A DNA stretch of 49,925 nt, taken from the NCBI RefSeq assembly GCF_029882185.1, contig NZ_JAOULD010000008.1, positions 1-49,925 on the forward strand. Reading direction: 5' to 3'. The translations under genes were made by a program, and so were the position numbers. A model generated the notes under the pieces. That model ran no database searches. It saw nothing but the letters and a program-made list of their open reading frames with translations, and was not told the DNA's origin. Shown here one piece after another: positions 1-49,925 of this stretch (the first letter of the stretch is position 1; the number at the start of each line of letters is the position of its first letter). This stretch comes from Candidatus Nitrosopumilus sp. (GTDB lineage: Archaea > Thermoproteota > Nitrososphaeria > Nitrososphaerales > Nitrosopumilaceae).

Positions 1-908
1 AGTGATTTTGAAATCTTTTTCCCTCCTTTATCTAGAAACATTTCATATTTTACATGATGTGGATGTGGAAATCCTAAAATTTCATCTGCGACCCAGTCAT
101 TCACTTTAACTGAATCCATTATGTCTTTTCCATATGCTTCAAATCTAATGTCGAATGCAGTCCATCTTGCAGCAAACTCTACTTTCCAAGCTAATTTTCC
201 AAGGTCTTTTCCAATATCTGCCTCTCCTAGATGGCCACATCCCTTGACTTTTTTTGAACCAATTTCTGTATCATGACATGAGTACTTTACTTTCCTTTCA
301 TCTGAGATATACTCTGTAGCTTCTGCTGTGTAAAGACGATTACAATTTGCACAAACTGGAAAATATGGTAAATATTTCTGATATTTCTCCTGTCCTACTA
401 ATTCTGAAATTTTATCTCCAATTTTTGTGCTATTTTGTAATATTGTGTGGATTTGATCTTTTAGTAATCCTTGTTTGTATGTGTCCACTGCTCTTCTAAA
501 TTCATATTTTATTCCAACCTTGTCTAATCCTTCTAATAGAATACTACTCATGTGCATTCCGTAGGAATCATGACAACCGTAAGGATCTGGGATGAGTGAT
601 ACTGGTTTTGCAATATGTTCTTCTAACCCCAACTCTTGCATGCCTTCTGGAATTTTCCTTAATCCGTCCAGGTCATCTGAATAAGCAATTAATTCTGATT
701 TGTATCCTAGGTTCTCCAGTGCAAGTTTTACTCCATATGCTCTAACTGCGTCACCTAAGCTTCCAATATGTGGAATTCCAGATGCTCCCAAACCGCTTTC
801 CACTCTTAAAAGATCCATGTTTCTTCCAAGAGTCTTTTCACGTTCTAATAATTCTGAAGCTAATTTGTCAATCCAAGTTCCCTTCCCTATGATGTCTTGC
901 TCTGTCAT
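1..908 (-). CDS. lysS: Lysyl-tRNA synthetase, class I (partial, C-terminus outside window)
   Basis: Charges tRNA-Lys with lysine in the cytoplasm. The visible 302 residues start at an ATG at 908 (MTEQDIIGKGTWIDKLAS). They carry the class I HIGH-type signature as PHIGS near residues 46-50, a CxxC pair in the middle (VCANCN), and end exactly at the KMSKS-type loop, read as KISKS, so the anticodon-binding C-terminus lies beyond base 1. Class I LysRS is the usual archaeal form and unrelated in fold to bacterial class II LysRS. It lies 8 nt downstream of elp3 on the same strand, so the two are probably one transcript. The family is certain; only the 3' part is missing. Confidence 0.93.
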   Translation of the reverse strand, partial: MTEQDIIGKGTWIDKLASELLEREKTLGRNMDLLRVESGLGASGIPHIGSLGDAVRAYGVKLALENLGYKSELIAYSDDLDGLRKIPEGMQELGLEEHIAKPVSLIPDPYGCHDSYGMHMSSILLEGLDKVGIKYEFRRAVDTYKQGLLKDQIHTILQNSTKIGDKISELVGQEKYQKYLPYFPVCANCNRLYTAEATEYISDERKVKYSCHDTEIGSKKVKGCGHLGEADIGKDLGKLAWKVEFAARWTAFDIRFEAYGKDIMDSVKVNDWVADEILGFPHPHHVKYEMFLDKGGKKISKS

Positions 909-916
909 TTTTCTCA

Positions 917-2500
917 CTAGTTCAACGATTTGGACATGTATGGCCCATATAACGAATACCCTAATTTTTGATAATATTCTCTTGTACCTACAGCACTAAT
1001 TACTAGAATTTTCTTTGCATCGAATTCTTCTTTAGATATTTTCTCAGCTTCTTTCATCAAATTCTTCCCTAATCCTGAATGTTGAATCTCGTCTTCTCCT
1101 TTTTCTCCAAGCTTCAATGATTTTCCATAAACATGAATTTCTCTTACAATGCATGTATTTTGATCAATTTCATCTCTATGTGCATCAGCGCTGGGTTTTC
1201 GTAATCTCAAAAATCCATAAATCGATTCATTTTTGTCCTCATAAGACAAGAATACTTCTTTTCCTCCTGATGAATCATAATCAATTCGGTTTAGTTTTAC
1301 TTTGTTGTTTGATTTTTTATTTGATAATCCTGCCTCTCTACATCTGATACATTTACAGGATAATCCTAGTTTGGCAAGATTCTGATGCACAATTTGTCTT
1401 AAATTGCCTGATTTGGGACCTGCGATGATCTCTTTAGGTGATATTTCTCTTTGAACTCTCATAACTCTTACCCATTTTGGAATATCTTTTTTAGCTTCAG
1501 TTAGAACTTTGATCATGTCTTCATCAGAATATGGGGTGTATCTTCCTTGCTTGTATTCTTCATAGAGCGGTGTATTTTCGATTACAAGTGAAGGGTAAAT
1601 CTTCAACATGTCTGGACGTAATTGTGGATCTGAAAATAATTTTTTAAAATCTGCAATGTCTCCTTCTGGTGTCATCGTTGGTAATCCTGGCATCATATGT
1701 GCGACAATTTTATATCCTGCATCTTTTGAAATTTGAAATGATTCAACCACATCGTTATAATTATGACCTCTGTTAACTATTTCATAAACACGTTCTTGTA
1801 ATGATTGAACTCCGATCTCTATTCTTGTAATTCCATAACTTAACATTAGATCAACATGTTCTTTTTTACAATAATCTGGCTTTGTTTCAATTGTAAATCC
1901 TACGTTTCTTATCGATGCATGTTCATTGTTTGATTTTGCATCTTCCAAATCTTTTGAATCTGTTCCGTTAAGCGCATCATAACATGATTTGATGAATTCT
2001 CTTTGGTAATCTTTTGGCATGAAGAGAAATGTTCCTCCTACAATCACTATTTCCATTTTGGATGGATCATGTCCAAATGCAATCAGTTTTTCAATTTTTG
2101 ATGTGATTTGTAATTTAGGATCAAATTTGTTTTCTATTGCGTTTAGTGATGATGGTTCTTTTCCTGTGTAACTGTTTGGGGAATTAAATTCAATTCCTCC
2201 TGGACAATATGTACAACGTCCGTGTGGACACGCATATGGTTTTGGCATTAGTGCAACTACTGATACTCCTGATGCTGTTTTGGCAGGCTTTCTTAACAAT
2301 ACTTTTTTTAATTTATCAAAATCCCCTTCTTTTGCCATTGATAGAATTTCATAATTTCTAGGAATTCTTTCAAGTGAATATTTTGTGCAAATTTTTATAA
2401 TTTCTTCTTTTACTTGTTTTTTACTAGGTTCTTGAATTGTAAGCAAATTTTTCGTAATTTCGTCACATGCTTTGGATACAACAGGGTCTAGATTATTCAT
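917..2500 (-). CDS. elp3: Elp3-like tRNA uridine-34 carboxymethyl transferase (radical SAM + GNAT)
   Basis: Archaeal Elp3 installs the carboxymethyl group on U34 of tRNA anticodons, using S-adenosylmethionine chemistry and acetyl-CoA. The 527-residue protein has the Elp3 radical SAM cluster motif CPHGRCTYC (Cys about 91, 96, 99), followed by the radical SAM barrel with GGTF and a PGLPT loop. A second Cys group (CKCIRC, about residues 390-400) and a C-terminal GNAT acetyltransferase domain follow, with the acetyl-CoA loop HSGLGKNLM. Length matches the family. The ATG at 2500 is the only sensible start. It precedes lysS by 8 nt, so a tRNA-modification gene and a tRNA-charging gene are probably co-transcribed. 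Confidence 0.93.
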   Translation of the reverse strand: MNNLDPVVSKACDEITKNLLTIQEPSKKQVKEEIIKICTKYSLERIPRNYEILSMAKEGDFDKLKKVLLRKPAKTASGVSVVALMPKPYACPHGRCTYCPGGIEFNSPNSYTGKEPSSLNAIENKFDPKLQITSKIEKLIAFGHDPSKMEIVIVGGTFLFMPKDYQREFIKSCYDALNGTDSKDLEDAKSNNEHASIRNVGFTIETKPDYCKKEHVDLMLSYGITRIEIGVQSLQERVYEIVNRGHNYNDVVESFQISKDAGYKIVAHMMPGLPTMTPEGDIADFKKLFSDPQLRPDMLKIYPSLVIENTPLYEEYKQGRYTPYSDEDMIKVLTEAKKDIPKWVRVMRVQREISPKEIIAGPKSGNLRQIVHQNLAKLGLSCKCIRCREAGLSNKKSNNKVKLNRIDYDSSGGKEVFLSYEDKNESIYGFLRLRKPSADAHRDEIDQNTCIVREIHVYGKSLKLGEKGEDEIQHSGLGKNLMKEAEKISKEEFDAKKILVISAVGTREYYQKLGYSLYGPYMSKSLN

Positions 2501-2592
2501 GAATAGTTATACTGTTTTGGACATAAATTCGTTAAATAATTTGGTATAAATGATGATTATCTACGACTAGCTGTTTTTCCTTTTGAGTTTTA

Positions 2593-3204
2593 CTACTTTT
2601 TCTTTACAACCTTTTTCTTTGCTACTGTCTTTTTAGCTGGCTTTTTCTTTACAACCTCTTTCTTTGCTACTGTCTTTTTAGCTGGCTTTTTCTTTACAAC
2701 CTCTTTCTTTGCTACTGTCTTTTTAGCTGGCTTTTTCTTTACTGCTGTCTTTTTATCTGACTCCATATTTTCTTTAAGATTTCTTAATTCCTCAATTTCT
2801 TCTTGGATGACCTTAATTTCTTCACGAATGTATTTTTGAGGATCTAATTTTGAATATATGAAATCGACTATTTTCAAATAATCCACTCCTTTATCTGTAC
2901 GAACTAAAAATAATTCATTTGAGCTTATTGGAACACTGATGATTATTGCTTTTTCAAATTCAGTAATTGCTGATTTTTCCTTACCTATCTTATATGCTAA
3001 ATTGGTATAGATGTCTCTCTTTTGTATGGCATAATGAATTGACATTTTACTATTGTCTCCAGTTAACAATTGCTCTACATTTTCTTTATGTCCTCCATGA
3101 ACAATCTCTCCTTTGACATTTACCACTGCTGCAAATTTTATCTCTGGCTGCATATTGAGAACTTGTTTTGTTAGTTCTTCATAGTCTACAGTCAATTTTT
3201 TCAC
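2593..3204 (-). CDS. DUF6659-like protein with lysine-rich, histone-H1-like repeat tail
   Basis: No biochemical function is known to me. Residues 1-135 form a compact alpha/beta domain resembling the thaumarchaeal DUF6659 type (VDYEELTKQVL, KFAAVVNVKGEIVHGG). A short charged coiled coil follows (about 127-150). The C-terminal 50 residues are almost only Lys, Ala, Pro, Thr and Val in three repeats of KKKPAKKTVAKKEVV. Such tails are typical of histone H1 and bacterial H1/HU-like DNA-binding proteins, so binding of DNA or RNA is inferred. The tail is encoded by 45-bp tandem repeats and is likely to vary in length between strains. ATG start at 3204. Confidence 0.75.
   Translation of the reverse strand: MKKLTVDYEELTKQVLNMQPEIKFAAVVNVKGEIVHGGHKENVEQLLTGDNSKMSIHYAIQKRDIYTNLAYKIGKEKSAITEFEKAIIISVPISSNELFLVRTDKGVDYLKIVDFIYSKLDPQKYIREEIKVIQEEIEELRNLKENMESDKKTAVKKKPAKKTVAKKEVVKKKPAKKTVAKKEVVKKKPAKKTVAKKKVVKKK
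2596..2757 (-). repeat. 45-bp tandem repeat coding for the lysine-rich tail
   Basis: Three almost identical 45-bp units (2596-2640, 2641-2685, 2686-2730) and a partial, diverged fourth unit (2731-2757) lie inside the preceding gene. Each encodes one 15-residue Lys/Ala/Pro unit, so copy-number changes keep the frame. Confidence 0.9.
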
Positions 3205-3268
3205 CCATTATTTCCATATGCATGTATTTTTATAATAATTTTCGTATATAATTTAAGATGTCTTCTAC

Positions 3269-4513
3269 TCATTCTGGTTTTTGTTCTATTTCTTTTGATG
3301 AACTATCTCCCCTTTTCTGTTCTTTCCTGTATTCCATTTTTAACCAAATAGGTGTAATAATTGTGGTTACTGCTACCATGATTACAATTGTGGAATATAC
3401 TTCTGATGTGAGAATCCCTGCTGTGACTCCTACTCCTGCAACAATTAACCCTACTTCTCCTCTTGAAATCATTCCTATTCCAACTCTCATTCCCTGTGCT
3501 TTGTTTTTCAAGAAGAACATTGCAGGTAATCCGCATCCAAATAACTTTGTAACAATTGCAACAACAATTATCACTCCACTTAACATCAAAATATTCAAAT
3601 CCACTGCTCTTAGGTCTACTTGTGCTCCAATAATTGCAAAGAATAATGGCGCAAAAATCAATCCTATTTTTCCAACATAGTTCTCTACCTTTTCAAATAC
3701 TTTGGTAGTTGAAAGGGCCATACCTACAGCAAACGCTCCTACAATTGGTGACAGACCTATAGATCCTGCAAGTGCTGCTGCCCCAAAGAACGATGCAGTG
3801 GCAATACCTTCAACACTACCTTTTGCTTTCCATAATCTTGGAGTGATTATTTTTGGGATTACGACCACTGCTACCACTAACATTATTGCAAAGAATCCTA
3901 ATACTTGTAAAATTGTAATTACTATCTCTGAAATGTCGATGTTATCTACACCTCCATCGGATCCTGCAATTGATGATACGACTGATAATACTGCAATTGC
4001 TAAAATATCATCTACCACTGCTGCACCTATGATCAATCTAGCTTCTGGTGCTTTGATTTTTCCAAATTCACTTAGAACCTGAATTGATATTGCAATACTG
4101 GTAGCTGTAAGTGCTGTTGCAATAAGCATTGATTGTAATGCGTCAAATCCAAACATCTGAAATACTGCAAGCCCTGCAAAGAATGGAACTACTACCCCTA
4201 ATGTCCCGACTGTAAATGATGCTTTTCCTCCTTTGAGAAATTCTTTTGGTGTCATTTCTAATCCTGCCATAAACAAAATAACAATTGCTCCCATTTCTCC
4301 AAGGATTTTGATTTCGTCATTGATGTGAAGTAATTGCCTTCCATCTACTACGAAGAATGCTCCTAGTGCAAACGGTCCTACGATCATTCCTGCTAGCAAT
4401 TCTCCTAATACAATTGGCAATTTCAATCTCAGGAAAAGTTCTGCCATTAATTTGGCTGCAAAAAGGAGAATGCCTACCCCGATAATGGTTTCAATAAATT
4501 GTGCCTCTGCCAT
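3269..4513 (-). CDS. Cation/H+ antiporter, CPA2 (KefB/NapA-like) family
   Basis: Integral membrane monovalent cation/proton antiporter of 414 residues. Hydrophobicity gives about 12 membrane segments. The sequence carries family features such as LGELLAGMIVGPFALG near residues 36-50, GLEMTP near 83-88, and AAVVDDILAIAVLS around 160-175, whose DD pair matches the ion-binding site of electrogenic CPA2 transporters. No RCK/TrkA-N domain follows, so it is a transporter core only. It ends in a charged cytoplasmic tail (KEIEQKPE). The ion (Na+ or K+) cannot be told from sequence. ATG start at 4513; 64 nt separate its end from the DUF6659-like gene. Confidence 0.9.
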   Translation of the reverse strand: MAEAQFIETIIGVGILLFAAKLMAELFLRLKLPIVLGELLAGMIVGPFALGAFFVVDGRQLLHINDEIKILGEMGAIVILFMAGLEMTPKEFLKGGKASFTVGTLGVVVPFFAGLAVFQMFGFDALQSMLIATALTATSIAISIQVLSEFGKIKAPEARLIIGAAVVDDILAIAVLSVVSSIAGSDGGVDNIDISEIVITILQVLGFFAIMLVVAVVVIPKIITPRLWKAKGSVEGIATASFFGAAALAGSIGLSPIVGAFAVGMALSTTKVFEKVENYVGKIGLIFAPLFFAIIGAQVDLRAVDLNILMLSGVIIVVAIVTKLFGCGLPAMFFLKNKAQGMRVGIGMISRGEVGLIVAGVGVTAGILTSEVYSTIVIMVAVTTIITPIWLKMEYRKEQKRGDSSSKEIEQKPE

Positions 4514-4691
4514 CTTTTCCTAATTAATACTAGAAAATCTGTCATATAAGGTGATATTGTGTTGAAAATTATTTTATTGGGGCATTACTAATAATTTTGA
4601 TTGCAAAAACTGAAAATCCAGTTAATGTAATACGATCTCTGAATATGGAATTAGCCTTATATCTTATTTAGCAGTCTGTTCAATTAGATTT

Positions 4692-4829
4692 ATGATCAAT
4701 TTGAGTGAATTACGTGTTTGCAAATCTTGCGGAAATGTATTTGCTAAAAAAGCTGGTGTATCTATCATAACAAGCTGTCCTCACTGTGATGGGGGCAATT
4801 TTGATACTGTAGTGATCGATGAGGTCTAG
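4692..4829 (+). CDS. Zinc-ribbon mini-protein (45 aa)
   Basis: A 45-residue ORF from an ATG at 4692 to a TAG at 4829. It has two Cys pairs spaced like a treble-clef or rubredoxin knuckle (CKSCGN at 10-15, CPHCDG at 29-34), which should bind one zinc. The last ten residues are acidic and hydrophobic. A TATA-like stretch (CTTATAT) lies about 30 nt upstream, consistent with a leaderless mRNA. The function is unknown. The tidy four-Cys spacing in a gene-sized gap makes it likely to be real. Confidence 0.7.
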   Translation: MINLSELRVCKSCGNVFAKKAGVSIITSCPHCDGGNFDTVVIDEV

Positions 4830-4879
4830 AATCTCTATTGAATGACAAATATTTTTAATACTAGACGAGATGCTTTGAT

Positions 4880-5260
4880 ATGAAATTCAAATTTTCTGCA
4901 AATGACAGGGAATGGCATCAAACACTGCTTAATGCCTTTGAAAACATCCTGAAAATGAAAATCCAACCGGTACTCGTTTATGATCGAAAACATTTTTCAA
5001 ACTATGTCTATAAAAATAATATCAAACCCAATGAAGTTTGGGCTGAGTGTATCAAAGAGTGTGGCACAATATGGCTAAACCCTCATCTGGCATCAGAACC
5101 TAAAGTTGAAACTGTAAATACATTATACCATGAGTGTCTTCACATAAAATATCCTGAAAAATCTGAGCTAGAAATAAGACGACTAGCTGATAAAACAATC
5201 CCTATTGCAAAGTCTCTGACTACAAAGAAAACCAAATTTGATATTATTCATAGGCACTAA
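4880..5260 (+). CDS. Small protein with HExxH metallopeptidase-like motif
   Basis: 126 residues from an ATG at 4880. Residues 84-88 read HECLH inside a predicted helix (TLYHECLHIKYPEKSE), the zincin HExxH pattern, and acidic residues at 92-98 could provide a third ligand. The region before it has a beta-strand ending in TIWLNPHL, as in SprT/ImmA-type minimal metallopeptidases. I do not recognise the family with certainty. A predicted zinc protease-like fold is an inference from this motif alone. It sits 50 nt after a zinc mini-protein and ahead of two UspA genes. Confidence 0.72.
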   Translation: MKFKFSANDREWHQTLLNAFENILKMKIQPVLVYDRKHFSNYVYKNNIKPNEVWAECIKECGTIWLNPHLASEPKVETVNTLYHECLHIKYPEKSELEIRRLADKTIPIAKSLTTKKTKFDIIHRH

Positions 5261-5307
5261 TGACAAACTACTCTTAGGTTTATTTATCATGAAAAAAATT
5301 GGTTTCT

Positions 5308-5775
5308 ATGTATAAGACAATTCTTGTTCCTCATGCTGGTACTGGCGGTGGAGACATAGCTCTAGATCATGCTATGTTTATTGCAGAGTCTTCATCCTCT
5401 GATATTGTGTTGTTGCATGTGGTTGAAGAAATTCAACATCCTCCATCATTTGCACTATCCTCATCTGAACGAGAAAGATTATTCAAAGACATTAAAACTG
5501 CTAATGAAGAAATTAGAAAAGAAATGATTCCTGAAATGGAAAAACGAATACAGATTTGTAAAGAAAATGGGATTAACGCCCGTCTGAAGGTGGTTATTGG
5601 TTCCGCATCTGAAGAAATTCTTCAAGCAATAAAAAAAGAGAATGCTGATCTTGTTGTTATGGCAAAGAGAAGAAAACTGAAAGGTCTTAAAAGCTTGTTA
5701 ACTCTTGGTAGTGTTTCACGAAAAATTGTTGAGAGTACAGCATGTCCTATTTTGTTATTAGATATAGGAAAATAA
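5308..5775 (+). CDS. Universal stress protein, UspA family
   Basis: A cytoplasmic UspA-fold protein of 155 residues (MYKTILVPHAG). The ATG at 5308 is preferred over an in-frame TTG at 5299 because the UspA fold starts with the strand YKTILVP. The first loop is glycine rich (AGTGGGD). The C-terminal part has GSVSRKIVESTACPILLLD, but the usual first glycines of the ATP loop (G-2x-G-9x-G-S) are replaced by KRRKLKG, so nucleotide binding is uncertain. A second usp gene starts 1 nt after its stop, so the two form an operon. A TATA-like TTTATTTATC lies just upstream. Confidence 0.9.
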   Translation: MYKTILVPHAGTGGGDIALDHAMFIAESSSSDIVLLHVVEEIQHPPSFALSSSERERLFKDIKTANEEIRKEMIPEMEKRIQICKENGINARLKVVIGSASEEILQAIKKENADLVVMAKRRKLKGLKSLLTLGSVSRKIVESTACPILLLDIGK

Positions 5776-5776
5776 G

Positions 5777-6214
5777 ATGACTGAAACATTTGATCATATT
5801 TTAGTACCATATAATGGATGTGCCGGAAGTCAAAAAGCATTCAAAAAAGCTGTAATGTTATCTAAAGTCATACAATCAAAAATTACTGTTTTAACATGTA
5901 TGGAGGAACGTTCTACTTTTGGATTATTCAAAACTAAAACTGACAAGCAGGAATTGGAAAAAGAACAGAAAGCTGTGGTGAATGATCATCTTACTCTTGA
6001 AAAATATGCAAAAAAACATGATGTGTCTCCTGTGTTTAAAATTATTAAAAATGATATAGCTGCACATGCTATTCTCGAATATGCAGAAAAACATGGGATT
6101 GATTTGATAATTATGGGAATGAGAAACAAAATAAAATATGAAAAAATGCATTATCCTAGCACTATCGAAGACGTTTCCAAGAATTTCCGCGGCGCAGTTT
6201 TGATTTTGAATTAA
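5777..6214 (+). CDS. Universal stress protein, UspA family (divergent)
   Basis: 145 residues beginning TETFDHILVPYNGCAGSQ, the canonical first strand and loop of the UspA fold. The later strand LIIMGMRN is present, but the ATP-binding signature is lost, with NKIKYEKMHYPSTIEDVSK in its place. This suggests a non-ATP-binding Usp of regulatory or dimerising type. It begins 1 nt after the previous usp stop codon and is surely co-transcribed, so a Usp heterodimer is plausible. It converges with purM, leaving a short gap holding a T6 run. Confidence 0.88.
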   Translation: MTETFDHILVPYNGCAGSQKAFKKAVMLSKVIQSKITVLTCMEERSTFGLFKTKTDKQELEKEQKAVVNDHLTLEKYAKKHDVSPVFKIIKNDIAAHAILEYAEKHGIDLIIMGMRNKIKYEKMHYPSTIEDVSKNFRGAVLILN

Positions 6215-6251
6215 CCCTGTTTATTTTTTAATGAATGATAGTTTGATTAAC

Positions 6252-7274
6252 TTAGGCAATTTTTGCTGAATTTACAAAAACCCCTTTTTTGGAAATAATT
6301 TGTCCTATCTCTTGACTTGTTATCTTGTATTTTTTGAATATTGATTTGATTCTACTTGTTTGATCTTTTGGTGCTACTACACAAAATCCCACTCCCATGT
6401 TAAACGTCTTGTACATCTCTTCTGGTTTTACTCCTTGTTCTTCAACGAGTCCCATGATTGGTGGAATTTTTGGCAAAGAGTCTATTTCATAGCCTATGTT
6501 TTTGAGGCGTAATAGTTTGGTAAATGCCCCTCCTGTAATATGTGCAAATCCATTGATTTTACATTTTTGATTAATTTCAAGAACTGGTTTGGTATAGATT
6601 TCTGTAGGTTTGAGTAACGCGTCTCCTATGATTCCTACTCCTTTAACTTTGTCATTGACAGAATATTTTGAAAGTAGTGCTTTTCTTGCAAGTGAGTATC
6701 CGTTTGAATGAATCCCTGAACTATTTACCCCAATAATTACATCTCCTGCTTTGATTTTATTTCCAAGAACCATCTCTTTTTTTTCCAACAGTCCTACCAC
6801 CATTCCTGCCAAATCAAATGCAAACCCTTTGCCTTCTATTACATCTGGCATGATTGCTGTTTCTCCTCCGACGATTGGCATTGCTGATTTTTTTGCACCT
6901 GTTACTAATCCTTCCACAATTTTTTTGAATATCGTTACATCGTTTTTGTTTGCAGCAATATAATCCACAAATGAAATTGGAGTTGCCCCAATACAGATTA
7001 TGTCATTTACATTCATTGCAACACAATCAATGCCTATTGTGTTGTATTTTTTCATCATATTTGCAATTACTACTTTGGTTCCAACGCCGTCAGTATGTGT
7101 TGCTAATAGTTTTCCTCCTGGGATTTCTACGATTCCTGCATAATGACCAAAACCCTGTGTCATCTTTGCTTTTTTCTGGAGTTTGTGAGTTGATGCAATT
7201 AATTTGCCAATTGCCTTTTGGCTTTGTTTGATTTTAGAAATATCTACTCCTGCTTTTTTGTAGGTTAAAGCCAT
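6252..7274 (-). CDS. purM: Phosphoribosylformylglycinamidine cyclo-ligase (AIR synthetase)
   Basis: PurM performs the fifth step of purine synthesis, closing FGAM to AIR with ATP. The protein has the family start LTYKKAGVDI, the HTDGVGTK loop near residue 60, the GGETAIMPDV segment and the C-terminal HITGGAFTKLLRL. I place the start at the ATG at 7274 (340 aa, as in other PurM proteins). The longer reading from 7340 adds 22 residues not seen in the family and would overlap the upstream gene. It lies 49 nt downstream of a PAC2-family gene on the same strand. Confidence 0.93.
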   Translation of the reverse strand: MALTYKKAGVDISKIKQSQKAIGKLIASTHKLQKKAKMTQGFGHYAGIVEIPGGKLLATHTDGVGTKVVIANMMKKYNTIGIDCVAMNVNDIICIGATPISFVDYIAANKNDVTIFKKIVEGLVTGAKKSAMPIVGGETAIMPDVIEGKGFAFDLAGMVVGLLEKKEMVLGNKIKAGDVIIGVNSSGIHSNGYSLARKALLSKYSVNDKVKGVGIIGDALLKPTEIYTKPVLEINQKCKINGFAHITGGAFTKLLRLKNIGYEIDSLPKIPPIMGLVEEQGVKPEEMYKTFNMGVGFCVVAPKDQTSRIKSIFKKYKITSQEIGQIISKKGVFVNSAKIA

Positions 7275-7323
7275 AGTTTGTTGCGTATCTGATGTGAATA
7301 AAAGAATTTGCCCTGTATTTTGA

Positions 7324-8049
7324 TCACATGTACATTCCAACTGTCTCTTCTCTATGCTCCATGTATTTCTGAGACAATTCGCTGAATTCTGTGTTGATCC
7401 TATCTTTTTCTTTTTGTAATTCCGATGTGTCTATTTTCATATGATAAAATCGGTTTAGTGCTTCAATTAGTGTTGCAGCTGCTGCTGGATCTGAGATTGC
7501 ACTGTTTGCTTTTGCCAGTAATGTTAGTCCTTGAATTTCTCTTACTAGGCACTCATTTAGTATGCCTCCCGGAATTCCTGTGATGAATCCCTGTGGGATC
7601 ATGCTGATGTTTTTTTCTGCCATTGTTCTTACCAGATCTTCTTCTGCAGCACAGTATGCTTTGTCATCATGTTCTGTGCTTGCAACTCCGTCTAAAATCA
7701 CGATTTCTTTGGAGCCTTTCTGAGCCGCCCAATCTAAAATTGAAGATACTAATGTGTATAGTCCTTCCATTCTTAATGTTATTTCACAGATTATCGCACA
7801 AACTGTTCCTTCTTTGTTTGCATAAAATCGAAATGGGTGTCGTAGTCTGCCTCTCATAAACACAGTTGATGGTGGAAGATATTTTGATCTCATCACTGCA
7901 ATCTCGGTCATTTCTAATTCTGTGATGATGTGGTTGATTGCAACTGGTCCTACTAATCCTGCTCCTACAAATCCTGCAAAAATTATCGGACTGTTCAATT
8001 CTATCTTTTTGATTTCATACACTTCAGCTTCTGGGAATTCTTTTTGCAC
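7324..8049 (-). CDS. PAC2 family protein (proteasome-assembly-chaperone-like, archaeal)
   Basis: 241 residues with the PAC2 fold: IFAGFVGAGLVGPVAINHII near the N-terminus, a central IVILDGVAST strand-loop, GFITGIPGGILNEC around 155-168, and a C-terminal charged helix (ELQKEKDRINTEFSELSQK). Archaeal PAC2 proteins resemble eukaryotic proteasome assembly chaperone 2, and a role in proteasome handling is inferred from the family rather than shown. GTG start at 8049. It is probably co-transcribed with purM downstream, a common archaeal association with no obvious functional reason. Confidence 0.88.
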   Translation of the reverse strand: MQKEFPEAEVYEIKKIELNSPIIFAGFVGAGLVGPVAINHIITELEMTEIAVMRSKYLPPSTVFMRGRLRHPFRFYANKEGTVCAIICEITLRMEGLYTLVSSILDWAAQKGSKEIVILDGVASTEHDDKAYCAAEEDLVRTMAEKNISMIPQGFITGIPGGILNECLVREIQGLTLLAKANSAISDPAAAATLIEALNRFYHMKIDTSELQKEKDRINTEFSELSQKYMEHREETVGMYM

Positions 8050-8143
8050 TGCTTACGTCGATTTATTCTGTCTAATTACTTTGCTGAGGAGATATTTGAT
8101 GAGTTAATTGTGAAAAAAGAATGATGTTCGTTATTTGATCTCT

Positions 8144-9142
8144 TCAATTCTTCTTTGCTTCTCCTGTAATATCTCCGACAATCTCCTCTAACAAATCCTC
8201 CACTGTGATTATGCCTACTAATTTTTCTTGTTCATCTATGACGATTGCCATATGCATATCTTTTTTCTTTAACTCTATGAGGAGATTACTGATTCTTTCA
8301 TTAGAGTATACAAAAAATGGTGTTCTGGCAATTTCTTTAATTATTGTTTTTTTACGTTCTCTTTCTGGGATTTTAAAAATATCCAATATATGCAATATTC
8401 CTGTAATTTTCTCTGATGTTTTATCAAAAACAGGTACTCTTGAGAATCCTCTGTCTTCGATTTTTGATATTACTTTTGATAGTGCTAGTTTCCCATCTAA
8501 TGAAAAAACATTGTCTCTTGGAGTCATGACGTCTTGAATTGGCTTGTCATCAAATTCTAGTGCGTTCCATACGAGGTCTCTTTCTTCTTTTTCTATTGCT
8601 TTTTCGGCATATCCCATATCTACAATTTCTTTAATTTCTTCTTCAGTAATTGGTTTGGGTCTTGGAGAATATCCTCCAGAAATCTTCAATATTGACATTG
8701 TGAGATATTCTAAAGCTTTTACAAATGGATACATTGCATAAGTGAATGCCAATAACACTTTGCTGAATCTAAGTGATGCTTTTTCGGGATTGACATTACA
8801 ATATGTTTTCGGCAATATCTCTCCAAAAACCAAAATAACAAATGTCATTATTCCGATTATTATTCCCACTCCCTGATTTCCAAGTAATTTTATTGCAACA
8901 TCTGCTGCAAGTACGGATGATGCAACATTTACTAGAGTATTTCCTAGATTGACACTGGAGGTCATCATGGCTGGATTCATTTTCAATTTGTAAAGAGGTG
9001 ATGATCCTGGAATTTTTTTTCTGTACATTCTGATTACTCTGGAACGTCTGACTCCTACTATTGCAATCTCAAGACCGCTAAAAAGAGCATAAAATCCTAC
9101 AAGTATTACTATTGTGACTATCTCTATTTCTACAAATTCCAT
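8144..9142 (-). CDS. DUF21/CNNM-type membrane protein with a CBS pair
   Basis: 332 residues. The N-terminal half is a DUF21 (CNNM/CorB-like) transmembrane domain with four hydrophobic segments (about 5-27, 60-85, 90-115, 125-150) and the family sequence NPEKASLRFSKVLLAF. The C-terminal half is a CBS pair (about 205-325: VMTPRDNVFSLDG ... IVIDEQEKLVGIITVEDLLEEIVGDI). CNNM/CorB proteins export Mg2+ or related divalent cations and CBS pairs sense adenine nucleotides. The CorC_HlyC domain found at the end of most bacterial relatives is missing; the protein stops right after the CBS pair. ATG start at 9142. Confidence 0.9.
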   Translation of the reverse strand: MEFVEIEIVTIVILVGFYALFSGLEIAIVGVRRSRVIRMYRKKIPGSSPLYKLKMNPAMMTSSVNLGNTLVNVASSVLAADVAIKLLGNQGVGIIIGIMTFVILVFGEILPKTYCNVNPEKASLRFSKVLLAFTYAMYPFVKALEYLTMSILKISGGYSPRPKPITEEEIKEIVDMGYAEKAIEKEERDLVWNALEFDDKPIQDVMTPRDNVFSLDGKLALSKVISKIEDRGFSRVPVFDKTSEKITGILHILDIFKIPERERKKTIIKEIARTPFFVYSNERISNLLIELKKKDMHMAIVIDEQEKLVGIITVEDLLEEIVGDITGEAKKN

Positions 9143-9242
9143 CTATTCATATTAATTCTCTGAAAAGTTAAATGATTTTTAGAAAATCATTCGTGAAAAT
9201 ATCTCTTTTTGTAGTTTTGCTGGTTTTTTGTTAATTATCTTT

Positions 9243-9743
9243 TTATTTTATTATCATTACCGGTTTTTTTGATTTGTGGACCACTTTGTATGATACACTT
9301 CCTAACAATATTTCTCCTGCATGACCATGTCCATGTGATCCCATTATGATTAATTCTATGCCTGTTTTTTTATCTTCTGCATATTTGACAATTTGATTTC
9401 CTGGATTTCCAAATAGGATCTTTTTTGAAAAAGTTGTCTTGTTTTGCTTGCATCGTTTTTCAGCGCTTTCCAAAATCTTTTGTCCTTGCTTGATCGTTTT
9501 TGTTTCATATCCTTGAGTAGATATTGATGAGAGTGGGTTTAGAAGATCATCTATTGGAGCAGGTGTGTCATCAGATGGCACCACAAAAATTCCTACAATT
9601 CTTGAATTTGTAAATTTTGCTAGATTTATTGCATAGTTTAGAGAATGGATTGAAAATTTTGAACCATCAAGTGGCACTAGGATTTTCTGCAGTCTTTTTT
9701 TTGGAAGTTTATAGTCTGCCTTTTTTTCTACTTTCTTCATCAT
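9243..9743 (-). CDS. Universal stress protein, UspA family, with intact ATP-binding motif
   Basis: 166 residues with a basic leader (MMKKVEKKADYKLPKKRLQ) and then the UspA strand KILVPLDGSKFS. Unlike the two other Usp proteins in the window it keeps the full G-2x-G-9x-G-S signature (GSHGHGHAGEILLGS), so ATP binding is expected. The basic extension is unusual for UspA and may bind nucleic acid or be an overlong start; MM at 9743/9740 gives two start choices. It is followed by the DUF21-CBS gene 100 nt away on the same strand. Confidence 0.9.
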   Translation of the reverse strand: MMKKVEKKADYKLPKKRLQKILVPLDGSKFSIHSLNYAINLAKFTNSRIVGIFVVPSDDTPAPIDDLLNPLSSISTQGYETKTIKQGQKILESAEKRCKQNKTTFSKKILFGNPGNQIVKYAEDKKTGIELIIMGSHGHGHAGEILLGSVSYKVVHKSKKPVMIIK

Positions 9744-9824
9744 ACTGTTGTTTTCATACTTGCTTTTAAATTAAAATTAGTCGAAAACCCTTCTTGAAAT
9801 TGTCTTCTAGTCTCATGTATTGAA

Positions 9825-10181
9825 TCAACACACATAATCATTTTTTTGCATGAACAAATTCAACATGACTCTCCCTTTGTCTGTGATTGTGTAAATTACG
9901 TTTGCTCCTACTGCTTCTTTTTTGATAAAGTTGTAATCTACACACAAGTGTAAATAATTCAAAAATGACTTTTTCATTCTTATCTTTGACTTTGAATACA
10001 AGTCAGAAAATGTCATTGGGTTTCCTCTTAGTTGATATAATAATTTCAACAAAGATAGTGTGCTGTAGTCTTTTGTTCTTGCTTTTACTGCATCAAGAAT
10101 TTGCTCATCTCTATGTATTATAAAATCCTCGAATTGGTCTGCCACTTCTAGTGGCACATATGTTAGTCTTGCTCGCATCAT
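9825..10181 (-). CDS. Winged-helix DNA-binding protein (transcription regulator)
   Basis: 118 residues. After an N-terminal helix (MMRARLTYVPLEVADQFEDFI), residues 55-115 read as a winged helix: TLSLLKLLYQLRGNPMTFSDLY, a recognition-like helix rich in Lys (KIRMKKSFLNYLH), and a wing ending VIYTITDKGRVMLNLF. This matches archaeal ArnR/PadR-like one-domain regulators. A perfect palindrome abuts its start codon, so autoregulation is likely. The next gene is divergent, a cation exchanger that also has an inverted repeat at its promoter and could be a target. The family is confident; its ligand is unknown. Confidence 0.82.
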   Translation of the reverse strand: MMRARLTYVPLEVADQFEDFIIHRDEQILDAVKARTKDYSTLSLLKLLYQLRGNPMTFSDLYSKSKIRMKKSFLNYLHLCVDYNFIKKEAVGANVIYTITDKGRVMLNLFMQKNDYVC

Positions 10182-10197
10182 ACCGTATGGTACGGTA
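10181..10197. promoter_or_regulatory. Perfect 7-3-7 palindrome at the regulator's start codon
   Basis: TACCGTA-TGG-TACGGTA is an exact inverted repeat whose first base is the first base of the winged-helix gene's ATG on the minus strand. Its position over the expected transcription start fits an autorepression operator. The GC-containing arms stand out in AT-rich DNA. Confidence 0.6.
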
Positions 10198-10326
10198 CAT
10201 TACCTTATTAGTCTTTAACTTGAGCTTTATTGATCTTCTCAGCTGGTTTTTTACACCTCTTTGTGCCTGGATCGGCTATTTTTAGAATAGCTTGAATTGT
10301 TTGAATTGTGAAATTATAGCATATCC

Positions 10327-10345
10327 TCTGGTTTAAACAACCAGA
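10327..10345 (+). promoter_or_regulatory. TATA-like box embedded in a 7-5-7 inverted repeat
   Basis: TCTGGTT-TAAAC-AACCAGA is an exact inverted repeat. Its centre, TTTAAAC, lies about 26 nt before the GTG of the Na+/Ca2+ exchanger gene, the normal spacing of an archaeal TATA box to a leaderless start. A regulator binding here would block TBP, so it looks like an operator on the promoter. Confidence 0.55.
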
Positions 10346-10360
10346 ATCCATACACTTTTT

Positions 10361-11296
10361 GTGGAAATCGCAATAAGTGTAATTCTTACCGTTGTGGGAT
10401 TAGTGATGCTGTGCTTTGGTGGTAATTGGTTAGTTAATGGCGGTGTTGCAATTGCAAAGAAATTTCGTATCAGCAATTTGGTAATTGGTATGACTATTGT
10501 TGCATATGGAACTTCTACTCCCGAACTTGCAGCAAGTGTTGCCGCGGCTGGAGAGCATAGTGCGATTATTCTTGGAAATATTGTAGGTAGTAACATTGCA
10601 AACGTTGGGATGGTAATAGGTCTTGCCGCAATTCTTGTTCCTCTTGCTGTAGGGAAATCTATTTTAAAAAAAGAAATTCCTATCATGCTTGGTGTTTCAA
10701 TACTTTTAATTTTACTTTCAATTGATGGGGAACTTTCTACATATGATGGTGTTTTGCTACTTGCTGGTTTGGGGGTGTTTGGATATTATACCTACAAAGA
10801 TGCCATGAAGCAAAGAGACGAAAACCAAGAGGAAATAATTCCGAATACCAATAATGTTTATCTAAAGTCTGCGGGATTGATTGGGATTGGTGTTGTTCTT
10901 TTGTATGTTGGTGCAATACTAACTGTTGACAATGCTGTAATCTTGGCAAAAGAATTTGGATTATCTGAGACAATAATCGGTTTAACTGTCATTGCAATTG
11001 GAACCTCACTTCCGGAATTAATCACATCAGTTATTGCAATCCGAAAGGGGCATGCTGATATTGGTGTTGGAAATATCATTGGAAGTAATATTTACAATAT
11101 TTTGATGATCATGGGAGTTGGTGCAGCGCTAGGTGGTGTGGTCATAGGTGCTGATGTTTATTTTGATTATACGATTATGATTGTTTTCAGTTTATCTTTG
11201 CTAATTGCGATAAAAACTGGATTTATTAGCAGAACCATTGGTATTTGTCTTACAATTGGATATGTTGCATATCTTGCAGTCACATTTTTCAAGTGA
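10361..11296 (+). CDS. Sodium/calcium exchanger family protein (CaCA, YrbG-like)
   Basis: 311-residue integral membrane antiporter with about ten membrane segments and the internal duplication of the CaCA superfamily. Alpha-repeat 1 is MTIVAYGTSTPELAASVAA with GNIVGSNIANVG, and alpha-repeat 2 is LTVIAIGTSLPELITSVIA with GNIIGSNIYNIL. The Pro-Glu acidic residues in each repeat are the cation ligands. Length and repeats fit YrbG-like Na+/Ca2+ or K+-independent exchangers. The GTG start at 10361 agrees with the TATA-like box 26 nt upstream. It is divergent from the winged-helix gene and convergent with the TldE-like gene. Confidence 0.92.
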   Translation: MEIAISVILTVVGLVMLCFGGNWLVNGGVAIAKKFRISNLVIGMTIVAYGTSTPELAASVAAAGEHSAIILGNIVGSNIANVGMVIGLAAILVPLAVGKSILKKEIPIMLGVSILLILLSIDGELSTYDGVLLLAGLGVFGYYTYKDAMKQRDENQEEIIPNTNNVYLKSAGLIGIGVVLLYVGAILTVDNAVILAKEFGLSETIIGLTVIAIGTSLPELITSVIAIRKGHADIGVGNIIGSNIYNILMIMGVGAALGGVVIGADVYFDYTIMIVFSLSLLIAIKTGFISRTIGICLTIGYVAYLAVTFFK

Positions 11297-11316
11297 TTTG
11301 TGCCTATATTTTGGGT

Positions 11317-12675
11317 CTAGATGGGGCTTACTGAGATATCTTCTGCCTTCAATGACGGCGTGATTGATGGTAGAGATGCCCACTGAATCACATTTCTTGA
11401 ATTCTTTCCAATTGCAGAAATATTTTTCATCATTGTAGGCAGGTTGTGAATTATTCTTACTGATCTTCCTGGGCCTATTATTTCCCCATTTTTGATAATT
11501 CTAATTCCACTTCTTGCAGTACATGAAAAGTCTCCTTTGATTGGATTTACTGCATATGTATACCATAATCTTCCCACTAACAATCCCTGCTTTGTTTCTT
11601 TTATCATTTCTTCTTGTGACTGATCCCCTGGAATGACTTTAAGATTATGCGGTGCTGTCATTGGAATTGGCTCTGCACTTCTTCCCATTGGTGATCCTAC
11701 ACGTGATGCATTACCTGTTGGCTGTTTTCCTTCTTTGTAACTATCAAAAAGATTTGAATATGTATTTTTGAAAATACCTTTTTCTATCAGATTTCTTTTT
11801 TTTGTTATAATTCCTTCATCATCAATTGATTTTGTTCCAATTCCATCTGGGATGTGTGGGTCATCAATCAAACTAAATTGCTCAACTGCAATCTCTTTTT
11901 CATGATGCTTTGAAAAACAACTTCTTTTTTCTGAAAATGTTTTGAAATTAAAATTTGCAGCCATCACAAATGCTAATATCTCTCCCACCGAATATGGTTC
12001 GAAAATTACAGAGCATGAATCTGGATTAATTTTTTTTGGATTAATAGATTCTATACACATTGTCTTTGCATCGGTTCCTATTTGTTCTGCAGAAAAATTT
12101 GATAGTGTTCTTCCATTTGCATATCCAATTCCTGACACTGGTGTTTCTCCATATTCTGATTCTACATTGATCAATCCTGAAATGTATGTTGCTTTATCTT
12201 TGAAACTTAACCCGTTTGAATTCATCAATTCAAAATTTTCTGATACTATGTTAAGTGATCCTGTAATCGCACTTATCTTGTCGTTGATGGATGAATTAAT
12301 CATATTTTGTGCGATATCCCTGCTTTTTGAGCCTGAAATCTGATCTAATTTCTCATCAAATGTACCAATCAACACTTTGTATTCTGTTTTATGTGGTAAT
12401 CCTCCCCAAAATTCCCGCGTTTTGAGATTTGAAAATGTTTTAAATGCGGTATCTATTGTTTTTTCTATTTCTTCTTTGTTTGTTGTTTGGATTGATGCGA
12501 TTTTTTTATCTTGAATTAATCTGATTCCGAAACTCTCGTCAAAATTTTGTTTGATTTCTACAATTTCTGAATCTGTAATTCTGACAGTTGTAATTTTTTT
12601 CTTGACTTTTACAATCTCACATTCATCAATCCCTATTTTCTTTGAATGCTGAAGTGCCTTTTCTAAGGCTGACAA
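11317..12675 (-). CDS. TldE/PmbA-like metalloprotease-family protein
   Basis: 452 residues of the TldD/PmbA family, with the N-terminal domain (EIVEIKQNFDESFGIRLI), a central VIFEPYSVGEILAFV segment and the C-terminal GFV-like end (PTMMKNISAIGKNSR). The HExxxH zinc motif of TldD is absent at the expected place, so this is the TldE/PmbA-type subunit, which normally needs a TldD partner. In other organisms TldD/E trims modified peptides such as microcin B17 or the CcdA antitoxin. The start is a TTG at 12675, 1 nt after the cofH stop, so it is the third gene of the cofG-cofH operon. No TldD is encoded beside it. Confidence 0.88.
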   Translation of the reverse strand: MSALEKALQHSKKIGIDECEIVKVKKKITTVRITDSEIVEIKQNFDESFGIRLIQDKKIASIQTTNKEEIEKTIDTAFKTFSNLKTREFWGGLPHKTEYKVLIGTFDEKLDQISGSKSRDIAQNMINSSINDKISAITGSLNIVSENFELMNSNGLSFKDKATYISGLINVESEYGETPVSGIGYANGRTLSNFSAEQIGTDAKTMCIESINPKKINPDSCSVIFEPYSVGEILAFVMAANFNFKTFSEKRSCFSKHHEKEIAVEQFSLIDDPHIPDGIGTKSIDDEGIITKKRNLIEKGIFKNTYSNLFDSYKEGKQPTGNASRVGSPMGRSAEPIPMTAPHNLKVIPGDQSQEEMIKETKQGLLVGRLWYTYAVNPIKGDFSCTARSGIRIIKNGEIIGPGRSVRIIHNLPTMMKNISAIGKNSRNVIQWASLPSITPSLKAEDISVSPI

Positions 12676-12676
12676 A

Positions 12677-13933
12677 TTATTGCTTCCTAGGATTTTTATA
12701 ATTAAATTTATTTATTTTAATCAATTCCACATAAGATCCAAACTGTGTATCTGTGACCGTATCTAGTTTATCTTCCATTTCTTCATTACCTTCAAATTTT
12801 TTTATGATGTTGTACTTTGTATCTCTTTCTGCTGGAATTCTTCTCATTTCTTTTACCATTCTTCTAATTTCTTTTGGTCTTAACAATTGACCATATTCTG
12901 AACCTGCAGAAGTTGAGATGCTTTCGTTGATCAGAGTTCCTCCAAAGTCGTTTGCTCCCCACATTAGTAACAGCTGAGACATTTTTTGCCCTTCTTTTAC
13001 CCATGACATCTGAATATTGTTGATAAAATTATTTAACATAATTCTTGCAACAGCATGAGTTAACAATACATCATTACCACTTCCTCCTTGTCTGATACCT
13101 TCATGTAATTCGTGTTTGTACATTGGAGCTTCTGTGTGGATGAAATTGAGTGGAACAAATTCAGTAAATCCTCTTGTCTCTTTTTGAATATTCCTTAATT
13201 TCGCAATGTGTTTTACTCTATCTTCAAGTGTTTCAACATGGCCAAACATCATGGTCGAAGTTGTATTGATTCCTATTTTGTGAGCACTTTTGATGACTGT
13301 TTCCCAGTCTTTTACGCTTATTCTTCCAGGCGAGATCTTGTCTCTTAATTTTTGGTTCAAGATTTCAGCAGATGTTCCAGGCAATGTGTCTACTCCAGCG
13401 TCTTTCATTCTTTTTAGAAAATCTTGGATTGAAACATTTGAGCGTGTGGCACCATACAAAATTTCTTCAGGAGAAAACCCGTGAATATGAATATCTGGAA
13501 TCTCTTTTTTGATATCTTTACAAATATTTTCATACATATCTCCCTTCATATCTGGTGGCAATCCTGCCTGGATACAAACTTCAGTTGCTCCTAATTGATA
13601 AGCTTCTTTTGCTCTACGTACAATTTCTTCATTGGGCAAAAAATATCCTTCTTCTTCTCTAAAGTCTCTACTAAATGCACAAAATCCACATTGTTTTATA
13701 CAGACATTTGTAAAATTGATATTTCTATTAACTACATAGGATACAGTATCTCCTACTCTTCTTCTTCTTAATTCATTTGCAACAAGCCCTACTAAATGGA
13801 AGTCTATCCCTTTGGCATTAAACAACACCAATCCTTCATCCGCAGATATTTCCTTTTCTGATAATGCATTGTTTAGAATATCTGAAACTATTGGGTCTGC
13901 ATTTTTCAAAAGTGAATCTATATTGATTGTCAT
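12677..13933 (-). CDS. cofH: FO synthase subunit 2 (CofH)
   Basis: Radical SAM enzyme that joins tyrosine-derived hydroxybenzyl to the aminopyrimidine intermediate, making the precursor that CofG turns into FO, the deazaflavin of coenzyme F420. The cluster motif is CIKQCGFC (CxxxCxxC) near residues 80-90, followed by IQAGLPPD and the FVPLNFIHTEAPM signature. I choose the ATG at 13933, which overlaps the cofG stop as ATGA, the usual sign of translational coupling; a TTG two codons upstream is also open. Length (418 aa) is normal for archaeal CofH. Confidence 0.95.
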   Translation of the reverse strand: MTINIDSLLKNADPIVSDILNNALSEKEISADEGLVLFNAKGIDFHLVGLVANELRRRRVGDTVSYVVNRNINFTNVCIKQCGFCAFSRDFREEEGYFLPNEEIVRRAKEAYQLGATEVCIQAGLPPDMKGDMYENICKDIKKEIPDIHIHGFSPEEILYGATRSNVSIQDFLKRMKDAGVDTLPGTSAEILNQKLRDKISPGRISVKDWETVIKSAHKIGINTTSTMMFGHVETLEDRVKHIAKLRNIQKETRGFTEFVPLNFIHTEAPMYKHELHEGIRQGGSGNDVLLTHAVARIMLNNFINNIQMSWVKEGQKMSQLLLMWGANDFGGTLINESISTSAGSEYGQLLRPKEIRRMVKEMRRIPAERDTKYNIIKKFEGNEEMEDKLDTVTDTQFGSYVELIKINKFNYKNPRKQ

Positions 13934-15102
13934 TTCCAATACTCCTCTTTTACGAATCCATCCTCATTTTCAATTACTGACATCTTATCTCTTAACTCTT
14001 TGCTAATTGAAGAAAAGTATTCTGGGTATATTGGGAACCTGCATTTCAAATCAAATCCCGCTTTTTTTGAATTTTCATCGACTTTGTTAATTTCAGGCCA
14101 TGAAAATTCTGGATTTACAAAATCTGGAGTCAATGGTGATATGCCTCCCCAATCATTAATCCCTACTGATAAGAAACTCTGGTATGATCTGGGGGATAAA
14201 TTTGGAGGAATCTGTATGTTCATCTGTGGCATGATGATTCTGGACAATGAGACCACTATCTTGAAATATTTTTCATCCGCTGATGGCTCGTTTCTCATTT
14301 TAGTATCTTGTTTTGGCTGGAAATTTTGTAAAATTACTTCTTGAATATTCCCATATTTGTCATTGAGTTTTTTTATTGCAAATATCGAATCAATTATCTC
14401 ATCAATTGTTTCTCCAATACCTACTAGGATGCCTGTAGTCATTGGAATGTCTAGTTTTCCGGAATTTTCTAAAATTTCCAATCTTGCTTTTGGCCTTTTA
14501 CTTGATGCTAGATGATGTGGCATACCTCTCTCTGTTAATCGTTCACTTACATTTTCAAGCATTACCCCCATTGAGACATTTGTTTTTTTCAATTCTTTCA
14601 TCTCTTCATAATTTAGGTTGCCTGCATTTGTATGTGGGAACAATCCTGTATCTAATGCAAGTTCTGAAGCATGAATTAGATATTCTACTGTGGTTTTGAA
14701 TCCGTTTTCTCTTAACCAGTCTCGTGCTTCTTGATATTTTTGTTCAGGTTGTTCTCCTGTAACAAAAAGGGCTTCAACACATCTATATTTTTTTGCAAGC
14801 AATAACAATTCTAAAATTTGTTGTTTTGACATCAAAGAAAGTTTTGTTTCTGTTGGCTCTGCTTTGTAGGTGCAATATGAGCAGGTATCTTTACAGAGAT
14901 TAATAATATTAAAAAATGCTTTTTTAGAAAATGTAACTGTATTTTTTTTATATTTTTTTCTTAAAATTTGAGATGCTGAAAACAAATCATTTGGACTATC
15001 TATTGCTTTTTGGTAGATATCACTTACTTCTTGACGTGACACTGGTTTGTTTTCTAAAATATTGTTTAAACTCTCAGAATCAAAGACAAGATCGTGCAAC
15101 AA
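13930..15102 (-). CDS. cofG: FO synthase subunit 1 (CofG)
   Basis: Radical SAM partner of CofH that completes the deazaflavin ring of FO. The [4Fe-4S] motif is CKDTCSYC (CxxxCxxC, about residues 72-79). The later family motifs ALFVTGEQPE, GILVGIGET and the C-terminal INDWGGISPLT are present. The product is 390 residues, starting with TTG at 15102; a second TTG lies one codon downstream. Archaea use separate CofG and CofH, as here, whereas actinobacteria fuse them. The stop codon overlaps the cofH start. It is the first gene of a cofG-cofH-tldE operon. Confidence 0.95.
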   Translation of the reverse strand: MLHDLVFDSESLNNILENKPVSRQEVSDIYQKAIDSPNDLFSASQILRKKYKKNTVTFSKKAFFNIINLCKDTCSYCTYKAEPTETKLSLMSKQQILELLLLAKKYRCVEALFVTGEQPEQKYQEARDWLRENGFKTTVEYLIHASELALDTGLFPHTNAGNLNYEEMKELKKTNVSMGVMLENVSERLTERGMPHHLASSKRPKARLEILENSGKLDIPMTTGILVGIGETIDEIIDSIFAIKKLNDKYGNIQEVILQNFQPKQDTKMRNEPSADEKYFKIVVSLSRIIMPQMNIQIPPNLSPRSYQSFLSVGINDWGGISPLTPDFVNPEFSWPEINKVDENSKKAGFDLKCRFPIYPEYFSSISKELRDKMSVIENEDGFVKEEYWK

Positions 15103-15141
15103 AATAATTTCTTGTTAGGCAGTATTTATGCTTGTATCAAA

Positions 15142-16284
15142 TTAATTTCCATTTGGTCTTTCTTGAAGCACAATTGTGATATTTGTTGTTCTTCCGTCTC
15201 TTAACACTTCTAGAATCATTTCATCTCCTACTGATTTTGCTCTTTGGAGATGAATCAAAATATCATCAATCTTTCTTACTTCTATTCCATCTACTGTTAA
15301 AATTATGTCTCCTCCCATTGGATAGTTTCTTCCATTGACTTCAATGGTTTTCTCTGATCCAATCAATCCTGCATTAGATGCTGGACTGTCTTCAACAACT
15401 GTGATAACTAAAAATCCTATGGCGTCTTTTAGATTCAATATCTCTGCCATGTCCGGATCAATATCTCTGCCTGAAATTCCGATCCATGGGTGTTTGTATT
15501 CTCCTTTTTCTACTAGTGTTGGAACAATTTTAGCTACTGTTTGTGATGGAATAGCAAATCCTACACCTGTAAATTCTCCTGTGGCTGATTGTATTGCCGT
15601 ATTGATGCCGACAATTTCTCCACGCATATTAAGCAGAGGTCCTCCGGAATTGCCTGGATTTATTGCAGCATCTGTTTGAATTACATCTGGAATAGAATAT
15701 CCTGAACCTGATGGTAATAATCTCCCTAATTGACTAACAATTCCTGAAGTCATGGAACCTGATAATCCAAATGGGTTTCCAATTGCAGCAATATTCTCTC
15801 CAACTTTAAGATTTGAAGAATCTCCAATCAATAATGGATGCAGTAATGGTAAATCTGCATTAACTTTGATCACTGCAAGATCTGTATATTCATCAGTTCC
15901 AATAATTTCTGCATTATATGATCTGCCATCAAGAAATGTAACTACTACTTTGTTTGCATTTTTTACTACGTGAGCATTTGTTATAATGTGTCCTTTTTTA
16001 TCAAATACAAAACCTGATCCTACTCCCCCTGTTACATCTTCGGATTCTCCTCTTTGAACATTTACTCTGACCACTCCTGGCTCTGATTTTTCAAAAATTT
16101 CAATCAATGATAAACTATTTGAAAATAATGGAGTTGCTTCTGCAATTACATTATTTGTGGATTCATCAATTATACTGATTTCAGTATTCAATGATCCTGG
16201 TAGATAAATGAATAATACTGCAATAATTGCAATTGCTCCCATAGCTCCTATGACCCCACCTACAAACATTCCTGTTTTGTCCAT
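15142..16284 (-). CDS. Membrane-anchored HtrA/Deg-type serine protease with PDZ domain
   Basis: 380 residues. An N-terminal membrane segment (about 6-30) places the rest outside the cytoplasm. The S1C trypsin-like domain has the full triad: His105 (TNAHVV), Asp135 (YTDLAVIK) and Ser213 (NPGNSGGPL). One PDZ domain follows (about 280-375, GFLVITVVEDSPASNAGLIGS). This architecture fits an HtrA/DegP-like quality-control protease of the cell surface. ATG start at 16284. Its end lies 40 nt before cofG on the same strand, so partial read-through into the F420 operon is possible, although no functional link is known. Confidence 0.94.
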   Translation of the reverse strand: MDKTGMFVGGVIGAMGAIAIIAVLFIYLPGSLNTEISIIDESTNNVIAEATPLFSNSLSLIEIFEKSEPGVVRVNVQRGESEDVTGGVGSGFVFDKKGHIITNAHVVKNANKVVVTFLDGRSYNAEIIGTDEYTDLAVIKVNADLPLLHPLLIGDSSNLKVGENIAAIGNPFGLSGSMTSGIVSQLGRLLPSGSGYSIPDVIQTDAAINPGNSGGPLLNMRGEIVGINTAIQSATGEFTGVGFAIPSQTVAKIVPTLVEKGEYKHPWIGISGRDIDPDMAEILNLKDAIGFLVITVVEDSPASNAGLIGSEKTIEVNGRNYPMGGDIILTVDGIEVRKIDDILIHLQRAKSVGDEMILEVLRDGRTTNITIVLQERPNGN

Positions 16285-16322
16285 GAGATTTTTTATTTCT
16301 TATTTTCTATCTAAAAGGATTA

Positions 16323-17531
16323 CTATATACTGATTGAACTTTGAGTATGATCTTTCATAGAATAACTCCTTCCTCTCCAAGTAACTGATGATGATTTTTT
16401 GGCTTGCAATAATCCGCTCAAAAATCCTAAAACCACAACCAAACTTCCAATGGGTGCAAATAATGCATATCTTAATTTTAATTCCAATCCTGTTTTTACT
16501 TCGATAATTGCTCCGATGTAAATCAGAATTGAAGCAATACCTGATGTCATACAAAGCATTTTTGCAGATATCGTTTCAACTGGGAATGCTAGAGATGTTA
16601 CAAATATTGGAAATGGAACAAATAGCAAAAATGTGACTGCAAAAAATATGCCAATTGCTATCTTACTGCTTTGAAGATACAATGGAACCATTAGTCGCTT
16701 CAACGCATTCCATAAAGTATCTTTATCCCGTGCCCAAATAGCTTCAACCAGATGCTCAGCACGTACCATTTTCATTTTATATCCTGCCTCTTTCATTTTT
16801 TTCCCTAGTGCTCCATCTTCAATAATTTCTTGTTTTACGCCTTCATGCATACCAATTTCTTGATATGTTGTTTTTTTCAAAATGAAAAAACTACCAAAAA
16901 AATATCCTGTTTTCTTTTTTGGATTGTTAACATTTAGTGCTGAAAATCTAGTATGTAGAAATGTCGAAATCATTGGAAGTGTGATATTCGTCCAAAAATC
17001 AAATGTAAGCATTTTTGGAATTGCAGATAATGCATCTAAATCAAAAGAATTCAAATGAGATACTGCAAGTGTGATGATATTTTTTGCATGTTTGGTATCT
17101 GCATCTGTAAATAACAAAAGTTCTCCTGTAGATTTTTTGTAACCTTCCATACATGCCCAATTTTTCCCCATCCATCCTTCAGGTTTTGGTTTTGCAGAAA
17201 CTGGAACAATTTTGGGATGCTTGCTTGCATATTTTGAAATTATGTCCCATGTTGAATCTTCTGATGAATCATCAATTGCAATGATTTCATAGTTTTCATA
17301 ATCTTGTTGAATTAGAGAATCTAAACATTTTCCAATAAACTCTTCTTCATTTCTAGCTGGTAAAATTATCGATACTTTGGGATTTGTTTTTGATTTGTTT
17401 TCAAATCTGTCCAAGTAGGGTGTAAATCTAAAAGAATCTGTCATGGTTTTGATAAGAAATATCCATGCTCCACAAATTCCGATTAAAATTGCAACTATGG
17501 AATAATTAAAAATATCTAAAATCAAATCCAT
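16323..17531 (-). CDS. Family 2 glycosyltransferase with C-terminal membrane segments
   Basis: 402 residues. An N-terminal membrane helix (9-30) is followed by a GT-A domain starting VSIILPARNEE at about 53, with the nucleotide-binding Asp in IAIDDSSEDSTW, the DXD-like metal site LFTDADTKH, and an acceptor-site EDGALGKKM. About three membrane helices end the protein, as in CrtQ-like and hopanoid-associated glycosyltransferases. It probably glycosylates a lipid or polyprenyl acceptor at the membrane. It is 5 nt downstream of the SRPBCC gene and forms an operon with it. Confidence 0.88.
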   Translation of the reverse strand: MDLILDIFNYSIVAILIGICGAWIFLIKTMTDSFRFTPYLDRFENKSKTNPKVSIILPARNEEEFIGKCLDSLIQQDYENYEIIAIDDSSEDSTWDIISKYASKHPKIVPVSAKPKPEGWMGKNWACMEGYKKSTGELLLFTDADTKHAKNIITLAVSHLNSFDLDALSAIPKMLTFDFWTNITLPMISTFLHTRFSALNVNNPKKKTGYFFGSFFILKKTTYQEIGMHEGVKQEIIEDGALGKKMKEAGYKMKMVRAEHLVEAIWARDKDTLWNALKRLMVPLYLQSSKIAIGIFFAVTFLLFVPFPIFVTSLAFPVETISAKMLCMTSGIASILIYIGAIIEVKTGLELKLRYALFAPIGSLVVVLGFLSGLLQAKKSSSVTWRGRSYSMKDHTQSSISI

Positions 17532-17536
17532 GAAAA

Positions 17537-17953
17537 CTATCTCTCAATTTCTTCTTTTATGCTTTGCATGGCCTGCTCTGTTCCACTTTTGATGTGCTTT
17601 TTTATCATCCCTGTAAACATGCTCATCATGCCAGTTAGTTTGATATCCCAATGTGTTGTGAGTTTAGTTTTTTCACCATTGGATGTAAGTGATATGATCT
17701 TTTTACCATCAATGATTCCTTTGGTGAATATCGCTTCAATTTTTTCTTTGGGTTGAATTTTGACTTCTTGTAAGCATTTTTGGTCTCTGAATGCTATTGT
17801 CACTTCTCGTTTGACTATGCCTGCTTCTTTAGAAATATTTCTCACTTCTTTGGTTCCTTTCCAAAACTTTGGCTCGTTGTCGATGTCTGATACAATATCC
17901 CACACTTTGTCAATATTTGCATTAATCTCAATTTCAACATCAATTGTAGTCAT
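17537..17953 (-). CDS. SRPBCC (START-like) ligand-binding protein
   Basis: 138 residues with the polyketide-cyclase/dehydrase pattern: an initial strand VEIEINANIDKVWDIVSDIDNEP, a curved sheet, and a long C-terminal helix GMIKKHIKSGTEQAMQSIKEEI. This fold has a hydrophobic cavity for lipids or isoprenoids. The gene is followed within 5 nt by a membrane glycosyltransferase, so handling of a lipid substrate is a reasonable inference. Its ATG at 17953 lies 60 nt from the candidate structured RNA, which is transcribed in the opposite direction. Confidence 0.85.
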   Translation of the reverse strand: MTTIDVEIEINANIDKVWDIVSDIDNEPKFWKGTKEVRNISKEAGIVKREVTIAFRDQKCLQEVKIQPKEKIEAIFTKGIIDGKKIISLTSNGEKTKLTTHWDIKLTGMMSMFTGMIKKHIKSGTEQAMQSIKEEIER

Positions 17954-18012
17954 GTTCTATATCCATTTATGTCTCGCATTAAATATATTAGATTCCCACA
18001 ACATCTCAAATA

Positions 18013-18091
18013 GACTGTGATGGGTAACATGCCTAAAATCCGGAACATTAACTCCAGTTCCAATGGCGTTTGCCATTCTTCCGTCACAGTC
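18013..18091 (+). ncRNA. Candidate structured RNA (small ncRNA or 5' leader element)
   Basis: A 79-nt three-way-junction-like structure. The closing stem pairs 18013-18024 with 18080-18091: eight perfect Watson-Crick pairs (GACTGTGA with TCACAGTC), then four more including two G-U pairs. These wobbles would be A-C mismatches on the other strand, so the plus strand is the transcribed one. Inside, GGAAC (18042-18046) pairs with GTTCC (18057-18061). Directly adjacent, AATGGC-GTTT-GCCATT (18062-18077) forms a six-bp tetraloop hairpin. A TATA-like TTAAATATATTA lies about 25 nt before the stem. The ATG of the next gene is 20 nt after it, so it could be a stand-alone RNA or a riboswitch-like leader. 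I recognise no Rfam family. Confidence 0.6.
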
Positions 18092-18110
18092 ACTTAAAAT
18101 TTGAAAGAAA

Positions 18111-18326
18111 ATGAAACCCACAAAATACATGCCAAAAATTGAAACCTTGGATGGTGCAGGTTTTTGGAAAAATGCATATGCTCATCAACGAGGGAAATTA
18201 TTGAATAAAGTCAACGTTCCCGAAGATCAAATTGTTGAACTAGTTAACAAAAAATACATGGAACTTCCTGCCGCTTTAAGATATGAAATTGAAACCAGTG
18301 GTATTAACAAAAAAGATTTACAATGA
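18111..18326 (+). CDS. Conserved-looking small protein (71 aa), unknown function
   Basis: 71 residues, mostly helical and basic at the N-terminus (MKPTKYMPKIETLDGAGFWKNAYAHQRG). The ATG at 18111 lies 20 nt after the structured RNA; an ATG at 18129 would also work. There are no membrane segments, Cys pairs or catalytic motifs, and I do not recognise a family. It is followed 40 nt later by the tRNA-binding OB-fold gene. The shared strand and spacing suggest one transcript, which would place both under control of the structured leader if that RNA is regulatory. Confidence 0.7.
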   Translation: MKPTKYMPKIETLDGAGFWKNAYAHQRGKLLNKVNVPEDQIVELVNKKYMELPAALRYEIETSGINKKDLQ

Positions 18327-18366
18327 CATTCGAAATTCATTTTAACGGGAAAAATTAGAGGTTAAC

Positions 18367-18696
18367 ATGTCTACAATATCTTATGATGATTTTGCAAAAT
18401 TAGATCTTAGGGTCGCAAAAATTATTTCAACTGAACCTATTGAAGGCAAATCTCGAATCATTAAAGGTACCATTGATTTGGGAAATGATGATCAACGTGA
18501 TGTAATTATTGGCGGTGCACAATACTTTGAATCTGAAGACATTGTGGGAAAAACAGTAATTGTTCTTACAAATCTTGAACCTAAAAAAATAGCTGGTATA
18601 GAATCAAATGCAATGTTATTGGCAGCAGATGTTGATGATAAACCATTTTGGTTGACTGTTGCAGAAGATGTTCCTTTAGGAAGTCCAATCAAATAA
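18367..18696 (+). CDS. tRNA-binding OB-fold protein (MetRS C-terminal/Arc1p-like)
   Basis: 109 residues forming one EMAPII/Trbp111-like OB fold: FAKLDLRVAKIISTEPIEG is the signature N-terminus, followed by VIIGGAQYF, KTVIVLTNLEPKKIAGIESNAMLLAA and PLGSPI. Stand-alone copies bind tRNA and act in trans with methionyl-tRNA synthetase, and are often annotated as its beta subunit. ATG at 18367. It sits downstream of an unknown 71-aa gene and converges with tbp. Confidence 0.92.
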   Translation: MSTISYDDFAKLDLRVAKIISTEPIEGKSRIIKGTIDLGNDDQRDVIIGGAQYFESEDIVGKTVIVLTNLEPKKIAGIESNAMLLAADVDDKPFWLTVAEDVPLGSPIK

Positions 18697-18747
18697 TCAA
18701 TACAATAAAAATTAAAAATTTATGAAAATAAGTTTTGACTTACGATG

Positions 18748-19308
18748 TTAATCATAAATCATTAATTCTTTTTCTTCTAATAATGCATGTAGGTTATTTA
18801 CAGAACGATATACATCTGGTTCTTGTTTAGCCCCGGTACACACTAACTTTCCTGATGAGAAAAGCAAAATCACTGTCTTTGGGTCTAGCATTCTATGGAT
18901 AAGTCCTGGAAATTGTTCTGGCTCGTACATACTTCGTGGCAATGTTCTTGCAGCTTGCTCTAAATGGATTTTTCCACCAAGATTGATTGATGCTACAATA
19001 TTTTGAATTGTGACTACTGCATCTTTTTTGACTTTGATGCCTCCTTTTCGAAGTTTTTGTACTACTGTTTTTACTGCTTTTCTGGCCATTTCTTCAGATT
19101 TTGAACCAGTACATACCATTTTTCCTGAAGTGAAAATCAACGTTGCAGTTTTTGGGGTTTTTAATCTGAACACTAATCCTGGAAATTGATCCGGGTGATA
19201 TTCTACATCTGGAAAAGTCTTTGTGATTTCATTCAAATCCATCTTTTGCATAACGTCTGCTGAGGCTACAACATTTTCTACACTCACGATAGGTTTTGTT
19301 TGTGGCAT
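18748..19308 (-). CDS. tbp: TATA-box-binding protein (TBP)
   Basis: General transcription factor that bends promoter DNA and recruits TFB. The 186-residue saddle consists of two direct repeats: IVSVENVVASADVMQKMDL ... TATLIFTSGKMVCTGSKS and VVTIQNIVASINLGGKIHL ... TVILLFSSGKLVCTGAKQ, with FPGLVFRLKTPK and FPGLIHRMLDPK as the matching stirrup regions. The ATG at 19308 gives the normal archaeal length. An in-frame ATG at 19353 would add 15 residues (MASAFIIVKIQKKPN) and is less likely. It is divergent from the DUF1512 gene. Confidence 0.96.
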   Translation of the reverse strand: MPQTKPIVSVENVVASADVMQKMDLNEITKTFPDVEYHPDQFPGLVFRLKTPKTATLIFTSGKMVCTGSKSEEMARKAVKTVVQKLRKGGIKVKKDAVVTIQNIVASINLGGKIHLEQAARTLPRSMYEPEQFPGLIHRMLDPKTVILLFSSGKLVCTGAKQEPDVYRSVNNLHALLEEKELMIYD

Positions 19309-19419
19309 ATTCGGCTTTTTTTGTATTTTAACTATAATAAAAGCACTCGCCATTAATCAGCCACAAAACCTTTTTTTTGAATTCTTTACTGTAATCTGAT
19401 CTTTGAAACAGGGACGAAT

Positions 19420-19427
19420 GCTTTAAT
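19420..19427 (+). promoter_or_regulatory. TATA-like box of the DUF1512 gene
   Basis: GCTTTAAT, centred about 29 nt before the GTG at 19453, resembles the GCTTAA-type boxes ahead of other genes here. It favours the 19453 start over the TTG at 19441. Confidence 0.45.
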
Positions 19428-19452
19428 TTGGTTCTGAGAGTTGTTGATCCTA

Positions 19453-20574
19453 GTGAATTTTACAAATTTTGATTTTGATCAGTTGTTTTCAATGAGTGAT
19501 GATTCCAATCCTCTAATGATGCTCATATGGATTCTTCCAATAATTCTCTTCGTATTTTATGGACAACAAATCCAGCTCTTTGTCACATCAAGAGAAATTA
19601 AAAAAGGAATTGAAAAATTGAACAGTTTTCGAGAAGAATCCAAAAATGAATTAATTGATTATCTTCAAAAAAATCTCAAAATACAAAACGACTCTTTAAA
19701 AAAAATTGATCGGTTTTTAGATTATTTTACCATTATGCCAGTTGACATGGATCCTAATGGCATTGTTGACAAAGTGCAACACACTGTTAGATCTAGAGAA
19801 GATTACACTCGAGATCATGTAAAAGCAATGTCTCCTGGAATAAGTGATCTTGAGTTGACTAAAGTTCAAACTTTACTTGAAATTGCATCCTCGTTACAAA
19901 TGATATACAAGATTATCAATCACATGTTCTTGACTGCTAAAAAACAGAACAACTATCCTTTGATTTTACCATTACAAATGATTCTTCCTTTTATCATGGA
20001 ACAAGCAGAAGCTATGAAAGATGCAATTCCTGCATTCAAATCTGGTCAACCAGTGGGTGACGGAATTGGACCTATGGTTGTTGGGAAAATGATGTTGGAA
20101 CATAAAAAAGAAAATATTGCATTTCAAACATCTCTTACAAAAATTGATTTTGAAGGCAGAAAATTATTTCTTTTAAAAGCTGAAGGTCCTGGGTCTACTG
20201 TTGGAAGGCCTGCAGATGCCCTTGAAGCAATCATTTCAGAAAACAAACTTGATGCAATAATCATGATTGATGCTGCACTGAAAATGGAGGGTGAAGATTC
20301 TGCAATAACTGCTCAGGGCTTTGGTGCAGCTATTGGAGGTATTGGTATTGAAAGATTCCAAATTGAGGCAATTGCCACAAGTAAAAAAATCCCAATATTT
20401 TCTATTGTTGTAAAACAATCTATCAAAGAAGCAATTACTTTGATGACTAAAGAAATTGCTGATACTGCTGAAGATGTACGTGGACAAGTCTTTGAAATGA
20501 TTCGTGAAAATACCACTTCTGGTCAATCTGTGTTAATAATTGGTGTTGGAAATACTGCAGGAGTTCCACAATGA
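19453..20574 (+). CDS. DUF1512 family membrane-anchored protein
   Basis: Archaea-specific DUF1512 protein of about 373 residues, function unknown. One N-terminal membrane helix (about 20-40, LMMLIWILPIILFVFYG) is followed by a cytoplasmic coiled region (REIKKGIEKLNSFREESKNE) and a globular domain with PVGDGIGPMVVGKMM, KAEGPGSTVGRPADALE and GFGAAIGGIGIERFQIEAIA. The Gly-rich motifs suggest a phosphate- or nucleotide-related fold. GTG at 19453 is chosen for promoter spacing; TTG 19441 and ATG 19492 are alternatives. Its TGA overlaps the start of the next zinc-ribbon gene as ATGA. Confidence 0.88.
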   Translation: MNFTNFDFDQLFSMSDDSNPLMMLIWILPIILFVFYGQQIQLFVTSREIKKGIEKLNSFREESKNELIDYLQKNLKIQNDSLKKIDRFLDYFTIMPVDMDPNGIVDKVQHTVRSREDYTRDHVKAMSPGISDLELTKVQTLLEIASSLQMIYKIINHMFLTAKKQNNYPLILPLQMILPFIMEQAEAMKDAIPAFKSGQPVGDGIGPMVVGKMMLEHKKENIAFQTSLTKIDFEGRKLFLLKAEGPGSTVGRPADALEAIISENKLDAIIMIDAALKMEGEDSAITAQGFGAAIGGIGIERFQIEAIATSKKIPIFSIVVKQSIKEAITLMTKEIADTAEDVRGQVFEMIRENTTSGQSVLIIGVGNTAGVPQ

Positions 20575-20753
20575 TCTTTTCAAAGAAAAAAATTACAACT
20601 GTATGTACTGTAGAACAATGCGTTAAATGCGGCACATTGACAAAAAGGAAATTTCATGACGGTGATGTGTTGTTCAAGGAGTCCTCAAAATGCAATTCAT
20701 GTGATGGGTTTACAAGAATTGAGAAAATATTTGGTGAAACTGTTGAGCAATAA
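20571..20753 (+). CDS. Zinc-ribbon mini-protein (60 aa), coupled to DUF1512
   Basis: 60 residues with two Cys pairs (CVKC at 17-20 and CNSC at 41-44) spaced about 20 residues apart, a typical zinc ribbon. Its ATG overlaps the DUF1512 stop codon (ATGA), so the two are translationally coupled and may act together. A lone Cys at 12 lies outside the ribbon. Function unknown. Confidence 0.78.
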   Translation: MIFSKKKITTVCTVEQCVKCGTLTKRKFHDGDVLFKESSKCNSCDGFTRIEKIFGETVEQ

Positions 20754-20760
20754 TTTTAGA

Positions 20761-20873
20761 TTATTCTGTTTTGTATTTGATATTACATGATGGACAGAAC
20801 CATGATGTTTGTTCTCTTGTTCTCTGAACATTATTCCTTCACACTTTGGGCATGGTCTGATTTCTTCACTCAA
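20761..20873 (-). pseudogene. Zinc-ribbon mini-gene broken by an 8-bp tandem duplication
   Basis: On the minus strand a TTG at 20873 opens a frame reading SEEIRPCPKCEGIMFREQ. The second half, TSWFCPSCNIKYKTE followed by TAA at 20761-20763, lies in a different frame. The junction is an exact 8-bp direct duplication (TGTTCTCT on the plus strand, 20810-20817 and 20818-20825). Removing one copy restores a 34-residue protein with CPKC and CPSC, a clean four-Cys zinc ribbon. A recent slippage mutation, phase variation or an assembly error are the options. Without repair the product loses its second zinc knuckle. Confidence 0.65.
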
Positions 20874-20895
20874 ATTTTTCTACCTGATTTAATAC

Positions 20896-21792
20896 TCATT
20901 CTGAACTAGTAGTTACTGTAACTCCGTTCTCATTTGGAATGAATGTGTGCTCTGCTTGTGCTACTCTTTGTTCGTTTATTTCTATTAGCACTGGATATGC
21001 CTGAACAGCTTTTTTCTTTACTAGGAAATCTATTAATTCTCGTGCCTTCTTTTCTTCCCATTCATCTGTTAACCATCTTAGTGCAAATGGTAACATGTTG
21101 CAATTTTCCCAGATGAAATCTAACATTTTATCTGCTTCATCATTTTTTGTTTTCTTTCGTGAATTTAATGCAAAAATATTTTTTGTTTGACCGTTTCTGA
21201 CAAATCCTCCTCCTTGCTCTGTTGTCACAAATGGTTCGCATGCATATGCTGAATTCTCTGAAAGTGTAAATCCTCCAATTGACCAAATGTTTGGAATTGA
21301 TTTTCCTGCATGAATTGTATATTGATCCAGTGAATGGCCACTTAGATTTGCAATTGGTTTGAATCCCATTTTTTTTATTGTTGTTTCTATAGTTCTCCCA
21401 ATGTCACTTGCTTTGACTCCTGTTTTTATCATTGACATTGCATTTGCTAGTGCCTCTTCTGCAGCTTGAACTAGTCCATCAAATTGAGCATCATAACATA
21501 CTGTTACTGCAGTATCTGCAATGAATCCATCAATCTGTGCACCAAGATCAATTTTTACCAAATCTGTATCTTTGATAATAATTGGGTCGTTTGGTTCTGC
21601 AGTATAATGTGCTGCAATTTCATTAATACTTGCATTTACTGGAAATGCACATTTTGCACCTCTTTTTTTAATTTCTCCTTCTACTTCCTCACAAATTTCA
21701 TAAACAGATTTGCCTACCCAGTCTTTTACTCTGACCATTTCTCTTACCTCTGAAGCAATTTTGCCTGCTTTGATGTATTGTTCTGTCTGCAC
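20896..21792 (-). CDS. map: Methionine aminopeptidase, type II
   Basis: Removes the initiator methionine from nascent proteins. The 298-residue pita-bread enzyme has all five metal ligands: Asp82 and Asp93 (KIDLGAQIDGFIADTAVTV), His153 (LSGHSLDQYTIHAG), Glu186 (YACEPFVTTE) and Glu281 (QAEHTFI). The insertion between Glu186 and Glu281 that defines type II enzymes is present. Archaea normally have only this type. The start is a GTG at 21792. It converges with the broken zinc-ribbon gene's region and is probably monocistronic. Confidence 0.96.
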   Translation of the reverse strand: MQTEQYIKAGKIASEVREMVRVKDWVGKSVYEICEEVEGEIKKRGAKCAFPVNASINEIAAHYTAEPNDPIIIKDTDLVKIDLGAQIDGFIADTAVTVCYDAQFDGLVQAAEEALANAMSMIKTGVKASDIGRTIETTIKKMGFKPIANLSGHSLDQYTIHAGKSIPNIWSIGGFTLSENSAYACEPFVTTEQGGGFVRNGQTKNIFALNSRKKTKNDEADKMLDFIWENCNMLPFALRWLTDEWEEKKARELIDFLVKKKAVQAYPVLIEINEQRVAQAEHTFIPNENGVTVTTSSE

Positions 21793-21871
21793 GATTTCGA
21801 TCCTAGGTTTGCCTTTAAAATGATTATCTGTTGATGCTACGAAATTTTACACTTATTCGTTTCTTATTACT

Positions 21872-22009
21872 ATGAATTTTATATTGTCCATGTCATACAT
21901 CCCACATACTATATCTAGGAAAGAGTTTCTAACGGAACGTATTCGCAGTCAACAATTATCTAAAGTCACTTTAAATCAGTTTGACTTTTCCTTTTCTCTT
22001 TTTTTCTAA
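21872..22009 (+). CDS. Short ORF, possible remnant (45 aa), unknown
   Basis: A 45-residue frame with ATGs at 21872 and 21890, reading SRKEFLTERIRSQQLSKVTL in its middle. This vaguely resembles the helical N-terminus of tyrosine recombinases (LTERIRS..LSKVT), but there is no catalytic domain. The end runs into T-rich DNA (FDFSFSLFF), which looks like a terminator rather than coding sequence. It is listed because it fills an otherwise empty 257-bp gap and lies at the edge of a decayed accessory segment. It may be meaningless. Confidence 0.25.
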   Translation: MNFILSMSYIPHTISRKEFLTERIRSQQLSKVTLNQFDFSFSLFF

Positions 22010-22019
22010 TATTCAATAC

Positions 22020-22026
22020 GCTTAAG
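22020..22026 (+). promoter_or_regulatory. TATA-like box GCTTAAG
   Basis: GCTTAAG centred 27 nt before the ATG at 22050, the spacing expected for a leaderless archaeal mRNA. The same heptamer recurs at 22364. Confidence 0.5.
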
Positions 22027-22049
22027 TTCAAAATTGATGTATGTAGTAT

Positions 22050-22181
22050 ATGGCAAAACTAACTAAATCCAAAGCAAAACAAATTAACAAAAACAACAAA
22101 ACAGTACCTAAAAATCTAGAGAAGAAACAATATGATGAATCTTTAGAAGAATTAAAGAAATCTATAAAAAATGACCAATGA
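22050..22181 (+). CDS. Small highly basic protein (43 aa)
   Basis: 43 residues, ATG 22050 to TGA 22181. The first half is Lys/Asn/Gln rich (KLTKSKAKQINKNNKTV) and the second half is an amphipathic helix (EKKQYDESLEELKKSIK). Its last codons overlap the start of the next zinc-binding ORF by 11 nt, and a good TATA-like box lies 27 nt upstream, so the pair behaves like a real bicistron. Unknown function; nucleic-acid binding is possible from charge. Confidence 0.55.
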   Translation: MAKLTKSKAKQINKNNKTVPKNLEKKQYDESLEELKKSIKNDQ

Positions 22182-22317
22182 AAAAAGAATAAAACATTTT
22201 ACAAAATGCACATTTTGTGGCAAGTCTGATCATGTAGAATATTTAGCTGGACTCGATTGGTTTTGTAATAAGAGATGTCATTATCATTATAGGCATATCA
22301 ATGATGCAGGAAAATAG
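22171..22317 (+). CDS. Cys/His-rich zinc-binding mini-protein (48 aa)
   Basis: 48 residues, ATG 22171 to TAG 22317. It has KCTFCGK (Cys 13, 16) and FCNKRCHYHYRH (Cys 32, 36 with three His), enough ligands for a zinc site of the C2-C2 or C2-CH type. The spacing recalls small MYM/FCS-like or bacterial DksA-like fingers, but no family is certain. It overlaps the upstream basic ORF and precedes the frameshifted ATPase. Confidence 0.6.
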   Translation: MTNEKRIKHFTKCTFCGKSDHVEYLAGLDWFCNKRCHYHYRHINDAGK

Positions 22318-22363
22318 GTGCATATTTCTCATTTTTCTAAATTCTTTTGAGAACAGACAATAT

Positions 22364-22370
22364 GCTTAAG
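22364..22370 (+). promoter_or_regulatory. TATA-like box GCTTAAG
   Basis: Identical heptamer to that at 22020, centred about 31 nt before the ATG of the frameshifted ATPase gene. Confidence 0.45.
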
Positions 22371-22397
22371 TTTGTGATAAATTTATGAACATATGAT

Positions 22398-23691
22398 ATG
22401 AAATTAGAAGAAGTTTTTGGAGTTAGTAATTACAACTTGTCTACATATATTGAAAGAAAGGAAATAGATGATTGTTTTGAAAATGCACTAACAAAAAAGA
22501 CAACTAGTCATTTATGGCTCTTCAAAACAAGGTAAAACTACTCTTCTAAACAAGCATATTGAAAATAAGAATATTGTAAAAGTCCAGTGTGACCCATCTG
22601 TAACATTATCTGAAATTTATAAAAGAATTCTCGATAGACTGAATGTTGAAATTCAATCGTCTGCCACGAATGAAATTAGTGATAGCAGGAATTCTAAATT
22701 TCATTTTAATATCAAAATCCCTGGGTTTGCTGAAGCCGGAGGTGAGATTTCTAAAACAGTTGGAGAAAAAGAATCTACTACGCAAATTGTAGTAAATGTA
22801 TCTAATGCCCAAGACGTAGCTGAATTAATAAAAAAATATTTTCCAGAAAAAATTATTGTATTGGAGAATTTTCATTATCTCAATGAACAAGAACAAGAGG
22901 CATTTTCATATGATTTAAGAACCTTTCAGGATATTGATGTAAGAGTAATAATTTTAGGAATTTGGAGAGAAAGAAACAGATTAACTCAATACAATGGAGA
23001 TTTACAAGACAGGATAGTTGAATTACCAGTTGAACCTTGGGAAAATTACCATTTAATGCAAATAATTAGTTTGGGAGAACATTCCTTGAATATCGACATG
23101 AGTAATGTACGAGATAGTATTCTTAATGAATCGTTTGGGAATGTTGGTGTGTTACAAGAATTATGTAGGAAATGTTGCTATATTGCCGGTATTGTTGAAA
23201 CAGGAAGTAAAAGAAATGTATTATCTGAACATTTAGCCAAAGCTATTCTTGAGAATGTTGATGATTATGCATCACGATTTCACAGATCACTTGAAACTTT
23301 TGCTGCTTCTAAACCTCGACAATCTCAAGATGGTGGTAAGGGAATGGGAATGCCGTTTTTTTTCATACAGGTTTTTCTTTCATCATTTCACCCTGATGAA
23401 ATTAGACAAGGGTTATCAAGATCTGATATAAAAAATGCCATGAAAAAAATTCATCCAAATAATGACAATCAACAATTTGATTCTGCTCTAACTGTTTTTC
23501 TTAATAGAATTGGCACATATCAAAAAAACAAGAGAATCAATCCTCCTATCTTTGATTATGATACTAATTCTAGACGTTTGAATATTATTGATCCTACATT
23601 TTTCTTTTTCCTGAAACATCATAATCATGATGACTTTTTAGCTAGCTTGAAACTACCTGAGGGATATGCCCGTTCTGGGGGATCAATCTGA
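22398..23691 (+). pseudogene. P-loop AAA-type ATPase interrupted by a frameshift at an A6 tract
   Basis: ATG 22398 opens a frame (LEEVFGVSNYNLSTYIERKE) that would stop at 22533-22535. From about 22504 the continuation lies in another frame: LVIYGSSKQGKTTLLNKHI, with the Walker A motif, then a Walker B-like strand IIVLENFHYL and a helical C-terminal region to TGA at 23691. That second frame has no start codon before a TTG at 22861, past Walker A. Between them lies A6 at 22493-22498. Deleting one A gives ALTKRQLVIYGSSKQGKT and an ATPase of about 430 residues. It could be a decayed gene, a base-call error or slippage at the A tract. The architecture resembles stand-alone P-loop ATPases of defence or mobile contexts, role unknown. 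Confidence 0.75.
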
Positions 23692-23859
23692 TTTTAGATT
23701 TTAATAATGTTTGAAAATCCCACACGATTAATCTTCGATATTTTCCAGGTGACTATATAAGATAATTTAATAAATTCAGCAATATGTCTCATTTTTATTT
23801 AATCTTATGAAAAATGATGTCTAATAACTTCAAAATTCAGTCAATTTAATATCTGTGAA

Positions 23860-23866
23860 GCTTAAA
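23860..23866 (+). promoter_or_regulatory. TATA-like box of tRNA-Pro
   Basis: GCTTAAA centred about 27 nt before the first base of the tRNA, where TBP binds at archaeal tRNA promoters. It anchors the GCTTAA-type consensus used elsewhere in the window. Confidence 0.6.
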
Positions 23867-23889
23867 TTGGGCGATTTTATGGATTTGTT

Positions 23890-23966
23890 GGGATTGTGGT
23901 CTAGCTTGGTATGATTCTGCGTTTGGGACGCAGAGGTCGGGAATTCAAATTTCCCCAATCCCACCA
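23890..23966 (+). tRNA. tRNA-Pro (anticodon TGG), CCA encoded
   Basis: Complete cloverleaf. The acceptor stem GGGATTG pairs with CAATCCC, followed by discriminator A and an encoded CCA (23964-23966). The anticodon stem CTGCG/CGCAG encloses the loop TTTGGGA with anticodon TGG. The T stem GGGAA/TTCCC encloses TTCAAAT. No intron is visible. It borders a segment of broken accessory genes, and tRNA genes are common integration sites, but I see no repeated tRNA 3' end in the window. Confidence 0.95.
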
Positions 23967-24006
23967 TCATCATCATCTTATTATCAAATCATTTTCTAGT
24001 CTAATC

Positions 24007-24075
24007 GCCGAGCAATGAGGAAGAGTTAGAGTAATGACTTTGAAATGAAGTAAACTAATGAGTCTGAGCTCCGGC
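24007..24075 (+). ncRNA. Candidate C/D box guide sRNA
   Basis: A 69-nt element. GCCGAGC (24007-24013) pairs with GCTCCGGC (24068-24075) with one bulged base, giving a terminal stem. Just inside are a C-box-like ATGAGGA (24015-24021, one change from RTGATGA) and a D box CTGA (24064-24067). The middle contains AATGAAGT, a possible degenerate C' box. Size and layout match archaeal C/D RNAs that guide 2'-O-methylation. It lies between tRNA-Pro and a membrane-protein gene with no competing ORF. The targets are not determined. Confidence 0.5.
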
Positions 24076-24108
24076 ATGTTTTTATGAATATTTTCATTCT
24101 TTGGATTA

Positions 24109-24354
24109 TTGAAATTTGAGAGACGTGACATAATTTTGATTGTGGGTATTTTCCTTGTTGTTTTAGGGATTACTCAATACATCCCTTTTCATTATTCTGC
24201 ATTGATTGGCTTGGGTGTATTTTTTACAATCAAAATGTATGTGGAAAAGAGAAAACAATCCATCACAAATGCTGTCGGTGATGGAATATGTATGGAATGT
24301 GGTTCTAGAATATCTCATAAAAAATGCCCAAAATGTGACTATTCCCAAGAATAA
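24109..24354 (+). CDS. Small membrane protein with C-terminal zinc ribbon (81 aa)
   Basis: 81 residues from a TTG at 24109. Two hydrophobic segments (about 8-25 and 30-45) form a hairpin, followed by a basic loop (VEKRKQS) and a zinc ribbon CMECGSRISHKKCPKC (Cys 60, 63, 72, 75). The ribbon should face the cytoplasm. Such TM-hairpin plus zinc-ribbon proteins are common in thaumarchaeal genomes without known function. Confidence 0.75.
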   Translation: MKFERRDIILIVGIFLVVLGITQYIPFHYSALIGLGVFFTIKMYVEKRKQSITNAVGDGICMECGSRISHKKCPKCDYSQE

Positions 24355-24492
24355 TTCCTACGTATGCCTTAATACTGAAAAATAATGTTGATTTTTGATG
24401 ATTTTAAGATATCTGACTTTAACAACTAGCTCAACTTTTCCTCAATTCCATTCTAAAATGAGTCTATTAGATAATCAAATTAGGAATATACA

Positions 24493-27400
24493 ATGAATCG
24501 TACCTTGCCTCTAGTATTTGCTGTACTTTTTTTTGCAGGAATTCTAGCACCTGCATATGCTCAAACTTCTGAAAATGTGGTAATCAATGAAGTAGATATT
24601 AATCCTCCTGGTGATGACTCTTTTTCTATTTCTGAGTGGATTGAGTTACACAATCCAACTGATTTTGATATTGATTTGAGTGGATGGAGTATTGCATCTA
24701 CAACAGCTCTTAAAAAAACAATGACTATTCCATCTGGCACTGTTATTAAATCAGGACAATTCCTGACATATTCTTATCAAAGTCTTTGGTTTACTGATGT
24801 AAACGAATCCATTGAACTTCGAGACGAAAATAAAATTGTAATTGACAAGACTCCTTTCATAACTGATCTGAAAAACGATTTTACTTCATGGCAAAGAATC
24901 TATGATGGATTTGATTCTGATAGTCCTGATGATTGGAAATTTGTAACTTCGACTGCTGGTTCTTCTAATGGAAAATTAGTAAAAACACAAACTTCTGATG
25001 ATGTCCGTATCACTGCTTCATCTGCAAAACCCTCTTATCTCTTTGGAGAAGTGGCAACAATCTCTGGAAGTGTTTCTAAAGAAGTATTTGTTGTAAAACC
25101 TTTCTTTAAACCTGAACAAATTGTAATTAATATTTCTGGTCCTAACTTTGATAAAACTGTAAATCTTTACCCTGATCTTAATCTGAATTACAAAACCACT
25201 CTCAGTCTACACCAAGTCTTGGGAATTAATCCTGGAAATTATGATGTAACTGTAAGTTATGGGACTGCTACTGCCACTACTAGTTTTTCAGTAGGGTATG
25301 AAATAACTGAAAAGGAAACAAAACAAAATCCAGAGTTAAGCATTGTTACTGATAAATCACAATATATTCCAGGACAGTCGGTTTCTATAACTGGATTTGC
25401 AACTGACATTATTCCTTTTGTAGGGATGAAATTTACTGTTACTGATTTTAATGGAAATTTAATTTCTAATGGAAATCTCTTCCCTGTGGATGGCAAATTC
25501 AAAACTAATTTCTTCATTACTAATGTAAATCCTACATATGGGACATACACTATCGCTGCTGAATACTTTGACAGATCTGCATCTACCACATTTGAAGTTG
25601 TAAAAGATTTGAAAGAAGATGTTCCTATCTCTTTGTGGGCAGATAAGAAAGCATATGGTTTAGGAGATGAAGTTAAAATCTCTGGCAGGTTGAACAAAGT
25701 TTTTGTCGGCACTCTTGATTTAGAAATTATTCAGACTAAACAAACCTCAATTCTAAGCTCATCTTCTGGCAGCACATCTGGATTTAAAATTCTAGACAGT
25801 CTGACCGTCAAAGGTGATGGCTCTTTTAATTACTCGTTTATGATTCCAGATAATTCTCTTAGATTAGGCGATTATAGAATTTCTGTATCTAAAGATATTG
25901 GCTCTGCAAAAATTATAATTCCTGTTGTAACTGATCCTGAAAACTTTGTCCCATCTGATAAGCCTTTAACGGTTACAATGGATATGGACGTCTATGAATT
26001 TGGCGACACTATGAAGATTAGTGGTAATATAAAAGATCCTTACAGCAATTCCAGCTATGGCACCGGCGCAGGAGTTAAAATTTCAATTTCTCATGAAGAT
26101 GGCACTCCTTTGGAAATAACATCTTTATCAAAAAATGAAAATGTGTCTGTTGGGTATAGTTTTTCCGCAATTCCTGAAACTTCAGGACGGTATTCAGTGC
26201 AAGTAGATGTGAGCAAAAACATATTTGCTGTAGGAAATTATGTTGTAAAATCACAATACCTTGGTCATACTGTGACTGATACTTTTTCCATTGAGGATTC
26301 TCTTGATTTGAAAGATGGACCTGTGATTACACTTGACAAGGAAGTATATGGATTGGGAGAGACTGTCCATCTGAATGGGGTCATTCCTCCAATTGGTGAT
26401 AATTTCATTAAAATCTCAATTACCAAACCTGATGGAAGTGTAAGCAATTCTGGCACAACTGTTGAGAATCAACGTTTCTCTTGGACTTGGGTTACTCCGA
26501 TAAGTGAAAAACCTGCAATGCTAAAAATTGACGTCCTTGAGAGGGATGTAACAAAATCTAATTTTGGAGTATATAAAATGAATGTTGCAACTTCATCTAA
26601 AAATGTAGATCTTTTCTTCAAAGTTTCAGCAGATCCAGAAAATGACTCTTTGTCTAAAACACCTTTGTTTGTATCTTCAGAAAAATCCCTGTATAAAGCG
26701 GGTGAAAAATTAAAGGTTGTTGGAAATGTGATCAAACGTCAGCAAGGCAGTGAAGGTCTTGTGGTGCCTGAGAGAGTGACAATCAAAATACTTGATGGCA
26801 AGTTCCCATACAAACAAATCCATGAATCATCTGTTTATCCAAATCAGGGTGGATCTTTTTCAAGTCTTTTTGAATTGCCTGCAACTGTGTTCAGTGATGG
26901 CCTCTATAAAATAAAAGCATCATACTCTAAAGCTGTTGCTCAATCTGAATTCAGTGTTACAAACGACTTTGTCTTTGGTCTTGATGAAGATGTAACTCTC
27001 TTAGTATCCACTGACAAGTCTGAATATTACCCTGGAGATGTTGTTTACATTAGTGGTAAACCTAACAAACTGATTTATTTAGAATTCTTTGATGTAAGTA
27101 TAGTCAAAAAATCTGGAACTGAGATTACCTGTGGCTCATTTGTTTGTGGAACTCATACCGGTCCTGTATCATCTATTCGTCCTAGCCCTTCTGGAACTTT
27201 TACACATCAATTTGTTATTCCTGATAACCCTTCTGCAATTGGAACATACGAAGTAACAGTTGATGCTGATTTTGAGAAAAAATCAATCAAATTCAATGTT
27301 GTTGAAAAACCTCTTATTGAAAAATTAAACACTGTAATTGAGAAAGAAAATAGACTGCCTGAGAAATTCATTTCAATAATTACTAAAGATAAAATTTCTG

Positions 27401-27762
27401 ATGGTACAATAATTTCACCTAGGGTGATTTCAGGCTCTTTAATCACTCCTATTAGAGGAGATGAATCTAATGTCAATCTCAAAGTGTCTGCACCTTCTGG
27501 AACATGTATAATCGGCCCAAGTGCTGATTGCTTGGTAAAAGATTCTACTAGGGAGCAAGGCCAAATTTATGACGTTGTAGATGTGGATGGAATAAGTCTC
27601 AAAGTAAGGTATAGTGGTCCTGATGTTCGTCTAGAAAAATTCAGCATTTTGCCTGAATCCTCAAATGCATTTTTGCCTGATGCTAACTGGAATGTTGTAG
27701 TACTCAAAGATGACCAAGTTTCAAGATTTTATTATAAAGTAACATACAAAACTCTAGAGTAA
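24493..27762 (+). CDS. Large secreted surface protein: lamin-tail domain plus Ig-like repeats
   Basis: 1089 residues with a clear signal peptide (MNRTLPLVFAVLFFAGILAPAYA, cleavage after about 23). Residues 27-140 form a lamin-tail domain (NVVINEVDINPPGDD, WIELHNPTDFDIDLSGWSI). The rest is a series of beta-sandwich repeats, each opening with a version of DKxxYxxGExVxISG: IPGQSVSITG, GLGDEVKISG, FGDTMKISGN, GLGETVHLNG, KAGEKLKVVGN, YPGDVVYISGK. There is no C-terminal membrane helix or sorting signal, so it is released or held by the S-layer. A role in adhesion or surface structure is inferred. ATG 24493. Confidence 0.85.
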   Translation: MNRTLPLVFAVLFFAGILAPAYAQTSENVVINEVDINPPGDDSFSISEWIELHNPTDFDIDLSGWSIASTTALKKTMTIPSGTVIKSGQFLTYSYQSLWFTDVNESIELRDENKIVIDKTPFITDLKNDFTSWQRIYDGFDSDSPDDWKFVTSTAGSSNGKLVKTQTSDDVRITASSAKPSYLFGEVATISGSVSKEVFVVKPFFKPEQIVINISGPNFDKTVNLYPDLNLNYKTTLSLHQVLGINPGNYDVTVSYGTATATTSFSVGYEITEKETKQNPELSIVTDKSQYIPGQSVSITGFATDIIPFVGMKFTVTDFNGNLISNGNLFPVDGKFKTNFFITNVNPTYGTYTIAAEYFDRSASTTFEVVKDLKEDVPISLWADKKAYGLGDEVKISGRLNKVFVGTLDLEIIQTKQTSILSSSSGSTSGFKILDSLTVKGDGSFNYSFMIPDNSLRLGDYRISVSKDIGSAKIIIPVVTDPENFVPSDKPLTVTMDMDVYEFGDTMKISGNIKDPYSNSSYGTGAGVKISISHEDGTPLEITSLSKNENVSVGYSFSAIPETSGRYSVQVDVSKNIFAVGNYVVKSQYLGHTVTDTFSIEDSLDLKDGPVITLDKEVYGLGETVHLNGVIPPIGDNFIKISITKPDGSVSNSGTTVENQRFSWTWVTPISEKPAMLKIDVLERDVTKSNFGVYKMNVATSSKNVDLFFKVSADPENDSLSKTPLFVSSEKSLYKAGEKLKVVGNVIKRQQGSEGLVVPERVTIKILDGKFPYKQIHESSVYPNQGGSFSSLFELPATVFSDGLYKIKASYSKAVAQSEFSVTNDFVFGLDEDVTLLVSTDKSEYYPGDVVYISGKPNKLIYLEFFDVSIVKKSGTEITCGSFVCGTHTGPVSSIRPSPSGTFTHQFVIPDNPSAIGTYEVTVDADFEKKSIKFNVVEKPLIEKLNTVIEKENRLPEKFISIITKDKISDGTIISPRVISGSLITPIRGDESNVNLKVSAPSGTCIIGPSADCLVKDSTREQGQIYDVVDVDGISLKVRYSGPDVRLEKFSILPESSNAFLPDANWNVVVLKDDQVSRFYYKVTYKTLE

Positions 27763-27796
27763 ATTCAAAATACTCTGAATTTTATTCTTCATTTAC

Positions 27797-28288
27797 ATGA
27801 AATTACAAGTTTTGATGTTTTATCAAGACGATCCTAAAAAATGCACAGCTGCTAAGATGGTGAAATTTGGTCTTGCACAAAATATCAAAAAAATTAGCTC
27901 AAAAGGATTAGTTTTAGATCCTTTTTCTGAAAAAACATTGCTTCCAAAAGATAAATCTGCAATTCGCTCTATTGTTGGAATTGACTGCTCTTGGAATCTT
28001 GCTGAACAGGCTTTTTCTAAAAATTTTTCAGGGATTAAAAGAAAACTTCCTCCCCTTCTTGCTGGTAACCCTGTAAATTATTCAAAATTAAATAAATTAA
28101 CTACTGTTGAAGCATTGGCTGCATCATTATTTATTTTGGGTTCTAAAGAACAATCTTTGGAATTGCTTGACAAATTCAAATGGGGGCATACATTTTATGA
28201 ACTCAATCAAAACCTTTTGGAAGAATACTCTAAACTTGAAAATGAATCTCAGATAGAATTAATTTTAAAAGATTATGGGCTAATTTAG
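27797..28288 (+). CDS. tsr3: 16S rRNA aminocarboxypropyltransferase (Tsr3, DUF367)
   Basis: Tsr3 transfers the aminocarboxypropyl group of S-adenosylmethionine to the hypermodified uridine of the small-subunit rRNA. The 163-residue protein matches the family in length and in its motifs: FYQDDPKKCTAAKMVKFG, GLVLDPFSE, GIDCSWNLAEQAF, RKLPPLLAGNPVNYSK and LTTVEALAASLFILG. The start is the ATG at 27797. It converges with the solute-binding protein gene; the two stop codons overlap (28285-28288). Confidence 0.93.
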   Translation: MKLQVLMFYQDDPKKCTAAKMVKFGLAQNIKKISSKGLVLDPFSEKTLLPKDKSAIRSIVGIDCSWNLAEQAFSKNFSGIKRKLPPLLAGNPVNYSKLNKLTTVEALAASLFILGSKEQSLELLDKFKWGHTFYELNQNLLEEYSKLENESQIELILKDYGLI

Positions 28289-30738
28289 TTTCTTTTTTTT
28301 AGATATGTTGCAATTCCTAAAATAATGACTATTGGTAATACCCAAATCCAATATTCTGGATTGTTTTTAGAAAATTCTATATTGTCATTGCTGCTTACAG
28401 GTAATTCCAAAGCACTGTCTGTCACAATGAAACTTGATTCATAAAAATCAGGCTTTAAAACTGAATTTGAAATTGCAAATATTTTGATATTATTTGTCCC
28501 TATGCCTAATTTTTTGGTGTCTTTTGGCAATATCTCGATGACTGTGTTTGCTTCTTCAACCTTCTGTGTGTCTGAAAGAACCTTCTCTCCTTTACTATTT
28601 GTCAAAAAATATAATATTGAATCTGAATTTTCTGTCTCAACTGTTAAAGTGATTCCTTTATCTCTCTGAATAGAATTACTTATGTCTATTTTTTGAATTA
28701 TTGGAAACTCTGTTTTTTCAAAACTTTCCCATTCTCCTTTTTTGAATGGATATGAATCATCATCAAATGCTGATACTTTGATTGTTCTTGATTCTGGGGA
28801 ATATGATTCTAAATAGAATGGACCATTGCTTATCACTGCATGCTGCTTGGCTTGAATCCATTTTATTGAAGAATCGTATCTATTTTGGTAATATTCTGAA
28901 TTTTGATTATCTCCCTTTAATGCCTCAGGAATGTATTTCTCTTCTTTGAATTCTTGCAAATATTTCTTAATCATATTTGCATCATTAGGAATGATCAACG
29001 ATGCCCAGTTCACATTTTTACTGGTGGCCCCTGATCTTGAAAATGATATCTTTCCGTCCGTTACTGCATTTTCCATGGCAGAGGTGATTTCCCAAGGTAT
29101 TGAGCTCCATAACACTGCCCATTCTGCAATCTCTCCTTTATCAAAATGCCAATAATCCACATACACTTCTATGGTGTCTTCATCAATTTGGTTGATTCCT
29201 CTGATTGTCTGCATGCTCTGGGCAGCTCTTGGAGTAAATTCTGTATCAAATGATTTGTCGTTTTCATCTATCTGTGTTCCCCATTCTATTGTAAAATATA
29301 ATGAATACAAAATATCTTTCATGTCCATTTTTTCTCCATTGTGCCAATTACTGAATTTAAAATCAAACGTAACTTTGCTCGTGGCCTTTGCATTTTCCTT
29401 CACTTTTTCCCATTTTTGTATTGTGGGTTCCCAAATTTTTGCCTCTTGTGGTATGTCTATTTTTTCATCTGGTCCATCTGTTTCAACTTTCCATGTTGCT
29501 CTTACAGGAAATGTTTCTCCTGTGAATGGATGTTTGAATGTTGCAGGATCTGAAATTATTCCCCATATGTGTCTGCTATAACTATCTGTAAACCCCATGA
29601 TTGGATTCCATGCCCCTTGATAGATTTGCTTGACTCCTATTGTTAGTTCATCATGATTGCTTTTTGAATTAATTGGGGTGAATCTACTTGGAACTCCTGA
29701 TCCAAAATCATTCACAATTCCGCTGACTTTTTCATTTGCAACATATTGATCTATTTTGCTGGCCAAAAAAATCCTGACTGATTCATTGACTCCTTCAGTG
29801 ACTGCTTCTTGAATTAATGCTGTTCTCTGTTCTGCAGTTTTAAAATCTCCTGTGTAAATTTTCTGTGTTAGTGAATCTAATTTTTCATTTTTGTAATTCC
29901 AATACGATGGATCATTGAATCCTGGCATATTTGAAAACCAAGGAGAATACATTTGCCCCAGTCCAACTGAATCGTATCTTACAAATGCAGAACGTCCCCA
30001 TCCTTCTGTATACAAATTCCATTTTACATCTGATGGGTTTGAACCATACACAACAACAAATGCTTTATTCAAATCCCCAAAATCTTTTTTCACCACGAAT
30101 CCAATTTTTTCTAATTCTATAGATAGGATCTCTCCTATGGATTTTCTTACAGGGTCGTCACTTCTAATAAAAATTGTAATCTCTATTGGAATTCCATCTA
30201 TCTCCCATTTTTCATTGTTTTTGATTGCTCCTCTGTCTTCCAATGCTCTGGAGATGATTTTTTCTGCAAGTGTGGGATTGTATTTGAAATTAAATGTCTC
30301 TAGTTGTTCTACTACTGTTAGATATTCTGGATCTGATGGACCATAGTATGAAATTATTGGAGATCCATACCCTCCCATCAATTCATTTATGATTAATTTT
30401 CTGTCAACTAGATAATTTACCGCAAATCGGATGTCTTTGCTTGAAAACGGATTGAATTTTTCTGACTGTGCAGGATTAATCAGAATACTGTAGGATCCTC
30501 CAGTTGAATCAAAAACCTGTAATCCTTGTATGTTTTGATTGCCTTCTAATCTGTCTGGTGATATTGTATAATAATACAAGTCTAAATTCCCATTTCGTAC
30601 TTCTTCTAATGCTGTATTTTCATCAAGATATTGAATGAATTTCACTGAATCAAAAAATGTACTCTTTTCTGCAAATGATTCATCATACATTGTTAATAAT
30701 ACTAAAAAAGCTAGCATGATTACTAGCATAATTTTCAT
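28285..30738 (-). CDS. Extracellular solute-binding protein, family 5 (peptide/nickel type), membrane-anchored
   Basis: 817 residues. A signal sequence (MKIMLVIMLAFLVLLTMYDESFA) is followed by an SBP_bac_5 fold with KDIRFAVNYLVDRKLIINEL, VTFDFKFSNWHNGEKMDMKDILYS and a late ISNGPFYLESYSPESRTI. A terminal domain (about 690-785) and a C-terminal membrane helix with basic tail KKRN end the protein. The helix is preceded by NNPEYWIW, resembling archaeosortase sorting signals. It would capture peptides or similar solutes at the surface, but no ABC permease or ATPase gene lies nearby, so its transporter partner is encoded elsewhere. Confidence 0.88.
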   Translation of the reverse strand: MKIMLVIMLAFLVLLTMYDESFAEKSTFFDSVKFIQYLDENTALEEVRNGNLDLYYYTISPDRLEGNQNIQGLQVFDSTGGSYSILINPAQSEKFNPFSSKDIRFAVNYLVDRKLIINELMGGYGSPIISYYGPSDPEYLTVVEQLETFNFKYNPTLAEKIISRALEDRGAIKNNEKWEIDGIPIEITIFIRSDDPVRKSIGEILSIELEKIGFVVKKDFGDLNKAFVVVYGSNPSDVKWNLYTEGWGRSAFVRYDSVGLGQMYSPWFSNMPGFNDPSYWNYKNEKLDSLTQKIYTGDFKTAEQRTALIQEAVTEGVNESVRIFLASKIDQYVANEKVSGIVNDFGSGVPSRFTPINSKSNHDELTIGVKQIYQGAWNPIMGFTDSYSRHIWGIISDPATFKHPFTGETFPVRATWKVETDGPDEKIDIPQEAKIWEPTIQKWEKVKENAKATSKVTFDFKFSNWHNGEKMDMKDILYSLYFTIEWGTQIDENDKSFDTEFTPRAAQSMQTIRGINQIDEDTIEVYVDYWHFDKGEIAEWAVLWSSIPWEITSAMENAVTDGKISFSRSGATSKNVNWASLIIPNDANMIKKYLQEFKEEKYIPEALKGDNQNSEYYQNRYDSSIKWIQAKQHAVISNGPFYLESYSPESRTIKVSAFDDDSYPFKKGEWESFEKTEFPIIQKIDISNSIQRDKGITLTVETENSDSILYFLTNSKGEKVLSDTQKVEEANTVIEILPKDTKKLGIGTNNIKIFAISNSVLKPDFYESSFIVTDSALELPVSSNDNIEFSKNNPEYWIWVLPIVIILGIATYLKKRN

Positions 30739-30819
30739 GTCAATACTTTCAAAACCATGTAATAAAACCTATATCATAATACCCTGATATTATTAGCTCC
30801 TAAAACCTATATTTCTAAA

Positions 30820-31473
30820 TTGACTCAAAAATTACAATTGAAAATTCATCCCAGAATGATTATTGGATTACAAGGAATTATCCCTGGTGGTGTATCTGTA
30901 AAAGATTTTTCTGCTGTTACAAAAATGAATTCAAATGATTCTAAAATTATTCTAGATGAATTTATTAAAAATGATATTGGAACAAAGCAAGATGATTCTT
31001 ATTTTTTTGAAGTCGGTGATAAATTAAAAATAGCAGTGGCTTTGCTTGAAAGAGGATTTCCTATAGATGAAATTTCAATTGCTTTGGATTGGAGGGATTT
31101 TGAAGGACTAACTGCTGAGATACTGTCTGAAAAAAATTTTGCAGTTTTGAAAAATATGATGCTAACAAAGCCTAGAATGGAAATAGATGTTGTGGGAATT
31201 AGATTGGGAATTGCAATTTTAATTGACTGCAAACACTGGAAACGATATAGTACTTCTGCCTTGTCTACTGCTGTCAAAAAACAAATTGAGAGAACAAAAC
31301 AATATGTTGCAAAAACTCCTGGCGCTATTGCAGTGCCTGTAATTGTGACTTTATATCAAGACAAAATTGATTTTATAGAGAATGTCCCTATAGTTCCTAT
31401 TTTTCAATTTGGATCATTTGTTGATGAATTTTATGGCAATATTGATCAAATGAAGACTATAGGAACAGACTAG
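30820..31473 (+). CDS. PD-(D/E)xK-type nuclease with N-terminal winged helix (predicted)
   Basis: 217 residues from a TTG at 30820. The first 90 residues look like a winged helix (GGVSVKDFSAVTKMNSNDSKIILDEFIKND). The second half has the restriction-endonuclease-like core: Glu about 100, then RMEIDVVGIRLGIAILIDCKHWK, giving Asp123 and the D-x-K pair Asp136/Lys138. This arrangement is typical of the Mrr/RecB-like and archaeal HJR-like superfamily. A helix QIERTKQYVAKTPG follows. DNA cleavage or repair is inferred. The 3' end overlaps the DUF2070 gene by 17 bp, tail to tail. Confidence 0.75.
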   Translation: MTQKLQLKIHPRMIIGLQGIIPGGVSVKDFSAVTKMNSNDSKIILDEFIKNDIGTKQDDSYFFEVGDKLKIAVALLERGFPIDEISIALDWRDFEGLTAEILSEKNFAVLKNMMLTKPRMEIDVVGIRLGIAILIDCKHWKRYSTSALSTAVKKQIERTKQYVAKTPGAIAVPVIVTLYQDKIDFIENVPIVPIFQFGSFVDEFYGNIDQMKTIGTD

Positions 31474-33205
31474 TAACAAAAAATATCACGCCTCCAATTA
31501 CAAATCCTTTGGTGATTTTTAGAGAATTATCAAGCGCTTTGGAATAATCTTCGTAAATTCCCTGTCCCATCACTTTAACGTCTGATTCGTTTTCTAAAAT
31601 TTCAAATTTTGCCTCTGCAATGTTTTCTTCTGATTTCTTTGCAATTTCAAAAAACCATTTTGCTAGCTTGTCTGCACTTGTAATCAGTCCTAATTGATAG
31701 TACCCGTTTCTGTTTCTTGCCTTTACTGGTGCATAATGTGTGTCTGATGTGCAAATTTCAAATAGATGATAGTCCCTCTTTGCAAAAATTTCTATGATTT
31801 TCTCTCTGACTCCATTCTCCATGTTGTTAGAATCTGCCCATCCTAGAAAATATTTTTTTCCATTAATTCTAAAACAAATAATTCCCAATCCTCCCATTCC
31901 CAAATCTTCTGTCCATACATCCATTTCATCCGTATTGGCATAGCCGAATTCTATTGGAAAATTGTCTTTTGTAATAAGAGAATCCAAACATGATTTGGCA
32001 GCTTTTAACATGTCTTCCCCATCTTCTTTTGAAATCTCTTCTCCCATTGCATTATGACAATCTACAATCATAGTTCTTGCATAGTTTCGATTTTTTGCAT
32101 ACTGGACAATTTCTGTCATCATATAACTTGGAAGATCTTCCATACCGTATGGAGATAATGATAAAAACAATAATGGATTATTTTCAAAAAGTAACCCTGT
32201 TACTCTAGCTTTGTTTATTTGAACTGTAACTGGTTCTGTACATTTCATTCCTTCTTCTCTTACTTTACTTTTCTCTAAATTCTTCAAATACCTTTCAACC
32301 TCATTTCTTGATGGGAGGTTTAATGCATGATCTGAAATACTATGCATGATCATAGCTGATGATGACAAATTCTTGTAAATCAAATATGGAATATTACTTC
32401 CCCCTACAGGATGATATGGTCCTGGATGTATTCCTGGCAGTACCATTCTAAATTCTTTTTGTCCTTCTTTGGGTGTAAATTTTATCTGTGATGTAGATAC
32501 TTTGGTTTCATTTGAGCGTTGTTCCATCAACTCTTCTGCATCTTCAAAATCATTTCCTTGGGATGCAAGATATGCTTGAATTGTTTTATGTGTGCTTTCC
32601 ATTCCTGGCTTTCCTGCCCTGTCTGTTAGAACTGACCATACACTTGCAATGATCATAAAAGAGACTCCATATCCTAATCCTATTGGTTCTGTAAGTATTG
32701 AAATCCACATGTTTTGAGGAATTAATACTAGATACATTGCTAATGGTTGAATCAAACAAATCGCCCATGCTTTTTTGAGACTAACTCCAAGTGTTGTTGT
32801 GTAGATTCCTATTCTAAAACTCGCAAAAAGTAAAATCCCAAAAGTTATGAAAAACAATTCCATGTCTTTTGATAAAACAATGCTTGAAAGTATTCCCATC
32901 AAAAGTGTAACTGTCAATAACATATTTCCAAAAAGTGACGAATGTAGTGATTTTGAATATTCTTTCTTTTTTGTAAATCGTGTGTCTAGTAATTGTGTTA
33001 AATATAATACTCCTAACGCAATTGGAAGTCGATACCAATTTTCATCGAATCCTAAATTTCCTAAATATCCAAAATATATTGTTAAAACTGATACTGAAGC
33101 TACTATTAGTGAAACTATTAATGAGAAATAATGTGATGATGGATTAACTAGGGTAAGGGAGAATCTATTGTGTATATTTGAAACATTGTCTGGTGATTTT
33201 TCCAT
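31457..33205 (-). CDS. DUF2070 family membrane protein
   Basis: 582 residues of the archaea-specific DUF2070 family, function unknown. The N-terminal 200 residues contain about six or seven membrane helices. A large cytoplasmic domain follows with conserved-looking motifs: FRMVLPGIHPGPYHPVGGSN, DCHNAMGEE and CTSDTHYAPVKARNRNGY. The His/Asp/Cys-rich sequence suggests a metal-dependent hydrolase-like activity, but this is an inference. A final hydrophobic helix ends the protein. Its ATG is 7 nt after the sec61-beta stop, so it is part of that operon, which hints at a membrane-biogenesis link. Confidence 0.88.
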   Translation of the reverse strand: MEKSPDNVSNIHNRFSLTLVNPSSHYFSLIVSLIVASVSVLTIYFGYLGNLGFDENWYRLPIALGVLYLTQLLDTRFTKKKEYSKSLHSSLFGNMLLTVTLLMGILSSIVLSKDMELFFITFGILLFASFRIGIYTTTLGVSLKKAWAICLIQPLAMYLVLIPQNMWISILTEPIGLGYGVSFMIIASVWSVLTDRAGKPGMESTHKTIQAYLASQGNDFEDAEELMEQRSNETKVSTSQIKFTPKEGQKEFRMVLPGIHPGPYHPVGGSNIPYLIYKNLSSSAMIMHSISDHALNLPSRNEVERYLKNLEKSKVREEGMKCTEPVTVQINKARVTGLLFENNPLLFLSLSPYGMEDLPSYMMTEIVQYAKNRNYARTMIVDCHNAMGEEISKEDGEDMLKAAKSCLDSLITKDNFPIEFGYANTDEMDVWTEDLGMGGLGIICFRINGKKYFLGWADSNNMENGVREKIIEIFAKRDYHLFEICTSDTHYAPVKARNRNGYYQLGLITSADKLAKWFFEIAKKSEENIAEAKFEILENESDVKVMGQGIYEDYSKALDNSLKITKGFVIGGVIFFVTSLFL

Positions 33206-33212
33206 TGTTTAT

Positions 33213-33377
33213 TCACGGAGCTAGAAACAAATCAATTATCCATGAAATTGCAATTAAACTGATTGGAATTGACACTACGATTTTTGGGTCTAGTTTGAAT
33301 CCTTTTGTCTCATCTTCAAAGAATCTCATGAGACCTCCACTAGATGCTGGAAGTGGTGCTGATTTCTTATCTGCCAT
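33213..33377 (-). CDS. Preprotein translocase subunit Sec61-beta
   Basis: A 54-residue protein, ATG 33377 to TGA 33213. It has the Sec61-beta N-terminal pattern (KKSAPLPASSGGLMRFFEDE), the cytosolic linker TKGFKLDPK, and one tail-anchor-like helix (IVVSIPISLIAISWIIDLF). It is the small third subunit of the archaeal SecYE-beta translocon. It is followed 7 nt later by DUF2070 on the same strand, a neighbourhood worth noting for the function of DUF2070. Confidence 0.9.
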   Translation of the reverse strand: MADKKSAPLPASSGGLMRFFEDETKGFKLDPKIVVSIPISLIAISWIIDLFLAP

Positions 33378-33412
33378 TACAATTCGTCCTCGCGGATTTT
33401 AACATAAAAACT

Positions 33413-33745
33413 TTATTGTTTTTTCTTTATTTTCTCCATCGTTTCTAACAGAGAGTTGATCGTTTTGAGGATATTTTGCTGTTTTTCATGATCTTCTTCA
33501 AGTTCTAACTCTTTTGTTAACATCTTCATCTTTTTTTCCAGTGTTTTTTCTATGGTTGGTGATGTTTCTTCTAATTGATTTTGTTTAGGGATCTCTTTTT
33601 TTTCTGGTTGACGCCCGCAACCAATACACAAAGCATATCCTTCTTTCATTACTCTGACTCCTTTACAATATGGACAAGGTTCACTGAGTAATGTTGCCCC
33701 TTTTAGTAACATTTCTGCAGCTTTTTTTGTAAGATCCTCTGTCAT
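33413..33745 (-). CDS. Autoantigen p27 (Sjogren/scleroderma, UPF0148) zinc-binding homologue
   Basis: 110 residues. An N-terminal helix (LTKKAAEMLLKGATLLSEP) leads into the zinc knuckle CPYC ... CIGC (Cys 24, 27, 40, 43), and a C-terminal charged coiled coil (EKTLEKKMKMLTKELELEEDHEKQ) follows. This order is diagnostic of the archaeal/eukaryotic autoantigen p27 family, whose archaeal role is unknown. It is divergent from the aIF1 gene and precedes sec61-beta by 35 nt. Confidence 0.9.
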   Translation of the reverse strand: MTEDLTKKAAEMLLKGATLLSEPCPYCKGVRVMKEGYALCIGCGRQPEKKEIPKQNQLEETSPTIEKTLEKKMKMLTKELELEEDHEKQQNILKTINSLLETMEKIKKKQ

Positions 33746-33812
33746 ACTATTTCATCAATTTTCTGTTTAAAAAATCCGATTATTTTTCATTTTTGAAATA
33801 TATTCAAACAAG

Positions 33813-33819
33813 GCTTAAT
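33813..33819 (+). promoter_or_regulatory. TATA-like box of the aIF1 gene
   Basis: GCTTAAT centred about 34 nt before the ATG at 33850, so the message would have a leader of only a few nucleotides. Confidence 0.45.
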
Positions 33820-33849
33820 AGTGTGAATAATTGAAATTATTTCGAACGA

Positions 33850-34158
33850 ATGGCAGTAATTTGTAATACTTGTGGTCTTCCAGAAGATTTGTGTGCTTGT
33901 GGTGAACTTGCCAAAGATAGTACTAAGATAATTATTCGATTAGAAACTAGACGTTTTAAGAAAAAAGGTACTATGATTGAGGGATTAGATCCTAAATTAA
34001 ATAATTTGGAAACTGTTGCCAAAGAACTAAAAAACAAATATGCTTGTGGGGGAACTGCAAAAGAAGGATATATCTTCTTACAAGGTGATCATAGAGACAC
34101 CATAAAAGATACTTTGATAAATTTAGGATTTGCAGAAGATACTATAGAACTTCATTAG
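33850..34158 (+). CDS. Translation initiation factor aIF1 (SUI1)
   Basis: 102-residue SUI1-fold protein that binds the small ribosomal subunit and monitors start-codon pairing. It has an N-terminal zinc-like CNTCGLPEDLCACG, then the SUI1 core IIIRLETRRFKKKGTMIEGLD, VAKELKNKYACGGTAKEGYIFLQGDHRD, ending LINLGFAEDTIELH. ATG at 33850. It is followed 6 nt later by a CPBP protease gene on the same strand. Confidence 0.95.
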   Translation: MAVICNTCGLPEDLCACGELAKDSTKIIIRLETRRFKKKGTMIEGLDPKLNNLETVAKELKNKYACGGTAKEGYIFLQGDHRDTIKDTLINLGFAEDTIELH

Positions 34159-34164
34159 AACGAA

Positions 34165-35154
34165 TTGCAAAATTCAAATAAATTACTCCAATCAATTGGA
34201 ATTCCTTTTGCTGCATTACTCTCAGTTGTATTTGGCTTACTTCTCGTATCTTTTCCAATTGGAATTTTCGTAGTTTTTGAAAGTGATATTGGAGACGATA
34301 TCAATTATGAATATCCTTTTACTCATCTGGATCTTTTTGTCGGTACTGATTTCTATCAAGCCCCTATCGATGTTAGCATAGGTGATGTGTTTGTTGTCTT
34401 GTGGGTTTTGTATCTTATTCTTTTTGTAATTGCGATACTTGGACCAAAACATAATTTTTTGAAAACACTCACTCCAATAATCTCCTTTGGTAGATATGAT
34501 GATAGACTAAACTATATGATTGGCGTAACAAAATGGTTTTCAATATTAATTTTAATTTCTGCCTTGATTAATTTTGTACAAGAAGGCTTTGGAATTGAAA
34601 TTGTGCCTCCTTTAGATGACAATGATCTTATTCAGTTCTTTTATGTCAGCCTTGCTCCTTTAATTGAGGAACTTGGATTTCGCCTCCTCTTAGTTGGAAT
34701 CCCTTTGTTTGCTTTGTATTCTCACAAATCATCATTGAGATATTTTTTCACATGTTTGTGGAATCCAAATTTTTTGCATATTTATGATTCAAAAAAAGCA
34801 ATCATTTTGATAATTTTTGTAGGCATTCTTTTTGGTTTCACACATGTTGCCTTTGGAGATTCGTGGAGTGAAGGTAAATTTGCGCAAGCTACTGCTAGTG
34901 GAATTATTCTTGGTTGGGTCTATCTTAGATATGGATTTGTTGCATCTCTTTTGATTCATTGGGCTACAAATTATTTTATATTCTCATATGCAAATTTCAT
35001 CTCTCAGATAAACATGATTTCTATTAATGATGCTTTTTCTCATTCACTAATGTCTACTTTAGAATTGTTGCTTTTGATTTCAGGTGCATTTTCACTATGC
35101 ATTTTGTTTGTAAATAGATTTTATTCTAAAAAAGAACTTGACTTAGAGATTTAG
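34165..35154 (+). CDS. CPBP family intramembrane protease (CaaX-protease-like)
   Basis: 329 residues with about eight membrane segments. The Abi/CPBP signature is complete: EELGFRLLLVGIPLF (EExxxR, about residues 170-175), FGFTHVAFGD with the second-motif His (about 230), and LLIHWATNYFIF with the third His (about 268-275). CPBP glutamic proteases cleave prenylated or membrane proteins in eukaryotes and bacteria. Substrate unknown here. TTG start at 34165, 6 nt after aIF1. Its 3' end overlaps that of tfb by 12 bp. Confidence 0.9.
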   Translation: MQNSNKLLQSIGIPFAALLSVVFGLLLVSFPIGIFVVFESDIGDDINYEYPFTHLDLFVGTDFYQAPIDVSIGDVFVVLWVLYLILFVIAILGPKHNFLKTLTPIISFGRYDDRLNYMIGVTKWFSILILISALINFVQEGFGIEIVPPLDDNDLIQFFYVSLAPLIEELGFRLLLVGIPLFALYSHKSSLRYFFTCLWNPNFLHIYDSKKAIILIIFVGILFGFTHVAFGDSWSEGKFAQATASGIILGWVYLRYGFVASLLIHWATNYFIFSYANFISQINMISINDAFSHSLMSTLELLLLISGAFSLCILFVNRFYSKKELDLEI

Positions 35155-36051
35155 TGCCACTTTCAAACCTTTGTATCTATTTCTAATTGTCACTTCTGTT
35201 ACTCCTGCGGCTTCTGCTACATCTCTCTGTGTTTTGTTTTCACCATTTGTCACACATGCTACATAAAGTGCAGCTGCAGCTAGTCCCATAGGATCTTTAC
35301 CTGCTGAAATTTTTTGCTCTTCAGCAGTTTGCAAAATTTTTGTTGCTTTTCTTTTTGTTTTCTCTGATAGTCCTGCTTTACTTGCTATTCTTGAAATACA
35401 TTTGACTGGATCAACAACTGGCATTTTCAAATTTAATTCTCTTAACAATAATCGATAACATCTTGCAATATCTTTACGTTTGATATTGCTTGCTTGACCT
35501 ATGTCTTTCAATGTTCTCGGTGTTTCAGTATCTCTACATGCTGCATAAAGTGCAGATGCAATTAAAGCTGAAATTGAACGGCCTCTTACTAGACCTTTTT
35601 CTAATGCTTTTCTGTAAATGTAAGCTGCTTTCTCAATCACTGAATCACCTACTGCAAGCTTGTCCTTCAGTCTATCCAATTCACTGAATGCTTGTCTAAA
35701 GTTTCTGTCTACTGGTTCATGAACTTGACTTCTACTATCCCATGTCCTTAGTCTTTCAATTGTACTTTTCATTGCTGCAGTTAGCGGCTTGCCTGTTGCA
35801 TCTCTGTTTTGTGGATTGATTACAGTTGCAAGTCCCATATCGTGCATGGCAAGTGATGTCGGAACGCCTGCCCTGCTTTTACTTTCCCCTTCATTTGAAA
35901 ATGATCTCCATTCAGGACCTGATTCTTCCACTTTGTCGGTAACAACAAATCCACATTTTCCACAAAAATTTTCTCCAGTATTGGCATCTGTAACTAGAGT
36001 TCCTTTAGCACATCTGGGACACCTGTCTTTTAGATTGTTTGTTTTAACCAT
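35143..36051 (-). CDS. Transcription initiation factor TFB
   Basis: Archaeal TFIIB homologue that bridges TBP-DNA and RNA polymerase. The N-terminal zinc ribbon is CPRCAKGTLV ... CGKCGF, followed by the B-reader region (GPEWRSFSNEGESKSRAGVP). Two cyclin folds occupy about 105-195 and 200-300, the second with the recognition helix of the BRE-contacting domain (TQRDVAEAAGVTEVTIRNRYKGL). The ATG at 36051 (MVKTNNLKDRCPRC) is preferred; a TTG at 36063 is in frame. Thaumarchaeota often carry several TFBs, so this may be one of a set. Confidence 0.95.
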   Translation of the reverse strand: MVKTNNLKDRCPRCAKGTLVTDANTGENFCGKCGFVVTDKVEESGPEWRSFSNEGESKSRAGVPTSLAMHDMGLATVINPQNRDATGKPLTAAMKSTIERLRTWDSRSQVHEPVDRNFRQAFSELDRLKDKLAVGDSVIEKAAYIYRKALEKGLVRGRSISALIASALYAACRDTETPRTLKDIGQASNIKRKDIARCYRLLLRELNLKMPVVDPVKCISRIASKAGLSEKTKRKATKILQTAEEQKISAGKDPMGLAAAALYVACVTNGENKTQRDVAEAAGVTEVTIRNRYKGLKVALNL

Positions 36052-36157
36052 TTTTTCTCTCAAAACCTTTTATGATGATATTTAAGATTTTCTAATTCAT
36101 CACTTATAAGTTTGCTGTTATATATGCATAAATTTTGTTTTGTAATTTTTTAATATT

Positions 36158-36796
36158 TTATTTTGATTCCAAGATTTTTTTAATTTTTTCTGAAATTTCT
36201 GGTTTTTCATTTTGCTCTAAGAGGAATTTTAAATCTTCTTTATTATCTACATCCCACATTATTCTCTTTACAAATACCATTGCAACATTGAGTGTGTGTT
36301 CTTTTGCAGTGTTCATATGAATTTTGTAACTATCTTCATCATAATGGGTTTTCATTAAATCTACTGGCATTCTTGCCAATGCATTTGTTCCATCAAATCT
36401 TCTAGATGGAACTATTATTGCGAAATTTGGATGCATCTTGTAATTTAGCATAAAATCAATATCTTGTGTTTTGATAAATGGTATGTCTTGAGGAAACACA
36501 ATTGATGCATCAAAATTATTCTCTAAGAGATATTTGTCTGCCAATGCAACTGCACTGTTTACACTTTCTTCATCCTCGTCTCTTATTGTAATTGTATTAT
36601 ATTTTTCTGCTATGGCTATTGCCTTTTCTTCTTTTGTGATCATAATTGTTTTTTCAATTTGAGGTGATATAGATAATGTGTGCAAAATTTCTTCTAACAT
36701 CACTTTGCACAATTCTTCTACTTGTTGTGGAGATAAATCTAAACGTGATTTTGCTTTAGAGAAAGTCTTTACAGGAATTATTGCTGCTATTTTCAA
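36158..36796 (-). CDS. cofC: CofC, 2-phospholactate (or analogue) guanylyltransferase
   Basis: Activates the phosphorylated three-carbon acid with GTP for coenzyme F420 synthesis. 212 residues with the nucleotidyltransferase motif IPVKTFSKAKSRL at the N-terminus, IVFPQDIPFI and RRFDGTNALARM, the usual CofC sequence blocks. The substrate can be 2-phospholactate, PEP or 3-phosphoglycerate depending on the lineage and cannot be told here. TTG start at 36796, 1 nt after the cofD stop, so cofD-cofC is a tight operon. Confidence 0.93.
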   Translation of the reverse strand: MKIAAIIPVKTFSKAKSRLDLSPQQVEELCKVMLEEILHTLSISPQIEKTIMITKEEKAIAIAEKYNTITIRDEDEESVNSAVALADKYLLENNFDASIVFPQDIPFIKTQDIDFMLNYKMHPNFAIIVPSRRFDGTNALARMPVDLMKTHYDEDSYKIHMNTAKEHTLNVAMVFVKRIMWDVDNKEDLKFLLEQNEKPEISEKIKKILESK

Positions 36797-36797
36797 A

Positions 36798-37718
36798 TTA
36801 TACGTGTACTTGTTTTAAAATGAAATTTGCTAATGCATCTTCTGCCAACTTGTTTTTCATGGTGATTTTTGTTTCAAATACTTTCATGTCTAAGCTTTGA
36901 ATTTTCTTTGTTAGCATTTTATCTTTGGTGTCTATTATGATGTTTGAACATACATCGGAATACATTTTTGCTAATCCATAAGCATTTGATTCAATTCCGG
37001 CAGCTTGCATGTATTTTGCTGCTGGTCCACTAATTGCATCGTCTCCAATCAATGGGCTAATTGCTACCACTTTTTTCTTTATTTTGGATAATTCTTTTCT
37101 AATTCCTTTAATCTGTAACATTGGACCAATTGATGTTAATGGATTTCCTGGGGCTAAAATTACCATGTCTGCATCATGAATTGCGTTTACTGCTTCAGGG
37201 TTTGGACGAGCTTTGTCTGCTCCAATATACTGAATTCCTTCTACTGGATCTTTTCCCCTGTGCTTGACCCAATATTCTTGTAAATGTAGTTCGCCTTTGT
37301 CTGTTGTAATTCTTGTTTCAATACTGTTATCTGTTACTGGAATGATATTTGCACTTACTGCAAATTTTTCACACATCCACTTTGTAATGTCACTTAGATT
37401 TTTTCCATTTTTCAACATGTTAGTTCTAATCAAATGTGTTGCAGCATCTCTATCTCCAACTCTGAACCAAGTCTCTTCACCAAAAACTTCCATTTGACGT
37501 AAAAAGTTAAATGTGTCTTTTTTCATTCCCCATCCTCTTTCCTGATCAAGTAAATCTGCTAATCCATATACGATGGTATCGATGTCTGGACAAACATACA
37601 ATCCGTATAGCCAATAATTATCTCCGACATTACTTATGACATTGACTTTGGATTCTTGGGCAACTAATCCTCTTACTAGTTTGACCGATCCTGTTCCTCC
37701 TGCTAAAACTGTAATCAT
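36798..37718 (-). CDS. cofD: CofD, 2-phospho-L-lactate transferase (F420-0 synthase)
   Basis: Transfers the activated phospho-acid from CofC's product onto FO, giving (dehydro-)F420-0. 306 residues with LAGGTGSVKLVRGL at the N-terminus, NVGDNYWLYGLYVCPDIDTIVYGLADL around 35-60, LAPGNPLTSIGPMLQIKGI and VAISPLIGDDAISGPA. All are hallmark CofD blocks. It is the first gene of the cofD-cofC operon. It is divergent from the exported Cys-x-Cys protein, with about 115 bp between starts. Confidence 0.95.
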   Translation of the reverse strand: MITVLAGGTGSVKLVRGLVAQESKVNVISNVGDNYWLYGLYVCPDIDTIVYGLADLLDQERGWGMKKDTFNFLRQMEVFGEETWFRVGDRDAATHLIRTNMLKNGKNLSDITKWMCEKFAVSANIIPVTDNSIETRITTDKGELHLQEYWVKHRGKDPVEGIQYIGADKARPNPEAVNAIHDADMVILAPGNPLTSIGPMLQIKGIRKELSKIKKKVVAISPLIGDDAISGPAAKYMQAAGIESNAYGLAKMYSDVCSNIIIDTKDKMLTKKIQSLDMKVFETKITMKNKLAEDALANFILKQVHV

Positions 37719-37834
37719 ATCATATTTCCTCTAAAACTATTATCCCATATTTGTCACTCAATATTACTTTTTCAAAAACTGCCGATCTGGCTAATTGGGA
37801 TAAGTTTATTACTGTATTTTTACGGATTTTATTT

Positions 37835-39202
37835 GTGTCTCGGGCTGTAATTATGTCTGTTTTGCTTGCAACTTTGATTGTTGTTGGTACCAGTACTCCT
37901 GCTTGGGCTGCACAATTAGATGCTAGAATTAATCCTAATACTGAAACATCTCCTTTCAAGATGACTTATCTAAAAACAGTCTTTATTGAATATCCTAATG
38001 GAGGAAATCTTTTTGATGAATTACAAGGAAAAGAATGGACTGTATCTGGATCTGCTGACACATCAAATCCTGGAGTAGAAGATCTTTTACATCAACTAAA
38101 TCGTGGAATTGCCAATGATGGAAGTCAGGCACAAATTGATGATTTGAGTGTGTCTTATGATTTTCATCTAAAAGCTAGAAACATCAATACTTCTATTGAC
38201 TATCGTGTAATTTTAGAAGGAACCTTGACTGATTATGTAATTACAAAAGATTCTCAAAGAACTCTTATCGATTTGGGGTGGAGAGGATTAACAACTGATA
38301 AAGAAATTACAATCGATGGCGTTGAAATCAATATCCCAATTAATATTCTAAGAGATTATGAACCTGGAGTTTATACTTATTTTGCAGGAACTGAAGCCGA
38401 AGAAGTTTTAGGCAAACATCTCATTGATGCCGATTTTATTTTAGCACAACCATTGACTAACTGGCACTTTTTGTTTGATCCAACCGGAATCAACGTAGAT
38501 GCTGGAACCTTTGGATTAAGTGAAGAAATTGCAGGATTTGTTGTTTCGTCTTGGACTATGGGTGAAAGTAGTCTTAGAGAGGGAAGACAAGTTGAAAGAG
38601 TTTTCGAAGCTGAAATAATGTCTGATGAAAGATATGTTGTTAGAAGTGTCCAGTCTGCTGATCAAGGAAACTTGGCTGCAATTGGATTCGGTGCTTTAGA
38701 TATTTTAGATGGTGTTGAAATTGCGGGCGTAACTCCAACCCCTCCTGAGGATTATATGACCACCTCTACAGGTGATTTCCCAGTAATGATAGTTTATGGA
38801 ATGGCAGGTTTGGCTGCTGTTGCAGGTATTGCATTTTTCTTTGTTAGCAATAGATCACTCAAAAATGAGCAACAAGGACAACAAGGAATTGATCCTAGCA
38901 GATTAGTTGGGTATCAAACTAGTGCTTCTTCTGGAGGTTATCAAACCAATAGAGGTGAGGCTCAGCTTAGAGATGATACTGATTACCAAAAAACACGAAG
39001 TGTATATGAGAACACTGCTCCTCAGGAAACAACTACACCTCCCCCAACAATGGCTCATCGTGAAGAGGCTGCATGCGGCTGTGCTGCTTCAGCAGAAATG
39101 GGCTCTGAATGTGATTGCGCAATGCACGGCTCCTGTCTATGTGATGCATCCTGTGGTTGTTCTGCAGATATTTGTAGAGAACAAGTTCAATCAATGAGTT
39201 AG
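37835..39202 (+). CDS. Exported membrane protein with cytoplasmic Cys-x-Cys metallothionein-like tail
   Basis: About 455 residues. A signal peptide (SRAVIMSVLLATLIVVG, cleavage near AWAA) leads to an extracellular beta-rich domain of roughly 300 residues, one membrane helix (MIVYGMAGLAAVAGIAFFF) and a cytoplasmic tail of about 100 residues. The tail is Gln/Ser/Gly rich and ends with nine Cys in four CxC motifs (CGC, CDC, CLC, CGC) plus one. Such spacing binds soft metals such as copper or iron-sulfur. The GTG at 37835 fits a TATA-like AAGTTTATTA about 27 nt upstream; ATG 37853 is an alternative. The function is not recognised. It is divergent from cofD. Confidence 0.82.
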   Translation: MSRAVIMSVLLATLIVVGTSTPAWAAQLDARINPNTETSPFKMTYLKTVFIEYPNGGNLFDELQGKEWTVSGSADTSNPGVEDLLHQLNRGIANDGSQAQIDDLSVSYDFHLKARNINTSIDYRVILEGTLTDYVITKDSQRTLIDLGWRGLTTDKEITIDGVEINIPINILRDYEPGVYTYFAGTEAEEVLGKHLIDADFILAQPLTNWHFLFDPTGINVDAGTFGLSEEIAGFVVSSWTMGESSLREGRQVERVFEAEIMSDERYVVRSVQSADQGNLAAIGFGALDILDGVEIAGVTPTPPEDYMTTSTGDFPVMIVYGMAGLAAVAGIAFFFVSNRSLKNEQQGQQGIDPSRLVGYQTSASSGGYQTNRGEAQLRDDTDYQKTRSVYENTAPQETTTPPPTMAHREEAACGCAASAEMGSECDCAMHGSCLCDASCGCSADICREQVQSMS

Positions 39203-39245
39203 ACAAGTCTTTAATTTGTATTTTCTAAAAATTTTCATTTAATTG

Positions 39246-39344
39246 TTAATTTATGAATTGTTCTGACGTGTCTATCCAAATGGCCTTGCCTGCAAGATGT
39301 TTTTTACAATGGGGACATTGAATTCTTTTCACCCTTATACTCAT
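39246..39344 (-). CDS. Possible mini-protein with single CPHC knuckle (32 aa)
   Basis: A 32-residue frame, ATG 39344 to TAA 39246, reading SIRVKRIQCPHCKKHLAGKAIW. Only one Cys pair is present, so zinc binding would need a dimer or partner. It lies downstream of rnpB on the same strand with no competing ORF. The zinc-knuckle-like pattern resembles other mini-proteins in the window, but coding status is uncertain. Confidence 0.35.
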   Translation of the reverse strand: MSIRVKRIQCPHCKKHLAGKAIWIDTSEQFIN

Positions 39345-39382
39345 AATAATTATGAATTTCATATACGAATTAATATCCAAAT

Positions 39383-39392
39383 TTAAAAAATA
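39383..39392 (-). terminator. Oligo-T terminator after rnpB
   Basis: A T6 run on the minus strand (39385-39390) starts a few nucleotides after the last paired base of the RNase P RNA, as archaeal intrinsic termination requires. Confidence 0.5.
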
Positions 39393-39393
39393 T

Positions 39394-39672
39394 GTGTGCT
39401 GGGAGTAACCCTCCTTCTGTTTTCACGATATTTAGCTTTGCAGCCTACCTGAACCTAGTACAGGAACTTTAAGTTCTGTTTGGCTTTGCTCCATGTGGGT
39501 CGTCTTTTTCATTCCTTTTATGGAAACCTCAGGTTTTGCCATCACTGTGCGCCATATTGGATTTTTTTCTGCTCCGTTGCCAACCATCTCTGGTTATCTA
39601 TCTCCAGATCACATTTCCTGTTTGGAGGGAGGAGTTTCCTCTGCCGTAGCAGCGTGTCGTGCTCCAGCTCAC
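39394..39672 (-). ncRNA. rnpB: RNase P RNA component
   Basis: Catalytic RNA that cuts the 5' leaders of tRNAs, 279 nt on the minus strand. The ends pair as helix P1 (GTGAGCTGG with CCAGCACAC, one A-A mismatch). Universal blocks are present in order: GAGGAAACTCC (CR-I-like), GGAGCAAAGCCAAACAG, GGTTCAGGTAGGCTGC matching the GAACCCGGGTAGGCTGC block of bacterial RNase P, and a 3' ACAGAAGGAGGGTTACTCC near CR-IV/CR-V. Length is typical for archaea. An oligo-T terminator follows. Small ORFs reading through it are artefacts. It lies downstream of a methyltransferase gene on the same strand. Confidence 0.85.
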
Positions 39673-39705
39673 ATGATTACTCTGTCTTGTTATTGAATTT
39701 GAATA

Positions 39706-40335
39706 TTACTTTATGGGTTTTGTGCCTGTTATGAACAAAGTCCCGTATTCTCTCTTCCATTTTTTCTTATTTTCCAAATCTTTAACGTGTTTTGTTTTTA
39801 TTACAAATCCTGCGTTTTGAAAAAGTATTTTCCATTCTTTTTTTGAATGAAGGTGCATCTGAATTTTCATCATTTTTGACCATTTTGCTGTCGCTTTGTT
39901 GTCCGTGTAAAAATCAGTACCGCAGAAAAATTTTCCTCCTGGCTTTAGCAATTTGTATATTTTTTCTAGTGCAATTTCGATAGAATCTGCATAATATAAC
40001 GATTCCATTGAAAAAATAAAATCAAATTTTTCATTGTATTTTATTGACTCGATATCTGTGTAAAAAAATTCTTCTTTTTTACTGTCTATCTTTTTTTTAG
40101 CTTGAATGATCATTTTTTTGCTTTTATCAATTCCAATTGCTTTCTTACATTTTTTTTCTTTTGCGATTTTCCTTACTATCCAACCATTACCGCATCCTAC
40201 ATCTAAAAATGTAAATGGACTATCAAATGATATTGTTTTTAAAAATTTTAAAACATTTTTTCCATGCTCTGCTTCCATTAACTCTGCTCTTCCGTTTTGA
40301 GCCCATTCGTCAAAAGTTTTTCTAACTCTATCCAT
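39706..40335 (-). CDS. Class I SAM-dependent methyltransferase
   Basis: 209 residues with the Rossmann methyltransferase order: motif I FLDVGCGNGW (about 43-52), motif II KAIGIDKSKKMI, motif III FYTDIESI, and motif IV-V FDFIFSMESLYYADS with LKPGGKFFCGTDF. This matches the Methyltransf_11/25 group; the substrate is not evident. Lys-rich composition is in line with the host. ATG at 40335. No operon partner; rnpB follows 34 nt after its end. Confidence 0.88.
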   Translation of the reverse strand: MDRVRKTFDEWAQNGRAELMEAEHGKNVLKFLKTISFDSPFTFLDVGCGNGWIVRKIAKEKKCKKAIGIDKSKKMIIQAKKKIDSKKEEFFYTDIESIKYNEKFDFIFSMESLYYADSIEIALEKIYKLLKPGGKFFCGTDFYTDNKATAKWSKMMKIQMHLHSKKEWKILFQNAGFVIKTKHVKDLENKKKWKREYGTLFITGTKPIK

Positions 40336-40444
40336 GTTTCAATATGTTCTTGTTTCCATTATAATATTCATCTTGCTGATTATTACATGAACAATTTCTT
40401 CGTGTTTCTTATATTTGATTTTAAATTATTTTTTTTGAAGAGAA

Positions 40445-40660
40445 TTGCCTGATGAATCATGCCGAAATTGTGGTGGAAAATTATTTGAGAACACAAGATG
40501 TTCTGGATGCTTCAACCCTATTAGCATGATTTGTAATGATTGCATGAGGTGCACTCAAGAGCAATTTCATTCATTTTGTATGTCTTACCAGACCAACCAA
40601 ACCAACACTGTGCCAACAATTGAGCCTGGCAACTGCTGTCAAGTAGTTGCCATGGCTTGA
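40445..40660 (+). CDS. Cys-rich zinc-binding protein (71 aa)
   Basis: 71 residues from a TTG at 40445 with a TATA-like TTATAT about 33 nt upstream. It has CRNCGGKLFENTRCSGC (four Cys, a zinc ribbon), CNDCMRC, and single Cys residues later (SFCMS, NCCQVV), ten Cys in all. The pattern fits one or two zinc knuckles. The last 25 residues are Thr/Gln/Pro rich. Function unknown. Confidence 0.7.
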   Translation: MPDESCRNCGGKLFENTRCSGCFNPISMICNDCMRCTQEQFHSFCMSYQTNQTNTVPTIEPGNCCQVVAMA

Positions 40661-40746
40661 TTTAAGAACTTGAAGAATGCCTCATATCCTGGATACCCAA
40701 GTTTTTAGTATGAGTATAGATTTGGATCCTTGTGAGCTGAATTCCT

Positions 40747-41031
40747 GTGGTTTTGAGCCTATTTGTAATACTTTTCATGCCTGCATATGCATCAGCACAA
40801 ACTCTTGATATAATAACTATTTTAGAAAATTTTGGTAATTATGATTATGGTGAGGATCTTTTTGTCGATGTTTATGATTAAAAAGGTACTCTGATTGAAG
40901 GGATTGCACTAAAAGATAATTCTTCAGGATTGTTTACAGAAGTTTTGTCTCGTCCATTTGAATCTGGACTTTATGTTACTCAGCTACAATATCACGATGT
41001 GATTGTAACTGATTTCTTTAATGTGCGATAG
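40747..41031 (+). pseudogene. Small secreted protein with an in-frame nonsense codon
   Basis: From a GTG at 40747 the frame encodes a signal peptide (LSLFVILFMPAYASAQ) and a secreted domain of about 75 residues. The frame is interrupted by TAA at 40879-40881 (codon 45, context VYD*KGTLIEG) and then continues, with plausible protein sequence (GLYVTQLQYHDVIVTDFF), to TAG at 41029-41031. A single C-to-T change of CAA would make this stop. The domain resembles the Ig-like repeats of archaeal secreted proteins. It is probably a recent pseudogene, or an error in the sequence. Confidence 0.6.
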
Positions 41032-42246
41032 TTATTTTTTCCCTTTTACCAAATTGAATAGTTGTCTTACTGCTAGTTTTGGATGACTAGTTGCAAGTTT
41101 TATCATGTTGGATAATCCGAAATCTGCTTTAATAAAATCTAGAAACTCTTCAGGTTTTAATTCACTGATAATATCTAGTTCTTTGTCCCAATCCTCATCT
41201 GTTAGCCCAATCCATCTGTCTTGTACTTTTCCTGCAGATTTTATTTTTGACTCGATTGCTTTTTTCCAATTCTCTTCATATTCTGATAATTTTTTTTCTG
41301 ATGTGTCATTTGCTTTGATGGCTTTTGCTGCAACTTCTCCTGCTATTCTTCCAAATTTTATAGCATAACGAATTCCTTCCAAGACTAATGGATTTGCCTG
41401 TCCTGCTGAATCTCCGACCAAAATTAAATTATCGTAAACTGTTTTTCTTGAAAGCCCATCATTTGGAATTAATCCGTAGTGAAATTCTATTGGTTCAATT
41501 TTGCCCAAATCTGCAATTGGACCTTCTTTGTTTTTGATCAATTCTTTCAGTCTGGCTATTGGGTCTATGGGAGAATCTGGCTTCCCAATACCTACACCGA
41601 TTCTCGCAATGTTGTCTCCTAATGGAAAAATCCATGCATATCCTGCAGGTGAGTATTTTTGTCCAACCATTAACCACCATGTGTCTGCTTGAACATGCTC
41701 TACCTTTGCTTCGTATTCTGCCCCTGCACCAAATCTTTCCCACTGTTCTACAAACCCCATTGATCTTGCAACTGTTGATTGAAAACCACTGGCATCAATG
41801 ATCACTTTGCCGTAAAACTTAATTTCTTCTTCATGGCGTGTTGCCTTTACTCCGATTATTTTTCCTGATTCATTTTTTATTGCATCTTTTACAAAAGTAT
41901 CTACAAAGATTTTAGTACCTTCAGATTCTGCTTGTGATGCTAACCATCTGTATGTCTTTCTTACATCTAGTACTGCGGAGCGAGCAACCGTATCTCCAAT
42001 ACTGACTTTGTTGTTTGGCGAATAAAATACAAAATTCTTTACTGGATTGTAACAGTCATCCGGAATTCCAAATTCTTTGATATTTTTAATCCATGTGACT
42101 CCGCTGGTCCTAACTGATTCTGCAATTGATTCTTCTTTTTCAATCATTGCTACTTTCAATCCTTTCTTTGAAGCTGCAAATGCTGCTGAAGATCCTGCTG
42201 GACCTCCTCCCACAATCACTAGATCATAATGATGTTCTTCAGACAA
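41032..42246 (-). CDS. Geranylgeranyl reductase family flavoprotein
   Basis: FAD-dependent reductase that saturates the isoprenoid chains of archaeal lipids or of quinones. 404 residues. The dinucleotide motif IVGGGPAGSSAAF lies near residue 10, the GGR signature YAWIFPLGDNIARIGVGIG near 200-220, and the second FAD block LVGDSAGQANPLVLEGIRYAIKFG near 280-300. Whether it acts on membrane lipids or menaquinone cannot be told. TTG start at 42246. The 3' end directly abuts the secreted-protein pseudogene. Confidence 0.92.
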   Translation of the reverse strand: MSEEHHYDLVIVGGGPAGSSAAFAASKKGLKVAMIEKEESIAESVRTSGVTWIKNIKEFGIPDDCYNPVKNFVFYSPNNKVSIGDTVARSAVLDVRKTYRWLASQAESEGTKIFVDTFVKDAIKNESGKIIGVKATRHEEEIKFYGKVIIDASGFQSTVARSMGFVEQWERFGAGAEYEAKVEHVQADTWWLMVGQKYSPAGYAWIFPLGDNIARIGVGIGKPDSPIDPIARLKELIKNKEGPIADLGKIEPIEFHYGLIPNDGLSRKTVYDNLILVGDSAGQANPLVLEGIRYAIKFGRIAGEVAAKAIKANDTSEKKLSEYEENWKKAIESKIKSAGKVQDRWIGLTDEDWDKELDIISELKPEEFLDFIKADFGLSNMIKLATSHPKLAVRQLFNLVKGKK

Positions 42247-42294
42247 CTGTTCTCAATCATAATGACCTAGGATATAATTTTGAGCTAGTTTTGA

Positions 42295-42504
42295 CTATTT
42301 TTTTAGTACCGGGGTCCCTGTTGAATCATTTTCTCTTTCTGAATCAAAAGTTTCCATATGTGCTGGGTCTCTATGCATGTAACTATGAGTTGCCCCTTCT
42401 GTCTTTCTACAGAATTTTTCATGAATTGTTTCTTGTACTTTTAATGTGGTTTCGTTCTCATGAAATAGACGTTTTCCACAGTCCGGACACATAAATTCAG
42501 GCAT
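42295..42504 (-). CDS. Small zinc-finger protein (69 aa)
   Basis: 69 residues from the ATG at 42504 (MPEFMCPDCGKRLF); an ATG at 42519 adds five more. The N-terminal CPDCGKRLFHENETTLKVQETIHEKFC combines a CxxC pair with a downstream His...Cys, a C2-HC-like zinc finger. The rest is polar with several His. It lies 48 nt upstream of the geranylgeranyl reductase gene on the same strand and may be co-transcribed. Function unknown. Confidence 0.65.
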   Translation of the reverse strand: MPEFMCPDCGKRLFHENETTLKVQETIHEKFCRKTEGATHSYMHRDPAHMETFDSERENDSTGTPVLKK

Positions 42505-42572
42505 AAATTCCGTCAACATTAAATCTATTTAGATGTTTCATGCATTTTGGGAATATTTTGTTCTTAACCCAA

Positions 42573-42579
42573 GCTTTAG
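42573..42579 (+). promoter_or_regulatory. TATA-like box GCTTTAG
   Basis: Centred 28 nt before the ATG at 42604, fitting a leaderless transcript of the small membrane protein. Confidence 0.4.
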
Positions 42580-42603
42580 ATGTTTATCAATATCTGTAAA
42601 ATC

Positions 42604-42723
42604 ATGGATGAACCTGAACTTGGATCTTTTTTGATGTGGTCTGCAATAACTGGAATAATTATACTTGTTACTGGGTTTAGCTACCGCATGTATTCCAAAA
42701 AGAACAAGACTCGTCAATCTTGA
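42604..42723 (+). CDS. Small single-span membrane protein (39 aa)
   Basis: 39 residues: an acidic N-terminus (MDEPELG), one hydrophobic helix (FLMWSAITGIIILVTGFSY) and a basic end (KKNKTRQS), so the C-terminus should lie inside. ATG 42604, TGA 42721-42723, with a TATA-like box at the right distance. The clean charge asymmetry makes it believable. Function unknown. Confidence 0.6.
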   Translation: MDEPELGSFLMWSAITGIIILVTGFSYRMYSKKNKTRQS

Positions 42724-42773
42724 TTTTTAACGCACCTAGTTATTGAACAGTTACCTTTGCTTGATTTGTAAGA

Positions 42774-43535
42774 TTATCCTTCTGAAGCTGTTTTTCCGCC
42801 ATCTACATTCAAAATGGTTCCTGTAACCCAATTTGCTTCATCAGATGCCAAGTACAATGCTGCATTTGCAACGTCTTCTGGTTCTCCAACTCTTGCAAGT
42901 GGCAGTCTTTCTTCTAATACTTTCCTTGCTTGTGGATCATCCAAATATGGTTTGATCATTCCTGAATTAATAATTCCTGGGTTTACGCAGTTACATCTGA
43001 TATTCCTTCTGGCATATTCTACTGCAATGGATTTTGTAAACATCGAAATTGCAGCTTTGGTGGATGAATATACTGCTAAATGAACTCTAGGAATTGCTCT
43101 TTCACTTGAAATTGAACCGACATTGACAATCGCTCCGCTTTTTACACCTGACATTTTTGAAAGCACTGCTTTTGTCATATGAAAAACACCTAACAAATTT
43201 ACGTCAATCAATTTCTTAATTTCTGAATCTTTCATCTCGTGAAAATGCACTGGATCATTAATCGCACCTGCATTGTTTACCAAAATATCTATTTTCCCAT
43301 AAGTGTCCATTATTTGATTTACTGCTTGCAAAACTTGGGATTCGTCAGTCAAATCACATGATATTGATACAGTTGAATTTTCGTTACCTATCTCTTTTCT
43401 AGTTGCTTCTAACTGTTCTAAATTTCTAGCAACAAGAATCACTCTTGCTCCTTCTTCTGAAAATCTCTTTGCAATTCCTTTACCTATGTCACTTGATGCG
43501 CCTGTAACGATAGCTACTTTTTCTTTTAATCTCAT
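42774..43535 (-). CDS. SDR family NAD(P)-dependent oxidoreductase
   Basis: 253-residue classical short-chain dehydrogenase, FabG-like. It has the cofactor loop [12 protein letters not shown], the NNAG strand ([11 protein letters not shown]), the catalytic Ser in IVNVGSIS and YSSTK (Tyr about 155, Lys 159), and the C-terminal [11 protein letters not shown]. Such enzymes reduce 3-oxoacyl or similar carbonyls; the substrate is not set by sequence. It lies 43 nt after the hydroxyacid dehydrogenase gene on the same strand, so the pair may act on related hydroxy acids. Confidence 0.92.
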
Positions 43536-43578
43536 ACTTTTCTAATATTCTTCTAACTTATAGAATTTTTGCTAAATA

Positions 43579-44472
43579 CTATTCGTGATTTTTGCTTGTT
43601 CTATTCATTGGTTTTTTGATATATTCTATGATTCCTGTATAGTCTATTTCTCCAAAGCCTTCTCTGACTGCATTTTCATATACTTCTTCTGCTTTGGTGA
43701 TCATTGGCAGATTAATTCCTAAGGATTTGGCGGTATTTGTCATCGTAGTGATGTCTTTTTTTAGATTAGATAGTGTGAATGTAGTATCATATTTCCCATC
43801 TATCATTTTGTATGCCTTTTTTTCACTCATTCCTGTTTTAAAATATGTTGAATTCAAAATCTCCAGAAATATTTTTGGATCTACTCCTGATTTTTTCACC
43901 AATGTGATCCCTTCAGATAATGCCAATGCAAGCATGGTGATTTGAAGATTCATTGCTAATTTGACAGAATGGGCAATTCCACTCTCTCCTAGAAAAAATA
44001 CTTTGTTTGCAATTGAATTGAAAACTTTTTCACATTTTTCAAAACTCTCTTTATTTCCTGATGCCATCATAACCAAATCTCCTGTTATTGCAACGTTTGG
44101 ACCTCCCATTACTGGTATGTCTAATTTTTCAATGTTAAATTCATGAAATTTATGTGAAATTTCTTTTGATTCTAACGGATCTATTGTGCTCATGTCTGCT
44201 ACAATAAGTTTTTCATGATTGCCTTCGATGATTCCATTTTTTTCAAATGACACTTGTTTTACTGCATTTGCATCTTTTACTATGATTATAACTAACTCTG
44301 AATTTTCTGCAACTTCTTTTGGTGATTCTACGATGGTTGCTCCTTTTTCTTTTAATTCCCTTGTTTTTTCTTTAGTTCTATTATAAGATGTAATTTTAAA
44401 ACCCAAGTCTATCAAATGTATTGCTACTGCATTTCCCAACATTCCTAATCCTATAATTCCTATTTTTTGCAA
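43579..44472 (-). CDS. 3-hydroxyisobutyrate/beta-hydroxyacid dehydrogenase family protein
   Basis: 297 residues. The N-terminal Rossmann domain has IGLGMLGNAVAIHL and the family loop IPVMGGPNVAITGDLVMMASG. The catalytic Lys lies in SVKLAMNLQITMLALALSEG, and the all-helical C-terminal domain follows. It probably oxidises a beta-hydroxy acid or reduces a semialdehyde such as succinic or glyoxylic semialdehyde; the exact substrate is unknown. TTG start at 44472. It is the second gene of a minus-strand group with the SDR downstream. Confidence 0.9.
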   Translation of the reverse strand: MQKIGIIGLGMLGNAVAIHLIDLGFKITSYNRTKEKTRELKEKGATIVESPKEVAENSELVIIIVKDANAVKQVSFEKNGIIEGNHEKLIVADMSTIDPLESKEISHKFHEFNIEKLDIPVMGGPNVAITGDLVMMASGNKESFEKCEKVFNSIANKVFFLGESGIAHSVKLAMNLQITMLALALSEGITLVKKSGVDPKIFLEILNSTYFKTGMSEKKAYKMIDGKYDTTFTLSNLKKDITTMTNTAKSLGINLPMITKAEEVYENAVREGFGEIDYTGIIEYIKKPMNRTSKNHE

Positions 44473-44496
44473 ATGTATTTCTCCGTTAATGTTGGT

Positions 44497-44883
44497 TTAA
44501 TGGCGTTCTTCATTTTGAATCTCCCAATGTTTATTTCCAAATCTAGGTGCCACAAATTCTAGCTGTCCTATTGTTTTGTCTCCTTTTTTCACTTTTGCAA
44601 AATCAAATTTCTTCATTTTGAGAATTTTCTCTTTGGGTTTGTAACCACCCTCAATTACTTTCACTTTGAATCTTTTACTTGCTTTAATTACCATCTTTCT
44701 TGCACTTTGAACATCCCCGATCCATGAAAACATTTCAAAATCTCCAAAATTTTTGGTAGATACATTATATCCGTACAATCTCGCTTCAAATTTCATTGAG
44801 TGTAATTTAGCCTGTTCATTTAACCATGAAACAACTTCTTCCCCATGGCCTTTTTCAATTCCAAATGTTTCTGAATCCCCCAT
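44497..44883 (-). CDS. Conserved-looking hypothetical protein (128 aa)
   Basis: No recognised family. The ATG at 44883 (MGDSETFGIEKGHGEEVVSWLNEQ) is preceded by an AGGT sequence at Shine-Dalgarno distance; a TTG at 44898 is in frame. The first 70 residues look alpha/beta (FEARLYGYNVSTKNFGDFEMF, RKMVIKASKRFKVKVIEGG), followed by a Lys-rich segment and a strand QLEFVAPRFG. It lies 24 nt upstream of the hydroxyacid dehydrogenase gene on the same strand, so it may belong to that operon. Confidence 0.7.
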   Translation of the reverse strand: MGDSETFGIEKGHGEEVVSWLNEQAKLHSMKFEARLYGYNVSTKNFGDFEMFSWIGDVQSARKMVIKASKRFKVKVIEGGYKPKEKILKMKKFDFAKVKKGDKTIGQLEFVAPRFGNKHWEIQNEERH

Positions 44884-44965
44884 TAATTTACCTGACAAAA
44901 TTAATCCATAATAATCATTTTCAAATTGATGTTAGACTAAAATATTGTTCTAGTTGTAACACTAT

Positions 44966-45337
44966 ATGCTTACAATTGATTGCAGAGATGTCATATCAAT
45001 TAAAAATGATTTACTTGTTTATGTTGCAGATCAAGTCGCTGCAATTCCAACTTTAAAAAACCATCAATTTACCTTGTCCTCCTTTGACGATGATGAAATT
45101 ATTGACACATCTGAAGTGATTTCTGCGATAAAAGAATTTTTAGATTCTATAGACGAGGGACGTAACTTTGCAGTCATTTCTAACAATGATGTAATTAACA
45201 TCACCTCTATTTCTGGAAAAGTAATTGAGAGGATTGCTTCTGAATCAGAACATGAAATGTTTTCTTGCACCCATTGCGGTTTTGTTACTCAATACCAAGT
45301 TGAATTAGATACTCATATGAAAATCCACTATATCTAA
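44966..45337 (+). CDS. Protein with C-terminal C2H2 zinc finger (123 aa)
   Basis: 123 residues, ATG 44966. The first 95 residues form an alpha/beta domain of unknown type (DLLVYVADQVAAIPTL, EVISAIKEFLDSIDEG). The last 25 are a classical C2H2 finger, FSCTHCGFVTQYQVELDTHMKIH. C2H2 fingers are rare in prokaryotes but do occur in Thaumarchaeota. Its 3' end overlaps, antisense, the end of the next minus-strand gene by 53 bp. Confidence 0.75.
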   Translation: MLTIDCRDVISIKNDLLVYVADQVAAIPTLKNHQFTLSSFDDDEIIDTSEVISAIKEFLDSIDEGRNFAVISNNDVINITSISGKVIERIASESEHEMFSCTHCGFVTQYQVELDTHMKIHYI

Positions 45338-45626
45338 TTTTTTTTAAATTTTCAAGCAACCAGTTTCTTTTGACTATAGGCATTTCAGATGACATTGAGA
45401 ATTCATATTGAGAAAATCGATTTCGGTATTCTGAGATAAAATTATTTGCAACTTTGAATGTCTTGAAACTTGTTCTCACTCCGTCTATGTTTACTTGATT
45501 TCCTAAAATATCATAAATGATTATTTTGTATTGGGTTGGTTTTACAAAACATTTTGTACAATACCACAATATTCCTAATGTTACAATAAAAAATCCTGTT
45601 ACGCATCTGTCCGATATTTTTCCCAT
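45285..45626 (-). CDS. Hypothetical protein with one membrane segment (113 aa)
   Basis: From the ATG at 45626 the frame reads MGKISDRCVTGFFIVTLGILWYC, a single membrane helix, then a soluble domain (YKIIIYDILGNQVNIDGVRTSFKTFKVA). A longer start at 45689 would overlap the divergent zinc-finger gene. Its last 53 bp overlap the C2H2 gene tail to tail, which is unusual. The NQVNIDGVRTSF pattern looks like real protein, but it is not a known family. Moderate confidence that it is expressed. Confidence 0.5.
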   Translation of the reverse strand: MGKISDRCVTGFFIVTLGILWYCTKCFVKPTQYKIIIYDILGNQVNIDGVRTSFKTFKVANNFISEYRNRFSQYEFSMSSEMPIVKRNWLLENLKKIRYSGFSYEYLIQLGIE

Positions 45627-45676
45627 ATGTTGATTTTCAACAGGATCTTTATAAGCACTAATTACCCGAAATCTTT

Positions 45677-45874
45677 GTGGGAAAATCATCTAAAAATCAT
45701 GTCACAAAGGTATATTGTGAAAAATGTGATCTAATTTTTGAATCTCGTGAAAAGTTTGAAAATCATTTTGATAGTCATTCTTCAAGTATTCCATGTGATG
45801 TTTGTCCTATAGATACTATCATTGCAAAACTCGTGAATTTGTTTAAGAGAAAATCTTCACGTAATTTGGAATAA
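45677..45874 (+). CDS. C2H2-type zinc-finger mini-protein (65 aa)
   Basis: 65 residues from a GTG at 45677; a TATA-like CTTTATAAGC lies about 27 nt upstream, so the mRNA is probably leaderless. The finger YCEKCDLIFESREKFENHFDSH is a C2H2 motif, followed by a second Cys pair (CDVC) and a basic tail (NLFKRKSSRNLE). It may bind DNA or RNA. It is 32 nt upstream of the DsbA gene. Confidence 0.72.
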   Translation: MGKSSKNHVTKVYCEKCDLIFESREKFENHFDSHSSSIPCDVCPIDTIIAKLVNLFKRKSSRNLE

Positions 45875-45906
45875 GTTTTTTTAACCTATTTTGTCTGATT
45901 TGGAAT

Positions 45907-46566
45907 ATGAATAAAAAAGGTGTAGTGATAGGTGTTATTGTTATTGGAATCATTATAGGTATAGTTTCTTCTCTTTCTACCTCTAATGAGACTGTTAATT
46001 TGGATATGAGTAGGACTCATGGAACCATCTCTACTGCTATGGGGTCGCCCATTTTAGGAGACCCTTCTGCTCCAATCACTATTGTTGAATTTGGGGATTA
46101 TCAATGTCATCAATGTTATAATTGGTTTCATAACACCAAACCAACAATATTTCAAAATTATATTGAAACTGGAAAGGCAAATTTGGTTTTTGTAGATTTG
46201 GCTTTTTTAGGTCGTGATTCTCAAAAAGCCTCACAAGCATCGTACTGTGCAGAAGATCAAGGAATGTATTGGGAGTATCATGACACTTTATACAATTTTC
46301 AAGAACCTCAAATTGATGGAGGATGGGCAAATTCTGAGAGATTAAAGGCATTTGCAAGTAACTTGGGATTGGATATGGATTTGTTTGAAAGTTGCCTTGA
46401 TTCTGGGAAATATGTAAAACGTGTTCAGTATAATATTCAACAGGCAAGAGATCATGATGTTAGAGGAACTCCTGGATTCTTTATTGTTGGACCTGATGGA
46501 CAACAACAACTTGGTGGTGCACAACCCTACTCTGTATTCAAACAGATTTTGGATACTATGATCTAA
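45907..46566 (+). CDS. DsbA family thiol:disulfide oxidoreductase, membrane-anchored
   Basis: 219 residues: an N-terminal membrane anchor (GVVIGVIVIGIIIGIVSSL), then a thioredoxin-like DsbA domain with active-site CHQC (Cys67, Cys70; ITIVEFGDYQCHQC), the inserted helical domain, and the cis-Pro loop RGTPGFFIVG. It should form or shuffle disulfides outside the membrane. Its TAA overlaps the start of a four-helix membrane protein (TAATG), the place where an electron-acceptor partner such as VKOR or DsbB would be expected. Confidence 0.93.
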   Translation: MNKKGVVIGVIVIGIIIGIVSSLSTSNETVNLDMSRTHGTISTAMGSPILGDPSAPITIVEFGDYQCHQCYNWFHNTKPTIFQNYIETGKANLVFVDLAFLGRDSQKASQASYCAEDQGMYWEYHDTLYNFQEPQIDGGWANSERLKAFASNLGLDMDLFESCLDSGKYVKRVQYNIQQARDHDVRGTPGFFIVGPDGQQQLGGAQPYSVFKQILDTMI

Positions 46567-47048
46567 TGACATCGTCAATCATTTTAATATTTTCTGACCC
46601 GAAATATCTTGTTCTTTCATTGGCGATTTTCTCATCCATGTTGATTGGTTTGTTGATTTTATCTGAATATATTTTCATAGAACCTTATGTTGTTGGTCAT
46701 ATTCCATCTGGAACTGAATTAGGATTTGCACTTATTGTGATGATAACCACATTGTCTGCATTAGTCCTTCCTATGAATATATTCAGAATAAATTTTCTTA
46801 AAAAATCAAAACAGAAGATGGGTGGAGGATTGCTTGGGTCTGTTGTTGGTGCAATTGCAGGAGCATGTAGTTGTGGTCCGATCGGATTTGCTGTCATTTC
46901 TACATTTGGTTCGGTTGGGGCCACTGCCACAGCTTTTTTGACTAGCTATGAAATTCCAATCAGAATTATTGCGATTGGAATTTTGACAATTACTTATTTT
47001 ACAACTACAAAATCCCTGAAAATCGAATGTAATTTAAAATCTAACTAG
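46566..47048 (+). CDS. Four-helix membrane protein with CSCGP motif, coupled to DsbA
   Basis: 160 residues with four hydrophobic segments (about 10-32, 52-72, 92-125 and 128-150). ATG 46566 overlaps the DsbA stop. The third segment contains GACSCGPIGFAVIS, a Cys-x-Cys pair beside Pro, in a Gly/Ala-rich helix. I know no named family. The location suggests a redox or scaffold partner of the DsbA protein, but only two Cys are visible, fewer than in DsbB or VKOR. Confidence 0.75.
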   Translation: MTSSIILIFSDPKYLVLSLAIFSSMLIGLLILSEYIFIEPYVVGHIPSGTELGFALIVMITTLSALVLPMNIFRINFLKKSKQKMGGGLLGSVVGAIAGACSCGPIGFAVISTFGSVGATATAFLTSYEIPIRIIAIGILTITYFTTTKSLKIECNLKSN

Positions 47049-47147
47049 TAATGGATTAGAAATTACCTATTGGACAAACTTTTGCAACTTTGGAATGTAT
47101 GTAGTATTCATAACTTTTATTGTGACATTTATCTATATTCCAAAGGT

Positions 47148-47201
47148 CTAGTAGAAGGGATCCAGAGGCTGACGAAATAGATGATGTCGAAGACTGACTA
47201 G
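47148..47201 (+). ncRNA. Weak candidate small RNA with CTGA/GATGATG boxes
   Basis: Flanks CTAGT (47148-47152) and ACTAG (47197-47201) can pair. Inside are CTGA (47169-47172), GATGATG (47180-47186) and CTGA (47194-47197), arranged like D', C' and D boxes. The C box is missing and the C'-D guide is only seven bases, shorter than normal, so this is a weak call. The 190-bp gap around it holds no ORF I can support. Confidence 0.25.
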
Positions 47202-47238
47202 GATGTCTATTTTCAATTCCTTTTTGATGTGAATAAAG

Positions 47239-48192
47239 TTGAGATATTTATTTGCCTGTTTTAGATCTATTTTAATGCAGAATTGGAATTTAATTTTTGG
47301 AATTCTGATCATTTCAAGTCCAATTCTTTTTTCAATTATTGCGTTTCCTGATTCTATAGCTTGGAGCTGGAATGAAGGACGTGGAGGGTACTTTTTTGCT
47401 TTAATTTTTGTTGTTGCTGAATTGATTGGACTAAAAATTGTGATTTCTAAGAAAAGACTACTATCTGTTATTCCAATGGCTCTTGCAACTATTGTCTATC
47501 TCATTTCATTAGAACATGGATTGCGAGAATATATTGTTGAATCTGCAGAATTATTTGATGTCCAATTAATTTATTCTTGGACTTGGCTGTGGGATTTTGT
47601 TATAATGGCAATCTTTGTTGTTGCTGCATTGAGTATCTTTTTTGGAAAACGTTGGATTAGAATTGCTCCTGCAGGTCCCATATTTCTAACAGGAACTGCA
47701 ATCATTCTTTCACTTGATGCATTTTTTCCATATGATACACTTGGTCCTTTACAATACATAGTTCCATATTTTGTTCAGGCAAATGTATGGTTAGTAACGG
47801 TGCTTGATCTTGGAACTGCAGTAGCGCGTGACAATGTGATGTTTTTGCGTGGTGATCATGGTTCGATGGCCCTTCAAGTATTTTGGCCATCAGCTGGGGT
47901 TCATAGCATTATCATATTTTCATTAGTAATTGGTGCATTCATGTTAAAACTAAATATTCCACGAACCCGAAAGACGATTTATTTTATTTTAGGAATTATT
48001 GGAACAATTACTGTAAACTTAATTAGAATTTTTTCATTATCTTGGTATGCCCTCAAAGTAACAACCGATCCTGTAGCCTGGGAAGAATACCATAAAATTG
48101 CAGGTGAGATAATGTTTTTGCCTTGGTTATTTGCTTTCATTTTAGCTGTGGTTGTAATAGAATCAAGGCGTCTGAAAAATTCAGAAAAATAA
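47239..48192 (+). CDS. Archaeosortase/exosortase family protein (thaumarchaeal type, Ser variant)
   Basis: 317-residue, about eight-helix transpeptidase-like protein thought to cleave C-terminal sorting signals and attach proteins to the surface. The three catalytic positions of the family are present: the nucleophile region PSAGVHS (Ser218 where exosortases have Cys), Arg263 in NLIRIF, and His285 in EYHKIAGEIMF. A Ser at the Cys site is, from memory, characteristic of the thaumarchaeal branch. TTG start at 47239. No adjacent substrate; the anchored solute-binding protein in this window has a plausible C-terminal signal. Confidence 0.85.
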   Translation: MRYLFACFRSILMQNWNLIFGILIISSPILFSIIAFPDSIAWSWNEGRGGYFFALIFVVAELIGLKIVISKKRLLSVIPMALATIVYLISLEHGLREYIVESAELFDVQLIYSWTWLWDFVIMAIFVVAALSIFFGKRWIRIAPAGPIFLTGTAIILSLDAFFPYDTLGPLQYIVPYFVQANVWLVTVLDLGTAVARDNVMFLRGDHGSMALQVFWPSAGVHSIIIFSLVIGAFMLKLNIPRTRKTIYFILGIIGTITVNLIRIFSLSWYALKVTTDPVAWEEYHKIAGEIMFLPWLFAFILAVVVIESRRLKNSEK

Positions 48193-48199
48193 TTTGATT

Positions 48200-49294
48200 T
48201 TAAAAATACGATGTAATATCGCTTTGTCCTTGAACCTCAGAAAGCTCTGAAACTTTAACTCCTATTCTTCTGATTGTCGCAGTTTGAGTTTCTAGTGCTT
48301 CTTTTAGTAATATGTCTGCAGTTTTTTGTAATTCCACAATACTTGATGTTGGACTTCTGAGCATCCTTGATTTTGATTTATTCGATAAATCTGACTCTAC
48401 AAAATGAATCCCAACTGATTTGAACATTTGATTATTTTTTTTAACTATGTCATGTACTTCTTTACATAATTCTGAAATATTTTCTGACAAAAAATCATAA
48501 TCTTTTGAATCTTTTTTCAATGTAGTAATTTTACTGTATTGAATTCTAGCTTCACGTTTCTTTACTGGATCATTGTCTATGCCTCTAACTGAATTGTAGA
48601 TATAGGATCCTGTTTTTCTTCCAAAATGTTTGTTCAAAGTAAATATGTCAATTTTTTTTAAATCTTGAATTGTTTCTAACTTCATTTCAGAAAACTTTTC
48701 TTCTGTTTTTTTACCAATTCCTGGTATCACTCTGATTTTTAATCCGTCTAAGAACGCTTCAACTTTTTCTGGAGACACTACTGTTAGTCCATCTGGTTTT
48801 TGAAAGTCCGATGCAATTTTTGAAATTAATTTGTTGGGTGAAATTCCAATTGAACAACTTAGTTTGATTTTATCACGAATGGAATTTTTAATTTGTTGTG
48901 CTAAATGAAATGCTTTTTTAAAATCTCCTTGAACTCTTTCTGTTACATCCAAATAAGCTTCATCTCTACCTACATATTCGAATATGTTTGCACTTTCCTT
49001 CATAATTTTCATGGCTTTTTCAGACATTTCTGAGTAAAAATCAAAATCTACTGGTAAAAATACTGCATCATTTCTACCTTCTAATCTTTTTTTAGCAAAT
49101 GCAATTGGAATTCCTGATTTGACTCCGTATTTTCTAGCTGTATAATTTGCAGTTGCAATGGCTCCACTGTCTCCTCCTCTGTCTGAAAAAACACAAACAC
49201 ATACAGGTTTTGATTTTAATTCTGGAGATCTTGTTTCTTCACATTGGGCATAAAAATAATCAAAATCTATGTGGAAAACTACTCTGGTTTCCAA
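48200..49294 (-). CDS. dbh: DNA polymerase IV (Y family, Dpo4/DinB-like)
   Basis: Translesion polymerase of 364 residues. The palm carboxylates are in VVFHIDFDYFYAQCEE (Asp9/Asp11 region) and GRDEAYLDV (Asp-Glu near 105). Other features are ATANYTARKYGVKSGIP, the HhH region VIPGIGKKTEEKF and the little-finger domain. The C-terminus QSDITSYF is a PIP box for sliding-clamp binding. The start is TTG at 49294. The 5' end is divergent from a small unknown gene, and its 3' end converges with the archaeosortase gene, leaving 7 nt. Confidence 0.95.
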   Translation of the reverse strand: METRVVFHIDFDYFYAQCEETRSPELKSKPVCVCVFSDRGGDSGAIATANYTARKYGVKSGIPIAFAKKRLEGRNDAVFLPVDFDFYSEMSEKAMKIMKESANIFEYVGRDEAYLDVTERVQGDFKKAFHLAQQIKNSIRDKIKLSCSIGISPNKLISKIASDFQKPDGLTVVSPEKVEAFLDGLKIRVIPGIGKKTEEKFSEMKLETIQDLKKIDIFTLNKHFGRKTGSYIYNSVRGIDNDPVKKREARIQYSKITTLKKDSKDYDFLSENISELCKEVHDIVKKNNQMFKSVGIHFVESDLSNKSKSRMLRSPTSSIVELQKTADILLKEALETQTATIRRIGVKVSELSEVQGQSDITSYF

Positions 49295-49337
49295 TATTGT
49301 TTAGAACTATTTTGATTATTACTGTTTTGTGTATTGA

Positions 49338-49343
49338 TTAAAT
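49338..49343 (+). promoter_or_regulatory. TATA-like TTAAAT
   Basis: Centred about 26 nt before the ATG at 49366, supporting a leaderless transcript for the 82-aa gene. Confidence 0.4.
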
Positions 49344-49365
49344 ACTGATTTGATTTAGTATTTTC

Positions 49366-49614
49366 ATGGAATATCCTGTGTCTGTAGATGAAAACGGGAT
49401 AAAGTTCAAACCTGAAAAAATGGAAAAAGAAAAACTTTACCATTGCATATACAAAGATAAAGCCATGTTGGTATTCAAAGATTCCCAAGATATAATGAAT
49501 TGTTATGAAATTGAAGAACCTGATCTAGTTGAACACATCAAGAAAATTGGTAGTGATGACGATCTTGAAAAATTATTTGAGGACTATATGCAAGGAAAAC
49601 ACCTTAAAAATTAA
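49366..49614 (+). CDS. Hypothetical protein (82 aa)
   Basis: 82 residues, acidic C-terminal half (CYEIEEPDLVEHIKKIGSDDDLEKLFEDYM), with a strand-rich start (VSVDENGIKFKPEKM). There are no metal-binding or catalytic motifs and no known family. ATG 49366 with a TATA-like box 26 nt upstream. It is separated by 41 nt from the repeat protein gene downstream on the same strand. Confidence 0.65.
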   Translation: MEYPVSVDENGIKFKPEKMEKEKLYHCIYKDKAMLVFKDSQDIMNCYEIEEPDLVEHIKKIGSDDDLEKLFEDYMQGKHLKN

Positions 49615-49655
49615 ATAAAAGCGAGAGAGAAATTTGCTATTACAGGAATTTGAAA

Positions 49656-49925
49656 TTGAGCAGCAATAAAAAATCTAAAGACGCAGAAGACATTCTATCT
49701 GAATTTGACTCTAGAATTAATTCTGAGTCTGAACCGACACCAGAACCTGAACCAACACCTGAACCAACACCTGAACCAACACCTGAACCAACACCTGAAC
49801 CAACACCTGAACCAACACCTGAACCGACACCAGAACCACAGCTTGAGGCACCTGCACCAGAACCACAGCTTGAGGCACCTGCACCAGAACCACAGCTTGA
49901 GGCACCTGCACCAGAGCCACAGCTA
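49656..49925 (+). CDS. Pro/Glu-rich repeat protein (partial, C-terminus outside window)
   Basis: The first 90 residues of a protein starting at a TTG at 49656 (SSNKKSKDAEDILSEFDSRI). After about 25 residues it turns into tandem repeats: PEPT units and then nine-residue units PEPQLEAPA, still running at the window edge. Such proline/glutamate stretches act as stiff, acidic linkers, and the folded domain lies beyond the window. There is no signal peptide, so it is cytoplasmic or a linker before a membrane part. Function unknown. Confidence 0.7.
   Translation, partial: MSSNKKSKDAEDILSEFDSRINSESEPTPEPEPTPEPTPEPTPEPTPEPTPEPTPEPTPEPQLEAPAPEPQLEAPAPEPQLEAPAPEPQL
49731..49925 (+). repeat. Tandem coding repeats (12-bp PEPT and 27-bp PEPQLEAPA units)
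   Basis: 12-bp units of the type gaaccaacacct run from about 49731 to 49829. Three 27-bp units follow (49830-49856, 49857-49883, 49884-49910) plus the start of a fourth. All unit lengths are multiples of three, so copy-number change keeps the frame. Confidence 0.9.

Follow-up and report, generated by a model that had tools for sequence, protein, structure and literature searches.

The question raised by positions 18013-18091 of this DNA is whether they hold a leader that controls the genes downstream or a gene whose product is the RNA itself. Both roles had been considered in the first-pass annotation, which placed here, in the window (the whole stretch of 49,925 nt that was analysed), a structured RNA of no known family, either a riboswitch-like leader for a 71-aa gene and a tRNA-binding protein gene or a free small RNA. 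Our analysis points to the latter: the element is probably a free-standing small RNA gene acting in trans, and belongs to an undescribed family that is clade-specific in Nitrosopumilaceae-type archaea. Its fold, strand, conservation, promoter conservation and independence from neighbours were established by computation. The features concerned are the following, with genera denoted g1, g22 and so on.

17537-17953, minus strand: SRPBCC-domain gene, upstream neighbour of the RNA
17976-17994, plus strand: putative promoter GCATTAAATATATTAGATT (TATA box and conserved GATT), about 30 nt 5′ of the RNA start
18013-18091, plus strand: gene of a small structured RNA of 79 nt with a rod fold, with covariance-model matches in 11 genera and compensatory changes in 18 of 25 pairs
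18013-18022, plus strand: 5′ strand of stem P1, 10 bp with 18082-18091; two-sided changes in 7 of 10 pairs, 97.8% of cells paired
18023-18033, plus strand: 5′ strand of stem P2, GGUAACAUGCC, pairing with 18065-18074 with a single C bulge; two-sided changes in 7 of 10 pairs
18034-18041, plus strand: 5′ side of the internal loop, UAAAAUCC, near-invariant in genus g1 and shorter in g26 and g31
18042-18046, plus strand: 5′ strand of stem P3, GGAAC, pairing with 18057-18061; two-sided changes in 4 of 5 pairs
18047-18056, plus strand: apical loop, AUUAACUCCA (alignment A3)
18057-18061, plus strand: 3′ strand of stem P3, GUUCC (pair counting)
18062-18064, plus strand: 3′ side of the internal loop, AAU (alignment)
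18065-18074, plus strand: 3′ strand of stem P2, GGCGUUUGCC, containing the arms of a hairpin drawn earlier (alignment and pair counting)
18075-18081, plus strand: 7-nt one-sided bulge, AUUCUUC (alignment)
18082-18091, plus strand: 3′ strand of stem P1 (pair counting)
18094-18102, plus strand: TTAAAATTT, about 30 nt before the ATG at 18129, conserved in many g1 sequences
18129-18326, plus strand: 65-aa gene, not part of the RNA, without match in Pfam and NCBIfam searches

That a structured RNA lies at these coordinates is borne out by its folding energy, as the single sequence reaches -30.2 kcal/mol versus -15.0 (sd 2.9) for shuffled versions (z -5.3), none of the 200 shuffles folding as well. 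The predicted fold, supported by covariation, is an unbranched bent rod in which the 10-bp stems P1 and P2 are separated by a 7-nt bulge, and an asymmetric internal loop leads from P2 to the 5-bp stem P3 with its (U/A)AACUCC loop. RNAalifold, run on a MAFFT alignment of 18 distinct sequences (A1), returned this rod and not the fold of the first-pass annotation, with GGYAACATGCC (18023-18033) paired with GGCGTTTGCC (18065-18074). In pair counting on the MAFFT alignment, two-sided changes were seen in nine pairs of the rod versus five of the earlier fold. Among 37 divergent sequences, two-sided changes were observed in 18 of the 25 rod pairs and 96.2% of the cells are paired, as compared with 29-49% in slid controls; the eight column pairs that rank highest by paired change, out of 2850, all fall within the rod. 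Counted on the tree, co-substitutions numbered 33 versus 6.4 expected, a value reached by none of 5000 shuffles. This counting was used in place of a G-test/APC covariation statistic with a custom phylogenetic null, which yielded no significant pair and whose null was judged too permissive. Of the two alignments, A3 had been fitted to the covariance model; A1 is independent of it and gives the same fold, with less variation. Finally, as the supported pairs contain 59 G-U cells versus 8 A-C cells, the plus strand is fixed, and the earlier argument for this strand from G-U pairs was correct.

The fold first proposed was a coaxial double hairpin (a three-way fold), in which a 12-bp closing stem enclosed the hairpins GGAAC/GTTCC and AATGGC-GTTT-GCCATT. 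Covariation across relatives, sought in all three stems, was found in the closing stem, which is indeed long but measures 10 bp and not 12, and in GGAAC/GTTCC, which is P3. By contrast, AATGGC/GCCATT shows no co-substitution in 37 relatives and pairs in 175 of 222 cells, and its arms pair instead with GGYAACATGCC, just past the closing stem. P2 is missing from the first-pass annotation, where its segments were either unpaired or assigned to a different hairpin. For the sequence of the window itself the earlier fold is favoured by only about 2 kcal/mol, so that this hairpin was a natural misdrawing from one sequence; the rod is the better fold in 28 of the 37 sequences, and the earlier fold may persist as a minor alternative conformation. 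We also considered, and rejected, a four-way junction that included a local GGCA/UGCC hairpin, as P2 explains the same bases better. In L085 (2469-2545), P2 is kept through compensating changes (ACCC / GGGCUUU) that abolish the start codon of an overlapping frame.

The unpaired parts of the rod differ in their conservation. AACUCC is present in the apical loop of all 37 sequences of alignment A3, as UAACUCC in most and as AAACUCC in g30 and g36, and the bulge reads AYUCUUC in most sequences, AAACUUC in g23 and g24, and AYUCUGU in g29. The internal loop UAAAAUCC seems dispensable, as it is reduced to about 3-5 nt in L070, L078 and L079 (g26 and g31), where the apical loop and the bulge are intact.

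The RNA was recovered by DNA search in 33 of 36 genus relatives (the window's own genome not being counted), and a single match in another family was spurious. Of 400 genomes of the class, 133 gave a covariance-model match, with a single copy per genome; they represent 11 genera, all in one family. A refined model gave no match outside that family among 398 genomes of the phylum, and within the family g22, g25, g28 and g33 were likewise without a match. When named genomes were scanned with a pattern, 73 contigs were recovered (Nitrosopumilus, Nitrosopelagicus, Cenarchaeum and relatives), and the covariance model confirmed every one of them; one is labelled Nitrososphaeraceae, with match coordinates identical to those in G390, a genome placed in the window's family. 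Viral contigs gave no match to a strict pattern. As the RNA-bearing genera form one clade with one loss (g33) on a 23S tree, a single gain followed by at least one loss is the simplest history.

Upstream of the RNA, the TATA-like box noted in the first-pass annotation is real, and it is conserved together with the RNA. The putative promoter (AAATATATTRGATT) lies about 30 nt upstream, and the alignment of genus relatives shows AAATATATTAGATT to be very conserved at this distance and the RNA core to be almost invariant, with variable sequence between them. Such a constant spacing with a free spacer sequence is the expected trace of a TATA box that fixes where transcription starts, and the archaeal TATA-to-start spacing would place the start at the RNA itself, whose ends, 18013 and 18091, were defined by stem P1.

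Downstream, the comparison of sequences after the stem across loci showed no clear terminator, and read-through into the next gene is possible in genus g1. TTAAAATTT could be the TATA box of a leaderless downstream gene or a weak AT-rich 3′ end of the RNA. This gene had been given a start at 18111, 20 nt from the RNA; conservation begins at 18129 (MPKIETLDG), which is the more likely start, and the distance is then about 38 nt. Its 65-aa product matches nothing in Pfam or NCBIfam, and a gene for a MetRS-beta-like tRNA-binding protein follows it. In several genera the 65-aa gene is conserved next to the RNA, and an open frame across the RNA continues into it in L066 and L069.

The RNA and its promoter occur together in at least six genomic contexts, in support of the free small RNA. 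In the common one, a minus-strand SRPBCC gene precedes the RNA, which is followed by the 65-aa gene, the tRNA-binding gene and a minus-strand TBP gene. In Cenarchaeum-type genomes no 65-aa gene was found beside the RNA, which directly precedes the tRNA-binding gene, and in g31 the RNA and the TBP gene face each other, the convergent opposite-strand neighbour being 83 nt away. In g29 (Nitrosopelagicus-type) the RNA lies at an unrelated locus, where a 132-aa gene follows it at about 30 nt (L073, L074 and L075); in G106, noted with these genomes, the 23S gene is about 4.4 kb downstream of the RNA. The RNA occupies yet other loci in g30 and g36, and in g36 it and a gene of the opposite strand stand tail-to-tail, 6 nt apart. 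The promoter is kept at nearly all of these loci, including those in other contexts. As it travels with the RNA, and as the 13-mer AATATATTAGATT has a single occurrence in each of two genomes searched for it, the conserved unit is the promoter plus the RNA and not a leader for a fixed set of genes. In L171 (g36), the ancestral site upstream of the tRNA-binding gene still has the promoter motif but no RNA; the motif may now drive this gene, and the RNA lies elsewhere with its own copy.

These contexts also bear on the idea of a cis-acting leader, that is, a riboswitch or a protein-binding autoregulator of the operon formed by the 65-aa gene and the tRNA-binding gene. In its favour, many g1, g23, g24, g26 and g32 genomes have the RNA on the same strand as these genes and about 26-66 nt ahead of them, and in those of Cenarchaeum type it immediately precedes the tRNA-binding gene. 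However, in g29, g30 and g36 the tRNA-binding gene stands at its ancestral place without the RNA, which is elsewhere with its promoter; in g36 and g31 the gene that follows lies on the opposite strand, and the RNA cannot be a leader there; and the tRNA-binding gene has, as we read it, a conserved TATA-like box of its own. A leader in cis should have a constant same-strand set of genes downstream, and none was found; at least six contexts, some without the 71-aa gene of the first-pass annotation, make this reading unlikely. An own promoter, as judged by its sequence conservation, and independence from neighbours were both found, as expected of a trans-acting sRNA. A small protein gene of 22-25 codons, with ATG at 18020 or 18029 and the structure as its by-product, can practically be dismissed. 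Although most g1 sequences keep its frame open (e.g., MGNMPKIRNINSSSNGVCHSSVTVT), variable columns are spread 8:6:8 over the codon positions, the in-frame ATG is absent in g26, g29, g31, L034, L085 and L076, and in L085 it was lost by the very changes that keep the stem paired. The frame, not conserved and broken in g26, g29, g31 and others, was accordingly rejected.

Two further readings depend on pairing by the AACUCC loop. A guide for modification (H/ACA or C/D), or an RNA that pairs with rRNA through this loop, is very improbable. GGAGUUA, the complement of UAACUCC, does occur at one 23S site in several genomes, but the site is absent in g1, g23 and g24 despite the loop and present in genomes that lack the RNA; it thus does not track the RNA, and pairing of the loop with 23S was rejected. 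The complementarity of the whole RNA to five 23S loci was scanned, and the apical loop alone, with this one match, was followed up. Nor are guide features or a matching Rfam family found: the sequence past the stem varies between genera and has no conserved ACA, and of the boxes sought (C, RUGAUGA; D, CUGA), the GUGAUGG of g1 becomes GUAAGGG or GUGAGGG elsewhere, within a paired stem, and no CUGA is conserved. Antisense regulation of mRNAs in trans, through AACUCC as an anti-Shine-Dalgarno-like loop, is a rather doubtful possibility, and its likelihood is already contained in that of the trans-acting RNA, of which it is a special case. A conserved unpaired loop is what would be expected of a seed, and archaea are known to have trans-acting sRNAs, one reported example being sRNA162 of Methanosarcina mazei (PMC3510493). 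Yet a search of five genomes for sites complementary to the extended loop (CTGGAGTTA), of low power, gave no target common to three or more genomes.

For the free-standing, trans-acting RNA, which we infer to be transcribed as a discrete molecule, the following sequence of events can be proposed. Its own TATA promoter would start transcription at about position 18013, and the transcript of about 79 nt would take the bent-rod fold. Two conserved unpaired faces, the apical AACUCC and the pyrimidine-rich bulge AYUCUUC, would then be linked by the two 10-bp helices, and both would most likely be contacted either by a protein, giving an RNP, or by another RNA. Recognition by a protein is more likely than recognition by one fixed RNA target. 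Tentatively, the RNA might be a clade-specific RNP component whose conserved faces bind a dedicated protein; it would have arisen once, in the common ancestor of most Nitrosopumilaceae genera, and been retained by nearly all of them. If so, it would represent a new functional class of archaeal RNA and not another antisense regulator.

Nitrosopumilus and Nitrosopelagicus rank with the most abundant cells in the ocean and are major nitrifiers. The RNA, previously undescribed, is present in most genera of ocean ammonia-oxidising archaea, and its retention with its promoter as a single copy across 11 genera, even at other loci, speaks of strong selection. The literature search gave no description of it, and the publications retrieved report no structured RNA family of marine ammonia-oxidising archaea beyond the universal ones. 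Moreover, the covariance model makes the RNA directly testable in existing RNA-seq and environmental transcriptomes. Our verdict is that the RNA family is new, although its general kind is known, and that it merits an Rfam entry.

When compared with known RNAs, no Rfam 15 family is matched at the gathering score, and the best matches below threshold are chance-like and on the wrong strand; given the strong covariation, the earlier statement that it belongs to no known family holds. A strong Rfam match (187.7 bits) elsewhere in the window is the archaeal RNase P RNA at 39394-39672 (minus strand), and a tRNA-Pro (TGG) lies at 23890-23966 (plus strand). For the RNA itself, ARAGORN calls no tRNA or tmRNA, and the supported fold is an unbranched rod with no cloverleaf. 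The archaeal H/ACA and C/D guide sRNAs resemble it in size and as single-copy intergenic genes, and are unlike it in that here there is no ACA box or conserved box C/D, and no stable rRNA target for the apical loop. Y RNAs, the partners of Ro60/TROVE, are of similar length and have a terminal stem, a bulged stem and a pyrimidine-rich unpaired region. Although this general anatomy is alike, a Y RNA was rejected, as the Ro60/TROVE protein (PF05731) was absent in 10 of the 10 genomes searched, with a positive control, and Rfam gave no match. Ocean-V (RF01714, PMC2864571), an RNA motif from marine metagenomes, exemplifies motifs that were likewise discovered by comparative genomics in marine microbes and have no known function, but here no Rfam family is matched. 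Finally, the archaeal trans-acting sRNAs, such as sRNA162, are alike in being intergenic, with their own promoter and independent of neighbours, a likeness limited to general features; in contrast to them, this RNA has a fold that is conserved over a family of archaea.
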